Source: Elusimicrobia bacterium GWB2_63_16 (lineage in GTDB: Bacteria; Elusimicrobiota; Elusimicrobia; Elusimicrobiales; UBA9959). Taken from it: a stretch of 58,405 bases of DNA. The notes beneath the pieces were generated by a model. It saw only the letters and a program-made list of their open reading frames with translations, ran no database searches and was not told the origin of the DNA. This document shows, in pieces, positions 1 through 58,405 of this stretch. Position 1 is the stretch's first letter. Each line of letters opens with the position of its first letter. A program made the translations under genes and the position numbers. The stretch covers positions 5,293-63,697 of the forward strand of contig MGTZ01000037.1 in the NCBI GenBank assembly GCA_001799715.1, given 5' to 3'.

Positions 1-206
1 TGCGTGTGGGAGACCAAAATGGCCAGTATGGGGTCGGATGCTTTGTCGTCGTAAAGGCCGGGGATGTTCAGCGTGGTCTGCTGCTGTTCCCCCTCCGCGT
101 TGTAGCGCGGGGCGCCGTAGTCGAGCAGGATGCGGGACTTCCCCGACTGCAGCTCTATGGTATTGCCGCCCACTTCCTCGGCGCCGCGATGTATTGTGAT
201 CTTCAT
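1..206 (-). CDS. MBL-fold metallohydrolase, RNase J-like (N-terminus only, runs off the left edge)
   Basis: The first 68 codons of a minus-strand gene are visible, starting at the ATG at 204-206 and reading MKITIHRGAEEVGGNTIEL and onward. The start RGAEEVGGN followed by a beta strand and LLDYG is typical of the metallo-beta-lactamase fold proteins related to RNase J and CPSF nucleases. The visible part stops within ILVSHTH, which is the beginning of the metal-binding HxHxDH motif. The rest of the protein lies outside the window, so nuclease activity on RNA is an inference from the family, and a different MBL hydrolase is possible. The reading frame is intact to the edge. The gene begins only 29 bases after the stop of the CsgG-domain gene on the same strand, so the two may be cotranscribed. 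Confidence 0.75.
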   Translation of the reverse strand, partial: MKITIHRGAEEVGGNTIELQSGKSRILLDYGAPRYNAEGEQQQTTLNIPGLYDDKASDPILAILVSHT

Positions 207-235
207 ATTATTGCCCGCGGCACGGCTCCGTTGGG

Positions 236-1990
236 TCAGCCGCGGAAGAAGATTCCGGAGCGGGAGAAAGTGAAGAAGATCAGGTCTTCCCTTAATTTGA
301 AGTCGTTGAGGTTGCGCGAGGGGCGCTGCCGGGAGGTCCAGTTGAGGTCGAAGGTCCAGTTGCGGCCCAGGTCCGCGCTGCCGCCGGCCATGAACCCCGA
401 GCCGGAGGAACTTTCCCCGTTCAGGTCTATGCTGGTGAATTCGGCCCCCGCGCGCAGCGCGAACCGCTTGCCCAGGCGCTGCTCGGCGGCGGGCATAAGC
501 CTGGTCATGCCGTAGTCCCGGCCGGAGTAGCTGTAGACGGCGTGCTTGACCACCAGCGAGGTGCGCTTCTCGTTGAGCACCCAGGTAAGCGTGTTCTCCA
601 GCACGCTGGGCATGTCGTACTGCCTGAACACGCCGGCCACGGTGTCGAAGTACTCGGCTTTCTGGTCGGTGGTCGTATAGTACGAGTCGAAGAACAGCGT
701 ACTGGCGCTGTTCTTTACCAGCAGCGCGGCCGTATAGGCCATGACGCTCTGGTCGGGGGAGTCCACGTAAGTGCCGTTGGTCTCGTTCGGGTTGGGTGTA
801 CCGTCCACCATCACGTCCTGTATCCAGTACTCGCGGGTCTTGGTGAGCGCGGCCACGTCGCCGCCGACCGAGATATTGTGCGACACCCGGAAACCGGTGG
901 AGAGCATGGCGCCCGTGGTGGTCACGTTCTCGTTTGAGACTATAGCCAGTTTATTGCCAAGGCGGGCGGGATCGCCCTGCCAGCCCAGCACCGCGTCCCT
1001 GGTATGGAAGCGCACATACTCCAGGCCCACGCCCCAGCCCTTCATGACGGGCATAAAGTAGCCGACGCCTGTCCTTTCTGAATGTTCCTGCACGCCGTCC
1101 TGCGGGGTGCGCACATAGTCCTTGTCCGCCGCCACGCCGCTCTGGGTGAAGTAGGCTTTATCCTGCGTCAGGTAGGCCAGGTAGGCCGGGTTCTCGTAGG
1201 ACGTATAGAACTCGGGCATCACCTTGAACTTGGTCGTGGTGGTGAACAGCTTGTCCATGTAGACTTTTACGGCCGCGTTCTGCGGGTCCAGCTTCTTGGC
1301 CCCCACCAGTTCCTTCTTGGCGGTCTCGAAATCCTTCTTGTCGTAGGCGTCCACGGCCTTGGAGAACTTGATGGCCGCTTCGGCCGGCCTCTCAACCGCG
1401 CGCGCCGTCTTCACCTTCGACTTAATGAAGAAATGCTTAATTATCTTCTCCGAGCACTTGGAGGAGATGTAGTTGTACTTGGTCAGCTTGTCGGTCACCT
1501 TGTCCTCGAAGGCCACTTCCCCGCTGGCAGTGGCTATCACCTTGATGGTTACGGTAAGGTTGCCCATCAGGTCGAAGATCTTGCCAGCCACCAGGTAATC
1601 CGCGGCCAGCATTTTCCCCATTTCTATGCTGTTCTTAGCGTCCACGGCCCCCGAGAGGGCGAAAGCCTGTTCCTTGAAGACCTCTTCCCTTTTTTCCCTT
1701 TCGATGATAGCCATGCCCTTGGCCTTGGACAGCTCTATGCTGATGAATTCGGAGAAGCCTTTTCCGAGGTATTTGTATTGCGGGTTGTCGGACTGCACGT
1801 CGAAGTCCATGATGGATATACGGTACTCTCGGCCGAGAGTCCCGGGGTCTACGGGCTGCCAGCCGACCGGGTCTACTATCGTCTTATCCGAAGGGGCACC
1901 GGCGCCCGCCGGCGCGGTCTGCGCCTGCGCTGCGGTTAAACAGCCCGAGAGCAGCAATGCCTGGATAAAAAGTGATTTACATGTCCCCAT
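236..1990 (-). CDS. Outer-membrane protein with CsgG-like domain, TPR-like segment and C-terminal beta barrel
   Basis: The 584-residue product starts with a cleavable-looking signal peptide (residues 1-23, ending AQAQ). Residues about 55-190 resemble the CsgG/FlgO fold: YRISIMDFDVQ, then YLGKGFSEFISIEL, IIEREKREEVFKEQ and MLAADYLVAGKI, the pattern of curli-secretion CsgG and LPP20-type outer-membrane lipoproteins. Residues about 200-245 look like a helical TPR-type repeat (AYDKKDFETAKKEL, AKKLDPQNAAVKVY). The remaining 330 residues are rich in alternating aromatic and polar strands and end in aromatic-rich strands, as expected for an outer-membrane barrel. There is no lipobox, unlike true CsgG. 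An AGGAG ribosome site lies 7 bases before the ATG. The function is not known; a role in envelope assembly or export is inferred from the CsgG domain. Confidence 0.6.
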   Translation of the reverse strand: MGTCKSLFIQALLLSGCLTAAQAQTAPAGAGAPSDKTIVDPVGWQPVDPGTLGREYRISIMDFDVQSDNPQYKYLGKGFSEFISIELSKAKGMAIIEREKREEVFKEQAFALSGAVDAKNSIEMGKMLAADYLVAGKIFDLMGNLTVTIKVIATASGEVAFEDKVTDKLTKYNYISSKCSEKIIKHFFIKSKVKTARAVERPAEAAIKFSKAVDAYDKKDFETAKKELVGAKKLDPQNAAVKVYMDKLFTTTTKFKVMPEFYTSYENPAYLAYLTQDKAYFTQSGVAADKDYVRTPQDGVQEHSERTGVGYFMPVMKGWGVGLEYVRFHTRDAVLGWQGDPARLGNKLAIVSNENVTTTGAMLSTGFRVSHNISVGGDVAALTKTREYWIQDVMVDGTPNPNETNGTYVDSPDQSVMAYTAALLVKNSASTLFFDSYYTTTDQKAEYFDTVAGVFRQYDMPSVLENTLTWVLNEKRTSLVVKHAVYSYSGRDYGMTRLMPAAEQRLGKRFALRAGAEFTSIDLNGESSSGSGFMAGGSADLGRNWTFDLNWTSRQRPSRNLNDFKLREDLIFFTFSRSGIFFRG

Positions 1991-2030
1991 TTATGTTCTC
2001 CTGAACCCGGTAAACCTTCCCGCTCGAATC

Positions 2031-2060
2031 ATTCTACTTAATCAGAGCATGACGTACCAA
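2031..2060 (-). promoter_or_regulatory. Predicted sigma70 promoter for the CsgG-domain gene
   Basis: On the minus strand TTGGTA (2055-2060) and TAGAAT (2031-2036) are separated by 18 bases, about 40 bases before the start codon of the CsgG-domain gene. The boxes are moderate matches to the consensus. Confidence 0.45.
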
Positions 2061-2196
2061 ATCCCCCAGCTCCAGGCCGATTGCTGCAGATTCTGGCGGC
2101 GGGCGCGGCTAGCAGGGTTAACGAGACTATTCCCGCTACTGACAGCCTTCAATACCAGCGCGCGGGCGGGCTGAAGTTTAATAAGATTATCAGGCT

Positions 2197-2835
2197 ATGC
2201 CCCGGAACAAGTCTGATCTCATTGTATTCGACATGGACGGCACGCTGATAGATTCCATGGGCTGTCTTGAGGACTGGATCTACAGGGCCATTAAAGACCA
2301 CTGCGCGCCTTCGGTTACCCCCGCCGCCGTAACTGCCGCTTTCGGGCCTACGGAGCCCAAAATAATAGAGGCATTTGTGCCGGCCGACAAGGTTGCGGCC
2401 TGCCTGGACGCCTATTACGGGCTTTATGAGGCCGAGCATGGCCGTGTAGCGGTTTATCCCGGGGTGGGTGAGCTGCTGCGCCAGATAGGGCTGCGCGGCA
2501 TTCCCATGGCGCTGTGCACCGGCAAGAGCCGCCGGGCGGTGGACATTTCACTGGCCCGCCTGGGCTGGGAGAACTACTTTAAGTTTATTGTTACCGGGGA
2601 CGACATGGCGCGGTTCAAGCCCGACCCGGACGGGCTAAATCAGATTATTTCGCGGGGTAATTTCAAACGCTCGCGCGCCATCTATATCGGCGACACCCTC
2701 GCCGACATGGCCGCGGCGGCCAGTGCCGGCATGCTCAGCGGTCACGCCCGGTGGTGCTGCCCCGCCCCGCCGGCCGGCGCACCTGAGCCAAGTTATGAAT
2801 TAGCCGCGCCGGAGGACCTGCTCGCCCTGATATAG
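2197..2835 (+). CDS. HAD-superfamily phosphatase, phosphoglycolate-phosphatase-like
   Basis: The 212-residue protein has all four HAD motifs: motif I VFDMDGTLIDS (residues 9-19, nucleophile and acid/base aspartates), motif II with a threonine in ALCTGKS, motif III lysine in RFKPDPDG, and motif IV YIGDTLADM. The helical insertion between motif I and II places it in cap class C1 with phosphoglycolate and beta-phosphoglucomutase type enzymes. It should hydrolyse a small phosphate ester in the cytoplasm; the substrate cannot be read from sequence. It stands alone, divergent from the CsgG-domain gene. No strong ribosome site precedes the ATG (only a weak CAGG). Confidence 0.85.
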   Translation: MPRNKSDLIVFDMDGTLIDSMGCLEDWIYRAIKDHCAPSVTPAAVTAAFGPTEPKIIEAFVPADKVAACLDAYYGLYEAEHGRVAVYPGVGELLRQIGLRGIPMALCTGKSRRAVDISLARLGWENYFKFIVTGDDMARFKPDPDGLNQIISRGNFKRSRAIYIGDTLADMAAAASAGMLSGHARWCCPAPPAGAPEPSYELAAPEDLLALI

Positions 2836-2864
2836 AGCCTGTAAGGCACGCTCTTTATTTGCCG

Positions 2865-2893
2865 TTGACTGCCCTTTTTCCCTCTGGTATACT
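2865..2893 (+). promoter_or_regulatory. Near-consensus sigma70 promoter of the small RNA
   Basis: TTGACT (2865-2870) and TATACT (2888-2893) are separated by exactly 17 bases. A transcript starting 7 bases after the -10 box would begin at about 2900, exactly at the first base of an 8-bp closing stem. No coding sequence follows on this strand for over 400 bases. Confidence 0.8.
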
Positions 2894-2899
2894 ATTTCT

Positions 2900-2996
2900 G
2901 AAGAGCGATAAGCCCGTCTCAGGTTGTCCAGGTGTTTTCCGCCATAACGGTTAAGAGCCTGGTCGCTAAGCCTGTCCGGCGCGCTCTTCTTTTTTT
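2900..2996 (+). ncRNA. Unclassified small RNA, about 97 nt, rod-like fold ending in an intrinsic terminator
   Basis: The predicted transcript opens with GAAGAGCG (2900-2907), which pairs perfectly with CGCTCTTC (2982-2989), and a run of seven T follows at 2990-2996. Nested pairs inside make one long rod: GCC 2912-2914 with GGC 2978-2980, CAGG 2920-2923 with CCTG 2971-2974, CCAGG 2928-2932 with CCTGG 2958-2962, and CCG 2939-2941 with CGG 2948-2950 around a 6-base loop. So promoter, structure and terminator coincide on one short unit. It lacks the GGAA tetraloop region of SRP RNA and is shorter than usual 6S RNA, so I do not assign it to a known family. Its 3' end meets the end of the DUF3800 remnant head-on. 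Confidence 0.7.
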
Positions 2997-3179
2997 AGTA
3001 CACCCTTTCCGAGCGTATTTTTCCTTTAAAGAGGTCATGCCACTCCCGGTCATTCCTCTCATGCTTTCTTAGGAAGCCCCACTAATCGCCAGAACGCAGA
3101 TGGTAAAGAACGCGCTTGGTTTTTTGTTCACGAAGTCGAATCCCAGGTCCCCGCTTTCGTCGAGATATAGATAAAGCAT
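2995..3179 (-). pseudogene. DUF3800 protein remnant: N- and C-terminus kept, middle deleted
   Basis: From the ATG at 3177-3179, preceded by a purine-rich ribosome site (AAGGGGGGA), 36 codons read MLYLYLDESGDLGFDF and so on to a TAA at 3069-3071. The start xLDESGDLGF is the hallmark of DUF3800 proteins, which are normally 200-300 residues. In another frame the next stretch (about 3083 down to the stop at 2995-2997) reads FLRKHERNDREWHDLFKGK, which resembles the C-terminal end of the same family, where a conserved helix FRKYE-type precedes a final basic segment. I infer an internal deletion that removed most of the gene and changed frame. DUF3800 genes are often associated with mobile or defence regions, but nothing else here supports that. 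The N-terminal call is firm; the C-terminal assignment is from memory of the family. Confidence 0.65.
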
Positions 3180-3327
3180 AGTTCCCCCCTTGCACTACAA
3201 ATAGAATAGCAGACGCCCCCGACAACCGCCTGTCGGGGCGGGCCCAGGCCGGCTGGGCCAAAAAGCTTGGGTTTCATAGGCCCTTGGCCGCATTCGGTGG
3301 CGCGCTATATCTGTTAACCTGTATATA

Positions 3328-3903
3328 ATGCGAGTATTACAAGCTTTACTGGTGGCGGCGCTGATAGGCGCCGGGACGGCCGCGGCCGAGCCCGCACAGG
3401 TTATTTTAATACGCCACGCCGAGAAGCCCGCCGTCGGGCCGGAACTGAGCGCGCAGGGCTTTAAGCGCGCCGAAGCGCTGGTGAAGTTCTTCCGCAACAA
3501 CCCGGCCGTGACCGCCTACGGCACCCCGGTGGCCATATACGCCGCGGCGCCCAAGCACGAGGACAGCTCGGTGCGCTCCATACAGACGGTAACGCCGCTG
3601 GCCAGGGCCCTGGGCATAGATGTGGACACCAGGTTCACCCGCGGCCAGACCAACAAGATAGTGCGGGCCATCATGGAAGAGCCGGCCTACGACGGCCGCA
3701 TGGTGCTGGTCTGCTGGCAGCACACCAATTTGGTGGAGATAGCCCAGAACCTGGCCGCCTATAACAATTCCCCCCGCGTCAGCATACCACTGGTCTGGCC
3801 GGACGAGACTTTCGACCGGGTCTGGATCCTGGACCTCAAGAGTGGCAAGGTAACGGCCTTCAAAGACCTGCCGCAGCGCCTGCTGCCCGGCGACAGCGAT
3901 TAA
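3328..3903 (+). CDS. Secreted histidine-phosphatase-superfamily protein
   Basis: The 191-residue protein begins with a signal peptide (MRVLQALLVAALIGAGTAAA) followed by VILIRHAEKP, the RHG/RHE catalytic motif of the histidine phosphatase (phosphoglycerate-mutase-like) superfamily. The second catalytic histidine is in VLVCWQHTNLVEIA, where CWQHTN replaces the more usual VxHG. RSIQTVTPLA holds the conserved arginine of the second phosphate pocket. It should act in the periplasm on an unknown phosphate ester. A perfect bidirectional terminator follows. A TATAAT overlaps the ATG, so that box cannot serve this start; residue 1 could be misassigned by a few codons, though the signal peptide favours the chosen start. 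Confidence 0.75.
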   Translation: MRVLQALLVAALIGAGTAAAEPAQVILIRHAEKPAVGPELSAQGFKRAEALVKFFRNNPAVTAYGTPVAIYAAAPKHEDSSVRSIQTVTPLARALGIDVDTRFTRGQTNKIVRAIMEEPAYDGRMVLVCWQHTNLVEIAQNLAAYNNSPRVSIPLVWPDETFDRVWILDLKSGKVTAFKDLPQRLLPGDSD

Positions 3904-3920
3904 GTTTTAAGCCGCAATTA

Positions 3921-3949
3921 AAAAGCCCCGGGCAGTCCCGGGGCTTTTT
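3921..3949. terminator. Bidirectional intrinsic terminator
   Basis: A 12-bp perfect stem (AAAAGCCCCGGG with CCCGGGGCTTTT) and a 4-base loop is flanked by A and T runs. It sits between the convergent histidine-phosphatase and kinase-like genes and serves both. Confidence 0.9.
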
Positions 3950-3960
3950 GTTGCCGGCCT

Positions 3961-5211
3961 TTAGTTGTACTGTTCGAACGGGGCGGGCGGCGGCACGTAG
4001 GAGTTGGGCGGTACTATGTCGAAGGGGCATTTGAAGTTGGCCGGGGTCTTGCTGCCCAGCGGCCGGCGCAGCTTGTCCACCTTGGCCAGGAACAGGTCGG
4101 CCCAGTCCTCGGCGCTGTGCTCGGGGCCGCGCTGCGGGGCGCGGGCGGCGTTGAAGATGTCCACGAGCTGCTGGTGGGTGAGCAGGCTCAGGCGGCTTAT
4201 CATCAACTGGCGGGCCTGCTCGCCGATCTGGTGCATATCGCGGCCGGTCTTGTCGGCCTCGCGCAGGGAGCTGGTGCGCACCACATTAAGGCGCATGATG
4301 CAGGCCTCGGGGTTGTCCCACACCCGCTCGTTCTTCCACTTGCGGTAATGCATGCGGCGGTTGTGGTAGATGCTGCGGCCGCCGAAGGAGACGCCCATAT
4401 CCTGCAGGTAGACCACGGGCTTGCGGCATACCGTCTGGCCGCCTTCGATTGACAAATCTTTTTTCTCGCAGCCTAAGGCCTGGTTCTCGGCCTTGTTGTC
4501 GGTGTTGCCCAGCAGCATGGCGATACCCGCCAGCGCCTCGGCCTCCACGCGGTTCTGTATCAGGTGAAAATCGTCGAAGCCTATGCCCGAGTTGGCCGCG
4601 TACTCTATGCGCTCGCCCAACTTGTCCTCTATCACGGCCTGCTGGCCCTGCTTCCAGCTCCCGGGGTCGCGCTCGCTCTTGAAAGGGTCCGACGGGCAAT
4701 CGGGGCAGTTGACGCGCACCGGGTACATGCGGTCGGCGTACACGCCTATGCCGGTAAAGATCCAGCTGGCGGCGGTCTCGGTCATCAGCTCGCCGTTACT
4801 CTCGCCGTATTTCACCTTGAACTCTTTGCCCTTGGCGTCGCGGCATTTGAATTTGCGGGTCATGCCGTTGGGCTTGCCGCCCTCGTAGGCTTCTTTCATG
4901 GGCACGTAGTTGCAGGTGACCAGCTCCTCTACGGCGTACTTCATTTTCCCGTAGGGACCGACCTTGTAATCTATGGCGGCGGTGCGCAGTTCGCCTACCG
5001 GGCGAAACATGGAGGACTGCGCCACGTAATTGTCGCGCTCGCCTTTGGAGACCAGGGGCATCTTGAGCTTTACTTTTTCGGGCTTTACCTGAGTGGCGTC
5101 GGCCGCGGCGGCGGCTTTGATCTCGTCGAGGCTGATGGCCAGGGCGCTGAAGTCTGTCTGGGCGGCCGCGGGCGCGGCCAGCAGGGTTAAGGAGAAGAGA
5201 ATCTTTAGCAT
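3961..5211 (-). CDS. Secreted protein of unknown function with atypical-kinase-like motifs
   Basis: The 416-residue product has a signal peptide (residues 1-17, ending AAAQ). No family is certain. The ordered residues recall the protein/PI kinase-like fold as found in HipA and FAM20-type kinases: a lysine in FKVKYG (K134), a glutamate in TETAAS (E145), a catalytic-loop-like GNTDNKAEN (D238, N243) and a metal-binding-like QDMGVSFGG (D271). Spacing and order match K-E-DxxxxN-DxG. Several cysteines (VTCNY, KFKCRD, NCPDCP, LGCEKK, TVCRKP) suggest disulfides in the periplasm. The C-terminal 110 residues are helical with a proline-rich tail. The kinase reading is inference; a non-enzymatic secreted protein is the alternative. 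It is monocistronic. Confidence 0.4.
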   Translation of the reverse strand: MLKILFSLTLLAAPAAAQTDFSALAISLDEIKAAAAADATQVKPEKVKLKMPLVSKGERDNYVAQSSMFRPVGELRTAAIDYKVGPYGKMKYAVEELVTCNYVPMKEAYEGGKPNGMTRKFKCRDAKGKEFKVKYGESNGELMTETAASWIFTGIGVYADRMYPVRVNCPDCPSDPFKSERDPGSWKQGQQAVIEDKLGERIEYAANSGIGFDDFHLIQNRVEAEALAGIAMLLGNTDNKAENQALGCEKKDLSIEGGQTVCRKPVVYLQDMGVSFGGRSIYHNRRMHYRKWKNERVWDNPEACIMRLNVVRTSSLREADKTGRDMHQIGEQARQLMISRLSLLTHQQLVDIFNAARAPQRGPEHSAEDWADLFLAKVDKLRRPLGSKTPANFKCPFDIVPPNSYVPPPAPFEQYN

Positions 5212-5338
5212 TAACTAAATCTTATGATTTAGCCGGCCGGCCGCAATAGAAGCTAAAGGCCCAGGCCCCTCCCGTCTTTCGGCCCCCTTTAGGGTGCTGA
5301 CTGGCGTCAACAATGAAGAGCCCGACGGGGTAAAAGCG

Positions 5339-5369
5339 AACCGGGCGCCCTGTACAGCGGCGCCCGGTT
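5339..5369 (-). terminator. Intrinsic terminator after lemA
   Basis: An 11-bp perfect stem (AACCGGGCGCC with GGCGCCCGGTT) encloses a 9-base spacer that itself contains the palindrome CTGTACAG. On the minus strand it is followed by CGCTTTTA. It ends the TPM/nucleotidyltransferase/LemA operon. Confidence 0.7.
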
Positions 5370-5386
5370 TTGCTGGTGCTGGAGGT

Positions 5387-5956
5387 TTAGAACTTCACAA
5401 CGGGGGCGGCCTTGGCCGGCTCGTCGCTCTTGAAGTAATCCTCGGATTTCTTGAAGTCGAACATGCCCGCCAGGATATTGGTGGGGAAGCGCCTTACCGT
5501 AACGTTGTAGGCGTTTATGGTTTCGTTGTAGCGCATCCTTTCCACGGAGATGCGGTTCTCGGTGCCGGCCAGCTCGTCCTGCAGCCGGATGAAGTTCTGG
5601 TTGGCCTTCAGGTCGGGATATTTCTCTATCACCACCATCAGGCGGCCCAGGGCGGACTCCATGCCGTTGGCGGCGGCCACTTTTTCGCTCTGGCCCTTGG
5701 CCGAGCCCCACTGGCTGCGCAGCCTTGTCACCTCGGTGAGCAGCTCGTTTTCATGCTTGGCGTAACCCTTTACCGTGTTGACCAAATTGGGGATAAGGTC
5801 GTAGCGCCGCTGCAGCACGGTCTCCACCTGGCTCCACGCGGCGGGCACGGCTTCGGAAGTGCTTACCAGCCTGTTATAGCCTGAAGCCATCCACAAACCC
5901 ATTACCAGCACGAACCCGAACACCACACCGAAAACTATCAGTAAGCCTTTTTTCAT
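5387..5956 (-). CDS. lemA: LemA family protein
   Basis: The 189-residue protein has one N-terminal membrane helix (residues 5-25) and a long helical domain with the family hallmarks YNRLVSTSEAVPAAWSQVETVLQRR, DLIPNLVNTVKGYAKHE and NRISVERMRYNETINAYN, and FPTNILAGMF near the C-terminus. LemA proteins are coiled, membrane-anchored proteins of unclear function, often encoded beside TPM-domain proteins; that holds here, where the TPM gene is two genes upstream in the same operon. Length is typical. The closing terminator is at 5339-5369. Confidence 0.92.
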   Translation of the reverse strand: MKKGLLIVFGVVFGFVLVMGLWMASGYNRLVSTSEAVPAAWSQVETVLQRRYDLIPNLVNTVKGYAKHENELLTEVTRLRSQWGSAKGQSEKVAAANGMESALGRLMVVIEKYPDLKANQNFIRLQDELAGTENRISVERMRYNETINAYNVTVRRFPTNILAGMFDFKKSEDYFKSDEPAKAAPVVKF

Positions 5957-5974
5957 TGTATTCTCCTTAAGATC

Positions 5975-6706
5975 CTATTTCTTGACTTCACTTTCAGTGC
6001 TCTGCAACCAGCGGTCCACTTCGCCCGACACTCCCTGCACCGCCGCCAGGTAGCGGCTGAATATCTGCATGGAAGAGAGGTCCTTGTTCTTCCTTCCCTC
6101 CTTGAGTTCCCAGACAATGGAGAAGATCTCCGTGTCGAATTTTATGTGCTTGGCCAGCAGGGGCAGGGCCTCCAGCTTTTTGGCGGGCGGCGTATCGCCG
6201 TAAAGCCGCAGTGCCGCCTTGAACAGCGTCAGGAAGGCCGCCAGGGAGTCCGCCATCAGCTTGTCCACTTCCTTCGGCGCACCCCTGGTTACCAGGAACC
6301 GCTCGCGCAGCAGGATCACCTTGCTCTTGAACTCGTGCTCCAGCTCCAGCCGCAGGTTGCCCAGGTGTATCTTTAATCCGTCGAAAGGGTTGGCGCCGTG
6401 CAGCACTTTATGCGTCTGCATGATGTCGGCGAACTCCACGGGGAAGACGTCGGCGCTGCGCAGCAGGGTCTCCCGGGCGAACAGCAGCGGGGCCGGGTTG
6501 CCGTCCTTGCCCCAGCGCGTGCACAGGCCGGTCAGGGCCAGCAGGCCGTCGGCGTCCACCTGCTCCAGGGTGACCAGCACGTTATAGTCGGAAGTCTTTA
6601 CCGTATCGCCGGCCGCGGCCGAGCCGTAAAGCACCACGGCGCAAAGGTTGCTGCCGCAGATCTTCTTCAGCTCCTCCGTCAAATCTTCAGGTGTCATTTT
6701 AGCCAT
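5975..6706 (-). CDS. Nucleotidyltransferase-fold protein, probably altered active site
   Basis: The 243-residue protein opens with a minimal nucleotidyltransferase motif: AVVLYGSAAAGDTVKTSDYNVLV (residues about 23-45) has the GS dipeptide and the following SD, but the second metal aspartate of the usual SDxD is Asn (SDYN). The rest is helical, resembling HEPN/MNT-type or substrate-binding helical domains. The protein lies between TPM and LemA genes with gaps of 9 and 18 bases and is surely cotranscribed. Activity is doubtful because of the missing aspartate, unless the later glutamates substitute. Its link with LemA/TPM is positional only. Confidence 0.65.
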   Translation of the reverse strand: MAKMTPEDLTEELKKICGSNLCAVVLYGSAAAGDTVKTSDYNVLVTLEQVDADGLLALTGLCTRWGKDGNPAPLLFARETLLRSADVFPVEFADIMQTHKVLHGANPFDGLKIHLGNLRLELEHEFKSKVILLRERFLVTRGAPKEVDKLMADSLAAFLTLFKAALRLYGDTPPAKKLEALPLLAKHIKFDTEIFSIVWELKEGRKNKDLSSMQIFSRYLAAVQGVSGEVDRWLQSTESEVKK

Positions 6707-6715
6707 TGTTCTCTC

Positions 6716-7468
6716 CTACCAGCTGCGTGAACTGCCGCCGCCGCCCGAACTTCCCCCGCCGAACCCGCCGAACCCGCCGCCGCCGAAGCCGCCGCCGCTC
6801 CTGGTGACGGACTGCAAGAGCAGGATGGCCAGTACAGGATGGCGGATGGCGAAGATTATGAAACCGACCAGCAGCAGGCCGGCAATGATTTTCTGGCCCG
6901 CGCTCAGGGGGCGGGCCTGGCGCCGGCCGCCCTGGCCGCCCTGGGCGCCAGCCGAAAGGGTGATGCCGCTGTCTTTGGCGATAGCCGCGGCCAGCGCCAG
7001 CGAGCCCTGGGTCACACCGCCGGCGTAATCCCCGGCCTTGAAATAGGGGAGCATGTACTCGTCTTGTATGGCGCCGGTCAGGCCGTCGGGCAGTATGCCC
7101 TCCAGGCCATAGCCCACTTCTATGCGGGACTTGCGGTCCTCCACCGCCACCAGCAGCAGCACGCCGCGGCTGGTCCGCTTGTCGCCTATGCCCCATTTCT
7201 TATAGGTTTCCACCGCATAGGTCTCTATGTCCCTGCCGCCCAGGGTTTTAACCGTCAGCACGGCCACCTGGGCCTTGGCGCGGGCGTCCAGGTCGGCCAG
7301 GACGGCGTCCAGCCGGGCGGCGGTCTGGGCGCCCAGCACGCCGGCGGAGTCGTTGACGTAGGCCCGGGGCGCGGGCGCGCCCCCCTGCGCCGCGGCCAGG
7401 GCCGGGCCGGCGGCAAGCAGCGCGGCGAGCGCGGGCAGCAGGAGGGTGAGACGGGGAAGTTTAGACAT
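6716..7468 (-). CDS. TPM-domain membrane protein (YgcG family)
   Basis: The 250-residue product has a signal peptide (1-25), a TPM domain (residues about 36-155: YVNDSAGVLGAQTAARLDAVLADLDARAKAQVAVLTV, ETYKKWGIGDKRTSRGVLLLVAVEDRKSRIEVGYGLEG, LPYFKAGDYAGGV), a hydrophobic helix (about 197-218) and a Gly/Ser-rich tail ending SSRSW. This architecture is standard for TPM_phosphatase proteins that accompany LemA; the glycine-rich low-complexity tail is normal in the family. It is the first gene of the three-gene operon. Phosphatase activity is reported for plant relatives; the bacterial role is unsettled. Confidence 0.9.
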   Translation of the reverse strand: MSKLPRLTLLLPALAALLAAGPALAAAQGGAPAPRAYVNDSAGVLGAQTAARLDAVLADLDARAKAQVAVLTVKTLGGRDIETYAVETYKKWGIGDKRTSRGVLLLVAVEDRKSRIEVGYGLEGILPDGLTGAIQDEYMLPYFKAGDYAGGVTQGSLALAAAIAKDSGITLSAGAQGGQGGRRQARPLSAGQKIIAGLLLVGFIIFAIRHPVLAILLLQSVTRSGGGFGGGGFGGFGGGSSGGGGSSRSW

Positions 7469-7477
7469 CGGCCAATT

Positions 7478-9343
7478 TTACCACTGGTAGCGGGAGCGCA
7501 CCTTGGCCAGCCAGGGCGGGGTTTTCTTGGCTATGCCGGCGGCGTAGGCGGCGATGATGGCCTGCACGGGCAGGGCGGCGAAGCCGGCCTTGTGCTCCGG
7601 GGCGAGGCGCAGGCGGTAGCGCTCCATGGGGCCCTGCTGGGGCTGGTTCTCCGGCGAGGGGCGCTCGGCCGTGGTAAGGCTGGTATTGCGGTTGTCGTAC
7701 ACCACCAGCAGCAGCGCCTCGTCGAAGCCGAAGTGCTCCTTTAGGCGCAGCAGGGTGTAATGGCTGCGGTAGAGCTGGTTGACCGGGCCGGCGAACAGGC
7801 AGGCCCCCTCGTGGCCGTCGAGCGGGTTGGGCTTGCCGAACATGTTGTCCAGGTTGAACTCGCCGAAGGCCGGCAGGGCGGCGCCGTGGCGCAGCTGGCA
7901 GAGAGCGCCGCGCTCGCCGTTCTCCAGGCAGGCGTGGCGGCCGGGCTCGGTGTAGGCCGGGTCGGTAAAACCGGCGCAGGCCGCGAACTCGGCTTCGGTA
8001 TATTTAAACTCAACGCCTATGAGGGCGCGCACTTCGCGGCCGTCCTTCAGGCCGGTCACGGCCAGGGCGGCGTCCAGGCCGCGGGCGCGGCCGGTTTCGC
8101 CGGTCAGCTCGGCGAGGTCCGCCTTGGGGAATACGCGCGCCTGGGTCTGGCCGGGCACCGGCTTATGCGGCACCTCGAAGTGGCAATCGGCCACGGCGCT
8201 TATCGTCACCCCCCACGTGGGCGAGACGTTCTCGTTGAGGGCCTTGATCAGGCCGGCGATGGCGGTCTCGTTCCTGGCGAAGACCGGCGCCAACGCCTGC
8301 GCGCAGGCCGTCTGCGAGCTGCGCGGGTTCTTGGCCCGGGCGTGCAGCGCCAGGCCGTTATGCTTGGAATAGTCGTTGAGCAAGTTGTCGAAACCGCCGG
8401 GCTGGGTCAGCTTGGGCAGTGCGGCCCAGGCGGCCTGGTGGGCGTCGGCCAGGCGGGTGAAGGCGTTCACGCGCGGCTTGCGGGGCAAATAGGCCGCGCG
8501 GGGGCTGGTAAGGGCCTTCTCGAGGAAGTTAACGAGCGGCTGGAAGTCGGCGGCCTTGAGCGGCGCCACCCCGCCCAGCAGGGCGCACTGGCAGTCGGGC
8601 AGGTCGGCCGGGGTAAGGCAGGCCAGGCGGCCGTAGGCGTCATAGGCCTGGCCAAGGATCAGCAGGCTTTTGTCGCTGATGCCTTTTATCTCGAAAGCTT
8701 CGGTATTGAGCACGCCGAGGGCGCTCTTCTGGGCGAACAGCTGCTGATAATGCTTGAGGAAGATGGCCTCGCCACCCTTTACGGCGGCGGGCAGGGCGCG
8801 CACGGCCTTAAGGCGGGCCATGGCCGCGCCGTCGAGGTCAGCGCTGGAGGCGAACTCCAGCGACAGCAGTACCAGCTGGGCGGTGGCTTTCTCGATCAGC
8901 AGCAGGTCTACGCGGGTGGCCTGCTGGCCTTTGTCGGCCAGGGCTTCCTGCGGCACCTGCACCTGCTCGTCGAGCACGGTGAAATCTTCGCGCTTGCGCA
9001 GCAGCTCCCAGGCCAGCAGCGCCTGCTGCACCGGCTCCTGGCCGGACATCTTGTTCTTCTCCACGTACTCCATCACGGCGCGGCGGCCTTTCTTGAGCTG
9101 AATGGTAAGCCCCTCGGCGTCCACGCCTTTTACCGCCTCCCGCCCGAAGAGCTTGGTGTATTCTTCCGTCGAGCCTAGTTCGCCCAGCTCCAGGGCTTTC
9201 TGGCCCAGGTAGTAGAAGGCCACGGTATTGTTGGGGCGCAAATGCACTATGGAGCCCGGCGTGCTCTGCCAGTTGAACAGGTTGTCTTTTAAAAGCTGGG
9301 CCTTTTCGAAGGCGGTTTGGTTGAGGAATCTTTTGAAGGCCAT
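7478..9343 (-). CDS. Large uncharacterised protein with PD-(D/E)XK nuclease-like motifs
   Basis: I place the start at the ATG 9341-9343 (MAFKRFLNQTAFEK), which has a GGAG site 7-8 bases upstream; an upstream ATG at 9412 has none and would overlap a terminator. The 621-residue protein is not recognised with certainty. Two regions look like PD-(D/E)XK nuclease cores: residues 146-165 (DLLLIEKATAQLVLLSLEF, with the final lysine missing) and residues 424-447 (LDAALAVT, then IGVEFKY, giving D424 and E445-x-K447). The C-terminal part has a cysteine cluster (FAACAGF, HACLENGERGALC) as in some restriction-endonuclease-like families. No methylase or phage gene is nearby. DNA cleavage or repair is a guess. 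Confidence 0.45.
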   Translation of the reverse strand: MAFKRFLNQTAFEKAQLLKDNLFNWQSTPGSIVHLRPNNTVAFYYLGQKALELGELGSTEEYTKLFGREAVKGVDAEGLTIQLKKGRRAVMEYVEKNKMSGQEPVQQALLAWELLRKREDFTVLDEQVQVPQEALADKGQQATRVDLLLIEKATAQLVLLSLEFASSADLDGAAMARLKAVRALPAAVKGGEAIFLKHYQQLFAQKSALGVLNTEAFEIKGISDKSLLILGQAYDAYGRLACLTPADLPDCQCALLGGVAPLKAADFQPLVNFLEKALTSPRAAYLPRKPRVNAFTRLADAHQAAWAALPKLTQPGGFDNLLNDYSKHNGLALHARAKNPRSSQTACAQALAPVFARNETAIAGLIKALNENVSPTWGVTISAVADCHFEVPHKPVPGQTQARVFPKADLAELTGETGRARGLDAALAVTGLKDGREVRALIGVEFKYTEAEFAACAGFTDPAYTEPGRHACLENGERGALCQLRHGAALPAFGEFNLDNMFGKPNPLDGHEGACLFAGPVNQLYRSHYTLLRLKEHFGFDEALLLVVYDNRNTSLTTAERPSPENQPQQGPMERYRLRLAPEHKAGFAALPVQAIIAAYAAGIAKKTPPWLAKVRSRYQW

Positions 9344-9416
9344 TGTTTCTCCGGACGGCTGAATATATGTAATTCTACCTTTTATCCCCCCGGCAGCGGG
9401 GTTTATAACCAAATGA

Positions 9417-9441
9417 AAAACCCGGCGCGGGGCCGGGTTTT
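9417..9441 (-). terminator. Intrinsic terminator after tldE
   Basis: A 10-bp perfect stem (AAAACCCGGC with GCCGGGTTTT) with a GC-rich 5-base loop and T-runs on both sides lies between tldE and the downstream nuclease-like gene. Confidence 0.85.
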
Positions 9442-9460
9442 CCTTGGGGCTTGGGCAGGC

Positions 9461-10684
9461 CTAGTTCTTGCGCACGTCCATCATGAAGCCCAGCCAGCGG
9501 TTGCCGCTGAGCGGCATTACGGGGTCGCTGGAGACGCCCAGGAAGTCCTTGCCGAACATCTCGTAGACGCCGGAGGACAGCTGCAGCTCCGGCAGGCGGC
9601 CCACCAGCCGGCCGTCCTCTACCAGGAAAGCCACCTGCGCCGGCGTGCCGAAACCGCCCTGGCTGGTATAATCCCCGCCCATGGCCATACTCACAAAGAT
9701 GGCCGGCCGGCCGCCCAGCATCTCTCTGAAGGTCCTGGCCTGGCTTTGTATGCGCATATTGCCGGGGTTGGCGTCGGGCGTGCCGTCGTAGGCGGCCGTA
9801 GCGCTGCCGCTCGGCTCGTAGCCGAACTTGGCGGCCGTCTTCTTGTCGGCGTAGGGCGCGCGCAGCACGCCGTTCTCGATGTATTTAAAGCCCTCGCCGC
9901 AGACGCCCTCGGCGTCGAAGAAAGGCCTGAAGGCCTGGCCGGGGCTGTTGTAGAGCGTAAAGCCCTCGTTGAACAGGCGCTGGCCGAGCTTGCCGGAGAA
10001 CAGCGAGCTGCCCGAGCCGAGGGTCATGCCCGAGAGCTCCCTGAAGAAGATGTTCCTGAGCTGGCTGTCGTTCTCTTCGAAGAACACCGACAGGCGGCCC
10101 TCGGCCGGCAGCGGCACCTCGCGCAGGTGGGCGGCCAGCATTTCGGAGCCGTAGGCCTGGAAGGCGGCCCGGTCATACCCGGTGCCGGTATAGGAGAACC
10201 AGCCGTCCAATATGCTCGACGACGAGGCCAGCTTGTAGAAGAAGGTGAACTCGTGCGTGGTGATGGAAGAGGCGTAGTCCAGCCCGGCGTCGTTGCGCAT
10301 GCTCCGGCGGCTGGTGCCGGTCTTGATGCCCGACGAGGAATAGACGAATTGCGGGAAATCCTTGCGGAAGGCGGCCAGCAGGGCCGCCGCCTCGGCGTCC
10401 AGCGCCTGCGGCGTGAAAGGGCGGCCGCCTACGGTCTCGGCGCGCCGAGAGCCGGTGGAAGGCCGGCCGGGATAGGGGATCTTATAGCCGAGCGCCGCGG
10501 CGGCGCGCTCGCGGGCGGCGGCCTCCCCCTCCGTGCCCATATAGCCCGAGACGCCTATGCAGCCGTCGCGATAAACCCGCACGCCGGTGCGGCTGATGCT
10601 CTTGGCGCGCAGCGACTCCAGGGCCGAGGCGGAGAGCTTAATGGAGACTTCGTCTTCGACGGAAGAAATGGTTTCGTTGATCAT
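9461..10684 (-). CDS. tldE: TldE/PmbA-type metalloprotease subunit
   Basis: The 407-residue protein matches the TldE/PmbA half of the TldD/TldE protease, which processes modified peptides (microcin B17, PQQ precursor in other bacteria). Visible family features are an N-terminal domain with SIKLSASALESLRAKSISRTGVRVYRDG, a central GSGSSLFSGKLGQ, and the C-terminal NRWLGFMMDVRKN-type end of the PmbA/TldE fold. It lacks the zinc HExxxH motif, as TldE should. It lies 6 bases downstream of tldD and forms the heterodimer with it. The natural substrate in this organism is not apparent because no RiPP precursor gene is nearby. Confidence 0.85.
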   Translation of the reverse strand: MINETISSVEDEVSIKLSASALESLRAKSISRTGVRVYRDGCIGVSGYMGTEGEAAARERAAAALGYKIPYPGRPSTGSRRAETVGGRPFTPQALDAEAAALLAAFRKDFPQFVYSSSGIKTGTSRRSMRNDAGLDYASSITTHEFTFFYKLASSSSILDGWFSYTGTGYDRAAFQAYGSEMLAAHLREVPLPAEGRLSVFFEENDSQLRNIFFRELSGMTLGSGSSLFSGKLGQRLFNEGFTLYNSPGQAFRPFFDAEGVCGEGFKYIENGVLRAPYADKKTAAKFGYEPSGSATAAYDGTPDANPGNMRIQSQARTFREMLGGRPAIFVSMAMGGDYTSQGGFGTPAQVAFLVEDGRLVGRLPELQLSSGVYEMFGKDFLGVSSDPVMPLSGNRWLGFMMDVRKN

Positions 10685-10690
10685 AGTTCC

Positions 10691-12028
10691 TCAGAGTACC
10701 GTCAGCTCGCGCACGCGCACATAGGGCCCGCCGAAGCCTACCGGCAGCGGGTACTGCTCCATCTTGCCGCAGCCGCCGCCCACGAAGGACAGCAGTTCCA
10801 CCTTGTCCGAGATGGCGTCTATCTTGCCGAAGGTGTCGAACACGCTGCCCGAGATCACGGAGATCTGCGCCGGCCCGGAGATCTCGCCGTTCTTGATGTA
10901 ATAGGCCAGCGACGGCGCTATGGTGAAAGTGCTCAGACCCGAGCCGTGCTTGATGGTCTCGACGTACAGGCCGTCCTCTACGCCGGCGAACAGCTCTTCT
11001 TTGGTCATATTGCCGGGCTCGAAGTGGGTGGTGGTCATGCGCACGATGGGCTCGTACTCGAAGTTGACGGCCCGGGCGTTGCCGGTGGTCTGCTCCCCCA
11101 TCGCGGCCGCGGTGCGGGCGCTGTGCAGCCGGCCGGCCAGGCGGCCGTTCTTGATGAGCGTGGTGCGGCGGGCGGGGCTGCCCTCGTCGTCGTAGGGTGT
11201 ATAGCCGTTGCCGGGCAGCGAGCCGCTGTCGGTGATGTGCAGGAAGTCGGGGCCCAGCTGGCGGCCTATATGCCATTCCTTCATCATGGTCTCGTCGCCC
11301 AGCATGAAGTCGGCCTCGCTCTTGTGGCCGAAGGACTCATGCGCGAATACGCCGGCGGCGGCGGGCGACAGCACCACGGTGTATTTGCCGGGTTTTACCG
11401 GCGTGGAATCGCGCAGGAACTCCAGCGACTTGGCTATGCGGCCTTCCAGCGCCTCGCCGAAGCCGTTCAGGCCGGCCAGGTCGCCGGCGGCCAGATTGGC
11501 GCTCTCGGCGAAGGTGCGGCCGTTCTCGCTGAAGGAAAGGTTATAGCGCATACCGCAGGTCTGCTGGTCGCTGACTATGGCCGCCCCCTTGGAATTGTAC
11601 AGCTCTTTATGCGTGCAGGTGTCCTTGTAGAAGCAGGACCACATGGCTATGGCCGGCTCGGCCGTCACCGGCGGGAAGAAGGAGGCCAGCAGGGCGTTCT
11701 TGGCCGCCAGAGGTACGGCCTTCAGGTCTTCGCCGCGCAGCGTCACCGGCGCCGGGCTGCGGTCGGGCAGGGCCAGCACCATTTTGTCTGCGGCTATGTC
11801 CTTGTTGGGCGCGGCCAGGGCGGCCAGGCGGTCTATTTCCCCCTGCACCCGGTCCAGCGCGGTGATGGAAGAGAAATACCAGCGCCCGCCGTCGAAGACG
11901 CGGATGAAGGCGCCGGCGGTGTCGCGTTCGCGCATTTCGCGGATCTCGCCCTTGAGATAGCTGATCATGGTCTCGCGGTTGCGCTCTACGCGCACATCGC
12001 AATAAAGTCCGGCCGGGAATTTAAACAT
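10691..12028 (-). CDS. tldD: TldD-type zinc metalloprotease subunit
   Basis: The 445-residue protein carries the TldD zinc motif GVFAHESFGHKSEAD (HExxxH), followed about 60 residues later by further conserved residues (GYTPYDDEGSPARRTTLIKNG, with SARTAAAMGEQ). The C-terminal FVGGGCGKMEQYPLPVGFGGPYVRV is typical of the TldD half (GGxCGK). TldD and TldE together form a cytosolic peptidase acting on unfolded or modified peptides. The gene precedes tldE by 6 bases, follows the 5'-nucleotidase gene by 7 bases, and the three are probably one transcript. Confidence 0.88.
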   Translation of the reverse strand: MFKFPAGLYCDVRVERNRETMISYLKGEIREMRERDTAGAFIRVFDGGRWYFSSITALDRVQGEIDRLAALAAPNKDIAADKMVLALPDRSPAPVTLRGEDLKAVPLAAKNALLASFFPPVTAEPAIAMWSCFYKDTCTHKELYNSKGAAIVSDQQTCGMRYNLSFSENGRTFAESANLAAGDLAGLNGFGEALEGRIAKSLEFLRDSTPVKPGKYTVVLSPAAAGVFAHESFGHKSEADFMLGDETMMKEWHIGRQLGPDFLHITDSGSLPGNGYTPYDDEGSPARRTTLIKNGRLAGRLHSARTAAAMGEQTTGNARAVNFEYEPIVRMTTTHFEPGNMTKEELFAGVEDGLYVETIKHGSGLSTFTIAPSLAYYIKNGEISGPAQISVISGSVFDTFGKIDAISDKVELLSFVGGGCGKMEQYPLPVGFGGPYVRVRELTVL

Positions 12029-12035
12029 ATGGCTC

Positions 12036-13586
12036 CTATTTCGTCCGCTTGATCCTGCCCGTCCTGGGCGCTTTCACTTTACCCCGGGCGAAGGCCTGCT
12101 CCATGAGGGAGCGGACGGGGATCATGGTGTCCACTATATCCTTGCCGGCCTGGAACACGTCGCCGCCGTTGCCGCCGTAGGCCAGGTAGTCGTTGGTGGC
12201 CACTGTGAATTCCTGGTCGGGCTTTATGGGCTTGCCGCCCCGGGTCAGCACTATATTGTCGGCCTTGCGGTCGGCGCCGGGCGTAAAGGTGATTTCCAGG
12301 CCGGACACCTGTATGAAGGACATATTATCGACGATATTGTCGGCTATGAGCTGCCGCAGTTGGGCGCCGCTCAGGCGCATGGTTATGACGTCGTTGTCGA
12401 AGGGCATGGTCTGGTACAGGTCGCGCAGCAGCACGGTGCCCCGCTTGATGGGCGTGCGTATGGCCTTGGTATTATGGAAGGCCAGGTCGGCGCCGGTGGC
12501 CTTGCGGGTGATGTCGCAAAGCCAGTTGCCGATGGCCGAGTCCAGGCCGTCCGGGGCGAAGGGCAGGTTGTCGGCGGCCTGGCCCACTACGCGGCCCATC
12601 TTGATCTCCACCGAGGCGTTAAAGCCGGCCACGGTGGCCAGCACGGCGGGATCCTCGCCGATACGGTCTATCCACAGCGGCAGAGCGGCCACGCTGATAT
12701 CGGTGAGCTTGCCGCTCCTATCGTCGAAGGTCAGCTCCGCCCGGGTGACATAAGAGAGGCCGTAGCCGCTCTCGCCGATCCAGGTGCCGGACACCGGGTC
12801 TTTATAGCCTTTGTAGAAGGCTGAATGGTCGTGGCCGCCCAGGAGCAGGTCTATGCCGGGCACGGCGCGCACTATCTGCAGCGTGCCGACCGGTTCGGCG
12901 GTGAAAGTCCAGGTGGAAAGGTCCAGGCGCTTGAGGCTGAGGGCCTCGTCCAGGCCCCAGTGGGTGAGCACTATGACGGCGTCGGGGGCCTGCTCTTTAA
13001 GCACGGGCAGCCACCTGGCGGCCTCGGCGGTCTCGTCGCGGAAATCCAGGTGTTTTACGTTCTCGGGGCGGGTGCTGGTGGCGGTATGCTTGCCGGCCAG
13101 GCCCAGCACGGCTATGCGGCGGCCGGCGCGCTCGAAGACGGCGTAGGGTTTTACATAGTCGGGCTTGCCGCCGTCGGCCTTGCTGTAGATATTGGCGGCC
13201 AGCAGCGGAAAATTGGCGCTGCCGAAAAGACTGCGCAGGTTGTCGGCGCCGAAGTCGTAGTCGTGGTTGCCGGGCACGGCGGCGGCATAGCCCAGCTGGT
13301 TCATCAGGGCCATGCTGCTGAGTCCCCGCGTGAGTATGCCCTCGGGCGTGCCCTGGAACATGTCGCCGGAGTCGAGCAGTATATAAGGGGTGGTTTCCTT
13401 CTTTAGCAGGGCGGCCAGCGCGGGGAAGCCGCCTATGAGGCGCGTGGGGTTGTCGTTGTCCCAGGCGGCGGGGCGGGCCGAGTACCAGCCGTGCACGTCG
13501 GAGGTGTGGTAGACGGCCACGGTGGCGGCCTGCAGGCCCGCGGCCAGCGCCAGGAACAGGGAGAAGAATATAGATATCTTTTTCAT
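12036..13586 (-). CDS. Secreted 5'-nucleotidase / 2',3'-cyclic phosphodiesterase, UshA-like
   Basis: I use the ATG at 13584-13586 (MKKISIFFSLFLALAAGLQA), which gives a clean signal peptide; a longer version from 13631 would bury it. The 516-residue protein has the calcineurin-like metallophosphatase motifs YHTSDVHGW, LDSGDMFQG, VPGNHDYDFG, VLTHWG and GGHDHS (residues about 25-275), and then the 5'-nucleotidase C-terminal domain with NDYLAYGGNGGDVF. Periplasmic enzymes of this class hydrolyse nucleotides or UDP-sugars to salvage phosphate and nucleosides. Length and domain order are typical. No lipobox is seen. Confidence 0.9.
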   Translation of the reverse strand: MKKISIFFSLFLALAAGLQAATVAVYHTSDVHGWYSARPAAWDNDNPTRLIGGFPALAALLKKETTPYILLDSGDMFQGTPEGILTRGLSSMALMNQLGYAAAVPGNHDYDFGADNLRSLFGSANFPLLAANIYSKADGGKPDYVKPYAVFERAGRRIAVLGLAGKHTATSTRPENVKHLDFRDETAEAARWLPVLKEQAPDAVIVLTHWGLDEALSLKRLDLSTWTFTAEPVGTLQIVRAVPGIDLLLGGHDHSAFYKGYKDPVSGTWIGESGYGLSYVTRAELTFDDRSGKLTDISVAALPLWIDRIGEDPAVLATVAGFNASVEIKMGRVVGQAADNLPFAPDGLDSAIGNWLCDITRKATGADLAFHNTKAIRTPIKRGTVLLRDLYQTMPFDNDVITMRLSGAQLRQLIADNIVDNMSFIQVSGLEITFTPGADRKADNIVLTRGGKPIKPDQEFTVATNDYLAYGGNGGDVFQAGKDIVDTMIPVRSLMEQAFARGKVKAPRTGRIKRTK

Positions 13587-13673
13587 GCTAGGTATATTGT
13601 AGGAAAGCCGGGGCCCCGGCACAAACGGCAATTTGGCCGCGACACGCCCTTGTCGCCTTCGCCTGCTATACTT

Positions 13674-13702
13674 TTTTCAGCGGCGCGCGAATTAACTATA
13701 AT
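13674..13702 (+). promoter_or_regulatory. Predicted promoter of the yhaO/yhaN-like pair
   Basis: A consensus TATAAT (13697-13702) with a weaker TTTTCA (13674-13679) 17 bases upstream, followed by a GAGGG ribosome site 4 bases before the ATG at 13715. Confidence 0.5.
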
Positions 13703-13714
13703 CTAGAGGGTTCT

Positions 13715-14812
13715 ATGGCCAAATTAATACACACAGCTGACCTCCACATAAGCGTGGCAGAGAAAGACTACTCCTACGCCGTGCTGGACGAGATCATCGC
13801 CCTGGCGCGCGCGGAGAAGGCGGGCTTTCTCATTATCGCCGGGGACCTGTTCGACTCTTACGCCGATTTCGAAGCGCTGCGCAAAGAAGTGCGCACCAAG
13901 CTCTTCCACCTGCACGAGGAAGGCTGCCGCATCATCTACATCCCCGGCAACCACGAGGGCCGCGGCGCCACGGCCGACCTGGCCGCCTACAGCCTGGACC
14001 CGGTGCAGTTCTACGCCAAGGCCCCTTTCGTTTTCTTCGAGGCGGAGGGCGTGGAGTTCGTCTGCGTGCCGCACGCCGCCAACTACGACGGCTACCGCGA
14101 CTGGAAGGTGCCCCCCAAGAAAGAAGGCGCCGCGCGGCTGGCCGTGGTGCACGCCCTTAATTCCACCATCTATACCGGCCCCGACGAGGAAGCCGACGCC
14201 CGGGCCGGCGTGATAGAGGACGATTTCTTCGCGCGCTTCTGCATCGACTATGCCGCCATGGGCCACGTGCATTCCGGCCGCGAGCAGCGCCTGGGCGGGG
14301 CCGTGGCCTGCTATCCCGGTTCCCCCCGCGTGTGGCGCGCCCACGCCCGCGAGGCCGGCCCGCGCACCGTGCGGGTGCTCGATATCAACGGCACGAATAT
14401 CAGCAGCCGCGAAGTGGAAATGAAGACCGCCGGCCAATACCGTGAATATTACCTGACCATGGGCATAGACGGCGCCCTGGACCTGGTGGGCCTGCACAAG
14501 ATAGAGGACCAGACTGGCAAACTGGATTTAATAGACATTAAGATCACCGGCGTGGTGGAGGACGAAAAGGCCGCCGCCGCCGAGGCCGAAGCGCTGCGCG
14601 CCCGCCTGGCCCCCGCCTGCCGTATCGTGGAAGTGGAACTCCGGACCAAGGTGGCGGCCGAGATCTCCACCAACGGCCTGGCCAGGAATTTCCTGGCCGA
14701 GATGGAGACCATCAAGCCCGAGCCCGCCGAGGCCGAGGCTTACCGCCGCTGGCTGCTGGCCCGGCAGTACGGCCTGGAAGAGATAGCCGCCGGGCTGGGA
14801 GGCGCCAAATGA
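13715..14812 (+). CDS. Metallophosphoesterase, SbcD/YhaO-like DNA nuclease subunit
   Basis: The 365-residue protein carries the Mre11/SbcD-type motifs LIHTADLHI (residues 4-12), IIAGDLFDSY, YIPGNHEGRG, VVHALN and AAMGHVHSGR (metal-binding histidines), followed by a cap domain. The usual SbcD is longer; this size and partner fit YhaO, the Bacillus paralog. With the SMC-like ATPase encoded next, whose ATG overlaps this stop codon by 4 bases, it should form a DNA end-processing complex in the cytoplasm. The promoter and ribosome site precede it. Confidence 0.85.
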   Translation: MAKLIHTADLHISVAEKDYSYAVLDEIIALARAEKAGFLIIAGDLFDSYADFEALRKEVRTKLFHLHEEGCRIIYIPGNHEGRGATADLAAYSLDPVQFYAKAPFVFFEAEGVEFVCVPHAANYDGYRDWKVPPKKEGAARLAVVHALNSTIYTGPDEEADARAGVIEDDFFARFCIDYAAMGHVHSGREQRLGGAVACYPGSPRVWRAHAREAGPRTVRVLDINGTNISSREVEMKTAGQYREYYLTMGIDGALDLVGLHKIEDQTGKLDLIDIKITGVVEDEKAAAAEAEALRARLAPACRIVEVELRTKVAAEISTNGLARNFLAEMETIKPEPAEAEAYRRWLLARQYGLEEIAAGLGGAK

Positions 14813-17085
14813 TCAAGCGCCTAGAGGTAAAGGATTTCGGCAAGTTCGCCAAGGCCCATTGGGACTTCGGACCTTTCACCGTGGTGGCCGGGCCCAACGA
14901 GGCCGGCAAGACCACCATCTTCGACGCATTGTTCGACGCGCTTTGCGCCGGTTCCCGCAAGGAGAACCTGGTACCGTGGAAGCGCCTGGCCGGCCGCTAT
15001 ACCGCCATCCGCCAGGCCGCTATCACCTGGAAAGGCGAGCCCCTGGCCTTTAATTTCGACGAGTTCCTCGAGATCTTCGCCATCCGCGCCGGCGACGCCG
15101 ACATACACGCCGTGGACGGCGGCTCATGGGCGGGCGTGGCGCAGGCCAAGCTGCTCAACGCCGGGCTCAACCCCGCCGAGATAGGCGAGGCGCTGGCCCG
15201 CAAGGCCAAGACCAAGGCCAACGGCGGCGTGCAGGCCCGCATAGCCGACCTCAACGCCCAGCTTTCCAAGAAACTGCCCGAGCTGGACGCGCTGAAGGCC
15301 GAGCGCGACCGCATTTTCTCCGGCGAAGCCGAAACCCGCCGCCTGGACGCCGAGCTGAAAGCCAAGAACACCGCGCTGGAGGCCAAGAAGGCCGAGGTGC
15401 ACGCGGCCAACGCTAAATTCGACGAGATCTCCCTGGCCTGCCGCCTTGCCGCGGCCGAGGCCGGCATAAAGGCCCTGCGCGAGCTCAAGGCCGCGCGCGA
15501 GGAGCTGGCCGGCATGGCGCGCTTCTCCGGCAGCGAACTGGCCGCCTACCGCGCCCTGCAGCATGAAGCCCGCGAGCGCGAACGCGACGCCACTTCGGCC
15601 GCCGCGGCGCTGGGCGAGAAGCAGGCCAACCTGGCCGCCGCCAAAGGCGGCCTGGACGCGCTGGTGGCACGTCTGCCGGTCATAAAGAAACAGGCCGAAA
15701 CGGCCGCCGCCCTGTCGGACAAGCTCACCGCTTTCGTTTCCGCCCCCCCGCGCGCCGTGGCCGTGGTGAACAAGCCGCTGCGCATAGGGCTCTGGTGCGC
15801 CGCGCTCGGCCTGGCCGCCTTTGTGGCATACAGCGGCAGCAATACCGGCGCCTATATAGCCTCGGTAGCCATAGCCGCGGCCGGCGCCTGGGTAGGCCTC
15901 AAGCTTTCGGTCAAAGAGACCTTCTCCGGCCATACGCCCGACGAGACCAAGGCTTTCCTGGACGGCGTGGCCGCCGAGTGGACCACCATCTCCGAGGCCC
16001 CGCTGCCGGCCGAGCTGGAGGCAGCGCGCGCCTGGCTGGCGCGTGCCGGGGCCGAAGCCGCCGCCGAGGCCGACTCGCTGAAGGCTAAAGCCGCCGCCCA
16101 CGCCGACCTGGAAGCCGCCGTTAAAGCCGCCAACACCAATTTGACGGAATTGAAGGCCGCGGCCGGAACCGCCGCCGGCAAAGCGGAGGCCTGGCTTAAA
16201 GAGCGCGGCTGCGCCACCGAGGACGATTACCTGCAGCGGCTTACCGCCTACGAGAAGCTTTCGGCCAGGGCCGGCGATATCGTGGAGCGCCTGAAGATCT
16301 TTAAAGAGAAGTACCACTGTTCTTCCGACGAAGAGATAAAGGACAGGCTGTTCCTGGAGAAGGAAGCGCTGGACCAGAAGGGCGTGGACCCGGCCAAGGC
16401 CGACGAGCCCGAGCTGGAGCGGCTCAAGGCCCGCCTGGCGGACCGGACGCGCGAGGCGCGCGACCTGGAGACAGAGGCCAGGGAGATCTCGCATGCCATG
16501 GACAAGGCCCGCGCCGTGGCCGGCGCCAGGCTGGAGAGCCTGCCCGAGCGCGTCAACCGCGGAGAGAGCGAGATAGCCGCCGCCCGCGAGGAGATAGCCG
16601 GCCTGGAATTGAAGGCCGAGGCCTACCGCCTGGCCGCCGAGGTCTTCGGCAAATTGGCCGCCAGTTCCAAGATGGCTTTCGACGCGCTGGCGCAGGAAGT
16701 TACGGCCACGCTGGCCGGGGCCGTGCCCGGGCTGCGCGCGCAGTTCGGCAGCTTCGACGCGGCCGAGGCCTCCATGAACGACGCCGGCGGCAGCCTGCGG
16801 CCGGTCAAATACCTGTCCACCGGCACGCGGGACCTGTTCATGCTGGCCGCGCGGCTGACTATGGCCCGCAAGGCCAGACTTGGCCCCGACGGTTTGGCCC
16901 CGGCCCTGCTGGTGCTCGACGAGCCTTTCTATACGCTGGACCCTGAGCGGGAGGCCGCCGCCCTGCGGCTGCTGGCCGCCTTCCAGAAAGAGACCGGCTG
17001 GCAGATCATTTTGCTCACCAAAGACCTGTCCGTCCCCCCCAAGGCCGAAGAAGCCGGCCTGGACGTAACCCTGATTAAACTCTAA
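14809..17085 (+). CDS. SbcC/YhaN-like AAA ATPase with coiled coil and two membrane-like helices
   Basis: The 758-residue protein has a Walker A GPNEAGKTT (residues about 29-37), long charged coiled coils (about 130-310 and 390-640), and at the C-terminus an ABC-type signature region (KYLSTGTRDLFMLAARL) and Walker B ALLVLDEPFYTLD. In the middle (about residues 323-363) are two hydrophobic stretches, GLWCAALGLAAFVAYSG and YIASVAIAAAGAWVGL, at the position where SbcC/Rad50 has the zinc hook; no CxxC hook is present. YhaN proteins share this architecture, which suggests that the coiled-coil tip is anchored in the membrane. It partners the upstream nuclease. A terminator follows. Confidence 0.8.
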   Translation: MIKRLEVKDFGKFAKAHWDFGPFTVVAGPNEAGKTTIFDALFDALCAGSRKENLVPWKRLAGRYTAIRQAAITWKGEPLAFNFDEFLEIFAIRAGDADIHAVDGGSWAGVAQAKLLNAGLNPAEIGEALARKAKTKANGGVQARIADLNAQLSKKLPELDALKAERDRIFSGEAETRRLDAELKAKNTALEAKKAEVHAANAKFDEISLACRLAAAEAGIKALRELKAAREELAGMARFSGSELAAYRALQHEARERERDATSAAAALGEKQANLAAAKGGLDALVARLPVIKKQAETAAALSDKLTAFVSAPPRAVAVVNKPLRIGLWCAALGLAAFVAYSGSNTGAYIASVAIAAAGAWVGLKLSVKETFSGHTPDETKAFLDGVAAEWTTISEAPLPAELEAARAWLARAGAEAAAEADSLKAKAAAHADLEAAVKAANTNLTELKAAAGTAAGKAEAWLKERGCATEDDYLQRLTAYEKLSARAGDIVERLKIFKEKYHCSSDEEIKDRLFLEKEALDQKGVDPAKADEPELERLKARLADRTREARDLETEAREISHAMDKARAVAGARLESLPERVNRGESEIAAAREEIAGLELKAEAYRLAAEVFGKLAASSKMAFDALAQEVTATLAGAVPGLRAQFGSFDAAEASMNDAGGSLRPVKYLSTGTRDLFMLAARLTMARKARLGPDGLAPALLVLDEPFYTLDPEREAAALRLLAAFQKETGWQIILLTKDLSVPPKAEEAGLDVTLIKL

Positions 17086-17088
17086 CCC

Positions 17089-17109
17089 TATCGAGGCTTC
17101 ACCTCGATA
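17089..17109 (+). repeat. 21-bp palindromic repeat, copy 1 (orientation A)
   Basis: The unit has the form TATCGAGG, a 5-base centre CTTCA, and CCTCGATA. It lies directly after the yhaN-like stop codon. Identical to the copy at 18433-18453. Confidence 0.85.
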
Positions 17110-17114
17110 CGCAA

Positions 17115-17144
17115 AAAAAGCCAGGCTCTAGAGCCGGGCTTTTT
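17115..17144. terminator. Bidirectional terminator between the yhaN-like gene and hydF
   Basis: AAAAAGCC (17115-17122) pairs with GGCTTTTT (17137-17144) and encloses the palindrome GGCTCTAGAGCC. It is placed between convergent genes, inside the pair of 21-bp repeats. Confidence 0.85.
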
Positions 17145-17165
17145 GGTCTACGTGTGGCATGGGCG

Positions 17166-18422
17166 CTATCGAGGCGAAGCCTCGACAGCCTTGGCTTGTC
17201 TGTAGGCCTCTAAAGCGGCCGGGAAGGGGCTCAGGACGCGTTCCAGCACGCCTTTGCACTCCGAGATAGCCGTGCCGTAGTTGGTGATGGGTATGCCCGC
17301 CGCGGCGGCCTTGCCCATGCGGCCCAGTATCTCGGTGCGGCCCAGCATGCAGCCGCCGCATTGTATGGCCAGCTTATAATCGCCGAGGCCGGCCGGTATG
17401 TCGTGGCCGGCGAAGGTGTCGATCTTGAGATCGCCTTTAACGGTCTCGCGCAGCCAGCGCGGCAGCTTCACGCGGCCTATGTCGTCCTCTATGGCGTGGT
17501 GGCTGCAGCCTTCCAGCACCACCACCTTGTCGCCCGGGAGCAGCGAGCGGATGGCCGCGGCGCCGGCGGCGTAGGCGGCGAGATCGCCCTTGAAGCGGGC
17601 GAACAGGATGGAGAAGGTGGTGCAGGGCACACCGGGCGGCGTGTGCTCCACCATGAAGTCCACCACCTGCGAGTCGCAGACCACCAGGGCCGGCGGCTCT
17701 TTGAGGGCCGCGAGGGCCTGGGGATACTCGTGCTCGCGGCAGGTCAGGAAGAGCGCGCCGTGGTCGAGCAGGTCGCGCATGGCCTGCACCTGCGGCAGGA
17801 TGATGCGGCCCTTGGGGGCTTCCTTGTCTATGGGGATGATGAAGACTACGGTCTGGCCGGGACGCACCAGGTCGCCGAGTATGGCCTTGGGGCCGGCGGC
17901 GGCCTGCGTGATCTTGAGCAGGCGGCTCTTGATGGCCGAGACGGTGAGTTCGCCGAGGCTGCGGGTAAGGGCCGAGCAGAGTATGGGCTCCAGGTTGCGC
18001 TCCCGGAGCGCGGCCAGCAGTTCCGCCGACGGGGCGGCTATGTCGGTCTTGTTGACCAGCACTATCAGCGGTATATGCTTCTCGCGGGCGGCGGCGGCGA
18101 TCTCGCTCTCGCAGTCCCCCCAGCCGTAGGGCTCTACCACCAGCAGCGCCACGTCGGCGCGGTCGAAGATGCGGCGGGCGCGCTCGGTACGCTTGCCGCC
18201 CAGCTCGCTCTTGTCGTCCAGGCCGGCGGTGTCTAAAAAGACCACGGGGCCCACGGGCAGCAGCTCCATGCTCTTCTCCACCACGTCGGTGGTGGTGCCG
18301 GGCACCGGCGAAGTGATAGCCACGTCCTGGCCGGCCAGCAAATTGAGCACGCTGGACTTGCCGACATTGGTCCGCCCGAAGATGGCGATCTGAAGCCGCA
18401 GGGATTTAGGGGTGGTGTTCAT
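17166..18422 (-). CDS. hydF: [FeFe]-hydrogenase maturation GTPase HydF
   Basis: The start is taken at ATG 18420-18422 (MNTTPKSLRLQIAIFGRT), with GGAG a few bases upstream; a longer frame to 18506 runs back through the repeat and is unlikely. The 418-residue protein has a GTPase domain (P-loop FGRTNVGKSS, switch DTAGLDD, LVNKTD), a dimerisation domain, and the C-terminal cluster-binding domain with CSHH and, 40-50 residues later, QCGGC, corresponding to CxH and (H)CxxC, with Gln in place of the second His. HydF is the scaffold that carries the 2Fe precursor made by HydE and HydG to apo-HydA. The C-terminal residues EASPR are encoded by a 21-bp repeat. It is the last gene of the operon. Confidence 0.95.
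   Translation of the reverse strand: MNTTPKSLRLQIAIFGRTNVGKSSVLNLLAGQDVAITSPVPGTTTDVVEKSMELLPVGPVVFLDTAGLDDKSELGGKRTERARRIFDRADVALLVVEPYGWGDCESEIAAAAREKHIPLIVLVNKTDIAAPSAELLAALRERNLEPILCSALTRSLGELTVSAIKSRLLKITQAAAGPKAILGDLVRPGQTVVFIIPIDKEAPKGRIILPQVQAMRDLLDHGALFLTCREHEYPQALAALKEPPALVVCDSQVVDFMVEHTPPGVPCTTFSILFARFKGDLAAYAAGAAAIRSLLPGDKVVVLEGCSHHAIEDDIGRVKLPRWLRETVKGDLKIDTFAGHDIPAGLGDYKLAIQCGGCMLGRTEILGRMGKAAAAGIPITNYGTAISECKGVLERVLSPFPAALEAYRQAKAVEASPR
17167..17187 (-). repeat. 21-bp palindromic repeat, copy 2 (orientation B, two mismatches)
   Basis: This is the inverted form of copy 1 with two substitutions. It overlaps the last seven codons of hydF and provides its stop codon, giving the C-terminal residues EASPR. 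Confidence 0.8.
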
Positions 18423-18432
18423 AAAATCTCCG

Positions 18433-18481
18433 TATCGAGGCTTCACCTCGATAGCGCAGCTATCGAGGTGAAGCCTCGATA
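18433..18481. repeat. Inverted pair of the 21-bp repeat: perfect 23-bp hairpin between hydE and hydF
   Basis: Copy A (18433-18453) and its exact inverse copy B (18461-18481) are separated by GCGCAGC; the flanking GC pairs extend the stem to 23 bp with a 3-base loop. Copy B encodes the last residues of HydE (IEASPR) and its stop. On the transcribed minus strand no T-run follows, so it is not a standard terminator; mRNA processing, mRNA protection or attenuation of hydF relative to upstream genes are possible roles. Confidence 0.85.
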
Positions 18482-19467
18482 GACTTGAGCGTGTGGCCGT
18501 AGCCACTGGCGCGGCGGCGGCCCAGGGAGACCAGCATGGCGTCCACGCAGCCGGCGCACTGCTCCGGCGCCTCGTTGGTACAGATCTTGCCGGGGTAAAG
18601 GCTGTAATCCACGCGGTGCTCCTTAGGGCTGATATTGGGCATCAGCACGTTGGCGCCGCAGCGCAGGGCCTTCTGGCGGCCCTGCGGGTCTATGCTGCCC
18701 ATGGCCGTGGTGGCGGGGATATGGGTGTTGCGGGTGACTATGCGGGTGAGGGCCACCATGCGCAGCCCGAGGTCCAGCGTGCCGCCCACGGCGCCGGCCA
18801 TGGGCGTGTCGGGGTTGGCGATGAAAGGGCCTATGCCCACCATGTCCAGCTCGAGCTGCCTGAACAGCAGTATGTCGTCGGCCATGCTCTCAAGGGTCTG
18901 GCCGGGCAGGCCGGCCATTACGCCGGAGCCCACCTGGAAGCCGGCCTCTTTGAGCCAGGCCAGGCAGCGGAAGCGGTTGTCGTAGTCCGAGTCGGGCTTG
19001 AGCATGCTGAACAGGCGGCGGTCGGAGGTTTCGAAGCGCAGGAGAAAGCGGTCGGCCCCGGCGGCGCGCAGCAGTTTATAATCCTCTTTGGTATGCTCGC
19101 CGACGGACAGGGTGATGGCCAGGCCGGTCTCCCGCTTGACCTCGGCCACTATGTCGGCCAGCTGGCGCGGCCCCCAGTGGTTGTCCTCGCCGGACTGCAT
19201 CACTATGGTCTTGTAGTCCAGCCGGGCCGCGGTGCGGGCGCAGTCGAGGATCTGGGCGGGAGTGAGGCGGTAGCGGCGCACCTTGGCATTGCCGGCGCGG
19301 ATGCCGCAATAGTAGCAGCGGCGGCGGCAATGGTTGGAGAACTCAATAAGGCCGCGCAGGTGCACGCCGTCGCCCATCTCCTCGCGGCGTACACGGTCCG
19401 CCTCGGCGAAGAAGGGCGCGGGGTCGGTGTCCTGGGACAGCGCTTTTACCAGTTCTTCCTTTTTCAT
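18460..19467 (-). CDS. hydE: [FeFe]-hydrogenase maturase, radical SAM HydE
   Basis: The 335-residue protein has the radical SAM cluster motif CRRRCYYC (CxxxCxxC) after IEFSNH, the usual HydE sequence context GIRAGNAKVRRYRL, VMQSGED and GLPGQT, and the second, non-essential cluster motif CTNEAPEQCAGC (Cx7CxxC) near residue 305. HydE takes part in building the azadithiolate bridge of the H-cluster 2Fe subcluster. It lies 6 bases after hydG on the same strand. Its stop codon lies inside a 21-bp repeat, so the C-terminal IEASPR is repeat-derived. Confidence 0.95.
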   Translation of the reverse strand: MKKEELVKALSQDTDPAPFFAEADRVRREEMGDGVHLRGLIEFSNHCRRRCYYCGIRAGNAKVRRYRLTPAQILDCARTAARLDYKTIVMQSGEDNHWGPRQLADIVAEVKRETGLAITLSVGEHTKEDYKLLRAAGADRFLLRFETSDRRLFSMLKPDSDYDNRFRCLAWLKEAGFQVGSGVMAGLPGQTLESMADDILLFRQLELDMVGIGPFIANPDTPMAGAVGGTLDLGLRMVALTRIVTRNTHIPATTAMGSIDPQGRQKALRCGANVLMPNISPKEHRVDYSLYPGKICTNEAPEQCAGCVDAMLVSLGRRRASGYGHTLKSIEASPR

Positions 19468-19473
19468 ATAGCC

Positions 19474-20952
19474 TCAGAAGCAGAGGTCCCGCTCGCCTTT
19501 TTCGATGCGGTCGTAGTAGGCCTCCAGCATTTTTACCGTTTCGGGCGGGAAGTGGGCGGAGCGGGCGCGGATCTCTCCTGTTTCCTTCTTTATCAGGGCT
19601 TCGCCCTTGGCCTTGGTGGCGTCGGAGGCGAAGTCGTCCAGCCATTCGCGGAAGGTGAGCACGGCGTTGAGCTTGCAGAAGCGGCTCTCGTGGCCGCTCT
19701 TGAGCAGCTTCATGATATGGTCGCCGGTGCGGCCGCAGCGGTAGCCCGAGGTGCAGAAGGAGGTGATGTGGCCCAGGTCGGCGAGTTCGCCGATCACCTC
19801 GTCGAGGGAGCGGGTGTCGCCCAGGATGAACTGCTGCTTCTCGGCTTCCTGCGCGCCGGCGCGCTCGGAGTAGGCGCCGATGCCGATGCGGGTGCTGGCG
19901 TCGCGCTGGGTGCACATGCCGATGACCTCGCGGATGGTTTCCGGGCGCTCGCGGGCGGTGACTATCATGCCGGCGTAAGGCACGGCGAGGCGCAGCACGG
20001 CCACCAGTTTTTTGAAGTCCGCGTCGGAGACGTTCTTGAGGCTGTCGGCGGGCAGGCTGGTGCCGTCGGCGTTCTCGAGGCGCGGGAAGGAGATGGTATG
20101 CGGGCCGATGCCGAAGCGGGCTTCCAGCTCGCGGGCGTGGGCGACCAGGCCCAGCACCTCGAACTTCCAGTCGGGGTTGAGGCCGAACAGGGCGCCCAGG
20201 GCCACGTCGTCTATGCCGGCCTTGAAGGCGCGGTGCATGACGTACAGGCGCCAGCGGTAGTCGGCCTTGGGGGTGCCGCCGGGATGCAATCTGGCGTACA
20301 GCTCGCGGTCATAGGTTTCCTGGAAGACCTGGTAGGTGCCTATGCCGGCGGTCTTGAGGACTTTCAAGTCCTCCACGCTCATGGGGGCGGCGTTGACGTT
20401 GACGCGGCGGATCTGGCCGTAACCTTTGCGGGTGGGCACTTTTACGTCGTAGATGGTCCGCATGGCCTCGGCGATATACTGGGCGCCGGTGGCGGGATGC
20501 TCGCCGGTGACGAAGATGATGCGCTTGTGGCCGATGCGGCCGGCCAGGGCTTCCGCCTCGGCCTTGATCTCCGGCAGGGTGAGCTTGCGGCGCACGGCGC
20601 CGGCATTGCCGGTGCGAAAGCCGCAGTAGAGACAGTTGTTGACGCAGAAGTTGCTGGCGTACAGCGGGGCGAAGGTGATGACGCGGTTGTCGTAGACCTT
20701 GCGCTTTACGTCGCGGGCGGCCTGGAAGATCTCCTCGAGCAGGCCGGGGTCCTCCACGGCCAGCAGGGCGGCGGCGTCCTCCGGCGGCAGCGCCTCGGAG
20801 ACGGCCAGCGACCGGGCCAGGATAGCGCGCACGCGCCCGGCCGTCGGGGCCGGGGCGGCCAGGGCCGCTTTAAGGGCGGCGTCGTCTATGAAATCCTTGC
20901 CGCCCCTGAGATAATCGGCGTAGGTGTCTGCGTTTACGGCAACGGTCTGCAT
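19474..20952 (-). CDS. hydG: [FeFe]-hydrogenase maturase, radical SAM tyrosine lyase HydG
   Basis: The 492-residue protein has the SAM cluster motif CVNNCLYCGFR (CxxxCxxC) near residue 110 and the extended HydG C-terminus FCTSGYRCGRTGDHIM, then RFCKLNAVLTFREWL. HydG cleaves tyrosine to supply the CO and CN ligands of the H-cluster. The C-terminal auxiliary cluster motif is usually described as Cx2Cx22C; here the outer cysteines keep the 25-residue spacing but the middle one has moved (Cx5Cx19C). It lies in the operon between the receiver-kinase hybrid and hydE, with a 6-base gap to hydE. Confidence 0.93.
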   Translation of the reverse strand: MQTVAVNADTYADYLRGGKDFIDDAALKAALAAPAPTAGRVRAILARSLAVSEALPPEDAAALLAVEDPGLLEEIFQAARDVKRKVYDNRVITFAPLYASNFCVNNCLYCGFRTGNAGAVRRKLTLPEIKAEAEALAGRIGHKRIIFVTGEHPATGAQYIAEAMRTIYDVKVPTRKGYGQIRRVNVNAAPMSVEDLKVLKTAGIGTYQVFQETYDRELYARLHPGGTPKADYRWRLYVMHRAFKAGIDDVALGALFGLNPDWKFEVLGLVAHARELEARFGIGPHTISFPRLENADGTSLPADSLKNVSDADFKKLVAVLRLAVPYAGMIVTARERPETIREVIGMCTQRDASTRIGIGAYSERAGAQEAEKQQFILGDTRSLDEVIGELADLGHITSFCTSGYRCGRTGDHIMKLLKSGHESRFCKLNAVLTFREWLDDFASDATKAKGEALIKKETGEIRARSAHFPPETVKMLEAYYDRIEKGERDLCF

Positions 20953-20972
20953 AAGACCTCCTGAAAGCCCCC

Positions 20973-22157
20973 TCAGGCCTTCAGCGCGGGCTCGGCGGCC
21001 GGCGCGGGTACCGCGGCGTCCTTCAGCGACAGCTCGAAGGACGAACCCTCCCCGTACTTGGACTGCACCTTTATCTCCCCCCCGTAAAGCTTTACCACCT
21101 TCTTAAGGATGGACAGGCCGAGGCCGCTGCCGTCGATATTGCGGGTGTGCTCGTTCTTCATGCGCACGAACTCGCCGAACAGCTTGGCCAGCTCCTCGTC
21201 GGTCATGCCGATGCCGGTGTCGGAGCAGCGCACGGTCACGGTATCGCCGTCGCGGTTGAGTTCCAGCGTGGCCTTGCCGCCCTGTTTGTTGTATTTGACG
21301 GCGTTGGTGAGCAGATTGGACAGTATCATGTCCGCCTCGCCGGGGTCGGCGTTGAGCATTACCGACGGCGGGGCCTTGAGCTCCACCTGCACCTGTTTCG
21401 CCTCGGCCAGCGCGGCGACGTTCTCCATTACCAGGCCGGCGGTCTTGACCAGGTCCACGGGCTCGATGGCACGCTTCTTCTTGCCGGACTCCAGGCGGGT
21501 GAGGTCCAGCAGGTCCATCACCAGCTTGCGCATGCCGGCTATGCGCACCACCGAGCGGTCCACCATGGAATCGTAGGCGGCCAGCTCGGGGCCCTTCAGG
21601 CGCTCCCGCATTAGGTGCATATAGCCCTCTACGGCGGCCAGCGGGCTCTTGAGCTCGTGCGCCAGCACGCTGATGAACTCGAAACGCACCTGGCGCTTCT
21701 CTTCCTCCAGGCGGCGGGCCTTACGGTGCAGGTAGATGCTGCGGGCGGCCTTGCTGATGGTGGCGCGCAGTTCCTCCGGCGTGAACGGCTTGGCCAGGAA
21801 ATCGAAGGCGCCGCGCTTGGTGGCGGTGACGGCCACCTCGAGCGAGGCGAAGGCGGTGATCATGATGGTGAGGAAATCCCCCGCCGGGTAGGCGGCCAGC
21901 ACGTCTATGCCGGTCATGTCGGGCAGCTTATAGTCGAGCAGCAGGATGTCGGGGCTCCTGGCCTTGAGCTGGTCGAGCGCCTCGCCGCCGGTGGCGGCGG
22001 TGCGCACGGTGAAGGTGACGGTCTCGCTGAAGTCGGGCAGCGGCACCGAGAAGCCCTCGAGGGAGCGTTCGGCGCCGGCGCGCATGCCGGCCTCGTCGTC
22101 GACGATGAGGACGTCCAGCGCGTGGACGGGCAGGGGGTCAGGAGGCATGGCGCTCAC
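20973..22157 (-). CDS. Hybrid receiver-histidine kinase (REC-HisKA-HATPase)
   Basis: The 394-residue cytoplasmic protein begins with a receiver domain (acidic pair D20/D21, phospho-acceptor D75 in LLLDYKLPD, lysine K123 in FLAKPF), then a dimerisation domain with H167 in VLAHELKSPLAAVEGY, and an HATPase domain with VKYNKQGG (N-box), DTGIGM and GSGLGLSI. There is no membrane helix or other input domain, so the input is presumably phosphate from another kinase, most simply the HydS-like kinase encoded two genes upstream. Its start overlaps the preceding receiver gene by 20 bases. The output partner is not evident. Confidence 0.9.
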   Translation of the reverse strand: MSAMPPDPLPVHALDVLIVDDEAGMRAGAERSLEGFSVPLPDFSETVTFTVRTAATGGEALDQLKARSPDILLLDYKLPDMTGIDVLAAYPAGDFLTIMITAFASLEVAVTATKRGAFDFLAKPFTPEELRATISKAARSIYLHRKARRLEEEKRQVRFEFISVLAHELKSPLAAVEGYMHLMRERLKGPELAAYDSMVDRSVVRIAGMRKLVMDLLDLTRLESGKKKRAIEPVDLVKTAGLVMENVAALAEAKQVQVELKAPPSVMLNADPGEADMILSNLLTNAVKYNKQGGKATLELNRDGDTVTVRCSDTGIGMTDEELAKLFGEFVRMKNEHTRNIDGSGLGLSILKKVVKLYGGEIKVQSKYGEGSSFELSLKDAAVPAPAAEPALKA

Positions 22158-22551
22158 CCGCGCCCAGCAGGCGCTTCAGCTCGGCCTTGAGCTGCTCGAA
22201 GCGCAGCTCCTTGTGGATGATGGCGTCGGCCTTGATCCAGTCCTTCGGGTCGTGGGCCTTGTCGAAATAGTAGCCGGTCTCCTTGGTGACCGACGTGACG
22301 ATGACGACGGGGATCTTCGGGTCCATCTTCTTGATCTTGTGGCTGAGGACGAAGCCGGAGTCCGGGTTCTCCATCATCAGGTCCAGGACGGCGGCACGGA
22401 ACCTGCCGGGCGCGATGAGCGGCTCGGCGTCCTTCTGCGTGGAGGCGGCGACCACCTCGTAGCTCTCGCTCTCGAGGTAGACCTTCATCTGTTCCATCAT
22501 ATCGGGGTCGTCTTCCACCACGAGGATCTTTATCTTGTTCTGGTCGGTCAT
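22138..22551 (-). CDS. Single-domain response regulator
   Basis: The 137-residue protein is a lone receiver domain: VVEDDPDMM (acidic pair), phospho-acceptor in AAVLDLMMENPDSGF, conserved Thr/Ser in IVTSVT and lysine in IIHKEL. There is no DNA-binding or enzymatic output. It lies directly after the HydS-like sensor kinase gene (24-base gap) and overlaps the hybrid kinase gene, so it may shuttle phosphate between them. The closest relative in the window is the receiver at the head of the operon, which has the same LDxMMxxPxxGF signature. Confidence 0.9.
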   Translation of the reverse strand: MTDQNKIKILVVEDDPDMMEQMKVYLESESYEVVAASTQKDAEPLIAPGRFRAAVLDLMMENPDSGFVLSHKIKKMDPKIPVVIVTSVTKETGYYFDKAHDPKDWIKADAIIHKELRFEQLKAELKRLLGAGERHAS

Positions 22552-22575
22552 AGCGTTCTCCTGTGCTGTCTTAAA

Positions 22576-24609
22576 TCATTTCGCCGCGGGTTCGCTCTTC
22601 ATCCTTATGGCCCCGGCGGCCGTGGCCACGCGGGGCAGCTTTACCGTGAAAGTGGTGCCGGCGGGGCCGGCGGCCGGGTCGGCGTTGCTGGCCACCGTGA
22701 TATTGCCGCGGTGCACCTTGATGATGCCGTAGCTCACGGCGAGGCCGAGCCCGGTGCCCTTGCCGATCTGCTTGGTGGTGAAGAAGGGCTCGAAGATCTT
22801 CTTGAGGTTCTCGGGCCTTATGCCGCAGCCCGAGTCGCTCACGCTGAAGGCCACGCTGTCCCCCTCGGCGAAGGTCCTGATGGTCAGCGCGCCGGTATTG
22901 CCCATGGCCTCGAGGGCGTTGGTGACCAGGTTGGTGAGCACCTGGATGATCTGGTCCGGGTCCATCTCGGCCTGCAGGTCCTCGCCGGAGCGGTCGATGG
23001 TGAACGTCACGGACGGGGGCACGGTGGCGGTCTTGAAATAATTGTCCACCAGGCGCACCAGGCTGGTCTGGCGGAAGAAAGGCTTGTTCTTGCGCGCGAA
23101 GTTGAGCAGCCCGCCCACGATCTTCTTGCAGCGGTCGGCCTGCTCGGTGATCATCCTGGCGTCGGAGAACACGCGCGAGTCCTTGTCGCACTGCTCGGCG
23201 AGCAAATGCGAGTAGAGCAGCACCACGCCGAGCGGGTTGTTGAGCTCGTGCGCCACGCCGGCGGCGAGCTGGCCCATGCTGGCCAGCTTCTCCGACTGCA
23301 TAAGGGCCTGCTTGGTCTTGGCCAGCTGGTTGTAGGAGGTGGTGAGCTCCTCGGCGGTGGTCTTGAGGCGCTCGATGGTATAGGGCAGGCACATCTCGCT
23401 CTCGGCGATGCCGCGGATGATGGCCACGGCGTGCTCGACGCAGGTGGGGTAGCCGCAGGCGCCGCAGTTGAGCTCGTCCTCGGGGTTGGTCTTGCCCATG
23501 TTGGCCAGCACGGCCTGCAGGGCGTCGCCGGCCGGCAACTGCATGCGCTGGTCCTCCGGCTGGAAAGAAGCTGAATAATCCAGGCCGCGGAAGCGCCTGA
23601 CGCTCGCCTCCCAGTCGGAGAGCTTGATGCTGAAGTAGCTCTTGCGGGCGTAGCGGCGCAGGGCGGCCTCGCGGGCGTGCTTGGAGGTCTTGACGCTGAT
23701 GCCGGGGCCCATGATGCAGCCGCTGCAGCAGAGCAGGTCTATGAAATCGGCGTCTATGTCGCCGTGCTCGAGGTTCTTGAGCACTTCGGGGAACTGCTCC
23801 AGGCCCTCGGCGGAGAGGAAGCGGCCGCTGAGCAGGTCCTCCTCGAGCTCGGCGGAGTTGAGCAGGCCGCCGCCCATGGGGTACAGCACGCCCTTGGCGG
23901 GGTAGGGCGGGTCGAACTGCGAGTCCAGCGCGCTATTGCGGTCCACGCCGGCCTCCTTGCACATGGCGCGCAGTTCGGTGAAGGTGATGGATTCGTCCAG
24001 GTCGGCGGGGTGGCGGTCGGTTTCCCCCTTCTTGGCCACGCAGGGGCCGATGAACACCACTTTCACGTCCCGGCCGTAGAGTTCCTTTATGACGCGGGCC
24101 TCGGCCACCATCGGAGACACGATGGGGGCCAGGTTGGGCACCAGGGCCGGGTGGTATTTTTCGACGAAGGAGACCACGGCCGGGCAGGCGGTGCTGATGA
24201 ATTTCTTGCCGGGGTTCTCGTTGAGCAGCTTGCGGTACTGGAAGCTCACCATGTCGGCGCCGAAGGCCACCTCGCAGACGTACTTGAAGCCGAGGGCTTT
24301 AAGGATGCCGGCGAAGCGCAGCGGGTCGATGCCGCCGAACTCGACGGGAAAGCTGGGGGCCAGCGCGGCGGCCACGGGAGCGCCGGACTTGAGCAGGGCC
24401 CGCACGGCCTCTATGGACTGCTTGGTCTCCTTGGCGCCGCGGCTGCACATGAGCACGCAGTTGGCGCAGGAGATGCAGCGCTCCTTTATGACCTCGGCCT
24501 GGCCGCCGGAGATGCGGATGGCCTTGGCGGGGCAGCCGCGGACGCAGGTATAGCACGCTTTGCAGCGTTCCTTTATCGTCCTTACCAGCGGTTCGTTCTC
24601 GGGGGTCAT
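22576..24609 (-). CDS. Sensory [FeFe]-hydrogenase fused to histidine kinase (HydS-like)
   Basis: The 677-residue protein has two [4Fe-4S] motifs (residues 16-26 and 45-55), a [FeFe]-hydrogenase H-domain (about 80-330), a FeS domain with C382, C385, C390 and C407, a short coiled segment, a HisKA domain with H454 in [11 protein letters not shown], and an HATPase domain ending near 660. In the H-domain, TACP (140-143) replaces TSCCP: the proton-transfer Cys is Ala, while the four cluster-ligand positions C142, C189 (GPCVAKKGE), C294 and C298 (CCSGC) are kept. This is the pattern of sensory, slow [FeFe]-hydrogenases. It probably senses H2 or redox state and signals to the neighbouring receivers. 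It lies 36 bases downstream of hydA. Confidence 0.88.
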
Positions 24610-24645
24610 AATAGCCGGCTTGCTTTTCTGTCTCTTTTGCCGCAG

Positions 24646-26370
24646 CTACGCGATGTCGGACGCCTTGCGCTTCGTATATTTCGTGTGCAGCAGGTGGTGG
24701 CTCTTCTCGCCCAGCGGCTTGCCCAGGAAGTCCTTGTATAGAGCCTGCACGGCCTTGTTGGCGTGCGAGGTGCGCAGTTTCTCGGCGGCGTCGATGGCGT
24801 AGAGGGCCTTCATGCGCTCGATGATGGCGGTCTTGTTGCGCGCGAAGGGCTGGCCGCCGCCGTTGATGCAGCCGCCGGGGCAGGTCATGATCTCGATGAA
24901 GTGCAGGTCCTTGCGGCCGTTCTTGATCTCCTCTACCAGCTTGCGGGCGTTGCCGAGGCCGCTGACGGCGGCCACACCCACTTCGAGCGCGCCGATCTTG
25001 AGCTTGGCTTCCTTGATGCCGGCCTGGCCGCGCACGGCCTCCACCTTGAGGGCGCCGAGTTCCTTGCCGGTGAGCAGGAAATGGGCGGTGCGCAGGGCGG
25101 CCTCCATCACGCCGCCGCTGGCGCCGAACAGTTTGCCGGCGGTGCTGCGGTCGCCGAAGGGCATGTCGGGCTCTTCGGGCTGCAGGGCCTTGAGGTCTAT
25201 GCCGTGGATGCGCAGCAGCTGGGCGAGCTCGCGGGTGGTGAGCACGGCGTCGATGTCGGGGCAGCCCTCGCGGCCCATCTCGGGGCGGGTGACCTCGAAC
25301 TTCTTGGCGGTGCAGGGCATGACCGAGACGCTGTACATTTTGGCGGGGTTAAGCCCCTGCTTCTTGGCGTAGTAGGTCTTGATCATGGCGCCCAGCATCT
25401 GCTGCGGGCTCTTGCAGGTGGAGAGGTTGGGGATGAGCTCGGGGTAGAAGGTCTCGACGAACTTGATCCAGCCGGGCGAGCAGGAGGTGAACATGGGCAG
25501 CGCGCCGCCGTTCTTCACGCGGTGGGCGAGCTCGCTGGCCTCTTCCATGATGGTCAGGTCGGCGGCGAAGCTGGTGTCGAAGACGGCCTTGAAGCCCATC
25601 TTGCGCAGGGCGGCGGTCATCACGCCGTTAACGTCGGTGCCGGCCGGCAGGCCGAACTCCTCGGCCAGCGACACCGAGATGGACGGGGCGTGCTGTACGA
25701 CCACGTACTTGTCCTTGTCGGAGAGCGCCTCCATAACGGGCTGTATGTCGCTCCGCTCCATCAGGGCGCCGGTGGGGCAGACGTTGATGCACTGGCCGCA
25801 GTTGACGCAGGAGGAGACGTTGAGGCTGCTGTCGAAGGCGCAGCCTATGAACGAGTCGGAGCCGCGCTTGACGAAGTCGATGCAGGCCACGCTCTGCGTC
25901 TCCTCGCAGGCGCGCACGCATTTGCCGCACAGGATGCATTTGTCGGGGTCGCGGGAGATGGACGGGCTGGAGATGTCCAGCGGTTTCTTCTTCCTGGCCA
26001 CGGGGAAGCGGCGGCTGGTGACGCCGTAGTCGCGGCTGAGCTTGTTGAGCTCGCAGGTGGGCTGTTTGGCGCAGTACAGGCAGTCGTCGGGGTGGCTGCC
26101 GAGCAGCAGCTCCACCACGGTCTTGCGGGCGTTGATCACGCGCGGGCTGTTGGTGAGGATCTTCATGCCTTCGGCGGCCGGGAACGAGCAGCTGGGGATC
26201 AGGTTGGCCTGGCCGTCCACCTCCACCACGCAGATGCGGCAGGCGCCCGACGGGAGCATGCCTTCCATGTGGCAGAGGGTGGGCACGTGCACGCCCTCGC
26301 GCCTCAGCACGGTGAGCAGGGTTTCCCCCGCCTGGGCCTCTACGTTCTTTCCGTTGACGGTGAGTTTCAT
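24646..26370 (-). CDS. hydA: NADH-linked [FeFe]-hydrogenase catalytic subunit HydA
   Basis: The 574-residue NuoG-like protein has a [2Fe-2S] domain (C33, C44, C47, C61), a His/Cys cluster motif (H93, C97, C100, C106), two [4Fe-4S] motifs (145-155 and 188-198) and the H-cluster domain with TSCSPGW (295-301), MPCTAKKFE (351-359) and TCPGGCINGGGQP (496-508). With HydB and HydC it forms the soluble trimeric enzyme that makes H2 from NADH, possibly together with reduced ferredoxin by electron confurcation, or runs in reverse. The L1 motif has Ser298 where TSCCP has a second Cys. It is 10 bases downstream of hydB. Confidence 0.95.
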   Translation of the reverse strand: MKLTVNGKNVEAQAGETLLTVLRREGVHVPTLCHMEGMLPSGACRICVVEVDGQANLIPSCSFPAAEGMKILTNSPRVINARKTVVELLLGSHPDDCLYCAKQPTCELNKLSRDYGVTSRRFPVARKKKPLDISSPSISRDPDKCILCGKCVRACEETQSVACIDFVKRGSDSFIGCAFDSSLNVSSCVNCGQCINVCPTGALMERSDIQPVMEALSDKDKYVVVQHAPSISVSLAEEFGLPAGTDVNGVMTAALRKMGFKAVFDTSFAADLTIMEEASELAHRVKNGGALPMFTSCSPGWIKFVETFYPELIPNLSTCKSPQQMLGAMIKTYYAKKQGLNPAKMYSVSVMPCTAKKFEVTRPEMGREGCPDIDAVLTTRELAQLLRIHGIDLKALQPEEPDMPFGDRSTAGKLFGASGGVMEAALRTAHFLLTGKELGALKVEAVRGQAGIKEAKLKIGALEVGVAAVSGLGNARKLVEEIKNGRKDLHFIEIMTCPGGCINGGGQPFARNKTAIIERMKALYAIDAAEKLRTSHANKAVQALYKDFLGKPLGEKSHHLLHTKYTKRKASDIA

Positions 26371-26380
26371 GGTTGTATCC

Positions 26381-28339
26381 TTACGCGGCGCTGACGGCCT
26401 TGAACTTGCAGACGGTCCTGCACGAACCGCAGGAGATGCACTTCTCGGCGATGATGTAATGAGGCACCTTGGGCTTGCCGACGATGGCCTGCGTGGGGCA
26501 GCCTTTCACGCACAGCGTGCAGCCCTTGCACTTGTCGGAGTCGATGGAGAACTCCAGCATCTCCGTGCAGGCGCCGGCGGGGCACTTGCGTTCGAAGATA
26601 TGCGCCTCGTACTCGTCGCGGAACCAGCGCAGCGTGGAGAGCACCGGGTTGGGCGCGGTCTGGCCGAGCCCGCACAGGCTGGTCTCGCGGATGACCTGGG
26701 AGAGGTTCTCGAGGTTCATGATGCCGGAGAAGCGGGCCAGGGCGTCGGCGTCCTTCTCGTTGCGGCGGTGGCGGGTGATGGCTTTGAGGATCTCCAGCAT
26801 GCGCAGCGTGCCCTCGCGGCACGGGATGCACTTGCCGCAGCTCTCGCGCTTGATGAAGTCCATGAAGAACTTGGCCACGTCGACCATGCAGGTCTTCTCG
26901 TCCATGACAACGAGCCCGCCGGAGCCCATCATGGCGCCCACGGTCTTGAGGGACTCGTAGTCCACCTGGATATCGATGTGGCTCAGGGGGATGCAGCCGC
27001 CGGAGGGGCCGCCGATCTGCACGGCCTTGAAGGCCAGGCCGTTCTCTATGCCGCCGCCGATGTCGAAGACGATCTCCTTGAGGGTGGTGCCCATGGGGAT
27101 CTCCACGAGGCCGGTGCGGTTGACCTTGCCTGACAGGGCGAAGACCTTGGTGCCCTTGCTGCCCTTGGTGCCGATGGCCGCGAAAGCCGCGGGCCCCTGG
27201 CTCATGATCTCGGGCACGTTGGCGAAAGTCTCGACGTTATTGATGACGGTGGGCTTGCCGAACAGGCCCTTCACCGCCGGGTAGGGCGGGCGGGGCCTGG
27301 GCATGCCGCGGCGGCCCTCGATGCTGTTCATCAGGGCGGTCTCCTCGCCGCAGACGAAGGCGCCGGCGCCCATCTTGATGATGACGTCGAGGTCGAAGCC
27401 GCTGCCGTAGATGTTCTCGCCCAGCAGGCCGTAGGCCTTGGCGTCGGCGATGGCTTTCTTCAGGTTCTTGATGGCCAGCGGGTACTCGGCGCGGATATAG
27501 ACGTAGGCCTTGCTGGCGTGGATGGCGTAGGCGCCGATGGCGATGCCTTCGAGCACGCGGTGCGGGTCGCCCTCGATGACCGAGCGGTCCATGAACGCGC
27601 CCGGGTCGCCCTCGTCGGCGTTGCAGATGATGTATTTCTGGTCGGCGTCGCTGGCGAGCGCGATCTTCCACTTCTTGCCCGTCGGGAAGCCGCCGCCGCC
27701 GCGGCCGCGCAGGCCGCTGGCCTCCACCGCGTCGCAGGCCTGGGCCGGGGTCATCGTGTGTATAACTTTAAGAAAAGCCCCGTAGCCGCCGCGGGCGATA
27801 TGCTCCTGTATTGAGTTCGGGTCCACGATGCCGACGTGCTTGAGCACGAAGCGCAGCTGCTTGCCGAAGAAAGGGTGTTCGCTCAACAGCGGCACCTTGG
27901 GCCAGCGTTTCCCCCCGTCCTCGAACTGCCCCAGGACCTGGTCCTTGAGCGGGGCCTTGTCCCTGAAAACGGAATCCAGCAGGGCCGGCACGGTGTCGCC
28001 GGTGGCGCGCAGGAAAGAGACGCGGGCCTGGCCGGGCAGCTGCACGTCGAGCAGCGGCTCCACGGCGCACAGGCCGATGCAGCCCACTTCCAATATATCG
28101 GCCTCGAGCTTGCTGTCCTTGAGATACTTCTTCGCGGCTTCCAGCGTCTTGGCGGCGCCGGCGGCCAGGCCGCAGGTGCCGGCTCCGACGTAGATCATGG
28201 GGCGGGCGAGGGTTTCGCGGCGCAGCTCGGCCGCCTTGGCGGCATAGTCCTCGCTCCCGAAGGCTCGGACCAGGAAGGCCTTGCGGGCCGAGGCCGTGAG
28301 GCCGGCGAGGTTGCGGTCGATGAGGTCTTTATTTGCCAT
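26381..28339 (-). CDS. hydB: NADH-linked [FeFe]-hydrogenase flavoprotein subunit HydB (NuoF-like)
   Basis: The 652-residue protein has an N-terminal thioredoxin-like [2Fe-2S] domain (GTCGLAAGA and GCIGLC), the NuoF core with FMN site GLRGRGGGGFPTGKKW and NADH-site regions NADEGDPGAF and GAGAFVCGEETALMNSIEG, the [4Fe-4S] motif CGKCIPCREGT, and two C-terminal [4Fe-4S] motifs (CKGCTLCVKGC and CISCGSCRTVC). This is the long HydB form of trimeric, often electron-bifurcating, hydrogenases. It oxidises or reduces NAD(H) and passes electrons to HydA. It overlaps hydC by 11 bases. Confidence 0.95.
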   Translation of the reverse strand: MANKDLIDRNLAGLTASARKAFLVRAFGSEDYAAKAAELRRETLARPMIYVGAGTCGLAAGAAKTLEAAKKYLKDSKLEADILEVGCIGLCAVEPLLDVQLPGQARVSFLRATGDTVPALLDSVFRDKAPLKDQVLGQFEDGGKRWPKVPLLSEHPFFGKQLRFVLKHVGIVDPNSIQEHIARGGYGAFLKVIHTMTPAQACDAVEASGLRGRGGGGFPTGKKWKIALASDADQKYIICNADEGDPGAFMDRSVIEGDPHRVLEGIAIGAYAIHASKAYVYIRAEYPLAIKNLKKAIADAKAYGLLGENIYGSGFDLDVIIKMGAGAFVCGEETALMNSIEGRRGMPRPRPPYPAVKGLFGKPTVINNVETFANVPEIMSQGPAAFAAIGTKGSKGTKVFALSGKVNRTGLVEIPMGTTLKEIVFDIGGGIENGLAFKAVQIGGPSGGCIPLSHIDIQVDYESLKTVGAMMGSGGLVVMDEKTCMVDVAKFFMDFIKRESCGKCIPCREGTLRMLEILKAITRHRRNEKDADALARFSGIMNLENLSQVIRETSLCGLGQTAPNPVLSTLRWFRDEYEAHIFERKCPAGACTEMLEFSIDSDKCKGCTLCVKGCPTQAIVGKPKVPHYIIAEKCISCGSCRTVCKFKAVSAA

Positions 28340-28811
28340 TGGAGTTCTCCGCCTTCTTGAAATCTTCCACCAGCCGGCGCAGCTTGTCGGCGTTGACCTT
28401 GGCGTGGAACTCGCCGTTGACGCTGATCACCGGGGCCAGGCCGCAGGCGCCGATGCAGGCCACCACTTCTATGCTGAACAGCCCGTCGCGGGTGGTGTCG
28501 CCGGCCTTGATGCCCAGAACTTCCTCGCACATCTTGAGCACCGCGGCCGAGCCCTTGACGTGGCAGGCGGTGCCGCGGCAGATCATGATGTGGTACTTGC
28601 CCACCGGCTTGAAGCGGAACTGGTTGTAGAAGGTGGCCACGCCGTAGACCTTGCTGGCGGGGATATCGAGGTGCTTGGCCACTTTCAGGGCGGCAGGCTT
28701 GGAAATGAAGCCGTCGGCCGCCTGCACGTCCTGCAGTATCGGGATCAGCTTGTCGCGCTTGGCGAAGCTGTAATTCTCGAGGACTTTTTCCACTTTGCTC
28801 GGTGCGCTCAT
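28329..28811 (-). CDS. hydC: NADH-linked [FeFe]-hydrogenase subunit HydC (NuoE-like)
   Basis: The 160-residue protein is a thioredoxin-like [2Fe-2S] protein of the NuoE family: helical N-terminus (LIPILQDVQAADGFISKPAA, VYGVATFYNQFRF) and four cluster cysteines in CRGTACHVKG and CIGACGLAPV. It is the smallest subunit of the HydABC hydrogenase. It overlaps rex by 4 bases and hydB by 11, so the three are translationally coupled. Confidence 0.95.
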   Translation of the reverse strand: MSAPSKVEKVLENYSFAKRDKLIPILQDVQAADGFISKPAALKVAKHLDIPASKVYGVATFYNQFRFKPVGKYHIMICRGTACHVKGSAAVLKMCEEVLGIKAGDTTRDGLFSIEVVACIGACGLAPVISVNGEFHAKVNADKLRRLVEDFKKAENSNGK

Positions 28812-29449
28812 TTCAGTCGCTCCTTGACGGAATTCTTGCGGGCGAAATACGCCACTTTTTCTATCGAGAGGGTTATATCGAGCTGCTCCAGGAAGATGCC
28901 GGGCGGCACCTTGAGCTGCACCGGGGCGAAGTTCACGATGCCCCGCACGCCGGCGCGCACCAGCGCGTCGGCCGCCTCCTGGGCGGTGGAGGCGGGCACC
29001 GTGACGATGCCCACCGCCGCCTTCTCCCGCGCTACGGTCTTTTCCAGCTGGCCTATATGGTGCACCTGGCAGCCCGAGTAGACCCGGTTGACCTTCTCCG
29101 GGTCCTGGTCGAAGGCCGCCACGATGGAGAGGTTGGGCCTGCGCTTGAGGAAGTAGGACAGTATGGCTTTTCCGAGGTTTCCCACCCCCACCAGCACCAT
29201 CTTGGTCAGGGACGAAGATTCAAGGTGCGCGTACAGCTCGGCCATGAATTCCTTGATGGGGTAGCCCCGCTGAGGGGTGCCCTTCAGCTCGAAGTTCATC
29301 AGGTCGCGCCGCACCTGTTCCGGGGAGACGCCCACCGCCGCCGCCAGCTCGTGCGAGAACACGTACTCGGAGCCGGTCTCCAGCCTGTTGTGCAGGAACT
29401 GGCAGTAGCGGAAGAATCTCTCTACGGTGCGCTGGGGTATCTTCGTCAT
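28808..29449 (-). CDS. rex: Redox-sensing transcriptional repressor Rex
   Basis: The 213-residue protein has an N-terminal winged helix (residues 1-80: PQRTVERFFRYCQFL, AAVGVSPEQVRRDLMNFE, RGYPIKEF) and a Rossmann domain starting VLVGVGNLGKAIL, with FDQDPEKV and the C-terminal swapped helix LDITLSIEKVAYF. Rex binds DNA when NAD+ is abundant and releases it when NADH accumulates, which would switch on this hydrogenase operon when reductant is in excess. It is encoded in the operon it probably controls; a palindrome just downstream of the predicted transcription start is a candidate operator. Confidence 0.93.
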   Translation of the reverse strand: MTKIPQRTVERFFRYCQFLHNRLETGSEYVFSHELAAAVGVSPEQVRRDLMNFELKGTPQRGYPIKEFMAELYAHLESSSLTKMVLVGVGNLGKAILSYFLKRRPNLSIVAAFDQDPEKVNRVYSGCQVHHIGQLEKTVAREKAAVGIVTVPASTAQEAADALVRAGVRGIVNFAPVQLKVPPGIFLEQLDITLSIEKVAYFARKNSVKERLK

Positions 29450-29457
29450 ATATCTCC

Positions 29458-29874
29458 TTACCTGGTGCGGCCTTCCACGTTGACCTGTTCCTTCTTAAGC
29501 GCCAGTAATTCCTTCACCTTGACCAGGAATTCCTTGGGCTTTATGGGTTTCTCCATGAAGGCGTCCACTGGCAGGAATTCCCCGTCCTTCTCTCCGAACT
29601 TCTGGGGCGAGGTCTCGTTGACCGAGGTGAGCATCAGGATGGGGACGTACCTGAGGGTCTCGGTGCGGCGGAACTTCTGCGCCGTGGCGAAACCTTCGGT
29701 GGGATCGTCCATCATGACGTCCAGCACTATCAGGTCGGGTTGCAGCTTGGAGGCCTTTTCGAACCCCTCTTTGCCGTTGATCGCCGTAACAACGGTGTGG
29801 CCAACCCCCTGCAGCACCACTTCGCAGGTGTCCAGGATGTCTTTGTCGTCGTCTATGCAGATTATCTTAGCCAT
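29458..29874 (-). CDS. Single-domain response regulator, first gene of the hyd operon
   Basis: I start at ATG 29872-29874 (MAKIICIDDDKDIL) because GGAGG lies 6 bases upstream; a longer frame to 29922 lacks a site. The 138-residue protein is a receiver domain with ICIDDDKD, phospho-acceptor in LIVLDVMMDDPTEGF, LMLTSVN and FMEKPIKP. No output domain is attached. Its position ahead of rex and hydCBA, and its similarity to the receiver beside the HydS-like kinase, suggest it belongs to the same phosphorelay. Confidence 0.9.
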   Translation of the reverse strand: MAKIICIDDDKDILDTCEVVLQGVGHTVVTAINGKEGFEKASKLQPDLIVLDVMMDDPTEGFATAQKFRRTETLRYVPILMLTSVNETSPQKFGEKDGEFLPVDAFMEKPIKPKEFLVKVKELLALKKEQVNVEGRTR

Positions 29875-29922
29875 ACTATCCTCCGGGTCTTGTCGTTCAG
29901 ATTGTAACGCTGCCTGCCGCAT

Positions 29923-29951
29923 CGTTATTTAATAACGTTATTCCGTTAACG
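29923..29951 (-). promoter_or_regulatory. Candidate operator (Rex-type?) of the hyd operon
   Basis: A perfect palindrome CGTTATT-T-AATAACG (29923-29937) and an adjoining CGTTAACG (29944-29951) lie within 40 bases downstream of the predicted transcription start. Rex boxes in other phyla are palindromes such as TTGTTAA-N4-TTAACAA, so the GTTA/TAAC half-sites are compatible; assignment to Rex is inference. Confidence 0.5.
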
Positions 29952-29965
29952 TTGACTATGAAAAT

Positions 29966-29994
29966 AGTATACGTCATCGTTTGCGTTTTGTCAA
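29966..29994 (-). promoter_or_regulatory. Near-consensus sigma70 promoter of the hyd operon
   Basis: On the minus strand TTGACA (29989-29994) and TATACT (29966-29971) are 17 bases apart. The start of transcription is expected near 29959, giving a leader of about 85 bases containing the palindromic operator. Confidence 0.85.
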
Positions 29995-30230
29995 CCCTAG
30001 TTTTAAAAGGCTTGTTTTACGTCGGAGAGCAGCGTTACCGGCGCGTTACACTTCTGCGGGTACTGGTATAAAAGCCGCGTTAACGGCGACTATTCCGCCG
30101 TTACACATTAACGCCGCGGCCTCCCCGGCCGGGCTTCCCCCTCCCCCCCGCCGGCCGGGGCGGCCGCGGGGTTAACGGGGGCCCTTGCGGGCCCGCGGCG
30201 GGCGTTAACGGAGGGTGAATACGGGCAAAA
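29995..30230. other. Non-coding, very GC-rich stretch with scattered GTTAAC motifs
   Basis: No gene is seen. The stretch repeats the pentamer CGTTA or its complement TAACG: GCGTTACC and GCGTTACA near 30033-30048, GCGTTAACGG near 30078, CCGTTACA near 30098, ATTAACGCC near 30108, GTTAACGGG near 30171 and GCGTTAACGG near 30203, in addition to those in the operator. A C- and G-rich segment (30115-30200) contains short inverted repeats. The function is unknown. Confidence 0.5.
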
Positions 30231-30260
30231 GAAAAGGCCCTCCGCAAAGAGGGCCTTTTC
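30231..30260 (-). terminator. Intrinsic terminator after the TIGR03545-type gene
   Basis: A 12-bp perfect stem (GAAAAGGCCCTC with GAGGGCCTTTTC) and a 6-base loop CGCAAA, followed on the minus strand by TTTTGCCC. Confidence 0.85.
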
Positions 30261-30275
30261 TGTATGGGCCCAAGG

Positions 30276-32036
30276 CTACAACTTAAATTTGGGCAGCTTG
30301 ATCTTGCCCGGGGCGGCTTTCTCCTTGAGTGAGTCGGCGAAGCTGTCCATGGACTTCTGCCCCGCGCCCAGCTTTTCCTTCAGCTCGGCCTCCTTGGCGG
30401 AGGTGAGAGCGTCCAGCTTCTTTTTGTAAGGCTCCAGGGCGGCATCCACCTTGGCGGCGGCGGCCTCCTGCGCCTTCTTGAGCTCGGCGCCCAGCGCCCG
30501 GGAGAAACCGGCGGACAGCGCGGCGGCCAGGTCGGTGCCCACGGAGAATTTAGGCGCCTTCACGGTGCCGCCCAGGTCGGTCCAGACGGAGGCCGAATCG
30601 AGGCCGGAGAAGGCGCCCAGCAGGGCGGAACGCAATTGCGGCGTCTTGACCGCGTCGGCCTTGGGCGCGAAAGAGGCGCCGGCGATGTTGAAGGTGCCGC
30701 GCCCGGAGAGGCTTTCACCCGCCGCTGCGAACTTGCCGTCGAAGCTGCCGGTGCCGCTGACGGCCACGGAGACGGAGTTCTCCGAGCCCAGCCGCAGGCC
30801 GCTGACGTCCATGCCCGAATAATTGACCAGGGCCCGGGCCTTAAGAATGTCGCCGGTGGCGTCCACCAGCGCGTTGGCCTGCAGCCGGCGCGCGCCTTTA
30901 GAGCCCTTTATGTCGGCCACCAGGGGCTTGCCGTACACCTTGGGCTGGGTAGTGATGCCCTCTATGCGCCCCTCGTAGTCCAGGGGCGCGTCGAGGTTGA
31001 GCTCGCCGGAGAGGGCCAGCTCGCGGATCAGGAAGGAAGGCCAGGCCCGCTCCTTGGGGAAATGCACCACGCGGCCGCGGGCGGCCTCGCGCGCCAGCGT
31101 TTTGGCGGTGGCGCTAGCCGGCATGTAGCGGCGGGCTATGGCGGCCCACTTCATGGCCTTATCGGCCTTGGCGGCGATGGCCGGGCCGGCCAGCATGCGG
31201 CCCAGGCTCTCTTTGTCGAGCGAGGGCAGCTTCATCTTGCCCATCACATTGGCCGTATCCTTCCGGCGGGCTTCCTCTACGGCCTTCAGCGCCGTCTTGG
31301 CCTCCGCCATGGCGCGCTCCAGCTCGGCCTTGTCGCGCTTGAAGTCCTCGGTGAGTTTCCTGAGTTCCTTGGCGGCGGCGGCGTAGTCTTTGGCCTGCTT
31401 TACGAAGTTCGTCTCGCCCCTGGCTTTCCCGTAGGAGGCCTTGAGCGCGTCCATGCGGGCCTGGTAGCGCTGCATATCGGCTTTCTCGAAGAGCTGCCTG
31501 TAATCCTCGTCGAATTTCCTCTCCAGCTCCCTGGCCAGCTTTACCGATTCCAGGTCGTCGGGGTTTACCGTGTAGGCGGTCAGCGCGTCGGCTTTCACGT
31601 CGGCGGCGCGGTCCAGCGCGAAGTCTTTGGACTCGGCCTGCAGCTGCCGCGAGAACTCGGAGGGCGGCTCTTCCTTGGCGAGCGGCAGGCGGGCGGAAGT
31701 CTTGCGCGGCGTGCCGAACGTCAGTCCCGCCAGCGCGGCGCGGTCTATCACGAACTTCTTCTCGAGCAGCGGGCGGCCTTCCATGCGGAAGTCCAGCGAG
31801 GCGAACTCGCAGAGGTTGGTGTATTCGGCGGCGGCGTCGCCCACGGCCAGGCCCTTCACCGAGAGCGAGGGCGGGAATATAGTCGTTTTGACCGAGGCTA
31901 TCTCGGCCCGGGCGCCGGCGCCTTTCTCTATGCCCTTGATCAGGCCCCACTTCAGGATGGGGTCGAAGGCGAAGAAGAAGAAGGCCCAGACCAGGGCTAT
32001 CAGCGTCAGGCGGGGCGCTATGTATGACCAGCGCAT
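30276..32036 (-). CDS. TIGR03545-family membrane-anchored, AsmA-like protein
   Basis: The 586-residue protein has one N-terminal membrane helix (residues 9-27), then a domain with repeated beta-type segments (VKTTIFPPSLSVKGLAVGD, FASLDFRMEGRPLLEKKFVIDRAALAGLTFGT) that recalls AsmA/DUF748 proteins, a long charged coiled-coil region (about 150-270), a second beta-rich region (about 330-480), and a helical C-terminus ending KIKLPKFKL. Order, size and the immediate neighbour fit the TIGR03545 family, which is nearly always paired with TIGR03546. The role is unknown; an envelope or lipid-transport function is a guess based on AsmA relatives. The gene starts 1 base after its partner. Confidence 0.75.
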   Translation of the reverse strand: MRWSYIAPRLTLIALVWAFFFFAFDPILKWGLIKGIEKGAGARAEIASVKTTIFPPSLSVKGLAVGDAAAEYTNLCEFASLDFRMEGRPLLEKKFVIDRAALAGLTFGTPRKTSARLPLAKEEPPSEFSRQLQAESKDFALDRAADVKADALTAYTVNPDDLESVKLARELERKFDEDYRQLFEKADMQRYQARMDALKASYGKARGETNFVKQAKDYAAAAKELRKLTEDFKRDKAELERAMAEAKTALKAVEEARRKDTANVMGKMKLPSLDKESLGRMLAGPAIAAKADKAMKWAAIARRYMPASATAKTLAREAARGRVVHFPKERAWPSFLIRELALSGELNLDAPLDYEGRIEGITTQPKVYGKPLVADIKGSKGARRLQANALVDATGDILKARALVNYSGMDVSGLRLGSENSVSVAVSGTGSFDGKFAAAGESLSGRGTFNIAGASFAPKADAVKTPQLRSALLGAFSGLDSASVWTDLGGTVKAPKFSVGTDLAAALSAGFSRALGAELKKAQEAAAAKVDAALEPYKKKLDALTSAKEAELKEKLGAGQKSMDSFADSLKEKAAPGKIKLPKFKL

Positions 32037-32037
32037 A

Positions 32038-32550
32038 TTACACCCCCTCCTTGAAATACCAGTCGAAGAGGATGGAGGCCTTCACGCTTTTGACCAGCTT
32101 CGAATTCATGACCTTGTCGCGCAGGCGGGCGTTGTAGTAGACGCCGAAGGCGCGCCCGGCGAAATACACCGGGACGAACAGGACCAGGCCGGCCAGCAGG
32201 CCGCCCAGCAGCACCGTGTTGTTAAAACCCGTCCACGGCATGACGGGCATATTGTAGAGGGCCGTCCACAGCGGGGCCAGCGGCTCCGCGGTGAGCAGGG
32301 CGTAGCCCAGCGGGTCGGTCAATTTGTCCGCGAGCGGGTTGACGAAAGAGACCAGGAACATCGCGATCAGGCCCATCGGGATGTTCACCTTGAGCGCCAT
32401 CAGCAGCACCAGCAGCAGTTGGGCCGTCAGATTGCCCTTGGGGATGAGGCCGATGACGAAGCCGATGGCTATGCCCCAGCCGATCTGCCGGGGGTCGGTG
32501 TCCGAGGTGAGACCTTTGATGAATTGCCGCAATATGCCTAGTGGGTTCAT
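32038..32550 (-). CDS. TIGR03546-family (DUF2062-like) membrane protein
   Basis: The 170-residue protein has about four hydrophobic segments (IGWGIAIGFVIGLIPKGNL, LLLVLLMALKVNIPMGLIAMFLVSFV, TVLLGGLLAGLVLFVPVYFAG) and the DUF2062-type signature GFVIGLIPKGNLTAQ, followed by VNPLADKLTDPLGYALL. It is the fixed partner of the TIGR03545-type protein encoded next. The function is unknown. There is a divergent promoter region to mntP upstream. Confidence 0.8.
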   Translation of the reverse strand: MNPLGILRQFIKGLTSDTDPRQIGWGIAIGFVIGLIPKGNLTAQLLLVLLMALKVNIPMGLIAMFLVSFVNPLADKLTDPLGYALLTAEPLAPLWTALYNMPVMPWTGFNNTVLLGGLLAGLVLFVPVYFAGRAFGVYYNARLRDKVMNSKLVKSVKASILFDWYFKEGV

Positions 32551-32604
32551 AATTTTAATATATAAAACATCCTCTCCTACTTCAAGCCGCCGCCGGGCTA
32601 TTGG

Positions 32605-32610
32605 TATAAT
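32605..32610 (+). promoter_or_regulatory. -10 box of mntP, implying a leaderless mRNA
   Basis: A consensus TATAAT ends 6 bases before the mntP ATG, so transcription should start at or within a base of the A of the start codon. The -35 match (TTCAAG at 32581-32586) is weak. No ribosome site is present. Confidence 0.55.
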
Positions 32611-32616
32611 TTAACC

Positions 32617-33198
32617 ATGAAGACGCCGGAACTGCTGCTCATCGCCCTCGGGCTCTCTATGGACGCCTTCGCCGTCTCGGTGGCCAGCGGCGCTACCATG
32701 AAGCGACTGCACCTGCCCAATGCCCTGAAGATGGCCCTCTTCTTCGGCGGCTTCCAGGCGCTGATGCCGGTGCTGGGCTGGCTGGCCGGCCTGGGCATGA
32801 AGAACTTCATCTCCGGAGTGGACCACTGGATAGCTTTCGGCCTGCTCCTGGCCGTGGGCGGCAAGATGCTCTACGAGTCCTTAAGGATCAAGGAAGAGGA
32901 GGACTGCGGCGGTCCGAAGACCTGCCCCTTCGACACCGGCACGCTGACCGTGCTGGCCATCGCCACCAGCATAGACGCGCTGGCCGTGGGGCTGACCTTC
33001 TCGGTGCTGGCCGTCTCCATCATCGCCCCCGTGCTGGTGATAGGCCTGGTAACTTTCGCCATGTCGGTGGCCGGGGTAAAGCTGGGCTCCACCGGCGGCC
33101 ACTTCTTCGAACACAGGATGGAGGCCGCGGGCGGCCTCATCCTCATCGGCATCGGCCTCAAGATCCTAGTCGGGCATCTCGGGCTGCTTCCCCTCTGA
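32617..33198 (+). CDS. mntP: Manganese efflux pump MntP
   Basis: The 193-residue protein has six hydrophobic segments in two homologous halves, each with the MntP aspartate motif: LGLSMDAFAVSVASG (residues 12-26) and ATSIDALAVGLTF (about 111-123). A basic and cysteine-containing loop (KEEEDCGGPKTCPF) separates the halves. It exports Mn2+ from the cytoplasm. No yybP-ykoY riboswitch can fit, because only 66 bases separate it from the divergent gene and the -10 box abuts the ATG. The last 33 bases overlap the end of the convergent histidine kinase gene. Confidence 0.93.
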   Translation: MKTPELLLIALGLSMDAFAVSVASGATMKRLHLPNALKMALFFGGFQALMPVLGWLAGLGMKNFISGVDHWIAFGLLLAVGGKMLYESLRIKEEEDCGGPKTCPFDTGTLTVLAIATSIDALAVGLTFSVLAVSIIAPVLVIGLVTFAMSVAGVKLGSTGGHFFEHRMEAAGGLILIGIGLKILVGHLGLLPL

Positions 33199-34593
33199 TT
33201 CCCCGGCCAACGGCAGATAAATATCCACGCGCGTGCCCGCGCCGGGCGCGCTGCGCAGCACTATCTCTCCGCCGTGCTGGTGCACCACGCCGTGTATGAT
33301 GGCCAGCCCCATGCCGCTGCCCTTGCCCTCGCCCTTCGTGGTGAAGAAGGGCTCGAAAGCCCGCTCCAGCACGCCCTCGCTCATGCCCTCCCCCGTGTCC
33401 GACACCGAGATCCGGGCGGCCTTGAGGCACTGCCGCGTACTTACGAAGCAGATCTCCTCCATGGCCGTCTCCAGGCGCAGAGTGCCGCCGCCGGGCATGG
33501 CGTCCCTGGCGTTGGTGGCCAGGTTGAACAGCACCTGGTCGAGCTGGCTGGGGCTGCAGCTGACCGGCAGCGGCGCGCCGGCCAGGGCGGTCTCGAACTT
33601 GATGCCGCCGCCGATCAGCCGCCGCAGCATCGCAGAGGCGGACTCCATCCGGAGGTTTATGTCCACGGTCTCTCGCGCGTCCTGCGCCTGCCGCGAAAAA
33701 AGCTTGAGCTGCCGCGTCAGTTGCTCGCCGCGGTCCACGGCGGCAGAAACCTCCGTCATGTCCTCGTAACAGGGGTCGCCGGGGCGCAGGCGGGCCAGAG
33801 CCGCCGAAGCGTAACCGCCGACGGCGCCCAGGATATTGTTGAAGTCGTGGGAGATGCCGGCGGCGAAGCGGTTTAGCGCATCCATCTTCTGCATCTGGAA
33901 CAGCGAGCGTTCCAGCTTTTTGCCCTCCAGGATGCGGGCGATGATGGCGCAGACCGAGGCCAGGAAGCGCTCGTCGTCGGGATCCCTGGCGGCGTCGGCC
34001 TCCAGGTATACAGCCAGCGCGCCTATTACCTGCCCCGCGGACTTGATAGGCAGGCAGTAATGGCCGTGCGGCACCGCGCCCGGCGGCAGGATGTCATGGC
34101 GCTCGTCGATGCCGCGGGCGAAGACGGTCTCGCCGCTTTCCAGCGCCTTGCCGCACAGACAGCGGCCCGCAGGCACGCTGCCGCAGAGCCGCTTATGATC
34201 TTCGGTAAAACCCCTGCTGGATTTGAGCCGCAGTTCCCCGTCCTCTACCAGGAAGATGGCGCCGCGGCTCTGTATGGAGAGCGGGGCCGAGTCCAGGACC
34301 TCCAGCAGGATGCCGTCGAGCAGGGCGCCGGCGGAGACCGTGTGCAGCGAGGCGCTCCAAAGGTCGCTGACTATGGCGTGCAGCTTGGCGTCGAGGCGCT
34401 TGTTCTTCTCCAGCCGGGCCAGGTCGCCGCGCAGGAGCAGGTACAGCGGCCCCAGCGCCACGGCCAGCATCAGCAGCGGGTCCAGGAGGTACGCCAGAGG
34501 GTGCTCCGTCAGCCCGGCGTAAGGCAGCGCGAACATCACCGCCAGCTCCGCCGCAGCCAGCACGAGCGCCGTTTTTACCAGCAGCTTGGTCAT
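33166..34593 (-). CDS. Membrane histidine kinase with GAF domain
   Basis: The 475-residue protein has two membrane helices (about 5-27 and 34-54), a GAF domain (about 75-222) containing GRCLCGKALESGE, a dimerisation domain with H249 in AAGISHDFNNILGAVGGY, and an HATPase domain (NARDAMPGGG, DTGEGM, GSGMGLAI). GAF domains of the GxCxCG type often sense redox state or small ligands; the cysteines C145 and C147 (and C137) are notable. It is the last gene of the six-gene TonB/sensor operon and overlaps the GAF protein gene by 4 bases. The H-box SHDFNNIL marks the NtrB-like kinase class. Confidence 0.9.
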   Translation of the reverse strand: MTKLLVKTALVLAAAELAVMFALPYAGLTEHPLAYLLDPLLMLAVALGPLYLLLRGDLARLEKNKRLDAKLHAIVSDLWSASLHTVSAGALLDGILLEVLDSAPLSIQSRGAIFLVEDGELRLKSSRGFTEDHKRLCGSVPAGRCLCGKALESGETVFARGIDERHDILPPGAVPHGHYCLPIKSAGQVIGALAVYLEADAARDPDDERFLASVCAIIARILEGKKLERSLFQMQKMDALNRFAAGISHDFNNILGAVGGYASAALARLRPGDPCYEDMTEVSAAVDRGEQLTRQLKLFSRQAQDARETVDINLRMESASAMLRRLIGGGIKFETALAGAPLPVSCSPSQLDQVLFNLATNARDAMPGGGTLRLETAMEEICFVSTRQCLKAARISVSDTGEGMSEGVLERAFEPFFTTKGEGKGSGMGLAIIHGVVHQHGGEIVLRSAPGAGTRVDIYLPLAGESEGKQPEMPD

Positions 34594-35279
34594 TTATCCT
34601 TTTCTTTGAACCACTTCTCGTGCCCGTAGAGCTTCTGTATGCAGTCCTCGCAGAGGCCGTGCGTAAAGCGCGCGTTCGAGTGGCCCTCCAGGTACACCTC
34701 CACCTTCTGCCAGAAGCCCTTGTCGTCGCGGATCTTCTTGCAGTTGGCGCAGATGGGGATAAGGCCCTGCAGCGTGCGCACTTCCTTGAGCGTCTCTTCG
34801 AGCTGCGTGTTCTTGGCGATCAGCGACAGGTGGCCGTTGATGATGTCCGCGAACTCCTCCATCAGCCGCAGCGTGGGGCCCTCGAAGTTGTTGGGCTTGC
34901 GGTCGAACAGGCAGATGCTGCCGAAGATGTCGCCGTCGGGCTGCATCACCGGCACGCCGGCATAGGCTATGAAGCCCGCCCTCGCGCCCTCGCTGTCCTT
35001 CCAGAAGTCGCTCTTGGTGGCGTCGGGGACTATCAGCTTCTCGCGGGCCTGGATGACGGCGCTGCAGTACAGCCGCATGCCGGGCCTGATCTTCACCACC
35101 TCGCTCTCCGCGAAGGGCTTGTCCGGGCCGGTGCTGGCGCCGATGACGCGCAGCGTGTCCTCCTCGATGATATTGATGGTGGCGGCGGGTACGTTGGCCA
35201 CCTGGGCCAGCAGGTCGGCGATGCTGCGCCAGCGCAGCAGGGCTATTTCGGGTATCCGCAATTTGCGTATGTCGGCCAT
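34590..35279 (-). CDS. GAF-domain protein with C-terminal cysteine motif
   Basis: I start at ATG 35277-35279 (MADIRKLRIPEIALL); a longer frame to 35411 lies inside the upstream receiver gene. The 229-residue protein has a GAF domain (about 10-165: ATINIIEEDTLRVIGASTG, YAGVPVMQPDGDIFGSICLFDRKPN) and a short C-terminal module PICANCKKIRDDKGFWQKV followed by THGLCEDCIQKLYG, the CxxC-CxxC element that often follows GAF or PAS domains in sensor proteins and may bind zinc. There is no kinase or cyclase domain. It probably binds a small ligand and acts with the adjacent kinases. Confidence 0.85.
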   Translation of the reverse strand: MADIRKLRIPEIALLRWRSIADLLAQVANVPAATINIIEEDTLRVIGASTGPDKPFAESEVVKIRPGMRLYCSAVIQAREKLIVPDATKSDFWKDSEGARAGFIAYAGVPVMQPDGDIFGSICLFDRKPNNFEGPTLRLMEEFADIINGHLSLIAKNTQLEETLKEVRTLQGLIPICANCKKIRDDKGFWQKVEVYLEGHSNARFTHGLCEDCIQKLYGHEKWFKEKDK

Positions 35280-35286
35280 AGCGTCC

Positions 35287-35730
35287 TTAAACCGGCAGCT
35301 TGGAAACGGTGACCCAGTACATCTCGAACTTGCGGGCCAGGTCCAGGAATTCTTCCAGCGAGGCGGGCTTGGTGATATACGAGGCCGCGCCGGCCTCGTA
35401 GGCGCGCACAATGTCCTCGTGGCGCGACGAGGTGGTCAGCATCACGACCGGGATGCCGCGCAGCGCCGGGTCGGCCTTCAGGCGCTTCAGGAGCGAGATG
35501 CCGTCCATCAGCGGCAGCGTGATGTCGAGCAGCATTACAGACGGCCGCAGCGGCTTCTGGCCCGCGCGCGCGCCGGTGCCGGAGAGCAGGTCGAGCGCCT
35601 CCTGGCCGTCCCGTGCGATATACACCTCGGAGATCAGCTTGAATTCTTTGAAGGCCCGCTGGGCAATCAGGACGTCGTCCTCGTTGTCCTCCACCAGCAG
35701 CACGCTAAGTTTTTCGGTCTCGTTGGTCAT
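35287..35730 (-). CDS. Rcp1-type single-domain response regulator
   Basis: The 147-residue protein is a receiver domain of the cyanobacterial Rcp1 class: VLLVEDNEDDVLIAQRAF at the start, phospho-acceptor in VMLLDITLPLMDG, MLTTSSRHEDI and SYITKPASLEEF. No output domain. It is encoded directly after the PAS kinase (8-base gap), the usual pairing for phytochrome-like kinases, and before the GAF protein. It probably takes phosphate from the upstream kinase. Confidence 0.9.
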   Translation of the reverse strand: MTNETEKLSVLLVEDNEDDVLIAQRAFKEFKLISEVYIARDGQEALDLLSGTGARAGQKPLRPSVMLLDITLPLMDGISLLKRLKADPALRGIPVVMLTTSSRHEDIVRAYEAGAASYITKPASLEEFLDLARKFEMYWVTVSKLPV

Positions 35731-35738
35731 CCGCCCTC

Positions 35739-37580
35739 CTAAGGCTTCTTGCGCAGGTCGGCCGGGATCAGGGCGTAGAACGCCGAGCCCTTGCCTTCCT
35801 CCGACTCCACCCAGATCTTTCCGTTATGCTCTTCCACGATCTTCTTGACTATGGCCAGGCCGGCGCCGGTGCCGCCGCCGTATTCCTGGCGCGAATGCAG
35901 CCGCTTGAACATCTTGAAAATCTCGTCGTAGTACTGGCTGGGGATGCCGATGCCGTTGTCCCTGAAGGTGAACTTCCAGTAGTACTCCCCGAAGCGCTCG
36001 GCGCTGATATCTATCTCGGGGACGGGCTTGTCGTTGTATTTCAGCGCGTTGCTGATGAGGTTCTGGAAAAGCTGGCGCATCTTGACCGGGTCACAGAAGA
36101 TCGTAGGCATGTCCCCGGCTATCCGGACCGCGGCCTTGCGCTCGTCCACGGCGGTGGAAAGGCCGGCCAGGGCCTCCTGGGCCAGCTGGCCGGTGGAGGC
36201 GTCCTCGTAGGGGTTGCGCACGCGGGCCACGCGCGCGTAGCTCAGCAGGTCGTCTATCAGCCGGCGCATGCGGCTGGAGGCCTTGGCCACGCGGCCCAGG
36301 TAATCGGCCGCCTGCGGGTCTATCTTGGCGGCGTAGTCCGACATCAAGATGCCGGAGAACATCTCTATGCCGCGCAGCGGCTCCTTGAGGTCGTGCGAGA
36401 CGGTATGGGCGAAAGCGTCCAGTTCGCTGTTGACGGTCTCGACCTCCTTGAGGTACTGGGCCATGCGGGCCTCGGACTCGCGGTGCTGGGCCATGTCTTT
36501 GAGCACCGTCACCACGCGCCGGCGGCCTTCGCCGCCGATAAAGGCCGCCGACAGCATGGCCGGCAGGCGGCGCCCGTCGCTGGCTTTCAGCCAGAGGTCC
36601 AGCTCCTTTATGTGGCCGCTCCAGGAGAGCAGCCCGAAGGGCTCGGCCGCCCCGGCGGCCTGGGGCTCCAGCAGGTCCTTGAGGTTCAGCTGGGCCGTCT
36701 TGAAATCGTAGCCGGAGAACTCGGCCGCGGCGAGGTTGGCCTTCAGTATGTTCCCCTCCTCGTCGGTAATGATCATCGGGTCCGGCATGCTCTCGAGCAC
36801 CGAGTCCAGGTACTGCTTGGACACCGTGGTCTCGGAGAGGCCGCGGCTGAGCTTGTTGAAGCTCTCGGCCACCTCGCCCAGCTCGTCGCGGGCTATGACC
36901 GGCACGGAGAAATTATAGTCGCCGGCGCGCACCTTCCTGATGCCCTCGCCGAGCAGCGCCACCTGGCGCAGCATCAGGCTGGAGAAAACGGCGGACAGGC
37001 CGGCGGCCAGCACGGCGATGGCCAGCGCCAGCAGCAGCAGGCTGAAGATGATCTCCCTTTCGGCCTTGAGGGCCGGGGTCATGGGCAGGCCGGCGCGCAG
37101 GAAGCCGGCGGCCTCGGCGGGGCCGCCCACGCCTTCGAAGAGCAGATCCTCGCCGGTAGGACGGCTTTGCGCCACCGGGATGACCGCGTCCACCGTCGGT
37201 TCACCGTTATGCGCCATACGGGAGAAAGCCGGCGCGGCCTGGCGCAGGCCCCTGGCCATCAGCGGGTCGTCGAGGCGTGTGCCGGCCAGAGCCACGTTGG
37301 TATGGGCGATCACTTCCCCCCTCGCGTTGGTCAGGCCGGCGTAGACGGCGCCGGTGCGCTGCGTGAAAGCGTGCAGGGCCTTGATGCCGTCGAGTTCCTT
37401 GCCCGACGCCAGCGCCCGGAGGAACTCCGGCGCCAGGTCGGCCGCCACGTTGGCCGCGGCGTCGAAGATCTGCGCGCTCATGGCCTCGGAGACGGCCAGC
37501 CTGGAGAAATGGATATTGGCCCAGAGGGCCGCGCCCATCAGGACGACTATAAAAATGATGATCTTGACGTAGAGTTTCAT
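35739..37580 (-). CDS. Transmembrane sensor histidine kinase (periplasmic sensor, HAMP, PAS, HisKA, HATPase)
   Basis: The 613-residue protein has a membrane helix (4-22), a periplasmic region of about 150 residues (cache-like, with TGAVYAGLTNARGEVIAHTN), a second helix (about 177-201), a HAMP linker, a PAS domain (about 255-365), a dimerisation domain with H396 in AHTVSHDLKEPLRGIEMF, and an HATPase domain (SNALKYND, DNGIGIP, GTGAGLAI). The SHDLKEPLR H-box is the phytochrome-like class that pairs with Rcp1 receivers, as found next door. Its start overlaps the stop of the periplasmic binding protein gene by 4 bases, so it may sense ligand delivered by that protein. Confidence 0.92.
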   Translation of the reverse strand: MKLYVKIIIFIVVLMGAALWANIHFSRLAVSEAMSAQIFDAAANVAADLAPEFLRALASGKELDGIKALHAFTQRTGAVYAGLTNARGEVIAHTNVALAGTRLDDPLMARGLRQAAPAFSRMAHNGEPTVDAVIPVAQSRPTGEDLLFEGVGGPAEAAGFLRAGLPMTPALKAEREIIFSLLLLALAIAVLAAGLSAVFSSLMLRQVALLGEGIRKVRAGDYNFSVPVIARDELGEVAESFNKLSRGLSETTVSKQYLDSVLESMPDPMIITDEEGNILKANLAAAEFSGYDFKTAQLNLKDLLEPQAAGAAEPFGLLSWSGHIKELDLWLKASDGRRLPAMLSAAFIGGEGRRRVVTVLKDMAQHRESEARMAQYLKEVETVNSELDAFAHTVSHDLKEPLRGIEMFSGILMSDYAAKIDPQAADYLGRVAKASSRMRRLIDDLLSYARVARVRNPYEDASTGQLAQEALAGLSTAVDERKAAVRIAGDMPTIFCDPVKMRQLFQNLISNALKYNDKPVPEIDISAERFGEYYWKFTFRDNGIGIPSQYYDEIFKMFKRLHSRQEYGGGTGAGLAIVKKIVEEHNGKIWVESEEGKGSAFYALIPADLRKKP

Positions 37581-38452
37581 GGAAAGAGGTAGGCGGCCTC
37601 GCGCAGGATCTCGGGCGGGAAGGTTATGCCGCAGCGCCGGGCGGCGGAGGCGTTGAGCGTCAGTTCTAAGGCATCGGGGAAGACCAGTTCCGGGATGTCC
37701 TCCCCCCGCTCCAGACCCTTAACGGCCTGCGCGGCCGCGGCGCCGCCGGTCTTGAAGCTGACCCCGACCGAGGCCGTGGCGCCTTCCTGCGCCAGACCGC
37801 GGGTGGAGGCGTACATGGGAATGGCGTTGCCCTGGGAGAATTCCCTGAATATCATCAGGGTGTCCGGCGAGATCAGCAGCGGGTCCGGGGGCAGCCAGAA
37901 GGCGTCCATGTCTTGGAGGCCCTTGCGCAGCAGCGCGGGCAGCTCGGCGGCCGAGCGCACCGGCTCGAGGCTGACCTCTATGCCGTGGTCCGGCCCGGCG
38001 GAGCGCAGTTCCTGCATCTGGTCGCTGTAGCCGGTCCCGGCCCAGAATACCGTGAGCCGTTTGAGAGAAGGCTGTATCTGCTTAAGTTTGCCCAGCAGCC
38101 TGGCGTTGGAAGGGCGCATGCTGATCTTTACGGTCTTCCCCGTGCGGCCCGCCGCGGACACGAAATGGCCCGGCGACATGCAGTAGACCAGATCTGCCTG
38201 GGGCGGGTAGTCCTGGCTGGCCGCCCTGGCGCCGAAGGCCACCACTATATCGGCGCCCGGGGGCAGCGCGGGCGCGCCTTTGGATGCGTCGAAGCGCCGC
38301 ACCTCGGCGCCGTATCCGGCCTGAAAGGCCGAAAAGGCCTCCAGGTAGAATCCGACGTTCTTGGAGAGCACGGCCGCCACGCCGTCCCGCGGGGCCGCCT
38401 GCGCGGGCGCGCAGAGCAGAGTCAGGACCGCCATGGTGAGGGCTCTTTTCAT
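37577..38452 (-). CDS. Periplasmic ABC-type substrate-binding-like protein
   Basis: I start at ATG 38450-38452 (MKRALTMAVLTLLCAPAQA), which gives a signal peptide; a longer frame to 38533 runs into the receptor gene. The 291-residue protein resembles the ABC_sub_bind (PF04392) class of two-lobe binding proteins: a first lobe ending VVAFGARAASQDYP, LKRLTVFWAGTGYSDQMQELRSA in the hinge region, and a C-terminal lobe with SVGVSFKTGGAAAAQAV and FPPEILREAAYLFP. No ABC permease or ATPase is nearby. Sitting between a TonB receptor and a sensor kinase, it may serve signalling rather than uptake. The ligand is unknown. Confidence 0.75.
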   Translation of the reverse strand: MKRALTMAVLTLLCAPAQAAPRDGVAAVLSKNVGFYLEAFSAFQAGYGAEVRRFDASKGAPALPPGADIVVAFGARAASQDYPPQADLVYCMSPGHFVSAAGRTGKTVKISMRPSNARLLGKLKQIQPSLKRLTVFWAGTGYSDQMQELRSAGPDHGIEVSLEPVRSAAELPALLRKGLQDMDAFWLPPDPLLISPDTLMIFREFSQGNAIPMYASTRGLAQEGATASVGVSFKTGGAAAAQAVKGLERGEDIPELVFPDALELTLNASAARRCGITFPPEILREAAYLFP

Positions 38453-38453
38453 T

Positions 38454-40493
38454 CTAGAAGCGGTAACTAAAAGTGTACTCCAGGCGGCGTCCCGTGTAGA
38501 GCGGCAGCGTCTCCACCACACGCAGGCGCACATACTCCGGTATCTCCACCACCCCGTCCGTCAGGTTCTTTACCGCCAGGGTATGCCGGGCGCCGCCGTT
38601 GCGGTAGCCGAGGCTGGCGTCGGCCCAGAACTGCGCCGGGATGGCCCCGCGCAGCGACCGGCCGGGGCCGAACACGTTAAAATTGGAGGCGGCGAAGAAG
38701 CGGCCGGCGTCCGCCGCCAGGCCGCCGGAGAGGTTGTAGTGGGGAGAGTACTTGAAGTTCCAGGAACTGTCCCCGGGCAGGCCGAAAGCCCCGGGGGCCG
38801 GGATGTCGGCCTCGTCGTGGCGGCTGCCGCGCAGGCGGTCGAAGGACAGGAAAGCGTGCGCGTGCCTGCCGGAGTAACGCAAGCGCAGCTCAACCCCCTC
38901 GGCGTGATAGAGCGGGGCGTTGGAGTAGTAATTGACGTTGGAGTAGGAGACGCCGTCGCGGGTAAAATCGCCGAGGTCGCGGAAGATGGAGTCTTTGTAT
39001 TTGGCGTGGTAGGCGGTGAGATGGGCGAAAAAGTTCCCGCGGGAGGCCAGGTAGGCCAGCTCGTAGGACTCGGTGCGCTCCGGCTTGAGGCCGGGGTTGC
39101 CGACCACCGTGACCGGGGAGGGCAGGAAATACTGCTCGAACGGCGTCGGGGAACGGAAAGACTGGCTGAACAGGGCCTTGAGACTGTTGCGCTCGTCTAC
39201 CATGTAAATGGCCGAAGCCCTGGACGAGAGGTTATCGCCTGAGTGGCCGTCGTTGGTGTAGCGGCTGCCGGCCAGCAGTTTCCAGCTCCCGCTCTCCAGG
39301 CCCAGCTGCGCGTGCAGCGAGCTCTCCCGGTTGAGGCGGTCGCTGAGGCTGTTGTCCCACTGGTTGACGCCGGTATTGCTGTAATAGTTGAGGTAGCGCT
39401 GGGCGTAGCGGTACTCCTGCGCGGCCCCGGTCTCCAGATACAGGCCCGCGGGCAGGTTCACGCGGGCGCCCAGCGAGTTGACGAAGCGCGACCCGACTAT
39501 GTCCGAGCGTATATTGTCGCTGGCGTCGCGGGGCACGTTGCGGCGCTGCCAGTCGTAGGTGGCCGTATAGGTCAGCGAGCCCCAGTCCGGCGCGAAATTA
39601 TGGGAGAAGCTGGCGAGGGCGGCTTCGCGGGTCTCGTTGAACAGCGCGCCGCTGGCCAGGGTGAGCGTGTTGCCCAGGTAATTCTGGTCGCTGCGCGCGG
39701 CGTTGAGCAGCAGCGTGCTGGCGCCGCTGGTGCCGGAGAAATTAAAGGTGCGGGCGCCGAAGTACTCCCGCACGGAGTTTTCCGCCCCGTTCTCGTCCCT
39801 GAGCAGCACGGCGGGCTGCGCCTCTTGGCGCGAATCCGCCGAGACCATGTAGGAGTACTTGCCCTCGCCGCCGGAGTACAGGCCGCCGGTGCGCGACACG
39901 TCGCCGCGGCCGGCGTAGCCGCCGGCGCCGCTGGCGAGGCCGCCCGTAAAGATGCCGAGCCGCTGCCCCTTGGGCGCCTTGCGCAGCACTATGTTCACCG
40001 CGCCGGTGAGGGCGTTGGAACCGTAGAGCACCGAGGCGGGCCCCAGCAGCACTTCTATGCGCTCCACCGCGTCTATGCCCACCCGGTCCAGGTCCCCTTC
40101 GCCGGTAACGGCGTGCCACATGGGCACATTGTCTATCATCACCAGCACCTTGTTGGCGTAATGTTCCTGCAGGGCGCCGCGCACGGTGGGGATATTGTGC
40201 ATCAGGTAGGTGCGCAGCACCGCGAGGCCGGGTACGGTCTGCAGCGCTTCCGACACGGAGGCGAAATTATAGCGCTCTATCATGGCGCGGTCTATGACGG
40301 TCACGTTGGAGACGCTGTCGAAAACGCTTTCGGGCGTGGCCGAAGCGACGGTAAGCACCCTGGCCTCCTCGCTCATGAAGGTCCAGAATTCGCCGAGGTC
40401 GTCCTGGGCCGCGGCAAGGCCGGGCGAGCAGAGCCGCGCGGCCGCCAGTATGGCGGCAGCGCAAGCGTGCCTGATGCGGAAACTACCGGACAC
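38454..40493 (-). CDS. TonB-dependent outer-membrane receptor
   Basis: The 679-residue protein has a signal peptide (1-29), a TonB-box-like stretch near VLTVASATPESVFDS, a plug domain (about 60-170: VIDRAMIERYNFASVSEALQTVPGL, NVPMWHAVTGEGDLDRVGIDAVERIEVLLGPASVLYGSNALTGAVNIV), and a 22-strand-type barrel with the signature SFRSPTPFEQYF and terminal aromatic YTFSYRF. It imports, or senses, a large or scarce ligand such as a siderophore, cobalamin or oligosaccharide; which one cannot be told. It is the first gene of the operon and ends one base before the binding-protein gene starts. No tonB/exbBD is in the window. Confidence 0.92.
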   Translation of the reverse strand: MSGSFRIRHACAAAILAAARLCSPGLAAAQDDLGEFWTFMSEEARVLTVASATPESVFDSVSNVTVIDRAMIERYNFASVSEALQTVPGLAVLRTYLMHNIPTVRGALQEHYANKVLVMIDNVPMWHAVTGEGDLDRVGIDAVERIEVLLGPASVLYGSNALTGAVNIVLRKAPKGQRLGIFTGGLASGAGGYAGRGDVSRTGGLYSGGEGKYSYMVSADSRQEAQPAVLLRDENGAENSVREYFGARTFNFSGTSGASTLLLNAARSDQNYLGNTLTLASGALFNETREAALASFSHNFAPDWGSLTYTATYDWQRRNVPRDASDNIRSDIVGSRFVNSLGARVNLPAGLYLETGAAQEYRYAQRYLNYYSNTGVNQWDNSLSDRLNRESSLHAQLGLESGSWKLLAGSRYTNDGHSGDNLSSRASAIYMVDERNSLKALFSQSFRSPTPFEQYFLPSPVTVVGNPGLKPERTESYELAYLASRGNFFAHLTAYHAKYKDSIFRDLGDFTRDGVSYSNVNYYSNAPLYHAEGVELRLRYSGRHAHAFLSFDRLRGSRHDEADIPAPGAFGLPGDSSWNFKYSPHYNLSGGLAADAGRFFAASNFNVFGPGRSLRGAIPAQFWADASLGYRNGGARHTLAVKNLTDGVVEIPEYVRLRVVETLPLYTGRRLEYTFSYRF

Positions 40494-40526
40494 TGGACCC
40501 CCCCAGCCCCCAGGGGCTTAAAACGG

Positions 40527-40730
40527 TCAAGACTGCGCGCCGCCCTGCCGCGCCGGCACTATGAAGATGGCCGCGGCGTAGGCGATGAGGCCCGGGATCA
40601 CGGCCGTGGCCAGCAGTACGAAGACGAAAGCAAGACGCAGGACCACCGGGTCGACGTCGAAGTATTCGCCGAGGCCGCCGAACACGCCGGCGAAGACCTT
40701 GTTGTCGCTGCTGCGGTAAAGACGTTTCAT
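40527..40730 (-). CDS. PspC-domain small membrane protein
   Basis: The 67-residue protein reads MKRLYRSSDNKVFAGVFGGL and then the PspC signature EYFDVDPVVLRLAFV, with one or two hydrophobic segments. PspC-type proteins take part in envelope stress responses or act as toxin-like membrane proteins; short stand-alone versions are common and their role is usually unknown. It lies 33 bases upstream of the TonB receptor gene on the same strand and could share its promoter. Confidence 0.88.
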   Translation of the reverse strand: MKRLYRSSDNKVFAGVFGGLGEYFDVDPVVLRLAFVFVLLATAVIPGLIAYAAAIFIVPARQGGAQS

Positions 40731-40813
40731 GCTTTTATTTTATATAAGAGTACTCCTTAATGCAATAGAAATCCGGCGGGCCCGCGCGCGGCCCGGCAGG
40801 GGTTATTTTTTAG

Positions 40814-40819
40814 TAGAAT
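40814..40819 (+). promoter_or_regulatory. -10 box of the glpA-like operon, implying a leaderless or near-leaderless mRNA
   Basis: TAGAAT ends 7 bases before the ATG at 40827. No ribosome-binding site is present between them. The -35 region is not convincing. Confidence 0.4.
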
Positions 40820-40826
40820 AAAACCG

Positions 40827-42257
40827 ATGTCCTATGACGTGATCATTATAGGCGCCGGGGTCACCGGCGCGGCCGCGGCCAGGGAGCTTTCCCGCTACCG
40901 GCTCAAGGTGCTCGTGCTGGAAAAAGAGGCCGAGCCGGCCTTCGGCGTGTCCAAGTCCAACAGCGGCATCGTGCACGCCGGCACGCAGAATCCCCCCTCT
41001 TCGCTGAAGGGCTGGCTGTGCGTGGAAGGCAACCGCATGATGCGCGAGGAGCTGGCGGCGGACCTGGGGCTGCACTTCGTGCAGTGCGGCCAGCTGATAG
41101 CCGTTTTCGACCTGGCCGACCTGCCGGAACTGGAGAAGATCAAGGCCGAGGGCGAGGCGCTGGGCGTAAAAGGCATGGCGGTAGTGGACCGGGGCTGGCT
41201 GGACGCGAACGAACCCAATTTAGGCCCCGAGGTGAAGGCGGCCCTGCTGGTGCCCACGGCCGGCATCATCAGCCCCTACCGCTTCGTCTACGCGCTGATA
41301 GAGAACGCCGTAAAGAACGGCGTGGAGCTCAAGACCTCGGCCAGGGTGGCCGGCATACGCCGCATAGAGAAGGGCGGTTTCTACGTGGAGGCCGGCGGCC
41401 ACGTCCACACGACGAAGTTCCTCGTCAACGCGGCCGGCCTGCACGCCGACGAGATCTCCGCCATGGCCGGCGCCCCGACCTTCAGGATCACCCCGCGCAA
41501 GGGCGAGGAGTACCTGCTCGACAAGAAACGCGAGCATATCGCCAACCACATAGTCTTCCCGCTGCCCTCCAAGACCTCCAAGGGCATCCTGATCATCAAG
41601 ACCTCCGACGGCAACCCGATGATAGGCCCCACCGCGCACGACACGGACGACAAGCGCGACCTCTCCACCACCGAGGAGGGCCTGGCCGAGGTGCTCGCCG
41701 GCGCCCGCCGCATGATGCCCTCCGTCTCCAAGGGCGACATCATCGCCTATTTCGCCGGGCTGCGCCCGGTGGCCGGCAAAGACTTCATCATCCGCCACGA
41801 GAGCGGCGCCCCCGGCCTGGTGAACGCGGCCGGCATACAGTCCCCCGGCCTTACCGCCGCCCCGGCCATAGCCGTGATGATCGCCGATATCCTGAAGAAG
41901 CAAGGCCTGCCGCTGGAGCCCAAGGAGCATTTCCACCGCCTGCGCCAGCGCACCGAGCACCTCTTCCTGGCCCCGCCGGAAGAGGCCCGCCGGCTGATAG
42001 CGAAGAACCCTGCCTACGGCGACATAGTCTGCCGTTGCGAACTGGTGAGCGCGCAGGAAGTGCGCGACGCGATCAGGCACGGCGCCACCACCCTCGACGG
42101 CGTGAAGTTCCGCACCCGCGCGCAGGCCGGCCGCTGCCACGGCGGCTTCTGCACCACGCGCATCTTGAAGATCATGCACGAAGAGCTGGGCCGGCCGGTG
42201 ACGGAGCTCACCAAGCGCGGCCCCGGCTCCGAGATCGTAAAGGACGAACGCAAATGA
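40827..42257 (+). CDS. FAD-dependent glycerol-3-phosphate-dehydrogenase-like oxidoreductase (GlpA-like)
   Basis: The 476-residue protein opens with an FAD-binding Rossmann motif (DVIIIGAGVTGAAAARELSRY), contains the DAO-type core (SKSNSGIVHAGTQNPPSSLKG, NAAGLHADEISAMAG, PRKGEEYLLDK) and ends in a BFD-like [2Fe-2S] domain (IVCRCELVSAQEV, GRCHGGFC). This is the GlpA-like subunit of the anaerobic type, found in many fermenters with the two proteins encoded downstream. The expected reaction is sn-glycerol 3-phosphate to dihydroxyacetone phosphate, but related proteins oxidise other 2-hydroxyacids, so the substrate is not proven. It begins a five-gene plus-strand operon with overlapping genes. Confidence 0.85.
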   Translation: MSYDVIIIGAGVTGAAAARELSRYRLKVLVLEKEAEPAFGVSKSNSGIVHAGTQNPPSSLKGWLCVEGNRMMREELAADLGLHFVQCGQLIAVFDLADLPELEKIKAEGEALGVKGMAVVDRGWLDANEPNLGPEVKAALLVPTAGIISPYRFVYALIENAVKNGVELKTSARVAGIRRIEKGGFYVEAGGHVHTTKFLVNAAGLHADEISAMAGAPTFRITPRKGEEYLLDKKREHIANHIVFPLPSKTSKGILIIKTSDGNPMIGPTAHDTDDKRDLSTTEEGLAEVLAGARRMMPSVSKGDIIAYFAGLRPVAGKDFIIRHESGAPGLVNAAGIQSPGLTAAPAIAVMIADILKKQGLPLEPKEHFHRLRQRTEHLFLAPPEEARRLIAKNPAYGDIVCRCELVSAQEVRDAIRHGATTLDGVKFRTRAQAGRCHGGFCTTRILKIMHEELGRPVTELTKRGPGSEIVKDERK

Positions 42258-42487
42258 ACCTGATATACCTCAGAAGCCATGCCCCCAAGGCCAGGAAGTT
42301 CATCAAGAAGAAGCTGCGCCGCGACGAACCCAGTTCCATCTACGACATCGAGGCCGGCGACTGTTGCCTCGCCCCCGCCGACACCGGCGGCACGGACTAT
42401 ATCCTGACCTTCCTTAACGACGCGTCCCCCGAGATGCTGGCCTTCATCCAGACCAGCCGGCAGTGGACGGCTCCGGACCTGAACTAG
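42254..42487 (+). CDS. Small conserved-looking protein of unknown function in the glp-like operon
   Basis: The 77-residue frame starts at the ATG overlapping the stop of the GlpA-like gene (ATGA) and ends 4 bases before the next gene, so the arrangement supports a real gene. It begins MNLIYLRSHAPKARKFIKKK and continues with an acidic C-terminal half (DIEAGDCCLAPADTGG). I do not recognise a family. No membrane segment or signal peptide is present. It could be an accessory or assembly protein for the oxidoreductases on either side. Confidence 0.7.
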   Translation: MNLIYLRSHAPKARKFIKKKLRRDEPSSIYDIEAGDCCLAPADTGGTDYILTFLNDASPEMLAFIQTSRQWTAPDLN

Positions 42488-42491
42488 ACCG

Positions 42492-43469
42492 ATGAAACAG
42501 AGGGAACTGGTGGTGGTGGGCGGCGGCCCCGCCGGCATGGCGGCGGCCCTGGCCGCGCGCGCGGCCGGCGTGAGGGACGTGCTCCTCCTCGAGCGCGACC
42601 AGCACCTGGGCGGCATCCTCAACCAGTGCATACACCCGGGCTTCGGCCTGCATCATTTCAAAGAGGAACTGACCGGGCCGGAGTACGCCGACCGGTTCGC
42701 CGCGCTGGTAAAGGCCGACCCCGGAATAGAGGTCAGCCTGCGCTCCTTCGTGGTGAAACTCACCGGGGACCGTGAAATAACCTATCTCCGCCCCGGGGCA
42801 ATGGAGGATATCAAGGCCGGCGCCGTGATCCTGGCCACCGGCTGCCGCGAGCGCACCCGCGAGATGATACCGATCCCCGGCTCGCGCCCGGCGGGCGTCT
42901 TCCCCGCGGGCCTGGCCCAGAAGATGGTCAACATGGAAGGCTGGATACCCGGCCGCGAGGCGGTGATAGTGGGCTCGGGCGACATCGGCCTGATCATGGC
43001 CCGCCGCATGGCGCTGGAAGGCGTGACCGTGAAAGCGGTGATAGAGATACAGAAGACCAGCCGCGGTCTCGTGCGCAACGTGGTGCAGTGCCTCGAGGAC
43101 TTCGGCATCCCGCTGCATTTCCAGCACCGCATCACAGCTATACACGGGGCCGACCGCGTGGAGCGGGTCGGCGTGATCAGGGTGGACGCCGATTTCAAGG
43201 ATATACCCGGCACCGCTTTCGAGATAGCCTGCGACACCGTGCTGGTGTCCGTCGGGCTGATCCCCGAGAACGAGCTGCTGGAGATGGCCGGCGGCCTCGT
43301 GGACCGCCGCACCAACACCCCGGTGGCCGACGAGGTCAACCTGACCTCGCTGCCCGGCATCTTCGCCTGCGGCAACGCAGCCAAGGTCTACGACCTGGCC
43401 GACTCCGTCACCAGGGACAGCGAACTGGCCGGCCGCATGGCCGCCAAGTACCTGGGGGCCGCCGTATGA
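42492..43469 (+). CDS. NAD(P)/FAD-dependent oxidoreductase of the GlpB-like set
   Basis: The 325-residue protein is a two-dinucleotide-binding-domain flavoprotein: FAD motif ELVVVGGGPAGMAAALAARAAG, AVILATGCRERTREMI, a second Rossmann motif REAVIVGSGDIGLIMARRM, and the FAD-site GIFACGNAAKVYDLAD. It lacks the redox-active CxxC disulfide of thioredoxin reductase. In anaerobes this protein is encoded between a GlpA-like and a DUF1667 protein, as here, and the three probably form one complex that passes electrons from the substrate to NAD+ or another carrier. Confidence 0.85.
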   Translation: MKQRELVVVGGGPAGMAAALAARAAGVRDVLLLERDQHLGGILNQCIHPGFGLHHFKEELTGPEYADRFAALVKADPGIEVSLRSFVVKLTGDREITYLRPGAMEDIKAGAVILATGCRERTREMIPIPGSRPAGVFPAGLAQKMVNMEGWIPGREAVIVGSGDIGLIMARRMALEGVTVKAVIEIQKTSRGLVRNVVQCLEDFGIPLHFQHRITAIHGADRVERVGVIRVDADFKDIPGTAFEIACDTVLVSVGLIPENELLEMAGGLVDRRTNTPVADEVNLTSLPGIFACGNAAKVYDLADSVTRDSELAGRMAAKYLGAAV

Positions 43470-43828
43470 AGCGCGTGATGACCTGCATAGAATGCCCGCA
43501 GGGCTGCCGCCTGGAGATAGAGGCCGACGGCTCGCGCGTGATCAGCGTGACAGGCAACAAATGCAAGCGCGGCGACAAGTACGCGCGCCAGGAGACGGAA
43601 GCGCCGCTGCGCACGCTCACCACCTCGGTGCTGACGCGCGGCCTGGAGTTGAAGATGCTGCCGGTGCGCACCTCCAAGCCCATACCGAAAGAGAAACTCC
43701 TCGACGCGATGCGGGCGGTAAAGACCCTGGTCGTGACCTCGCCGGTGAAGGCCGGCTCCGTGGTCGCGGAGAACTTCCTGGGCCTGGGCGCGGACCTGGT
43801 GGCCTGCCGCCCGCTGGATAAGCTGTGA
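43466..43828 (+). CDS. DUF1667 iron-sulfur-type subunit of the GlpABC-like complex
   Basis: The 120-residue protein starts at the ATG overlapping the previous stop (ATGA). [15 protein letters not shown] followed by [11 protein letters not shown] gives the four-cysteine pattern (CxxCxxxC plus one) of DUF1667, likely a metal or Fe-S site resembling the N-terminal cluster of molybdopterin oxidoreductases. The C-terminal half contains [16 protein letters not shown] and [14 protein letters not shown]. It is the third member of the anaerobic glycerol-3-phosphate-dehydrogenase-like set. Confidence 0.88.
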
Positions 43829-44319
43829 AGCGCCTGGCCACGCTCCCCCTCGCGCTGCTGCTGGCCTGCTCGGGCGCCGGGCCGGAGGAGAAAAGCATGG
43901 ACGAAAAACTTAAAAAGCTCACGCCGCTGCAGCTGGAAGTAACTAAGAACTGCGGCACCGAGCCTCCTTTCAAGAACGAGTACTGGAACGAGCACCGCCC
44001 CGGCATCTACGTCGACGTGATAGACGGCGAGCCGCTGTTCGTCTCCGCCGACAAGTTCGACTCCGGCTCGGGCTGGCCCAGCTTCACGCGGCCGATCAAA
44101 GAGGCCAAGCTGGAAGAGAAAAGGGACAGTTCTTTGGGCATCGAGCGCGTGGAAGTGCGCTCGAAATCCAGCGACTCACACCTGGGCCACGTCTTTCCCG
44201 ACGGGCCCGGCCCGCGGGGGCTGCGTTACTGCATCAATTCCGCCGCCCTGCGCTTCGTGCCGCTGGAGGAGATGGAGCGGGAAGGCTACGGGGGATATAT
44301 ACCGCAGGTAAAAAAATAG
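43825..44319 (+). CDS. msrB: Lipoprotein methionine-R-sulfoxide reductase MsrB
   Basis: The start is the GTG at 43825, which overlaps the DUF1667 stop; it gives a signal peptide with lipobox LLLAC at residue 15. The MsrB core follows: [30 protein letters not shown] and the catalytic cysteine in [12 protein letters not shown]. The CxxC zinc pairs of many MsrB proteins are missing (DVIDGEPLF where YVC and CG would be), as in zinc-free forms. The protein should repair oxidised methionine on the periplasmic side of a membrane. A shorter cytoplasmic version from the ATG near 43897 is possible but less likely. No MsrA gene is near. Confidence 0.9.
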
Positions 44320-44324
44320 CGGGT

Positions 44325-44353
44325 TTGACAGCGCGCGCTATATTTTTTAAATT
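44325..44353 (+). promoter_or_regulatory. Predicted promoter of the hydrogenase-4-like operon
   Basis: TTGACA (44325-44330) is followed after 17 bases by TAAATT (44348-44353). The -35 is perfect, the -10 weaker (4 of 6). A leader of about 70 bases precedes the first gene; no terminator separates it from msrB, so readthrough is possible. Confidence 0.5.
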
Positions 44354-44430
44354 ATAAGTACGCCGCATTTCGTTCTCGATGGCCGCCACAACCAGGACCA
44401 CCTCACGGCGCTGACTTTCAGGCTCCAAAA

Positions 44431-46392
44431 ATGTTACTGGTCCTACTTTCCCTGCTAGTGCTGCTCGCCAGCTCCGCGCTGGCTTTTGTCTTACGCAAAG
44501 ATCCCGCCCGGGCGCAGGACGCCGGCGCTTACGGCGCCGTTGCCGCCTCGCTGACCGGGCTGCTGCCGGCCGGCCGCGTGCTGCTGACCGGCATGCCGGA
44601 GACCCTCACCCTCCCCTGGGCCGTACCGCTGGGCTCCCTCTCTTTCACGCTGGACCCGCTGGCCGCTTTCTTCCTGGCGCCGCTCTTTATACTTACCGGC
44701 CTCGCCGCGGTTTACGGAGTGGATTACCTCAAGGCCTATGAGGGCAAAAAGCCGCTGGGCCTGGCCTGGGCGGCTTTCAATATCCTTACCGCCTCCATGG
44801 TGGTGGTCTTCACCGCGGCCAACGCCGTGCTGTTCATGCTGGGGTGGGAACTGATGGCCGCCGCGGCGTTCCTGCTGGTGCTCTTCGAGCATGAGCGCGA
44901 GCAGTCCCGCCGGGCGGCCTACCTCTACCTGGCGGCTGGCGGCGCGGGCGCGCTGCTGCTGCTGGCCGCTTTCGGCCTGCTGGGCCGCTCCGCCGCCTCG
45001 CTCGACTTCGCCCTCTTCTCCGTACCCGCTGGCGGCGGGGCTTCCGCCGTCTTCCTGCTCTGCCTCGCCGGGTTCGGCCTCAAGGCCGGCTTTATCCCCC
45101 TCCACGTCTGGGTGCCGGAAGCGGACCCGGCCGCGCCGGGTTATGTGGCCGCCGTGATGAGCGGCGTCATGATGAAGACCGGCATTTACGGCCTAATCCG
45201 CGTGCTGGGTTTCCTGTCCCCCTGGCAGGAATGGTGGGGCTGGGCCATGCTGCTGGCGGGCGCCGCCTCCTGCGTGCTTGGCGGGCTGTTCGCCCTGGCG
45301 CAGCACGACCTCAGGCGCGTGCTGGCCTATTCCAGCATAGAGAATATCGGCATCATCCTCATGGCGCTGGGCCTGGGCACCGTGGCCGCCGTCAACGGCG
45401 CGACGGCCATGTCTGCCCTGGCTTTCGCCGGCGCGCTGCTGCACGTGCTCAACCACGCGCTCTTCAAAGGCCTGCTGTTCATGGGCGCCGGCGCGGTGCT
45501 GCGCGGCGCGGGCACCTCGGAGCTGGACGCGCTGGGCGGCCTGGGCAAACGCATGCCGCGCACCCTCCCCCTGTTCCTGCTGGCCTCGGCCGCGGCCTGC
45601 GCGCTGCCGCCGCTCAACGGCTTTACCGGCGAGTTCCTGATCTACCTGGCCGCTTTCGGCGGAGCCGCCGCCCCCGCCGCGCTCGCCGGGATAGTGACCG
45701 CGCTGGCGCTGGCCGTCGCCGGAGCCCTGGCCGCGGCCGCCTTTACCCGCGCCGCCGGCACCGCCTTTCTGGGCGAGCCGCGCACCGGGCGCGCCGCCGG
45801 GGCGCAGGAGGCGGGCCCCCTGATGATCTTCTCCATGCGGGCGCTGGCGCTGCTCTGCCTGCTGGCCGGCCTGGCGGGCCCGCTGCTGCTGCTGCCGGTG
45901 GGCACCGCCGTCGCCGCGGCCTTCGGCCTGGCCCCCGCCCTGGCCGCCATGGAAGGCGCCGCCGCGCCGCTGGTCTACGTCTCCGCGGCCGGCCTGCTGC
46001 TGATCTCGCTGGCCGCGCTGGTCTTCGCCGGGCGCGCCCTGGCCCTGAAAGGGAAACAGCCGGCCGCGGCCGGCACGTGGGACTGCGGCTACGCCGCCCC
46101 GACGGCCCGCATGCAGTACGGGGCCGCCTCCTTCTCGCAGCCGCTCACCGATTTCTTCCAGCCCATCCTGCGCAAGATAGGCCAGTACCCGGTGATCACC
46201 GAATATTTCCCGGGCAAGGCCTCTTTCTCGACGGAAGCGCAGGCCGTCTTCTACAATTCTTTCTACATGCCGGCGGCCGCGCGGCTGCGCGACCTGGCCT
46301 ACCGCTTCAGCTGGATCCAGCACGGCCGGCTGCAGATCTATATCCTGTACATCGTAGTGACGCTGCTGCTCCTCCTGCTATGGAAATTGTAA
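44431..46392 (+). CDS. HyfB-like proton-antiporter subunit of the hydrogenase-4-like complex
   Basis: The 653-residue protein has many hydrophobic segments and the PF00361 antiporter core: WELMAAAAFLLVLFEHE, GFGLKAGFIPLHVWVPEADPAAPGYVAAVMSGVMMKTGIYGLIRV, and LAQHDLRRVLAYSSIENIGIILMALG. Conserved lysines and the glutamate of complex-I NuoL/M/N-type antiporters are present. The C-terminal part has the HyfB/HycC form (DCGYAAPTARMQYGAASFSQPLTDFF). It should translocate protons or sodium. It is the first of six overlapping genes. Confidence 0.9.
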   Translation: MLLVLLSLLVLLASSALAFVLRKDPARAQDAGAYGAVAASLTGLLPAGRVLLTGMPETLTLPWAVPLGSLSFTLDPLAAFFLAPLFILTGLAAVYGVDYLKAYEGKKPLGLAWAAFNILTASMVVVFTAANAVLFMLGWELMAAAAFLLVLFEHEREQSRRAAYLYLAAGGAGALLLLAAFGLLGRSAASLDFALFSVPAGGGASAVFLLCLAGFGLKAGFIPLHVWVPEADPAAPGYVAAVMSGVMMKTGIYGLIRVLGFLSPWQEWWGWAMLLAGAASCVLGGLFALAQHDLRRVLAYSSIENIGIILMALGLGTVAAVNGATAMSALAFAGALLHVLNHALFKGLLFMGAGAVLRGAGTSELDALGGLGKRMPRTLPLFLLASAAACALPPLNGFTGEFLIYLAAFGGAAAPAALAGIVTALALAVAGALAAAAFTRAAGTAFLGEPRTGRAAGAQEAGPLMIFSMRALALLCLLAGLAGPLLLLPVGTAVAAAFGLAPALAAMEGAAAPLVYVSAAGLLLISLAALVFAGRALALKGKQPAAAGTWDCGYAAPTARMQYGAASFSQPLTDFFQPILRKIGQYPVITEYFPGKASFSTEAQAVFYNSFYMPAAARLRDLAYRFSWIQHGRLQIYILYIVVTLLLLLLWKL

Positions 46393-47297
46393 AGCCCCTG
46401 GTACAACTGCTGGCGGCGCTGCTGCTGGCCCCGCTGCTGCCCGGAGTGATCAACCGGGTGAAGGCCTTCTTCGCCGGGCGCAGGGGCCAGCCGCTGCTGC
46501 AGCTGTACTACGACCTCGCCAAGCTGCTGCGCAAGACGCCCGTCTACAGCCGCACCACCACCTGGGTGTTCAAGGCCGGGCCGGCCATAGGACTGGCCGC
46601 GCTCGCCGCGGCGCTGCTGGTGATGCCCTTCGCCGGCAGGCCTTCCGCCCTCTCTTTCGACGGCGACTTCGTCTACCTGATCTACCTGCTGGGCCTGGCC
46701 CGCTTCTGCGCCGTGCTGGCCGCGCTGGATACCGGCTCGGCTTTCGAAGGCATGGGCGCGAGCCGCGAAATGCAGTTCGCGGTGTTCTCCGAGCCCGGCT
46801 TCTTCCTGGGACTGGCGGCGCTGGCCGCGGTGACCGGGCAGCGGTCGCTGGGCGGGATGTTCGGCGTGCTGACCGGCGACAGCTGGCGCGTGGCCGCCCC
46901 GGTGCTGGCGCTGCTGACCGCCTCGTTCTTCATAGCGCTGCTGGCCGAGAACTCGCGCGTGCCGGCCGACGACCCGAACACCCATCTGGAACTGACCATG
47001 ATACACGAGGCGATGATCCTCGATCACAGCGGCCCGGACCTGGCCTATATCCTTTACGGCGCCGCGCTGAAGCTCTGGCTGTTCGGCTCGCTGATAGCCT
47101 CGATGGTGCTGCCCAGCCACAGCGGCGCCTGGGCCCGCGACGCGGCCATGTTCCTGCTGGTGATGCTGGGCGTGGCGGCCGCCGTAGGCGTGACGGAGTC
47201 GGTGATGGCCCGCCTGCGCCTGACCAAGGTGCCGTACATGCTGATCACAGCTTTCGCTTTCTCGGCGCTGGCCCTGATCTTTCAGATGGGAAGATAA
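46380..47297 (+). CDS. HyfC/HycD-like (NuoH-type) membrane subunit
   Basis: I start at ATG 46380, which overlaps the HyfB-like gene by 13 bases (MEIVKPLVQLLAALLLAPLLPGV). The 305-residue protein has about eight hydrophobic segments and the NuoH-type loop motifs AFFAGRRGQPLLQLYYDLAKLLRK and LLAENSRVPADDPNTHLELTMIHEAMILDHSG, with conserved acidic residues. It connects the soluble redox module to the antiporter subunits in complex I-like enzymes. Confidence 0.9.
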   Translation: MEIVKPLVQLLAALLLAPLLPGVINRVKAFFAGRRGQPLLQLYYDLAKLLRKTPVYSRTTTWVFKAGPAIGLAALAAALLVMPFAGRPSALSFDGDFVYLIYLLGLARFCAVLAALDTGSAFEGMGASREMQFAVFSEPGFFLGLAALAAVTGQRSLGGMFGVLTGDSWRVAAPVLALLTASFFIALLAENSRVPADDPNTHLELTMIHEAMILDHSGPDLAYILYGAALKLWLFGSLIASMVLPSHSGAWARDAAMFLLVMLGVAAAVGVTESVMARLRLTKVPYMLITAFAFSALALIFQMGR

Positions 47298-47963
47298 ATG
47301 AATACCTTCGCGGAACTGATCATCGTTTTCATAATCCTAATAGACCTGGCCCTGGCGGTCACGGGTTCGCTTTCGTCATGCATCAAGCTGGTGGCGCTGC
47401 AGGGCGTAGTGGCTGGCATCCTGCCTCTCCTGGCCATGCACGGCTCCCCCCACTTCCGCGCGGTGGCCTTCGCCGCGGTGATCATCGCGCTCAAGGGCGC
47501 GGTATTCCCCTGGCTGATGATGCGCGCGCGCGACCGCAGCGGCGCCCGCAAGGACGTGGAACCGCTCATCAGTTACCCCGCCTCCATCCTGCTGTGCCTG
47601 GGCGCCTTCATAGCCTCGTCGTGGCTGGGCTCGCGCCTGCCGCTGCCCGAGACCGGCGTGGCCTGGATCGTGCCGGCTTCTCTCGCCACCATCTTCACCG
47701 GCTTCCTGCTCATCACCACCCGCACCAAGGCCATCACGCAGGTGCTGGGCTACCTCGTCATCGAGAACGGCATCTATATCTTCGGCCTGGCGCTGTTCGT
47801 GGAGCAGCCGATGATGGTGGAGCTGGCCATCCTGCTCGACGTGTTCGTGGCCGTGTTCGTGATGGGCATAGCCATCTTCCATATCAGCCGCGAGTTCGAC
47901 CATATCGACACGGCGGAACTGTCGGAACTCTCCGACTGGCGCCGCGGGGAGGACGGCCGATGA
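47298..47963 (+). CDS. HyfE-like (NuoK-related) membrane subunit
   Basis: The 221-residue protein starts directly after the HyfC-like stop codon. It has about seven hydrophobic segments (ELIIVFIILIDLALAVTGSL, AFAAVIIALKGAVFPWLMM, YLVIENGIYIFGLALF) and the HyfE-typical C-terminus VAVFVMGIAIFHISREFDHIDTAELSELSD. It belongs to the membrane arm of the complex. Confidence 0.9.
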   Translation: MNTFAELIIVFIILIDLALAVTGSLSSCIKLVALQGVVAGILPLLAMHGSPHFRAVAFAAVIIALKGAVFPWLMMRARDRSGARKDVEPLISYPASILLCLGAFIASSWLGSRLPLPETGVAWIVPASLATIFTGFLLITTRTKAITQVLGYLVIENGIYIFGLALFVEQPMMVELAILLDVFVAVFVMGIAIFHISREFDHIDTAELSELSDWRRGEDGR

Positions 47964-49444
47964 TCACCCGCGCGCTCCTGCTCGTGCCGCTGGTCGCCGG
48001 CACGCTGGCCTTCCTGCTGCGCAGCGACGCCGCCCGCCGGGCGCTGCTGGTCTGGACGGCCCGGCTGCATTTCCTGCTGACGGCCCTGGTAACGTACCTG
48101 CACCTCGGCCCCGGCTCCGACCCGGGCGAGCCGGGCTGGTTCGCCTTCGACAACCTGGGGCTGCTCTTCCTGGGCGTCACCTCGCTGCTGTTCCTGGGCG
48201 CCTCCCATTACGCGGTGCGCTACCTCGAGCTGGAGAAGCGCGACCCCGGCGAGGAAGCGGACGGCGGCTTTATCTTCAACAACGCCCCCGAGGCGGTGTT
48301 CACCGGCTGCCTGCTGCTGTTCCTGGCGGCGATGACGGCCGTGACGGCCAGCCGCCACCTGGGCATGCTGTGGGCCGCGGTGGAGGCCACCACGCTGCTG
48401 TCGGCCCCGCTGATCTATTTCCACCGCACGCGGCGGTCGCTGGAAGCCACGTGGAAGTACCTGCTCATCTGCTCGGTCGGCATCGCGCTGGCGCTGATGG
48501 GCAACTTGTTCCTGGGCGCGGCCGGGCTTAAGACCGGCGCCGGGCTGGAGCTGGAGGGCCTGCTGGCCAAGGCGGCCGTGCTGGACCAGCCGCTGCTCAA
48601 GGCGGCGTTCCTTTTCCTCTTCGTCGGCTACGGTACCAAGATGGGCCTCTCCCCCTTCCACACCTGGCTGCCCGACGCGCACAGCGAAGCTCCGGCCGTG
48701 GTGTCGGCGCTGCTCAGCGGCGCGCTGCTCAACTGCGCCTTCCTCGGCATACTGCGCGTCAGCGGCATCTGCGCCGCCGCTGGCCTGGCCGGTTTTACCG
48801 GCGGGATCCTGACGCTGTTCGGCCTGCTCTCGCTGGTGACCGCGGCCCTGTTCATGGTGGGCCAGCGCGACTACAAGCGCATGCTGGCCTACTCCAGCAT
48901 CGAGCACATGGGCATCATGGCGCTGGGCGCGGGCCTGGGCGGCGGGGCCGTGTTCGGCGCGCTGCTGGCCGCGCTGAGCCACTCGCTGACCAAGGCCGGC
49001 CTGTTCTTCACGTCCGGGCTGGTGCTGGCCGCCGAAAAGACCAAGCGCATCTCCGAGGTAAAGGGGCTCTGGCGCCGCGCGCCCCGGACCGCCGCGTTGT
49101 GGCTGGCCGGCTTCTTCCTCATCACCGGCACCCCGCCGTCCGGCGTCTTCCTGGCCAAGTTCATCATCCTCAAAGAGGCGCTGGAACAGCGGCACTACGC
49201 GCTGGCGGCCGCCTTCCTGCTCTCCCTGGCCATCCTGTTCGCGGGCATGGCGCGCTATTTCATCTCGATGACTTTCGGCGAGCGGGAGGGTAAGTCCGGA
49301 GAGAAACCTTATGTCGAGGAGCCGGCCATGCTGCTGCCGGCCGCGGCCTTCTTCGTCTGCGTGATCCTGGCCGGCCTGTACCTCCCCGGCTGGCTGGGCT
49401 CGCTGCTCGCCGGCGCGGCGCTTAACGCGGGCGGCAAACTATGA
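47960..49444 (+). CDS. HyfF-like proton-antiporter subunit
   Basis: I start at the ATG 47960 that overlaps the HyfE-like stop (ATGA); longer frames upstream are out-of-frame readings of the HyfE-like gene. The 494-residue protein has the antiporter core GYGTKMGLSPFHTWLPDAHSEAPAVVSALLSGALLNCAFLGILRV and VGQRDYKRMLAYSSIEHMGIMALGAG, and GTPPSGVFLAKFIILKEAL. Together with the HyfB-like subunit it would give two ion-pumping modules; E. coli Hyf has a third (HyfD) that is absent here. Confidence 0.9.
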   Translation: MITRALLLVPLVAGTLAFLLRSDAARRALLVWTARLHFLLTALVTYLHLGPGSDPGEPGWFAFDNLGLLFLGVTSLLFLGASHYAVRYLELEKRDPGEEADGGFIFNNAPEAVFTGCLLLFLAAMTAVTASRHLGMLWAAVEATTLLSAPLIYFHRTRRSLEATWKYLLICSVGIALALMGNLFLGAAGLKTGAGLELEGLLAKAAVLDQPLLKAAFLFLFVGYGTKMGLSPFHTWLPDAHSEAPAVVSALLSGALLNCAFLGILRVSGICAAAGLAGFTGGILTLFGLLSLVTAALFMVGQRDYKRMLAYSSIEHMGIMALGAGLGGGAVFGALLAALSHSLTKAGLFFTSGLVLAAEKTKRISEVKGLWRRAPRTAALWLAGFFLITGTPPSGVFLAKFIILKEALEQRHYALAAAFLLSLAILFAGMARYFISMTFGEREGKSGEKPYVEEPAMLLPAAAFFVCVILAGLYLPGWLGSLLAGAALNAGGKL

Positions 49445-50892
49445 AAGTAGACCATCTCTCAGGCTTCGACTTCGCGGCCACCGACCTGGACCCGGTGCTG
49501 TTCTTCGACACGGCGGCCTCGCGGCTGTCCGCCGGCGGCCGCGCGCTGGCCTATTTCGCCGTGCCGGAGGGAGCGGCGCACCGCCTGGTGATGGCGGTGG
49601 GCTTCGACCGCGAGGGCCGCATCGAGGTATATTCCACGGCCTTCAGCGGCCCTTTCCGCGCGCTTACCCCCTCTTTCCCGCAGGTGCATCTCTTCGAGCG
49701 GGAGATCTTCGAGCAGGCCGGCATGAAGCCGGAGGGCCACCCGTGGCTGAAGCCGGTGAGGTTCAACACAGCCGGCGCGACGCCGGGCGGGGCCGAATAC
49801 TTCACCGTGCACGGCAGCCAGGTGCACGAGGTGGCCGTGGGGCCGGTGCACGCCGGCGTGATAGAGCCCGGCCATTTCCGCTTTCAGTGCCACGGCGAGA
49901 AGGTCTTCCACCTCGAGATCATGCTGGGCTACCAGCACCGCGGCGTGGAGAAGCGTCTGGCGGCCGGGCCGGACGCGCGCTCGCTGCATTACGCCGAGAC
50001 TTTGTGCGGCGACGCCAGCATCGGCCACGGCTGGGCCTACTGCGGGGCCGTGGAGGCCCTCTGCGGCGTCAACGTGCCGCCGCGGGCGCAGGCGCTGCGC
50101 GGCATCATGCTGGAGCTGGAGCGCCTGGCCAGCCATACCGGCGACCTGGGCGCGCTGGCCGGCGACGCGGCTTTCCTGCCCACCGCCTCTTTCAACGGCC
50201 GCCTGCGCGGCGACTTCCTGAACATGACGGCGCTGGTCTGCGGCAACCGCTTCGGCCGCAACATGCTCAGGCCCGGCGGCGTTAATTTCGACCTGGACCC
50301 GGCGCTGATCAAGGAAATGAAACTGCGGCTGGCCGACACCTACCGCGACGTGGAAACGGCCGTGGCGCTGCTCTGGGAGACCAGCTCGGTGACGGACCGG
50401 TTCGAAGAGACGGGCGTGGTGCCCAAGGCGGCCGCGGAAGGCATAGGCCTGGTGGGCCCGGCGGCGCGGGCCTCCGGCGTGGGCATCGACACGCGGCGCA
50501 ATTTCCCCTCGGGTCCTTACGAGGGCTTTACGATGTCGGTCTCGGGCAGCGGCGACGTGTACTCGCGCGCCTACGTGCGCTGGCTGGAGATACAGAAGTC
50601 CGTGGAGCTGGTGGACAACTGGCTGGACTCGCTGCCGGCGGGCCCCCTGGCGGCCGACTGCGGGCCGCTGCGGCCCGACGGGGCTGCAGTCTCGCTGGTG
50701 GAAGGCTGGCGCGGCCAGATCTGCCACTTCGCGCTGACCGGCCCCGACGGGAAGTTCAGGCATTACAAGGTGGTGGACCCGTCCTTCCACAACTGGCAGG
50801 GCCTGGCGCTGGCCCTGCGCAACGGGGAGATCTCGGATTTCCCGCTCTGCAACAAGAGCTTCAATCTTTCCTACTGCGGGAGGGACCTGTGA
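49441..50892 (+). CDS. Hydrogenase-4-like large subunit (NuoC-NuoD fusion) without Ni-Fe cysteine pairs; Ehr-type
   Basis: The 483-residue protein has a NuoC-like N-terminal domain (about 1-110: RIEVYSTAFSG, FEREIFEQAGMKPEGHPWLKPVRF) and a NuoD/HyfG-like domain (HGEKVFHLEIMLGYQHRGVEKRL, LMLE-type helix IMLELERLASHTGDLG). The two NiFe motifs are broken: L1 is CGDASIGH (C189, with Ala192 in place of the second Cys) and the C-terminus is DFPLCNKSFNLSYCGRDL rather than DPCxxCxxR, with no cleavable extension. So Ni-Fe binding is not expected. It is an energy-converting hydrogenase-related (Ehr) subunit of unknown catalysis. It overlaps both neighbours by 4 bases. Confidence 0.88.
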   Translation: MKVDHLSGFDFAATDLDPVLFFDTAASRLSAGGRALAYFAVPEGAAHRLVMAVGFDREGRIEVYSTAFSGPFRALTPSFPQVHLFEREIFEQAGMKPEGHPWLKPVRFNTAGATPGGAEYFTVHGSQVHEVAVGPVHAGVIEPGHFRFQCHGEKVFHLEIMLGYQHRGVEKRLAAGPDARSLHYAETLCGDASIGHGWAYCGAVEALCGVNVPPRAQALRGIMLELERLASHTGDLGALAGDAAFLPTASFNGRLRGDFLNMTALVCGNRFGRNMLRPGGVNFDLDPALIKEMKLRLADTYRDVETAVALLWETSSVTDRFEETGVVPKAAAEGIGLVGPAARASGVGIDTRRNFPSGPYEGFTMSVSGSGDVYSRAYVRWLEIQKSVELVDNWLDSLPAGPLAADCGPLRPDGAAVSLVEGWRGQICHFALTGPDGKFRHYKVVDPSFHNWQGLALALRNGEISDFPLCNKSFNLSYCGRDL

Positions 50893-51626
50893 TAAAGGCT
50901 TTGCTGGCCCGCTTGAAGCAGGGCTTCCGCACCATGGAGTTCCCGTCCCAGGAACTGAAGCTGCCGCACCGGGGGCTGGGCGTGCCGGTTATCAGGTCCC
51001 GCAGCCTGGAGCGGGCCGCGGCGGCCTGTCCTTACGGGGCCATCACGGCTGGAACCGAGCCCGGCCTGGACCTGGGACGCTGCGTTTTCTGCGGCGCCTG
51101 CGCGGCGGCGGCGCCCGAGGCGGTGGAATTTACGCGCGATTACAGGGTTTGCGCCTCCTCAAGGGGCGACCTGAATATCAGCGCCCGCGATTATAAGCGG
51201 GCGGCCTCGCTTGGCGAGGAGCTGCGGGGCCTGTTCGGCCGGTCTTTCAGGCTGCGCCAGGTCAGCGCCGGCGGCTGCGGGGCCTGCGAGGCGGACTGCA
51301 ACGTGCTGCAGACGCCGGCCTGGGACCTGGGGCGTTTCGGCATTCAATTCGTGGCGTCGCCGCGGCACGCCGACGGGCTGCTGGTGACCGGGCCGGTGAC
51401 GAAGAACATGGAACTGGCGCTGCGCAAAACTTACGACGCCATGCCTTCTCCCAAGGTGGTCATAGCCTGCGGGGCCTGCGCTATCGGGGGCGGGCCGTAT
51501 GCGGGGCACGAGGAATGCGTGGGGCTGCCGGCCGACATCCCGGTGAGTCTTTATATTCCCGGCTGCCCCCCTCACCCGCTCTCCATCCTCGACGGTCTGT
51601 TGCGGCTGATCGGCAGGATAGATTAA
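50889..51626 (+). CDS. Ferredoxin-small subunit fusion (HyfH-HyfI-like)
   Basis: The start is a GTG overlapping the large-subunit stop codon. The 245-residue protein has an N-terminal segment with one [4Fe-4S] motif (C47 in ACPYG, then C65, C68, C71 in CVFCGAC); the second cluster of HyfH is missing. From residue about 118 it is a NuoB/HyfI-like small subunit with the proximal cluster ligands C130/C133 (GGCGACEADC), C197 (ACGACAIGGG) and C226 (IPGCPPHP). It should carry electrons to the large subunit, with a ferredoxin-like module as entry. It is the last gene of the operon; no hyp maturation genes follow. Confidence 0.9.
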   Translation: MIKALLARLKQGFRTMEFPSQELKLPHRGLGVPVIRSRSLERAAAACPYGAITAGTEPGLDLGRCVFCGACAAAAPEAVEFTRDYRVCASSRGDLNISARDYKRAASLGEELRGLFGRSFRLRQVSAGGCGACEADCNVLQTPAWDLGRFGIQFVASPRHADGLLVTGPVTKNMELALRKTYDAMPSPKVVIACGACAIGGGPYAGHEECVGLPADIPVSLYIPGCPPHPLSILDGLLRLIGRID

Positions 51627-51666
51627 ATAGGAAGACTGCACCTTAACCGCAAGATAGCGTAGTCGG

Positions 51667-51793
51667 GGATCCGACCGGGCAGGAACGCAAAAACGTGGTC
51701 TCGCACACCGTGCTCGCCACTCCCCGTCTCGGCCCTCGCGCTATGCAAGCTCGGGCCTCCGACAGGGTTTTGCTTATCCAACCCGGTCGGATA
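51667..51793. repeat. Structured non-coding element bounded by inverted repeats
   Basis: ATCCGACCGGG (51669-51679) is matched by its exact inverse CCCGGTCGGAT (51782-51792); with mismatches the arms extend to about 22 bases. Inside are GCAAAA (51687-51692) with TTTTGC (51768-51773), a hairpin GTGG...GCAC-ACC-GTGC...CCAC (51695-51720) and a hairpin CGGCCC/GGGCC around 51730-51757. The nesting gives a multi-branched fold on either strand. It may be a structured RNA or a MITE-like element; no known family was recognised. It starts 40 bases after the Ehr-type operon. Confidence 0.5.
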
Positions 51794-52062
51794 CCCTCCA
51801 GTAAGATTTGAGATATTTTTCCGGATCTGTTGAGTTTACTGCCGACGGCAGGCTGTAAAAAAATTGGGCCCCCAATTCCTGGCTGGGGGCCTTGCCTATT
51901 TATAGTATAGCAGAGCATTAGATTTCCGCAAGGTGAAAATGTATACACTGGATAAAAGTTTTTTGAGTGGGTCCAAAGACCTCGTCGGAGTGGGACTTTA
52001 GGCTCATTCTGAAGTTTTGATTAATGTATATAGTATAGGGGTAAAGTAACGGAGGACCTTTA
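51794..52062. other. Non-coding region before the L,D-transpeptidase gene
   Basis: No gene is convincing here. It contains the minus-strand promoter/terminator pair described separately, an AT-rich stretch (51900-51965), and a purine-rich GGAGG ribosome site a few bases before the ATG at 52063. A promoter with TATAGT or TAGTAT boxes near 52030 may serve the transpeptidase gene. Confidence 0.5.
51867..51891 (-). terminator. Minus-strand intrinsic terminator
   Basis: GGCCCCC (51867-51873) pairs with GGGGGCC (51885-51891); on the minus strand it is followed by CAATTTTTTT. A TATACT box for the minus strand lies only about 13 bases upstream (51904-51909), with a weak TTGCGG at 51926-51931, so any transcript from it would end within about 40 bases. 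Confidence 0.6.
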
Positions 52063-52737
52063 ATGAAAGCTATCGCAGCCCTTCTTTTCCTCGTTTACAC
52101 CCCCTCTTTTGCCATAGATTTCGTTACCGTACGCGAACAGCTGCCCGCCCTTGGCGTCTCGCCGGCCGAGATACGGGAAGTCGCTGTCCCGGAGGCCTCT
52201 CGTGCCGAGGATGCGGCCCTGGAGGCCCTGCGCGCCGAGGCGCTGGCCGACCCGGCCGGTTTCATAGACTCCCATACCCCTTACGAAGTGGGCCAGGCTT
52301 TCGGCCTGCCGGCCAGCCGCTTTCTGGTGACGGATAAGGCCAGGATAGAGCGGGCGCTCGTGAAGCTGACCGTGGACCTCACCCGCCAGCGCCTGGTGAT
52401 GACGTCCTCCGGCACCGTGAAGGAGTTCAAGATCTCCTCCGGCCTCGCCCCCAAGAACACCACGCCCGGCAGCGGCAAATGCTACGCCCCCGATTTCCTG
52501 GAAGAGATGCATTATTCCAGCCTCTACAACAAAGCTCCCATGCCGCACAGCATCTTCTTCAACGGCAATATAGCCATGCACGGCACCGAAGCCGAGTGGC
52601 TGCTGGGCAAACCCGCTTCCCACGGCTGCATACGCCTCTCCAAGGTCAACGCCGAGTTAGTGCACGATACCGTGAAAGCCAAAGGCAAGGCCAACGCCAT
52701 CATCTGCGTTACGGGCGTAACCCCGCAGCCGAAATAG
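52063..52737 (+). CDS. L,D-transpeptidase (YkuD family), secreted
   Basis: The 224-residue protein has a signal peptide (1-17) and a C-terminal YkuD domain with the catalytic motif HGTEAEWLLGKPASHGCIRLS (nucleophile cysteine in SHGCIRLS) and preceding ITFNGNIAMHG-type strand (SIFFNGNIAMHG). These enzymes form 3-3 cross-links in peptidoglycan or attach proteins to it. The N-terminal 80 residues (EQLPALGVSPAEIREV) are helical and unassigned. Ribosome site GGAGG precedes the ATG. The next gene, also cell-wall related, is 61 bases downstream. Confidence 0.9.
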   Translation: MKAIAALLFLVYTPSFAIDFVTVREQLPALGVSPAEIREVAVPEASRAEDAALEALRAEALADPAGFIDSHTPYEVGQAFGLPASRFLVTDKARIERALVKLTVDLTRQRLVMTSSGTVKEFKISSGLAPKNTTPGSGKCYAPDFLEEMHYSSLYNKAPMPHSIFFNGNIAMHGTEAEWLLGKPASHGCIRLSKVNAELVHDTVKAKGKANAIICVTGVTPQPK

Positions 52738-52798
52738 CGTTTTGTCACGGTCCGCGTTTTAGTCTATAATTTCGGATATCGGACGATTAAGGACAGCC

Positions 52799-53719
52799 AT
52801 GCTTAAACTCATACTTTCACTGTTGCTGCTGACCCCCGGTTTTGCCGCGGCGGCCCAGCCGGCCTTCGACCTCAACCGCCTGGCGCTGCGCGACCTGGCC
52901 CTGCCCCCAGCACCCGCCGTCACCATCCCCTTGCGCGCCGAGCCCTCTCCCGACGCGCGCTATTTCAACGCCTACGTGCTCAAGGCGGTGGACTACCTGC
53001 GCGACAACTACGGCCTGCAGGGCTACGACATCAATTCCATCCTGACGCACGACATACAGTACCACGACCAGGGCGTTCTTAAGGCGCGCCACGCCCCGCT
53101 GACCATGTGCGTGGCGGCGGTCATGGAAGTGATCCTGACCGCCTACGACATCTACGCCCGGGAGACCGGCGACTATTCCCCCTACGCCTACCTGCCCAAG
53201 CGCAGCTTCGAGGGGCTGGCCATCACCGACCTGAAAGGCCATATCTGGGTGAACCACGACTTCAAGGCCGACGGCACGGCGGACGCGCTGATCAACTTCG
53301 GCATGGGCGAGCGCCGCCTCTTCGAGGACCTCCGGCCCGGCGATTTCGTCAACATCAACCGCACCACCAAGACCGGCCACGCGGTGGTCTTCATCGGCTT
53401 CATAAACAAGACCGGTAAACTGCTGCCTAAGTACGACAGCACGGTGGTGGGCTTCAAGTACTTCTCCTCGCAGGGCCTGAGGGAGGCCGGCAAGGGCGGC
53501 TTCGATTACCGCTACGCCGTCTTCAGCAAGTTCGGCTGCCCGGAGATGCCCTACAAGCGCGACTGCAACGTCATCTATTCCGCCAGCCAGCTCTATCTCA
53601 ACACCGGCACCATGCTGGCCCCCGCCTTCTGGACCGGCCAGCTGCCGCAGGCCACCGGCGAGGAGGGCGAGACCACACTCAACCGTTCCCTCTTCAACGG
53701 CATCACCACCGACGATTGA
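52799..53719 (+). CDS. Secreted NlpC/P60-like (papain-fold) hydrolase
   Basis: The 306-residue protein has a signal peptide (1-19) and then a domain with a candidate catalytic cysteine in LTMCVAAVMEVILTAYDIY and a histidine in DLRPGDFVNINRTTKTGHAVVFIGFI, the C...GDxV...GHxxxxxG order of NlpC/P60 and related amidases. The family match is partial: no CHAP or SH3 domain is visible. Peptidoglycan hydrolysis is inferred from the fold and from the L,D-transpeptidase gene just upstream. A TATAAT lies about 30 bases before the start and AAGGA serves as ribosome site. Confidence 0.6.
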   Translation: MLKLILSLLLLTPGFAAAAQPAFDLNRLALRDLALPPAPAVTIPLRAEPSPDARYFNAYVLKAVDYLRDNYGLQGYDINSILTHDIQYHDQGVLKARHAPLTMCVAAVMEVILTAYDIYARETGDYSPYAYLPKRSFEGLAITDLKGHIWVNHDFKADGTADALINFGMGERRLFEDLRPGDFVNINRTTKTGHAVVFIGFINKTGKLLPKYDSTVVGFKYFSSQGLREAGKGGFDYRYAVFSKFGCPEMPYKRDCNVIYSASQLYLNTGTMLAPAFWTGQLPQATGEEGETTLNRSLFNGITTDD

Positions 53720-53747
53720 GCGCCGCGGGCCGCCCCGCCCGACAAAT

Positions 53748-53780
53748 AAAAAAGCCCCCGGAGGACCCGGGGGCTTTTTT
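53748..53780. terminator. Bidirectional intrinsic terminator
   Basis: A 14-bp stem (AAAAAAGCCCCCGG with CCGGGGGCTTTTTT) and a 5-base loop between the convergent NlpC/P60-like and DUF2238 genes. Confidence 0.92.
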
Positions 53781-53792
53781 TGTGGCCGCGGC

Positions 53793-54395
53793 CTACTTTT
53801 GCGGAGAACCCATGTCGTAGCGCAGCAGGAACAACGCCGAGGCGCAGATGGAGCCCAGGCCGTCGGCCAGCATGTCGCGCTGCGCGTCCCAGATGTCGCC
53901 CTGGCTGCCCAGGAAAGCGATGCCGGCGGCGGGGTCGGCCGCGGCGGCGTACCACCACTCTATGATCTCGTAGACGGCCGCCACCGTGAAGATGGCGGTG
54001 ATCCCGGTGAAGGCCAGCAGACCCCGCGACCGCGTATAGCCCTTGCGGAAGATGAATTCCGCTATCGGGTAGGCGTAGAACCCGACGGAGAAATGGGCGA
54101 TGCGGTCGAAGTGGTTGCGCGTGAAGCCGAACAGGTCGGTCACGGCGCCGAACGGCACCCGCTCGAAGGTATAGTGTCCCCCCGCCGTGTGCAGGAACAG
54201 CAGCACGCTCATCATCACATACGAGGTATCGGAAAAAGCGAAGCGGCTGTAGGTGGCCGCCAGCGCGGCCACGATAATGACCATGGGCAGGTTCTCGGCG
54301 AACCACACTTCGCGGCTGTACGGGTTCACGGCCAACGCGGCGAACCAGATCAGGTAGGCCCCGAACAGTACATGCGGCAGTTTAATTTTATCCAT
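53793..54395 (-). CDS. DUF2238 (YjdF-type) membrane protein
   Basis: The 200-residue protein has about six hydrophobic segments and the family signature FGFTRNHFDRIAHFSVGFYAYPIAEF with, later, YEIIEWWYAAAADPAAGIAFLGSQGDIWDAQRDMLADGLG. The conserved acidic and histidine residues (NHFDRIAH, EIIEWW, QGDIWDAQRDM) suggest a metal site or an enzyme in the membrane. The role of the family is not established. It lies 6 bases after the oligopeptidase gene. Confidence 0.88.
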   Translation of the reverse strand: MDKIKLPHVLFGAYLIWFAALAVNPYSREVWFAENLPMVIIVAALAATYSRFAFSDTSYVMMSVLLFLHTAGGHYTFERVPFGAVTDLFGFTRNHFDRIAHFSVGFYAYPIAEFIFRKGYTRSRGLLAFTGITAIFTVAAVYEIIEWWYAAAADPAAGIAFLGSQGDIWDAQRDMLADGLGSICASALFLLRYDMGSPQK

Positions 54396-54401
54396 AGTTC
54401 C

Positions 54402-56222
54402 TTAGGCAGTCACCTTAACCTGCTCCAGCAGTTTCTTATAGCGGGCCAGCTGGGGCGCCAGGCCCTTTATGGCCGTCTCCCAGAACTCCGGCTTGGAGAT
54501 ATTGGCGCCCAGGCTGCGCCGCGCCACGCCCTCGGCGGTATCCGAGCCAGAGAGGCGCAGGAAAGCCTCGTACTTGGGCAGGAAGGCCGCGCCTTCAGCC
54601 TTGAACTTGGCGAACAGCGTGGCCGCCATCAGGAAGCCGAAGGTATACGGGTAGTTGTAGAACGAGACGCCTGCCATGTAGAAGTGCAGCTTGGACGCCC
54701 AGAACAGCGGATCCTCTCCGCCGGGCTCCAGCGCGTCGCCGAACACCTCTTTCTGCGCGCTCACCATCAGCTCTTTCAGGCGCGCTGCGGAGACTTCCCC
54801 CCTCTGGCGCTCCTCGTGGAACGCCTTCTCGAAGCGGAACCGCACGGTAATGTCGAGTATCGTCACGGCCGCGCCGGAGAGGTACTCGTCGAGCATGATG
54901 AGTTTCTGCGCTTCCGGCACGCCGGGGTCGCCCTGCACGCCCTCGGCCAGCAAATGCTCGCCGAAAATGGAGGCCGTCTCCGCCAGCGTCATCGGGTATT
55001 CGGTGGCCCAGTCGCGCATGTCCCGCATCAGGCGGCCGTGCCAGGCGTGGCCCATCTCGTGGGCCAGGGTGTTCACGTCGCCCAGGGTGCCGTTGAAGGT
55101 CATGTAGACGCGGCCTTCCTTGATATAGTGCGAGCCGGTGCAGAAGGCGCCGGGGCGCTTGCCGCCGCGGGCCTCGCTCTCCAGCATCTTCTTTTCGAGG
55201 AACTCTTTGTAGAAGGCGCCCAGCGCGGGGTACACGCGGCTGAAAGCCCCCTCCACCTTGGCGGAGCCTTCCTCCCAGGTGTAGAGCTTGTTATCCTTGA
55301 ACGGCAGCGGGGCTTCCCGCTCGTAGAAAGCTATGCCCTTGCGCCCCATCGCCGCGGCTTTGACGCGCAGGATCTCGCGCACGGGCTCGAGGTTGCGCTC
55401 CACGGCGGCGTACATGGCGTCGAGCGTGGGGCGCCTGATCCCGGCGCGGAAGAGAGAATTGTCGAGGAAATGTTTAACCCCGCGGCGCTTGTTGAGGACC
55501 TGCCGGGTGCCGGCCAGCGCGTTCAGCGCGGCCGCGCAGGAGTCCTCGATCGTCGCCCAGGCCTTGTTGCCGCCCTCGAAGGCCGCCCGGCCCACGGCGC
55601 GGTCGGCGTCGCCCATCAGCGCGCGCCAGCGCGAGATGGGCAGCGTCTCCACCCGGCCGTCGGGCCAGCGCATCTCGAAGGTCAGCTTGCTGGAGATCTT
55701 GTTGTAAAGCCGCTCCCAGGACTGGAAGCCGTCCACGGCGAGGTCGGCGGCCAGCTTCTCTTCCGGCGGCGTCATGGTCCGGAGGGCCTGCTCGCGGGCG
55801 CGCTTTAGCGAGTAGGCGATATCCTTGAGCCGCTCGCGCTTTATGAAAGCGGCGAAGACCTTCTCCGGCGCGTCCTTGAAGGCGCGCAGCAGGTCGACGG
55901 AGAATTTGGAGAACTCGGCCCCCAGCGCGTCCAGGCGCGCGCTCTCGGCGGCGTATTCCTCTTTGTCGGAGTGGGCGGCCTCGAGGCAGCCCACGTAAGA
56001 GAAAAGGTGTCCCACCCGGGTGCCGGCGTCCTCGGCGGCCAGAATGATTTTTTCCCAGTCGGAGGTGGTGCGGGCGGAAAGCGGCGGCAATTTGGCGGCT
56101 TTCTTCTGCAGGGCCGCGATGTCGGCGGCGAGTTTCTTCTTGAATTTAAGCATCTCCGGGCCGTTGAAGGCCGGGAAGTAACTGGAGAGGTCCCACTGAA
56201 CGCCCTGTATTTTTTCGCTCAT
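54402..56222 (-). CDS. M3-family oligoendopeptidase (PepF-like)
   Basis: The 606-residue cytoplasmic protein has the zinc motif TLAHEMGHAWHG (HExxH; residues about 375-386) with the downstream glutamate in TLAETASIFGEHLL, and the PepF-type C-terminus FYNYPYTFGFLMAATLFAKF, SDTAEGVARRSLGANISKPEFWETAI. M3 oligopeptidases degrade short peptides of up to about 20 residues. Length is typical of PepF. No signal peptide. Confidence 0.93.
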   Translation of the reverse strand: MSEKIQGVQWDLSSYFPAFNGPEMLKFKKKLAADIAALQKKAAKLPPLSARTTSDWEKIILAAEDAGTRVGHLFSYVGCLEAAHSDKEEYAAESARLDALGAEFSKFSVDLLRAFKDAPEKVFAAFIKRERLKDIAYSLKRAREQALRTMTPPEEKLAADLAVDGFQSWERLYNKISSKLTFEMRWPDGRVETLPISRWRALMGDADRAVGRAAFEGGNKAWATIEDSCAAALNALAGTRQVLNKRRGVKHFLDNSLFRAGIRRPTLDAMYAAVERNLEPVREILRVKAAAMGRKGIAFYEREAPLPFKDNKLYTWEEGSAKVEGAFSRVYPALGAFYKEFLEKKMLESEARGGKRPGAFCTGSHYIKEGRVYMTFNGTLGDVNTLAHEMGHAWHGRLMRDMRDWATEYPMTLAETASIFGEHLLAEGVQGDPGVPEAQKLIMLDEYLSGAAVTILDITVRFRFEKAFHEERQRGEVSAARLKELMVSAQKEVFGDALEPGGEDPLFWASKLHFYMAGVSFYNYPYTFGFLMAATLFAKFKAEGAAFLPKYEAFLRLSGSDTAEGVARRSLGANISKPEFWETAIKGLAPQLARYKKLLEQVKVTA

Positions 56223-56254
56223 AGCTCCTCCTGTAAACTCCGGAAATTATACAT

Positions 56255-56869
56255 TTATAGGACCAGGTAGAGGGCCAGCGAGAGGAAGACCAGCCCCTTG
56301 ATGACCGCGAGGCGGCGGGCGTTGGCCGCGCCGGGCAGCAGCCGGGCGCCCAGGCGCCCCGACAGGTAGCCGATACTCCCGAAGACCACCACCACCTGCG
56401 CTATAAAGACCAGACCGAGCACGGCCATCTGCGCGCGCACCGCCCCTTTGGCGGGGTCCACGAACTGCGGCAGCAGCGCCAGGAAGAACAGCGCCACCTT
56501 GGGGTTGAGCAGGTTCATCACCACGCCCCGGCGGTAGAGGGCGCCGGCGCCTCCGGCCAGGGCGGCGGGGCCCGCGGCCGCCGGCTTTTCGCCGAAAGCG
56601 GCCCGGGCCAGCCAGAGCAGGTAGGCCGCGCCCGCCCATTTGACGGCATTGAAGGCGAGAGGGGAAGCGGCGAAGACGGCGGACACGCCCAGCGCCGCCA
56701 GCGCGGTGTGTACCAGCAGGCCGGAACTGAGACCCAGGGCCACCGCCAGCCCGGCGCGCGGTCCGCCGGCCAGGCCTTGCGAGGCCAGGAAAATGACGTC
56801 GGGCCCCGGGGCCATCGTGAGGACGATGGAAACGCCCAGGAAATAAAGCAGGTTGTCGGGCAGCGGCAT
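56255..56869 (-). CDS. LysE/RhtB-family exporter
   Basis: The 204-residue protein has six hydrophobic segments and the LysE family signature PGPDVIFLASQGLAGGPRAGLAVALGLSSG near the N-terminus, plus MNLLNPKVALFFLALLPQF. These proteins export amino acids such as lysine, threonine or homoserine; the substrate is not predictable. Its start is 47 bases from the divergent Mpv17-like gene, so both use the same short intergenic region. Confidence 0.93.
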   Translation of the reverse strand: MPLPDNLLYFLGVSIVLTMAPGPDVIFLASQGLAGGPRAGLAVALGLSSGLLVHTALAALGVSAVFAASPLAFNAVKWAGAAYLLWLARAAFGEKPAAAGPAALAGGAGALYRRGVVMNLLNPKVALFFLALLPQFVDPAKGAVRAQMAVLGLVFIAQVVVVFGSIGYLSGRLGARLLPGAANARRLAVIKGLVFLSLALYLVL

Positions 56870-56916
56870 GGTTAAATTTTATCAAAAGCCCGGGGTTAAA
56901 ATTGTAAAATCAGAGC

Positions 56917-57447
56917 ATGGACTGGTATCTCTCCCTCGTCAAAGCCCACCCGATAACCTCCGCCATGGCGCAGTTCGCCGTGCTGGGCACGCTGGGCGAA
57001 GTGCTGTCGAAGTGGCTGCTAGCCGGGCGCATACATTCCCCCTTCGGTTTGCGCGGCACGCTGCTGCGCGCCGCCGGCTGGTCGGCGCTGGCCGTAGCCA
57101 TCAAGTACGCCTTTACCGGCTTCGTGGCCTTCACCGACGGACTCGTCGCCCACGGACTGCTGCCGGCGCTCGGCGCTTTCGGCAAAGCCTTCGCGGTTTC
57201 GCTGGCCATGAACCTGCAGTTCGGGCCCTTCCTCGTGCTGGCCCACCGGCTTATAGATAACGCCATAGACGGCCGCCCCAACTGGGCCGGCCTGGACAAG
57301 GGCTTCAAGTCGCTGTTGTGGTTCTGGGTGCCGGCGCATACGCTGACTTTCATGCTGCCGGTGGATCTCCGTATAGGGCTCGCGGCCGTGTGGTCGCTGG
57401 CGCTGGGACTTATTCTGGGCTGGTACAACAAACCGGCCAAAGTTTAG
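56917..57447 (+). CDS. Mpv17/PMP22-like integral membrane protein
   Basis: The 176-residue protein has about four hydrophobic segments and a C-terminal half resembling Mpv17/PMP22: FGPFLVLAHRLIDNAIDGR, WAGLDKGFKSLLWFWVPAHTLTFMLPVDLRIGLAAVWSLALGLILGWYNK, where the eukaryotic signature has P.....W......PxxxRV......W.....S. Bacterial members are scattered and of unknown role. A TAAAAT lies 6 bases before the ATG, and no ribosome site is seen. Next gene 9 bases downstream. Confidence 0.65.
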   Translation: MDWYLSLVKAHPITSAMAQFAVLGTLGEVLSKWLLAGRIHSPFGLRGTLLRAAGWSALAVAIKYAFTGFVAFTDGLVAHGLLPALGAFGKAFAVSLAMNLQFGPFLVLAHRLIDNAIDGRPNWAGLDKGFKSLLWFWVPAHTLTFMLPVDLRIGLAAVWSLALGLILGWYNKPAKV

Positions 57448-57456
57448 GGAGGCTTT

Positions 57457-58119
57457 ATGGCAGGAAAACTGATAGCGTTCAATGACAACTTCGCCGACAA
57501 CAGCACCGAGGCGGGCTTCCAGTTCACCTTCTTCTGCAACCATTGCCGTGAAGGGCACAAGACCCGCTTCGTCGAATCCTCCACTTACAAGAAGAAGAAA
57601 TTCTTCAAGGGCCTGGGCGACGTGCTGGGCGTGGTGGGCCAGCTGACCGGCAAGAACTTCGGCGGGCTCGAGCGCGGCTCGGACATCATCAGCGAGCGTT
57701 TCAACGGCATGTCCCCCGAATGGCACAAGGAGCACGAACTGGCCTTCGAGGCCGCGCAGAACGAGGCCAAGGGGCACTTCAGGCGCTGCCCCAAATGCAC
57801 CAAGTGGCTGTGCGAGAACTGCTGGAACGAATCGGCCGGACTCTGCGTGGCCGACGCGCCGCGGGAGAACGTGGAGGTGGCCGCCGCCCGCTCGAAGAAG
57901 CTGGTACAGGACATAGAACAGGCCGCGCAGAACACCCCCGTGTTCACCGGCAAGATAGACGCCAGGCAGACCCTCTGCCCCAAATGCGCCAAGCCCGCCG
58001 GAGAGGGAAAATTCTGCGGCAACTGCGGCGCCCCCCTCGGCATGGCGACCTGCCACAAATGCGGCGCGCAGACGCAGGCCGGCGCCAACTTCTGCGGCGG
58101 CTGCGGCGGCAAATTATAA
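57457..58119 (+). CDS. Multi-zinc-ribbon cytoplasmic protein
   Basis: The 220-residue protein contains several CxxC zinc-ribbon halves: FFCNHCREGHKTRF near the N-terminus, CPKCTKWLCENCWNESAGLC (residues about 109-128), and at the C-terminus CPKCAKPAGEGKFCGNCG and CHKCGAQTQAGANFCGGCG, the double-zinc-ribbon tail common in bacterial SPFH/virion-core-like proteins. The central part is helical and includes a Gly-rich FFKGLGDVLGVVGQLTG segment. Enzymatic motifs are absent. The role is unknown; a scaffold is plausible. A GGAGG site precedes the ATG. Confidence 0.7.
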   Translation: MAGKLIAFNDNFADNSTEAGFQFTFFCNHCREGHKTRFVESSTYKKKKFFKGLGDVLGVVGQLTGKNFGGLERGSDIISERFNGMSPEWHKEHELAFEAAQNEAKGHFRRCPKCTKWLCENCWNESAGLCVADAPRENVEVAAARSKKLVQDIEQAAQNTPVFTGKIDARQTLCPKCAKPAGEGKFCGNCGAPLGMATCHKCGAQTQAGANFCGGCGGKL

Positions 58120-58162
58120 TCCGGAAACTATAGACGGCGGGATCCACGGACGGGCCTGAGCA

Positions 58163-58405
58163 TCAGGCCCGTTCCCGCGTCGCGGGGAAGTAAATGGTAA
58201 AGACGGTGCCTTTGCCCGGGGCTGTCTCCAGCCCTATGCCGCCCCCCGCCTGGGAGACTATGCCGAATACCGTGGAAAGGCCCAGTCCGGTGCCCTTGCC
58301 CTGTTCCTTGGTGGTGAAGAACGGGTCGAAGGCGCGGGCGGCGGTTTCCTGGCTCATGCCGGTACCGGTGTCGCTGACGCGCAGCGCCACATAATGGCCT
58401 GGCGG
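58163..58405 (-). CDS. Histidine kinase, C-terminal ATPase domain (runs off the right edge)
   Basis: The visible 80 codons encode the end of an HATPase_c domain: [15 protein letters not shown] (N/G1 region), [25 protein letters not shown] (F and G2 boxes) and a C-terminus [12 protein letters not shown]. Upstream residues continue beyond the window, so input domains are not visible. The [22 protein letters not shown] form is common in NtrB-like and hybrid kinases. The gene ends 43 bases after the convergent zinc-ribbon gene. Confidence 0.92.

Follow-up and report, generated by a model that had tools for sequence, protein, structure and literature searches.

The window, the whole 58,405-nucleotide stretch of DNA analysed here (Elusimicrobia bacterium GWB2_63_16, contig MGTZ01000037.1), contains eleven same-strand genes that span 29922 to 17166 and lie at most 36 bp apart. 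They encode, in order, a receiver (REC), Rex, HydC, HydB, HydA, a sensory [FeFe]-hydrogenase joined to a histidine kinase (hydS-HK), another REC, a receiver-histidine kinase hybrid (REC-HK), HydG, HydE and HydF, and from this spacing we infer that they are cotranscribed as one operon.

29458..29922 (likely start 29874), minus strand: second stand-alone receiver, first gene of the operon (Pfam, relatives)
28808..29449, minus strand: Rex redox repressor, the operon's sole DNA-binding protein (NCBIfam Rex models above cut-off)
28329..28811, minus strand: HydC, NuoE-like (Pfam, NCBIfam)
26381..28339, minus strand: HydB, NuoF-like with a ferredoxin domain (Pfam, NCBIfam)
24646..26370, minus strand: HydA, catalytic group A [FeFe]-hydrogenase (NCBIfam group A6 model, 822 bits against a cut-off of 765)
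22576..24609, minus strand: hydS-HK, sensory [FeFe]-hydrogenase plus histidine kinase (ORF, Pfam, AF2, full-length homologues in many phyla)
22138..22551, minus strand: stand-alone REC lacking an output domain (Pfam Response_reg only; conserved neighbour)
20973..22157, minus strand: REC-HisKA-HATPase hybrid lacking a DNA-binding domain (Pfam; conserved neighbour)
19474..20952, minus strand: HydG maturase (NCBIfam above cut-off)
18460..19467, minus strand: HydE maturase (NCBIfam above cut-off)
17166..18506, minus strand: HydF maturase GTPase (NCBIfam above cut-off)

Judged from relatives, the more probable start of the first receiver is 29874 (MAKIICIDDD), not the upstream ATG at 29922. HydA (AF2 model with a pLDDT of 72.8) and hydS-HK are the only two Fe_hyd_lg_C genes in this genome. 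The P1 motif of HydA reads TSCSPGW, with Ser at the position of CpI ligand C300, and this Ser is shared by 12 of the 15 aligned HydA proteins of its group.

Two elements lie in front of the first receiver gene.

29966..29994, minus strand: consensus σ70-type promoter TTGACA-N17-TATACT, upstream of the first receiver
29936..29951, minus strand: palindrome CGTTA-N6-TAACG just past the -10 element, a Rex-box-like operator candidate (conservation)

A matching TTGACA-N17 promoter precedes all of the Elusimicrobia operons compared (14/14), and no σ54-type promoter was found in the upstream regions of the operon. The palindrome recurs in 13 of the 14, where it lies 43 bp downstream of the first base of the -35 box and has a variable spacer. 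In other phyla, several loci have TGTGA-N6-TCACA or TGTTA-N6-TAACA palindromes close to the beginning of this operon. The 2.87 Mb genome holds a single CGTTA-N6-TAACG site, approximately the number expected by chance, so the case for this palindrome comes from its positional conservation, and the idea of a genome-wide regulon was dropped. We take the palindrome to be a Rex operator because it resembles the known Rex box, a reading that fits with the operon encoding no DNA-binding protein other than Rex. Rex, responding to NADH/NAD+, probably controls transcription of the operon through this conserved site.

The hydS-HK open reading frame extends from the ATG at 24609 to a stop at 22576 and encodes 677 aa with the following features.

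24433..24579, minus strand: two-cluster ferredoxin domain, residues 11-59, C16/19/22/26 and C45/48/51/55 (Pfam Fer4 dicluster)
23704..24378, minus strand: H-cluster domain Fe_hyd_lg_C, residues 78-302 (Pfam, E 1.8e-47)
23716..23727, minus strand: shortened P3 motif C295-S-G-C298, Cx2C instead of Cx3C (alignment)
23383..23472, minus strand: C-terminal FeS domain PF04060, residues 380-409, C382/C385/C390/C407 (Pfam)
23191..23388, minus strand: continuous predicted helix, residues 408-473, from the FeS domain to the phospho-acceptor helix (AF2 model)
23086..23277, minus strand: HisKA, residues 445-508, with phospho-acceptor H454 at 23248-23250 (Pfam)
22630..22962, minus strand: HATPase_c, residues 550-660 (Pfam, E 6e-26)

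A sequence-only reading of this DNA had placed the gene at 22576-24609, which is correct once the minus strand is added, and its assignment of a ferredoxin-like domain, an H-cluster domain, an RnfB-type FeS domain and a complete HisKA-HATPase kinase to one chain is matched throughout by Pfam. The TACP motif with its Ala (residues 140-143) and H454 lie where that reading put them, and the proposed operon with a catalytic HydA, maturases, two receivers and a receiver-kinase is seen at the locus, an association that is kept across phyla. The claim that all four ligand cysteines of the H-cluster are present holds for C142, C190, C295 and C298, found in the motifs T140-A-C142-P, G188-P-C190 and C294-C295-S-G-C298, except that the last two are one residue closer together than usual. 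By motif alignment with CpI, C299 is replaced by A141, M353 by G188, and the M497 position by Leu, all of them sensory-type substitutions. The C-terminal FeS domain has its cysteines in exactly the Cx2Cx4Cx16C spacing published for sensory hydrogenases of groups C and D (PMC8163306), and these four residues are kept in 63/63 kinase-fused proteins (see below). The H, N, G1 and G2 boxes of the kinase were all found, and no PAS domain, which characterizes group C (M2f), was matched by Pfam in hydS-HK.

These features also bear on whether hydS-HK could be a second catalytic hydrogenase with an appended regulatory kinase. The ligand set is complete, and slow H2 turnover is known from two related sensors, TmHydS and TamHydS (PMC8163306, PMC10055695), yet the proton-relay Cys and the M353 and M497 equivalents are lost, a separate full HydA is encoded in the same operon, and the sensor module exists elsewhere without any HydA (L199, below), so we regard this possibility as very improbable.

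An AF2 model of hydS-HK, built from a 29-row alignment, has a mean pLDDT of 83.7, with values of 90-97 across most of the H-domain. In this model a single helix starts at residue 408, one residue past the last FeS ligand C407, and runs through H454 to residue 473, with confidence falling to 47-54 around residues 430-460, at the FeS-DHp junction. Foldseek matched the front half of the protein to CbA5H, bifurcating HydABC and CpI, and the kinase half to ZraS; the cytoplasmic domain of the latter (PDB 9jfj) resembles the kinase half by phmmer (E 3e-34) and is attached to an unrelated sensor.

Kinase-fused HydS proteins were found at 63 loci in about nine phyla, with full-length homologues in Elusimicrobiota, Planctomycetota, Fermentibacterota, Myxococcota, Bacteroidota, Ignavibacteriota, Fidelibacterota (Neomarinimicrobiota), Hydrogenedentota and Acidobacteriota, so the same domain order that the sequence-only reading proposed to look for in other genomes is indeed present. 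These proteins form one clade with support of 97/97 in a tree calculated without the P3 columns. Invariant in 63/63 are C142, C190, C295, C298, K193/K194/E196, the H box and the G2 box, and no homologue whose sequence extends over the eight N-terminal cluster Cys (61-62 of 63) lacks any of them. The position of CpI C299 is variable (A 23, T 14, S 13, P 12, D 1) and is never Cys.

The most distinctive feature of this clade is its P3 motif. Across 117 sequences aligned together with HydA, P3 is C-x2-C in 63/63 kinase-fused proteins versus C-x3-C, the general [FeFe]-hydrogenase form from which hydS-HK departs, in 53/53 sequences outside the clade; the no-kinase grouping used in this comparison and in the tree denotes sequences with no match to the kinase half of the window's protein, and includes rows of the C1-like type described below. 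Recruitment of C294 as a ligand that would restore Cx3C was ruled out, since this column is Cys in only 34/63 (F 21, A 6, S 2) and C295 is Cys in 63/63. The view that Cx2C is a general mark of kinase fusion was also rejected, because the C1-like PAS-kinase fusion L126 has Cx3C. One kinase-less sensor with Cx2C (L024, 3378-5252) adjoins a SpoIIE gene and nests inside the clade; in this Bacteroidales protein the kinase boxes are gone, which, with its SpoIIE neighbour, gives the appearance of an output switch. The same locus encodes a HydA (8231-9970) with odd H-cluster motifs, IATHCPSW and LTTCTARKEE, unlike those of every other HydA in the set. The Cx2C of the fused clade is apparently unreported, as no report was found in the searchable literature, a body that mostly leaves out subscription journals. 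With its missing residue between two H-cluster ligands, the clade offers a natural test of how far this active site can change.

With P3 a residue shorter than in every sequence compared outside the clade, it is uncertain whether the H-cluster assembles fully, and hydS-HK could instead be a redox sensor in which ferredoxin-type clusters report on the ferredoxin/NADH pool, perhaps via HydABC or ferredoxin, and the H-domain carries a [4Fe-4S] cluster with a non-functional [2Fe] subsite or none. The clade-wide Cx2C, the invariant N-terminal cluster Cys and the consistent loss of Cys from the proton-relay position are all in line with such a role. However, the pocket residues of the H-domain and the linkage to maturases are strongly conserved, the module is also found at a [NiFe]-hydrogenase operon, and Ala is the commonest residue at the CpI C299 position in known sensors, one of which, TmHydS with A131, is active as an enzyme (PMC10055695). 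We therefore consider sensing of redox state rather than H2 unlikely, though deserving of serious attention.

Kinase fusion beside a bifurcating hydrogenase is already described: a 2024 survey of Hydrogenedentota reported a kinase-fused 'group C3' sensor, BfuT, next to BfuABC in a sub-type V arrangement (BfuTABC) of Hydrogenedentota and Calditrichota (PMC11406978). Judged by its operon and by the Hydrogenedentota locus L041, hydS-HK is of this kind, a group C-type sensor with a histidine kinase next to bifurcating A3 genes; the L041 protein is about 50% identical to it over the full length and has the same neighbours. The notion that the fusion is unprecedented was ruled out by this survey and by about 30 full-length relatives obtained at the first search. 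Nor are the Ala and the additional FeS domain unexpected, both being ordinary in group C/D sensors (PMC10055695; PMC8163306). The main text of the survey does not mention receivers or a receiver-kinase, and no mention of Cx2C was found in it; the present analysis adds fused proteins of further phyla. A search at 1e-60 for BfuT relatives in 98 genomes of the phylum of the Calditrichota-titled locus, run without a positive control, gave no match. As far as checked, what is new is the clade-wide Cx2C, the pairing of fused and non-kinase sensors with REC/REC-HK versus SpoIIE partners, the breadth across phyla and a [NiFe]-linked copy.

Several known sensors share the core of hydS-HK but differ in their output. 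TmHydS of Thermotoga maritima (group C), compared via its published residues, shares the two N-terminal clusters, Ala at CpI C299 and a C-terminal FeS domain, but it ends in a PAS domain and lacks the kinase in which hydS-HK ends (PMC10055695). TamHydS of Thermoanaerobacter mathranii (group D) has the same Cx2Cx4Cx16C spacing, also lacks proton-relay residues and is encoded upstream of a bifurcating hydrogenase (PMC8163306, PMC13104023), but its chain contains neither PAS nor kinase, and a kinase-like ATPase is encoded by a separate flanking gene. HydS of Ruminococcus albus 7 (L081) has the full sensory core, is 36% identical and lies near Rex, but lacks a kinase, has SpoIIE as its next gene and has a Cx3C P3 motif. 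These best-studied sensors have no output enzyme in the chain, and a sensor that has an output kinase of its own makes signal transfer directly measurable in one purified protein.

HydDB divides putative sensory [FeFe]-hydrogenases linked to signalling into C1 (histidine kinase-linked), C2 (chemotactic) and C3 (phosphatase-linked) (PMC5037454, 2016). By architecture, L126 (PAS-HisKA-HATPase) is C1-like, and L152, L154 and L155 (with MCP-signalling domains) are C2-like. The kinase linkage that defines C1 is present within the hydS-HK chain, but the C1-like L126 falls outside its clade, which differs from the C1-like type in lacking PAS and in its Cx2C, and which stands apart in the tree from both C1-like and SpoIIE-linked sequences. 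The adjacent SpoIIE-type phosphatase of C3 is absent from all 63 fused loci. L126, L184, L152, L154 and L155 belong to a distant lineage of sensory hydrogenases in which P3 takes the form LIDCLNCxxGCNGG.

Partner genes were counted at 104 sensory-type loci (63 fused and 41 non-kinase). Kinase-fused sensors lie beside REC and/or REC-HK at 62/63 loci and beside a SpoIIE phosphatase at none (0/63), versus 38 of 41 non-kinase loci beside SpoIIE, counts that do not represent independent events because the relatives share ancestry. A PAS domain is present in most of the non-kinase homologues scanned. This split suggests that output domain and partner genes change together, and the near-perfect pairing offers a clear rule by which the H2-response circuits of uncultured bacteria can be interpreted. 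The usual gene order, in nearly all relatives, is (Rex)-HydC-HydB-HydA-HydS.HK-REC-REC.HK, and in several Bacteroidota a second stand-alone receiver, kin of the first REC in the window, follows REC-HK.

A genome of the window genome's family (G087) contains a second module, REC-HydS.HK-REC.HK-REC (L199, 1208-9960), that leads straight into antiporter-, NuoH-, NuoB- and NuoD/NiFe-like genes. Both CxxC nickel motifs of the large subunit are intact (CGIC and DPCISC), so this enzyme reads as a group 4-type [NiFe]-hydrogenase. The position of the module in front of it indicates a link to hydrogenases as such, and that the module is no part of the HydABC enzyme.

Taken together, we consider it somewhat probable that hydS-HK is a group C/D-type sensory [FeFe]-hydrogenase with its own histidine kinase as output, acting as an H2-responsive kinase that would feed a receiver/receiver-kinase relay. 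In such a pathway, HydEFG would assemble the H-cluster, as related HydS enzymes carry active H-clusters when purified (PMC8163306, PMC10055695). Binding or oxidation of H2 there, with electrons passing to the N-terminal clusters, could then make the H and FeS domains change shape. A simple electron relay via the C-terminal cluster is doubtful, since that of TamHydS is not reduced by H2 (PMC13104023). The conformational change may travel by the continuous helix, about residues 408-473, into the phospho-acceptor helix, where it would set the kinase/phosphatase balance at H454. From there, phosphoryl groups could reach one or both stand-alone receivers as well as the receiver part of REC-HK, and the relay may adjust hydrogenase expression or activity, last steps that are proposed from sequence and gene order.

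Because the operon encodes no DNA-binding response regulator, the final output would be either a regulator encoded elsewhere or control at the protein level. A variant of the favoured explanation is that the kinase is mainly a controlled phosphatase or an input to REC-HK, with an output that regulates the hydrogenase, or motility, at the protein level and not through transcription. By Pfam, none of the operon's three receivers has an output domain, and the same holds for the Bacteroidota and Planctomycetota partners examined, which argues for this variant. On the other hand, stand-alone receivers are able to feed distant partners, and three strong PF00158 matches elsewhere in the genome mark NtrC-type regulators as possible targets. 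We view protein-level output as a credible possibility, at somewhat below even chances.

More tentatively, and with still less confidence, Cx2C may define a distinct H-cluster variant in which the geometry, or the occupancy of the subsite, is altered. This variant would be a conformational switch, responsive to H2 or redox state, for the kinase directly joined to it, within a portable module of four genes (for the sensor kinase, two receivers and the receiver-kinase) that would act on [FeFe]- and [NiFe]-hydrogenases without a transcription factor of its own.

HydB is encoded by an open frame of about 1000-1200 aa in L010, L023 and L193-L196, and the HydB of L196 has an added pyridine-nucleotide oxidoreductase/Fer4_20 module.
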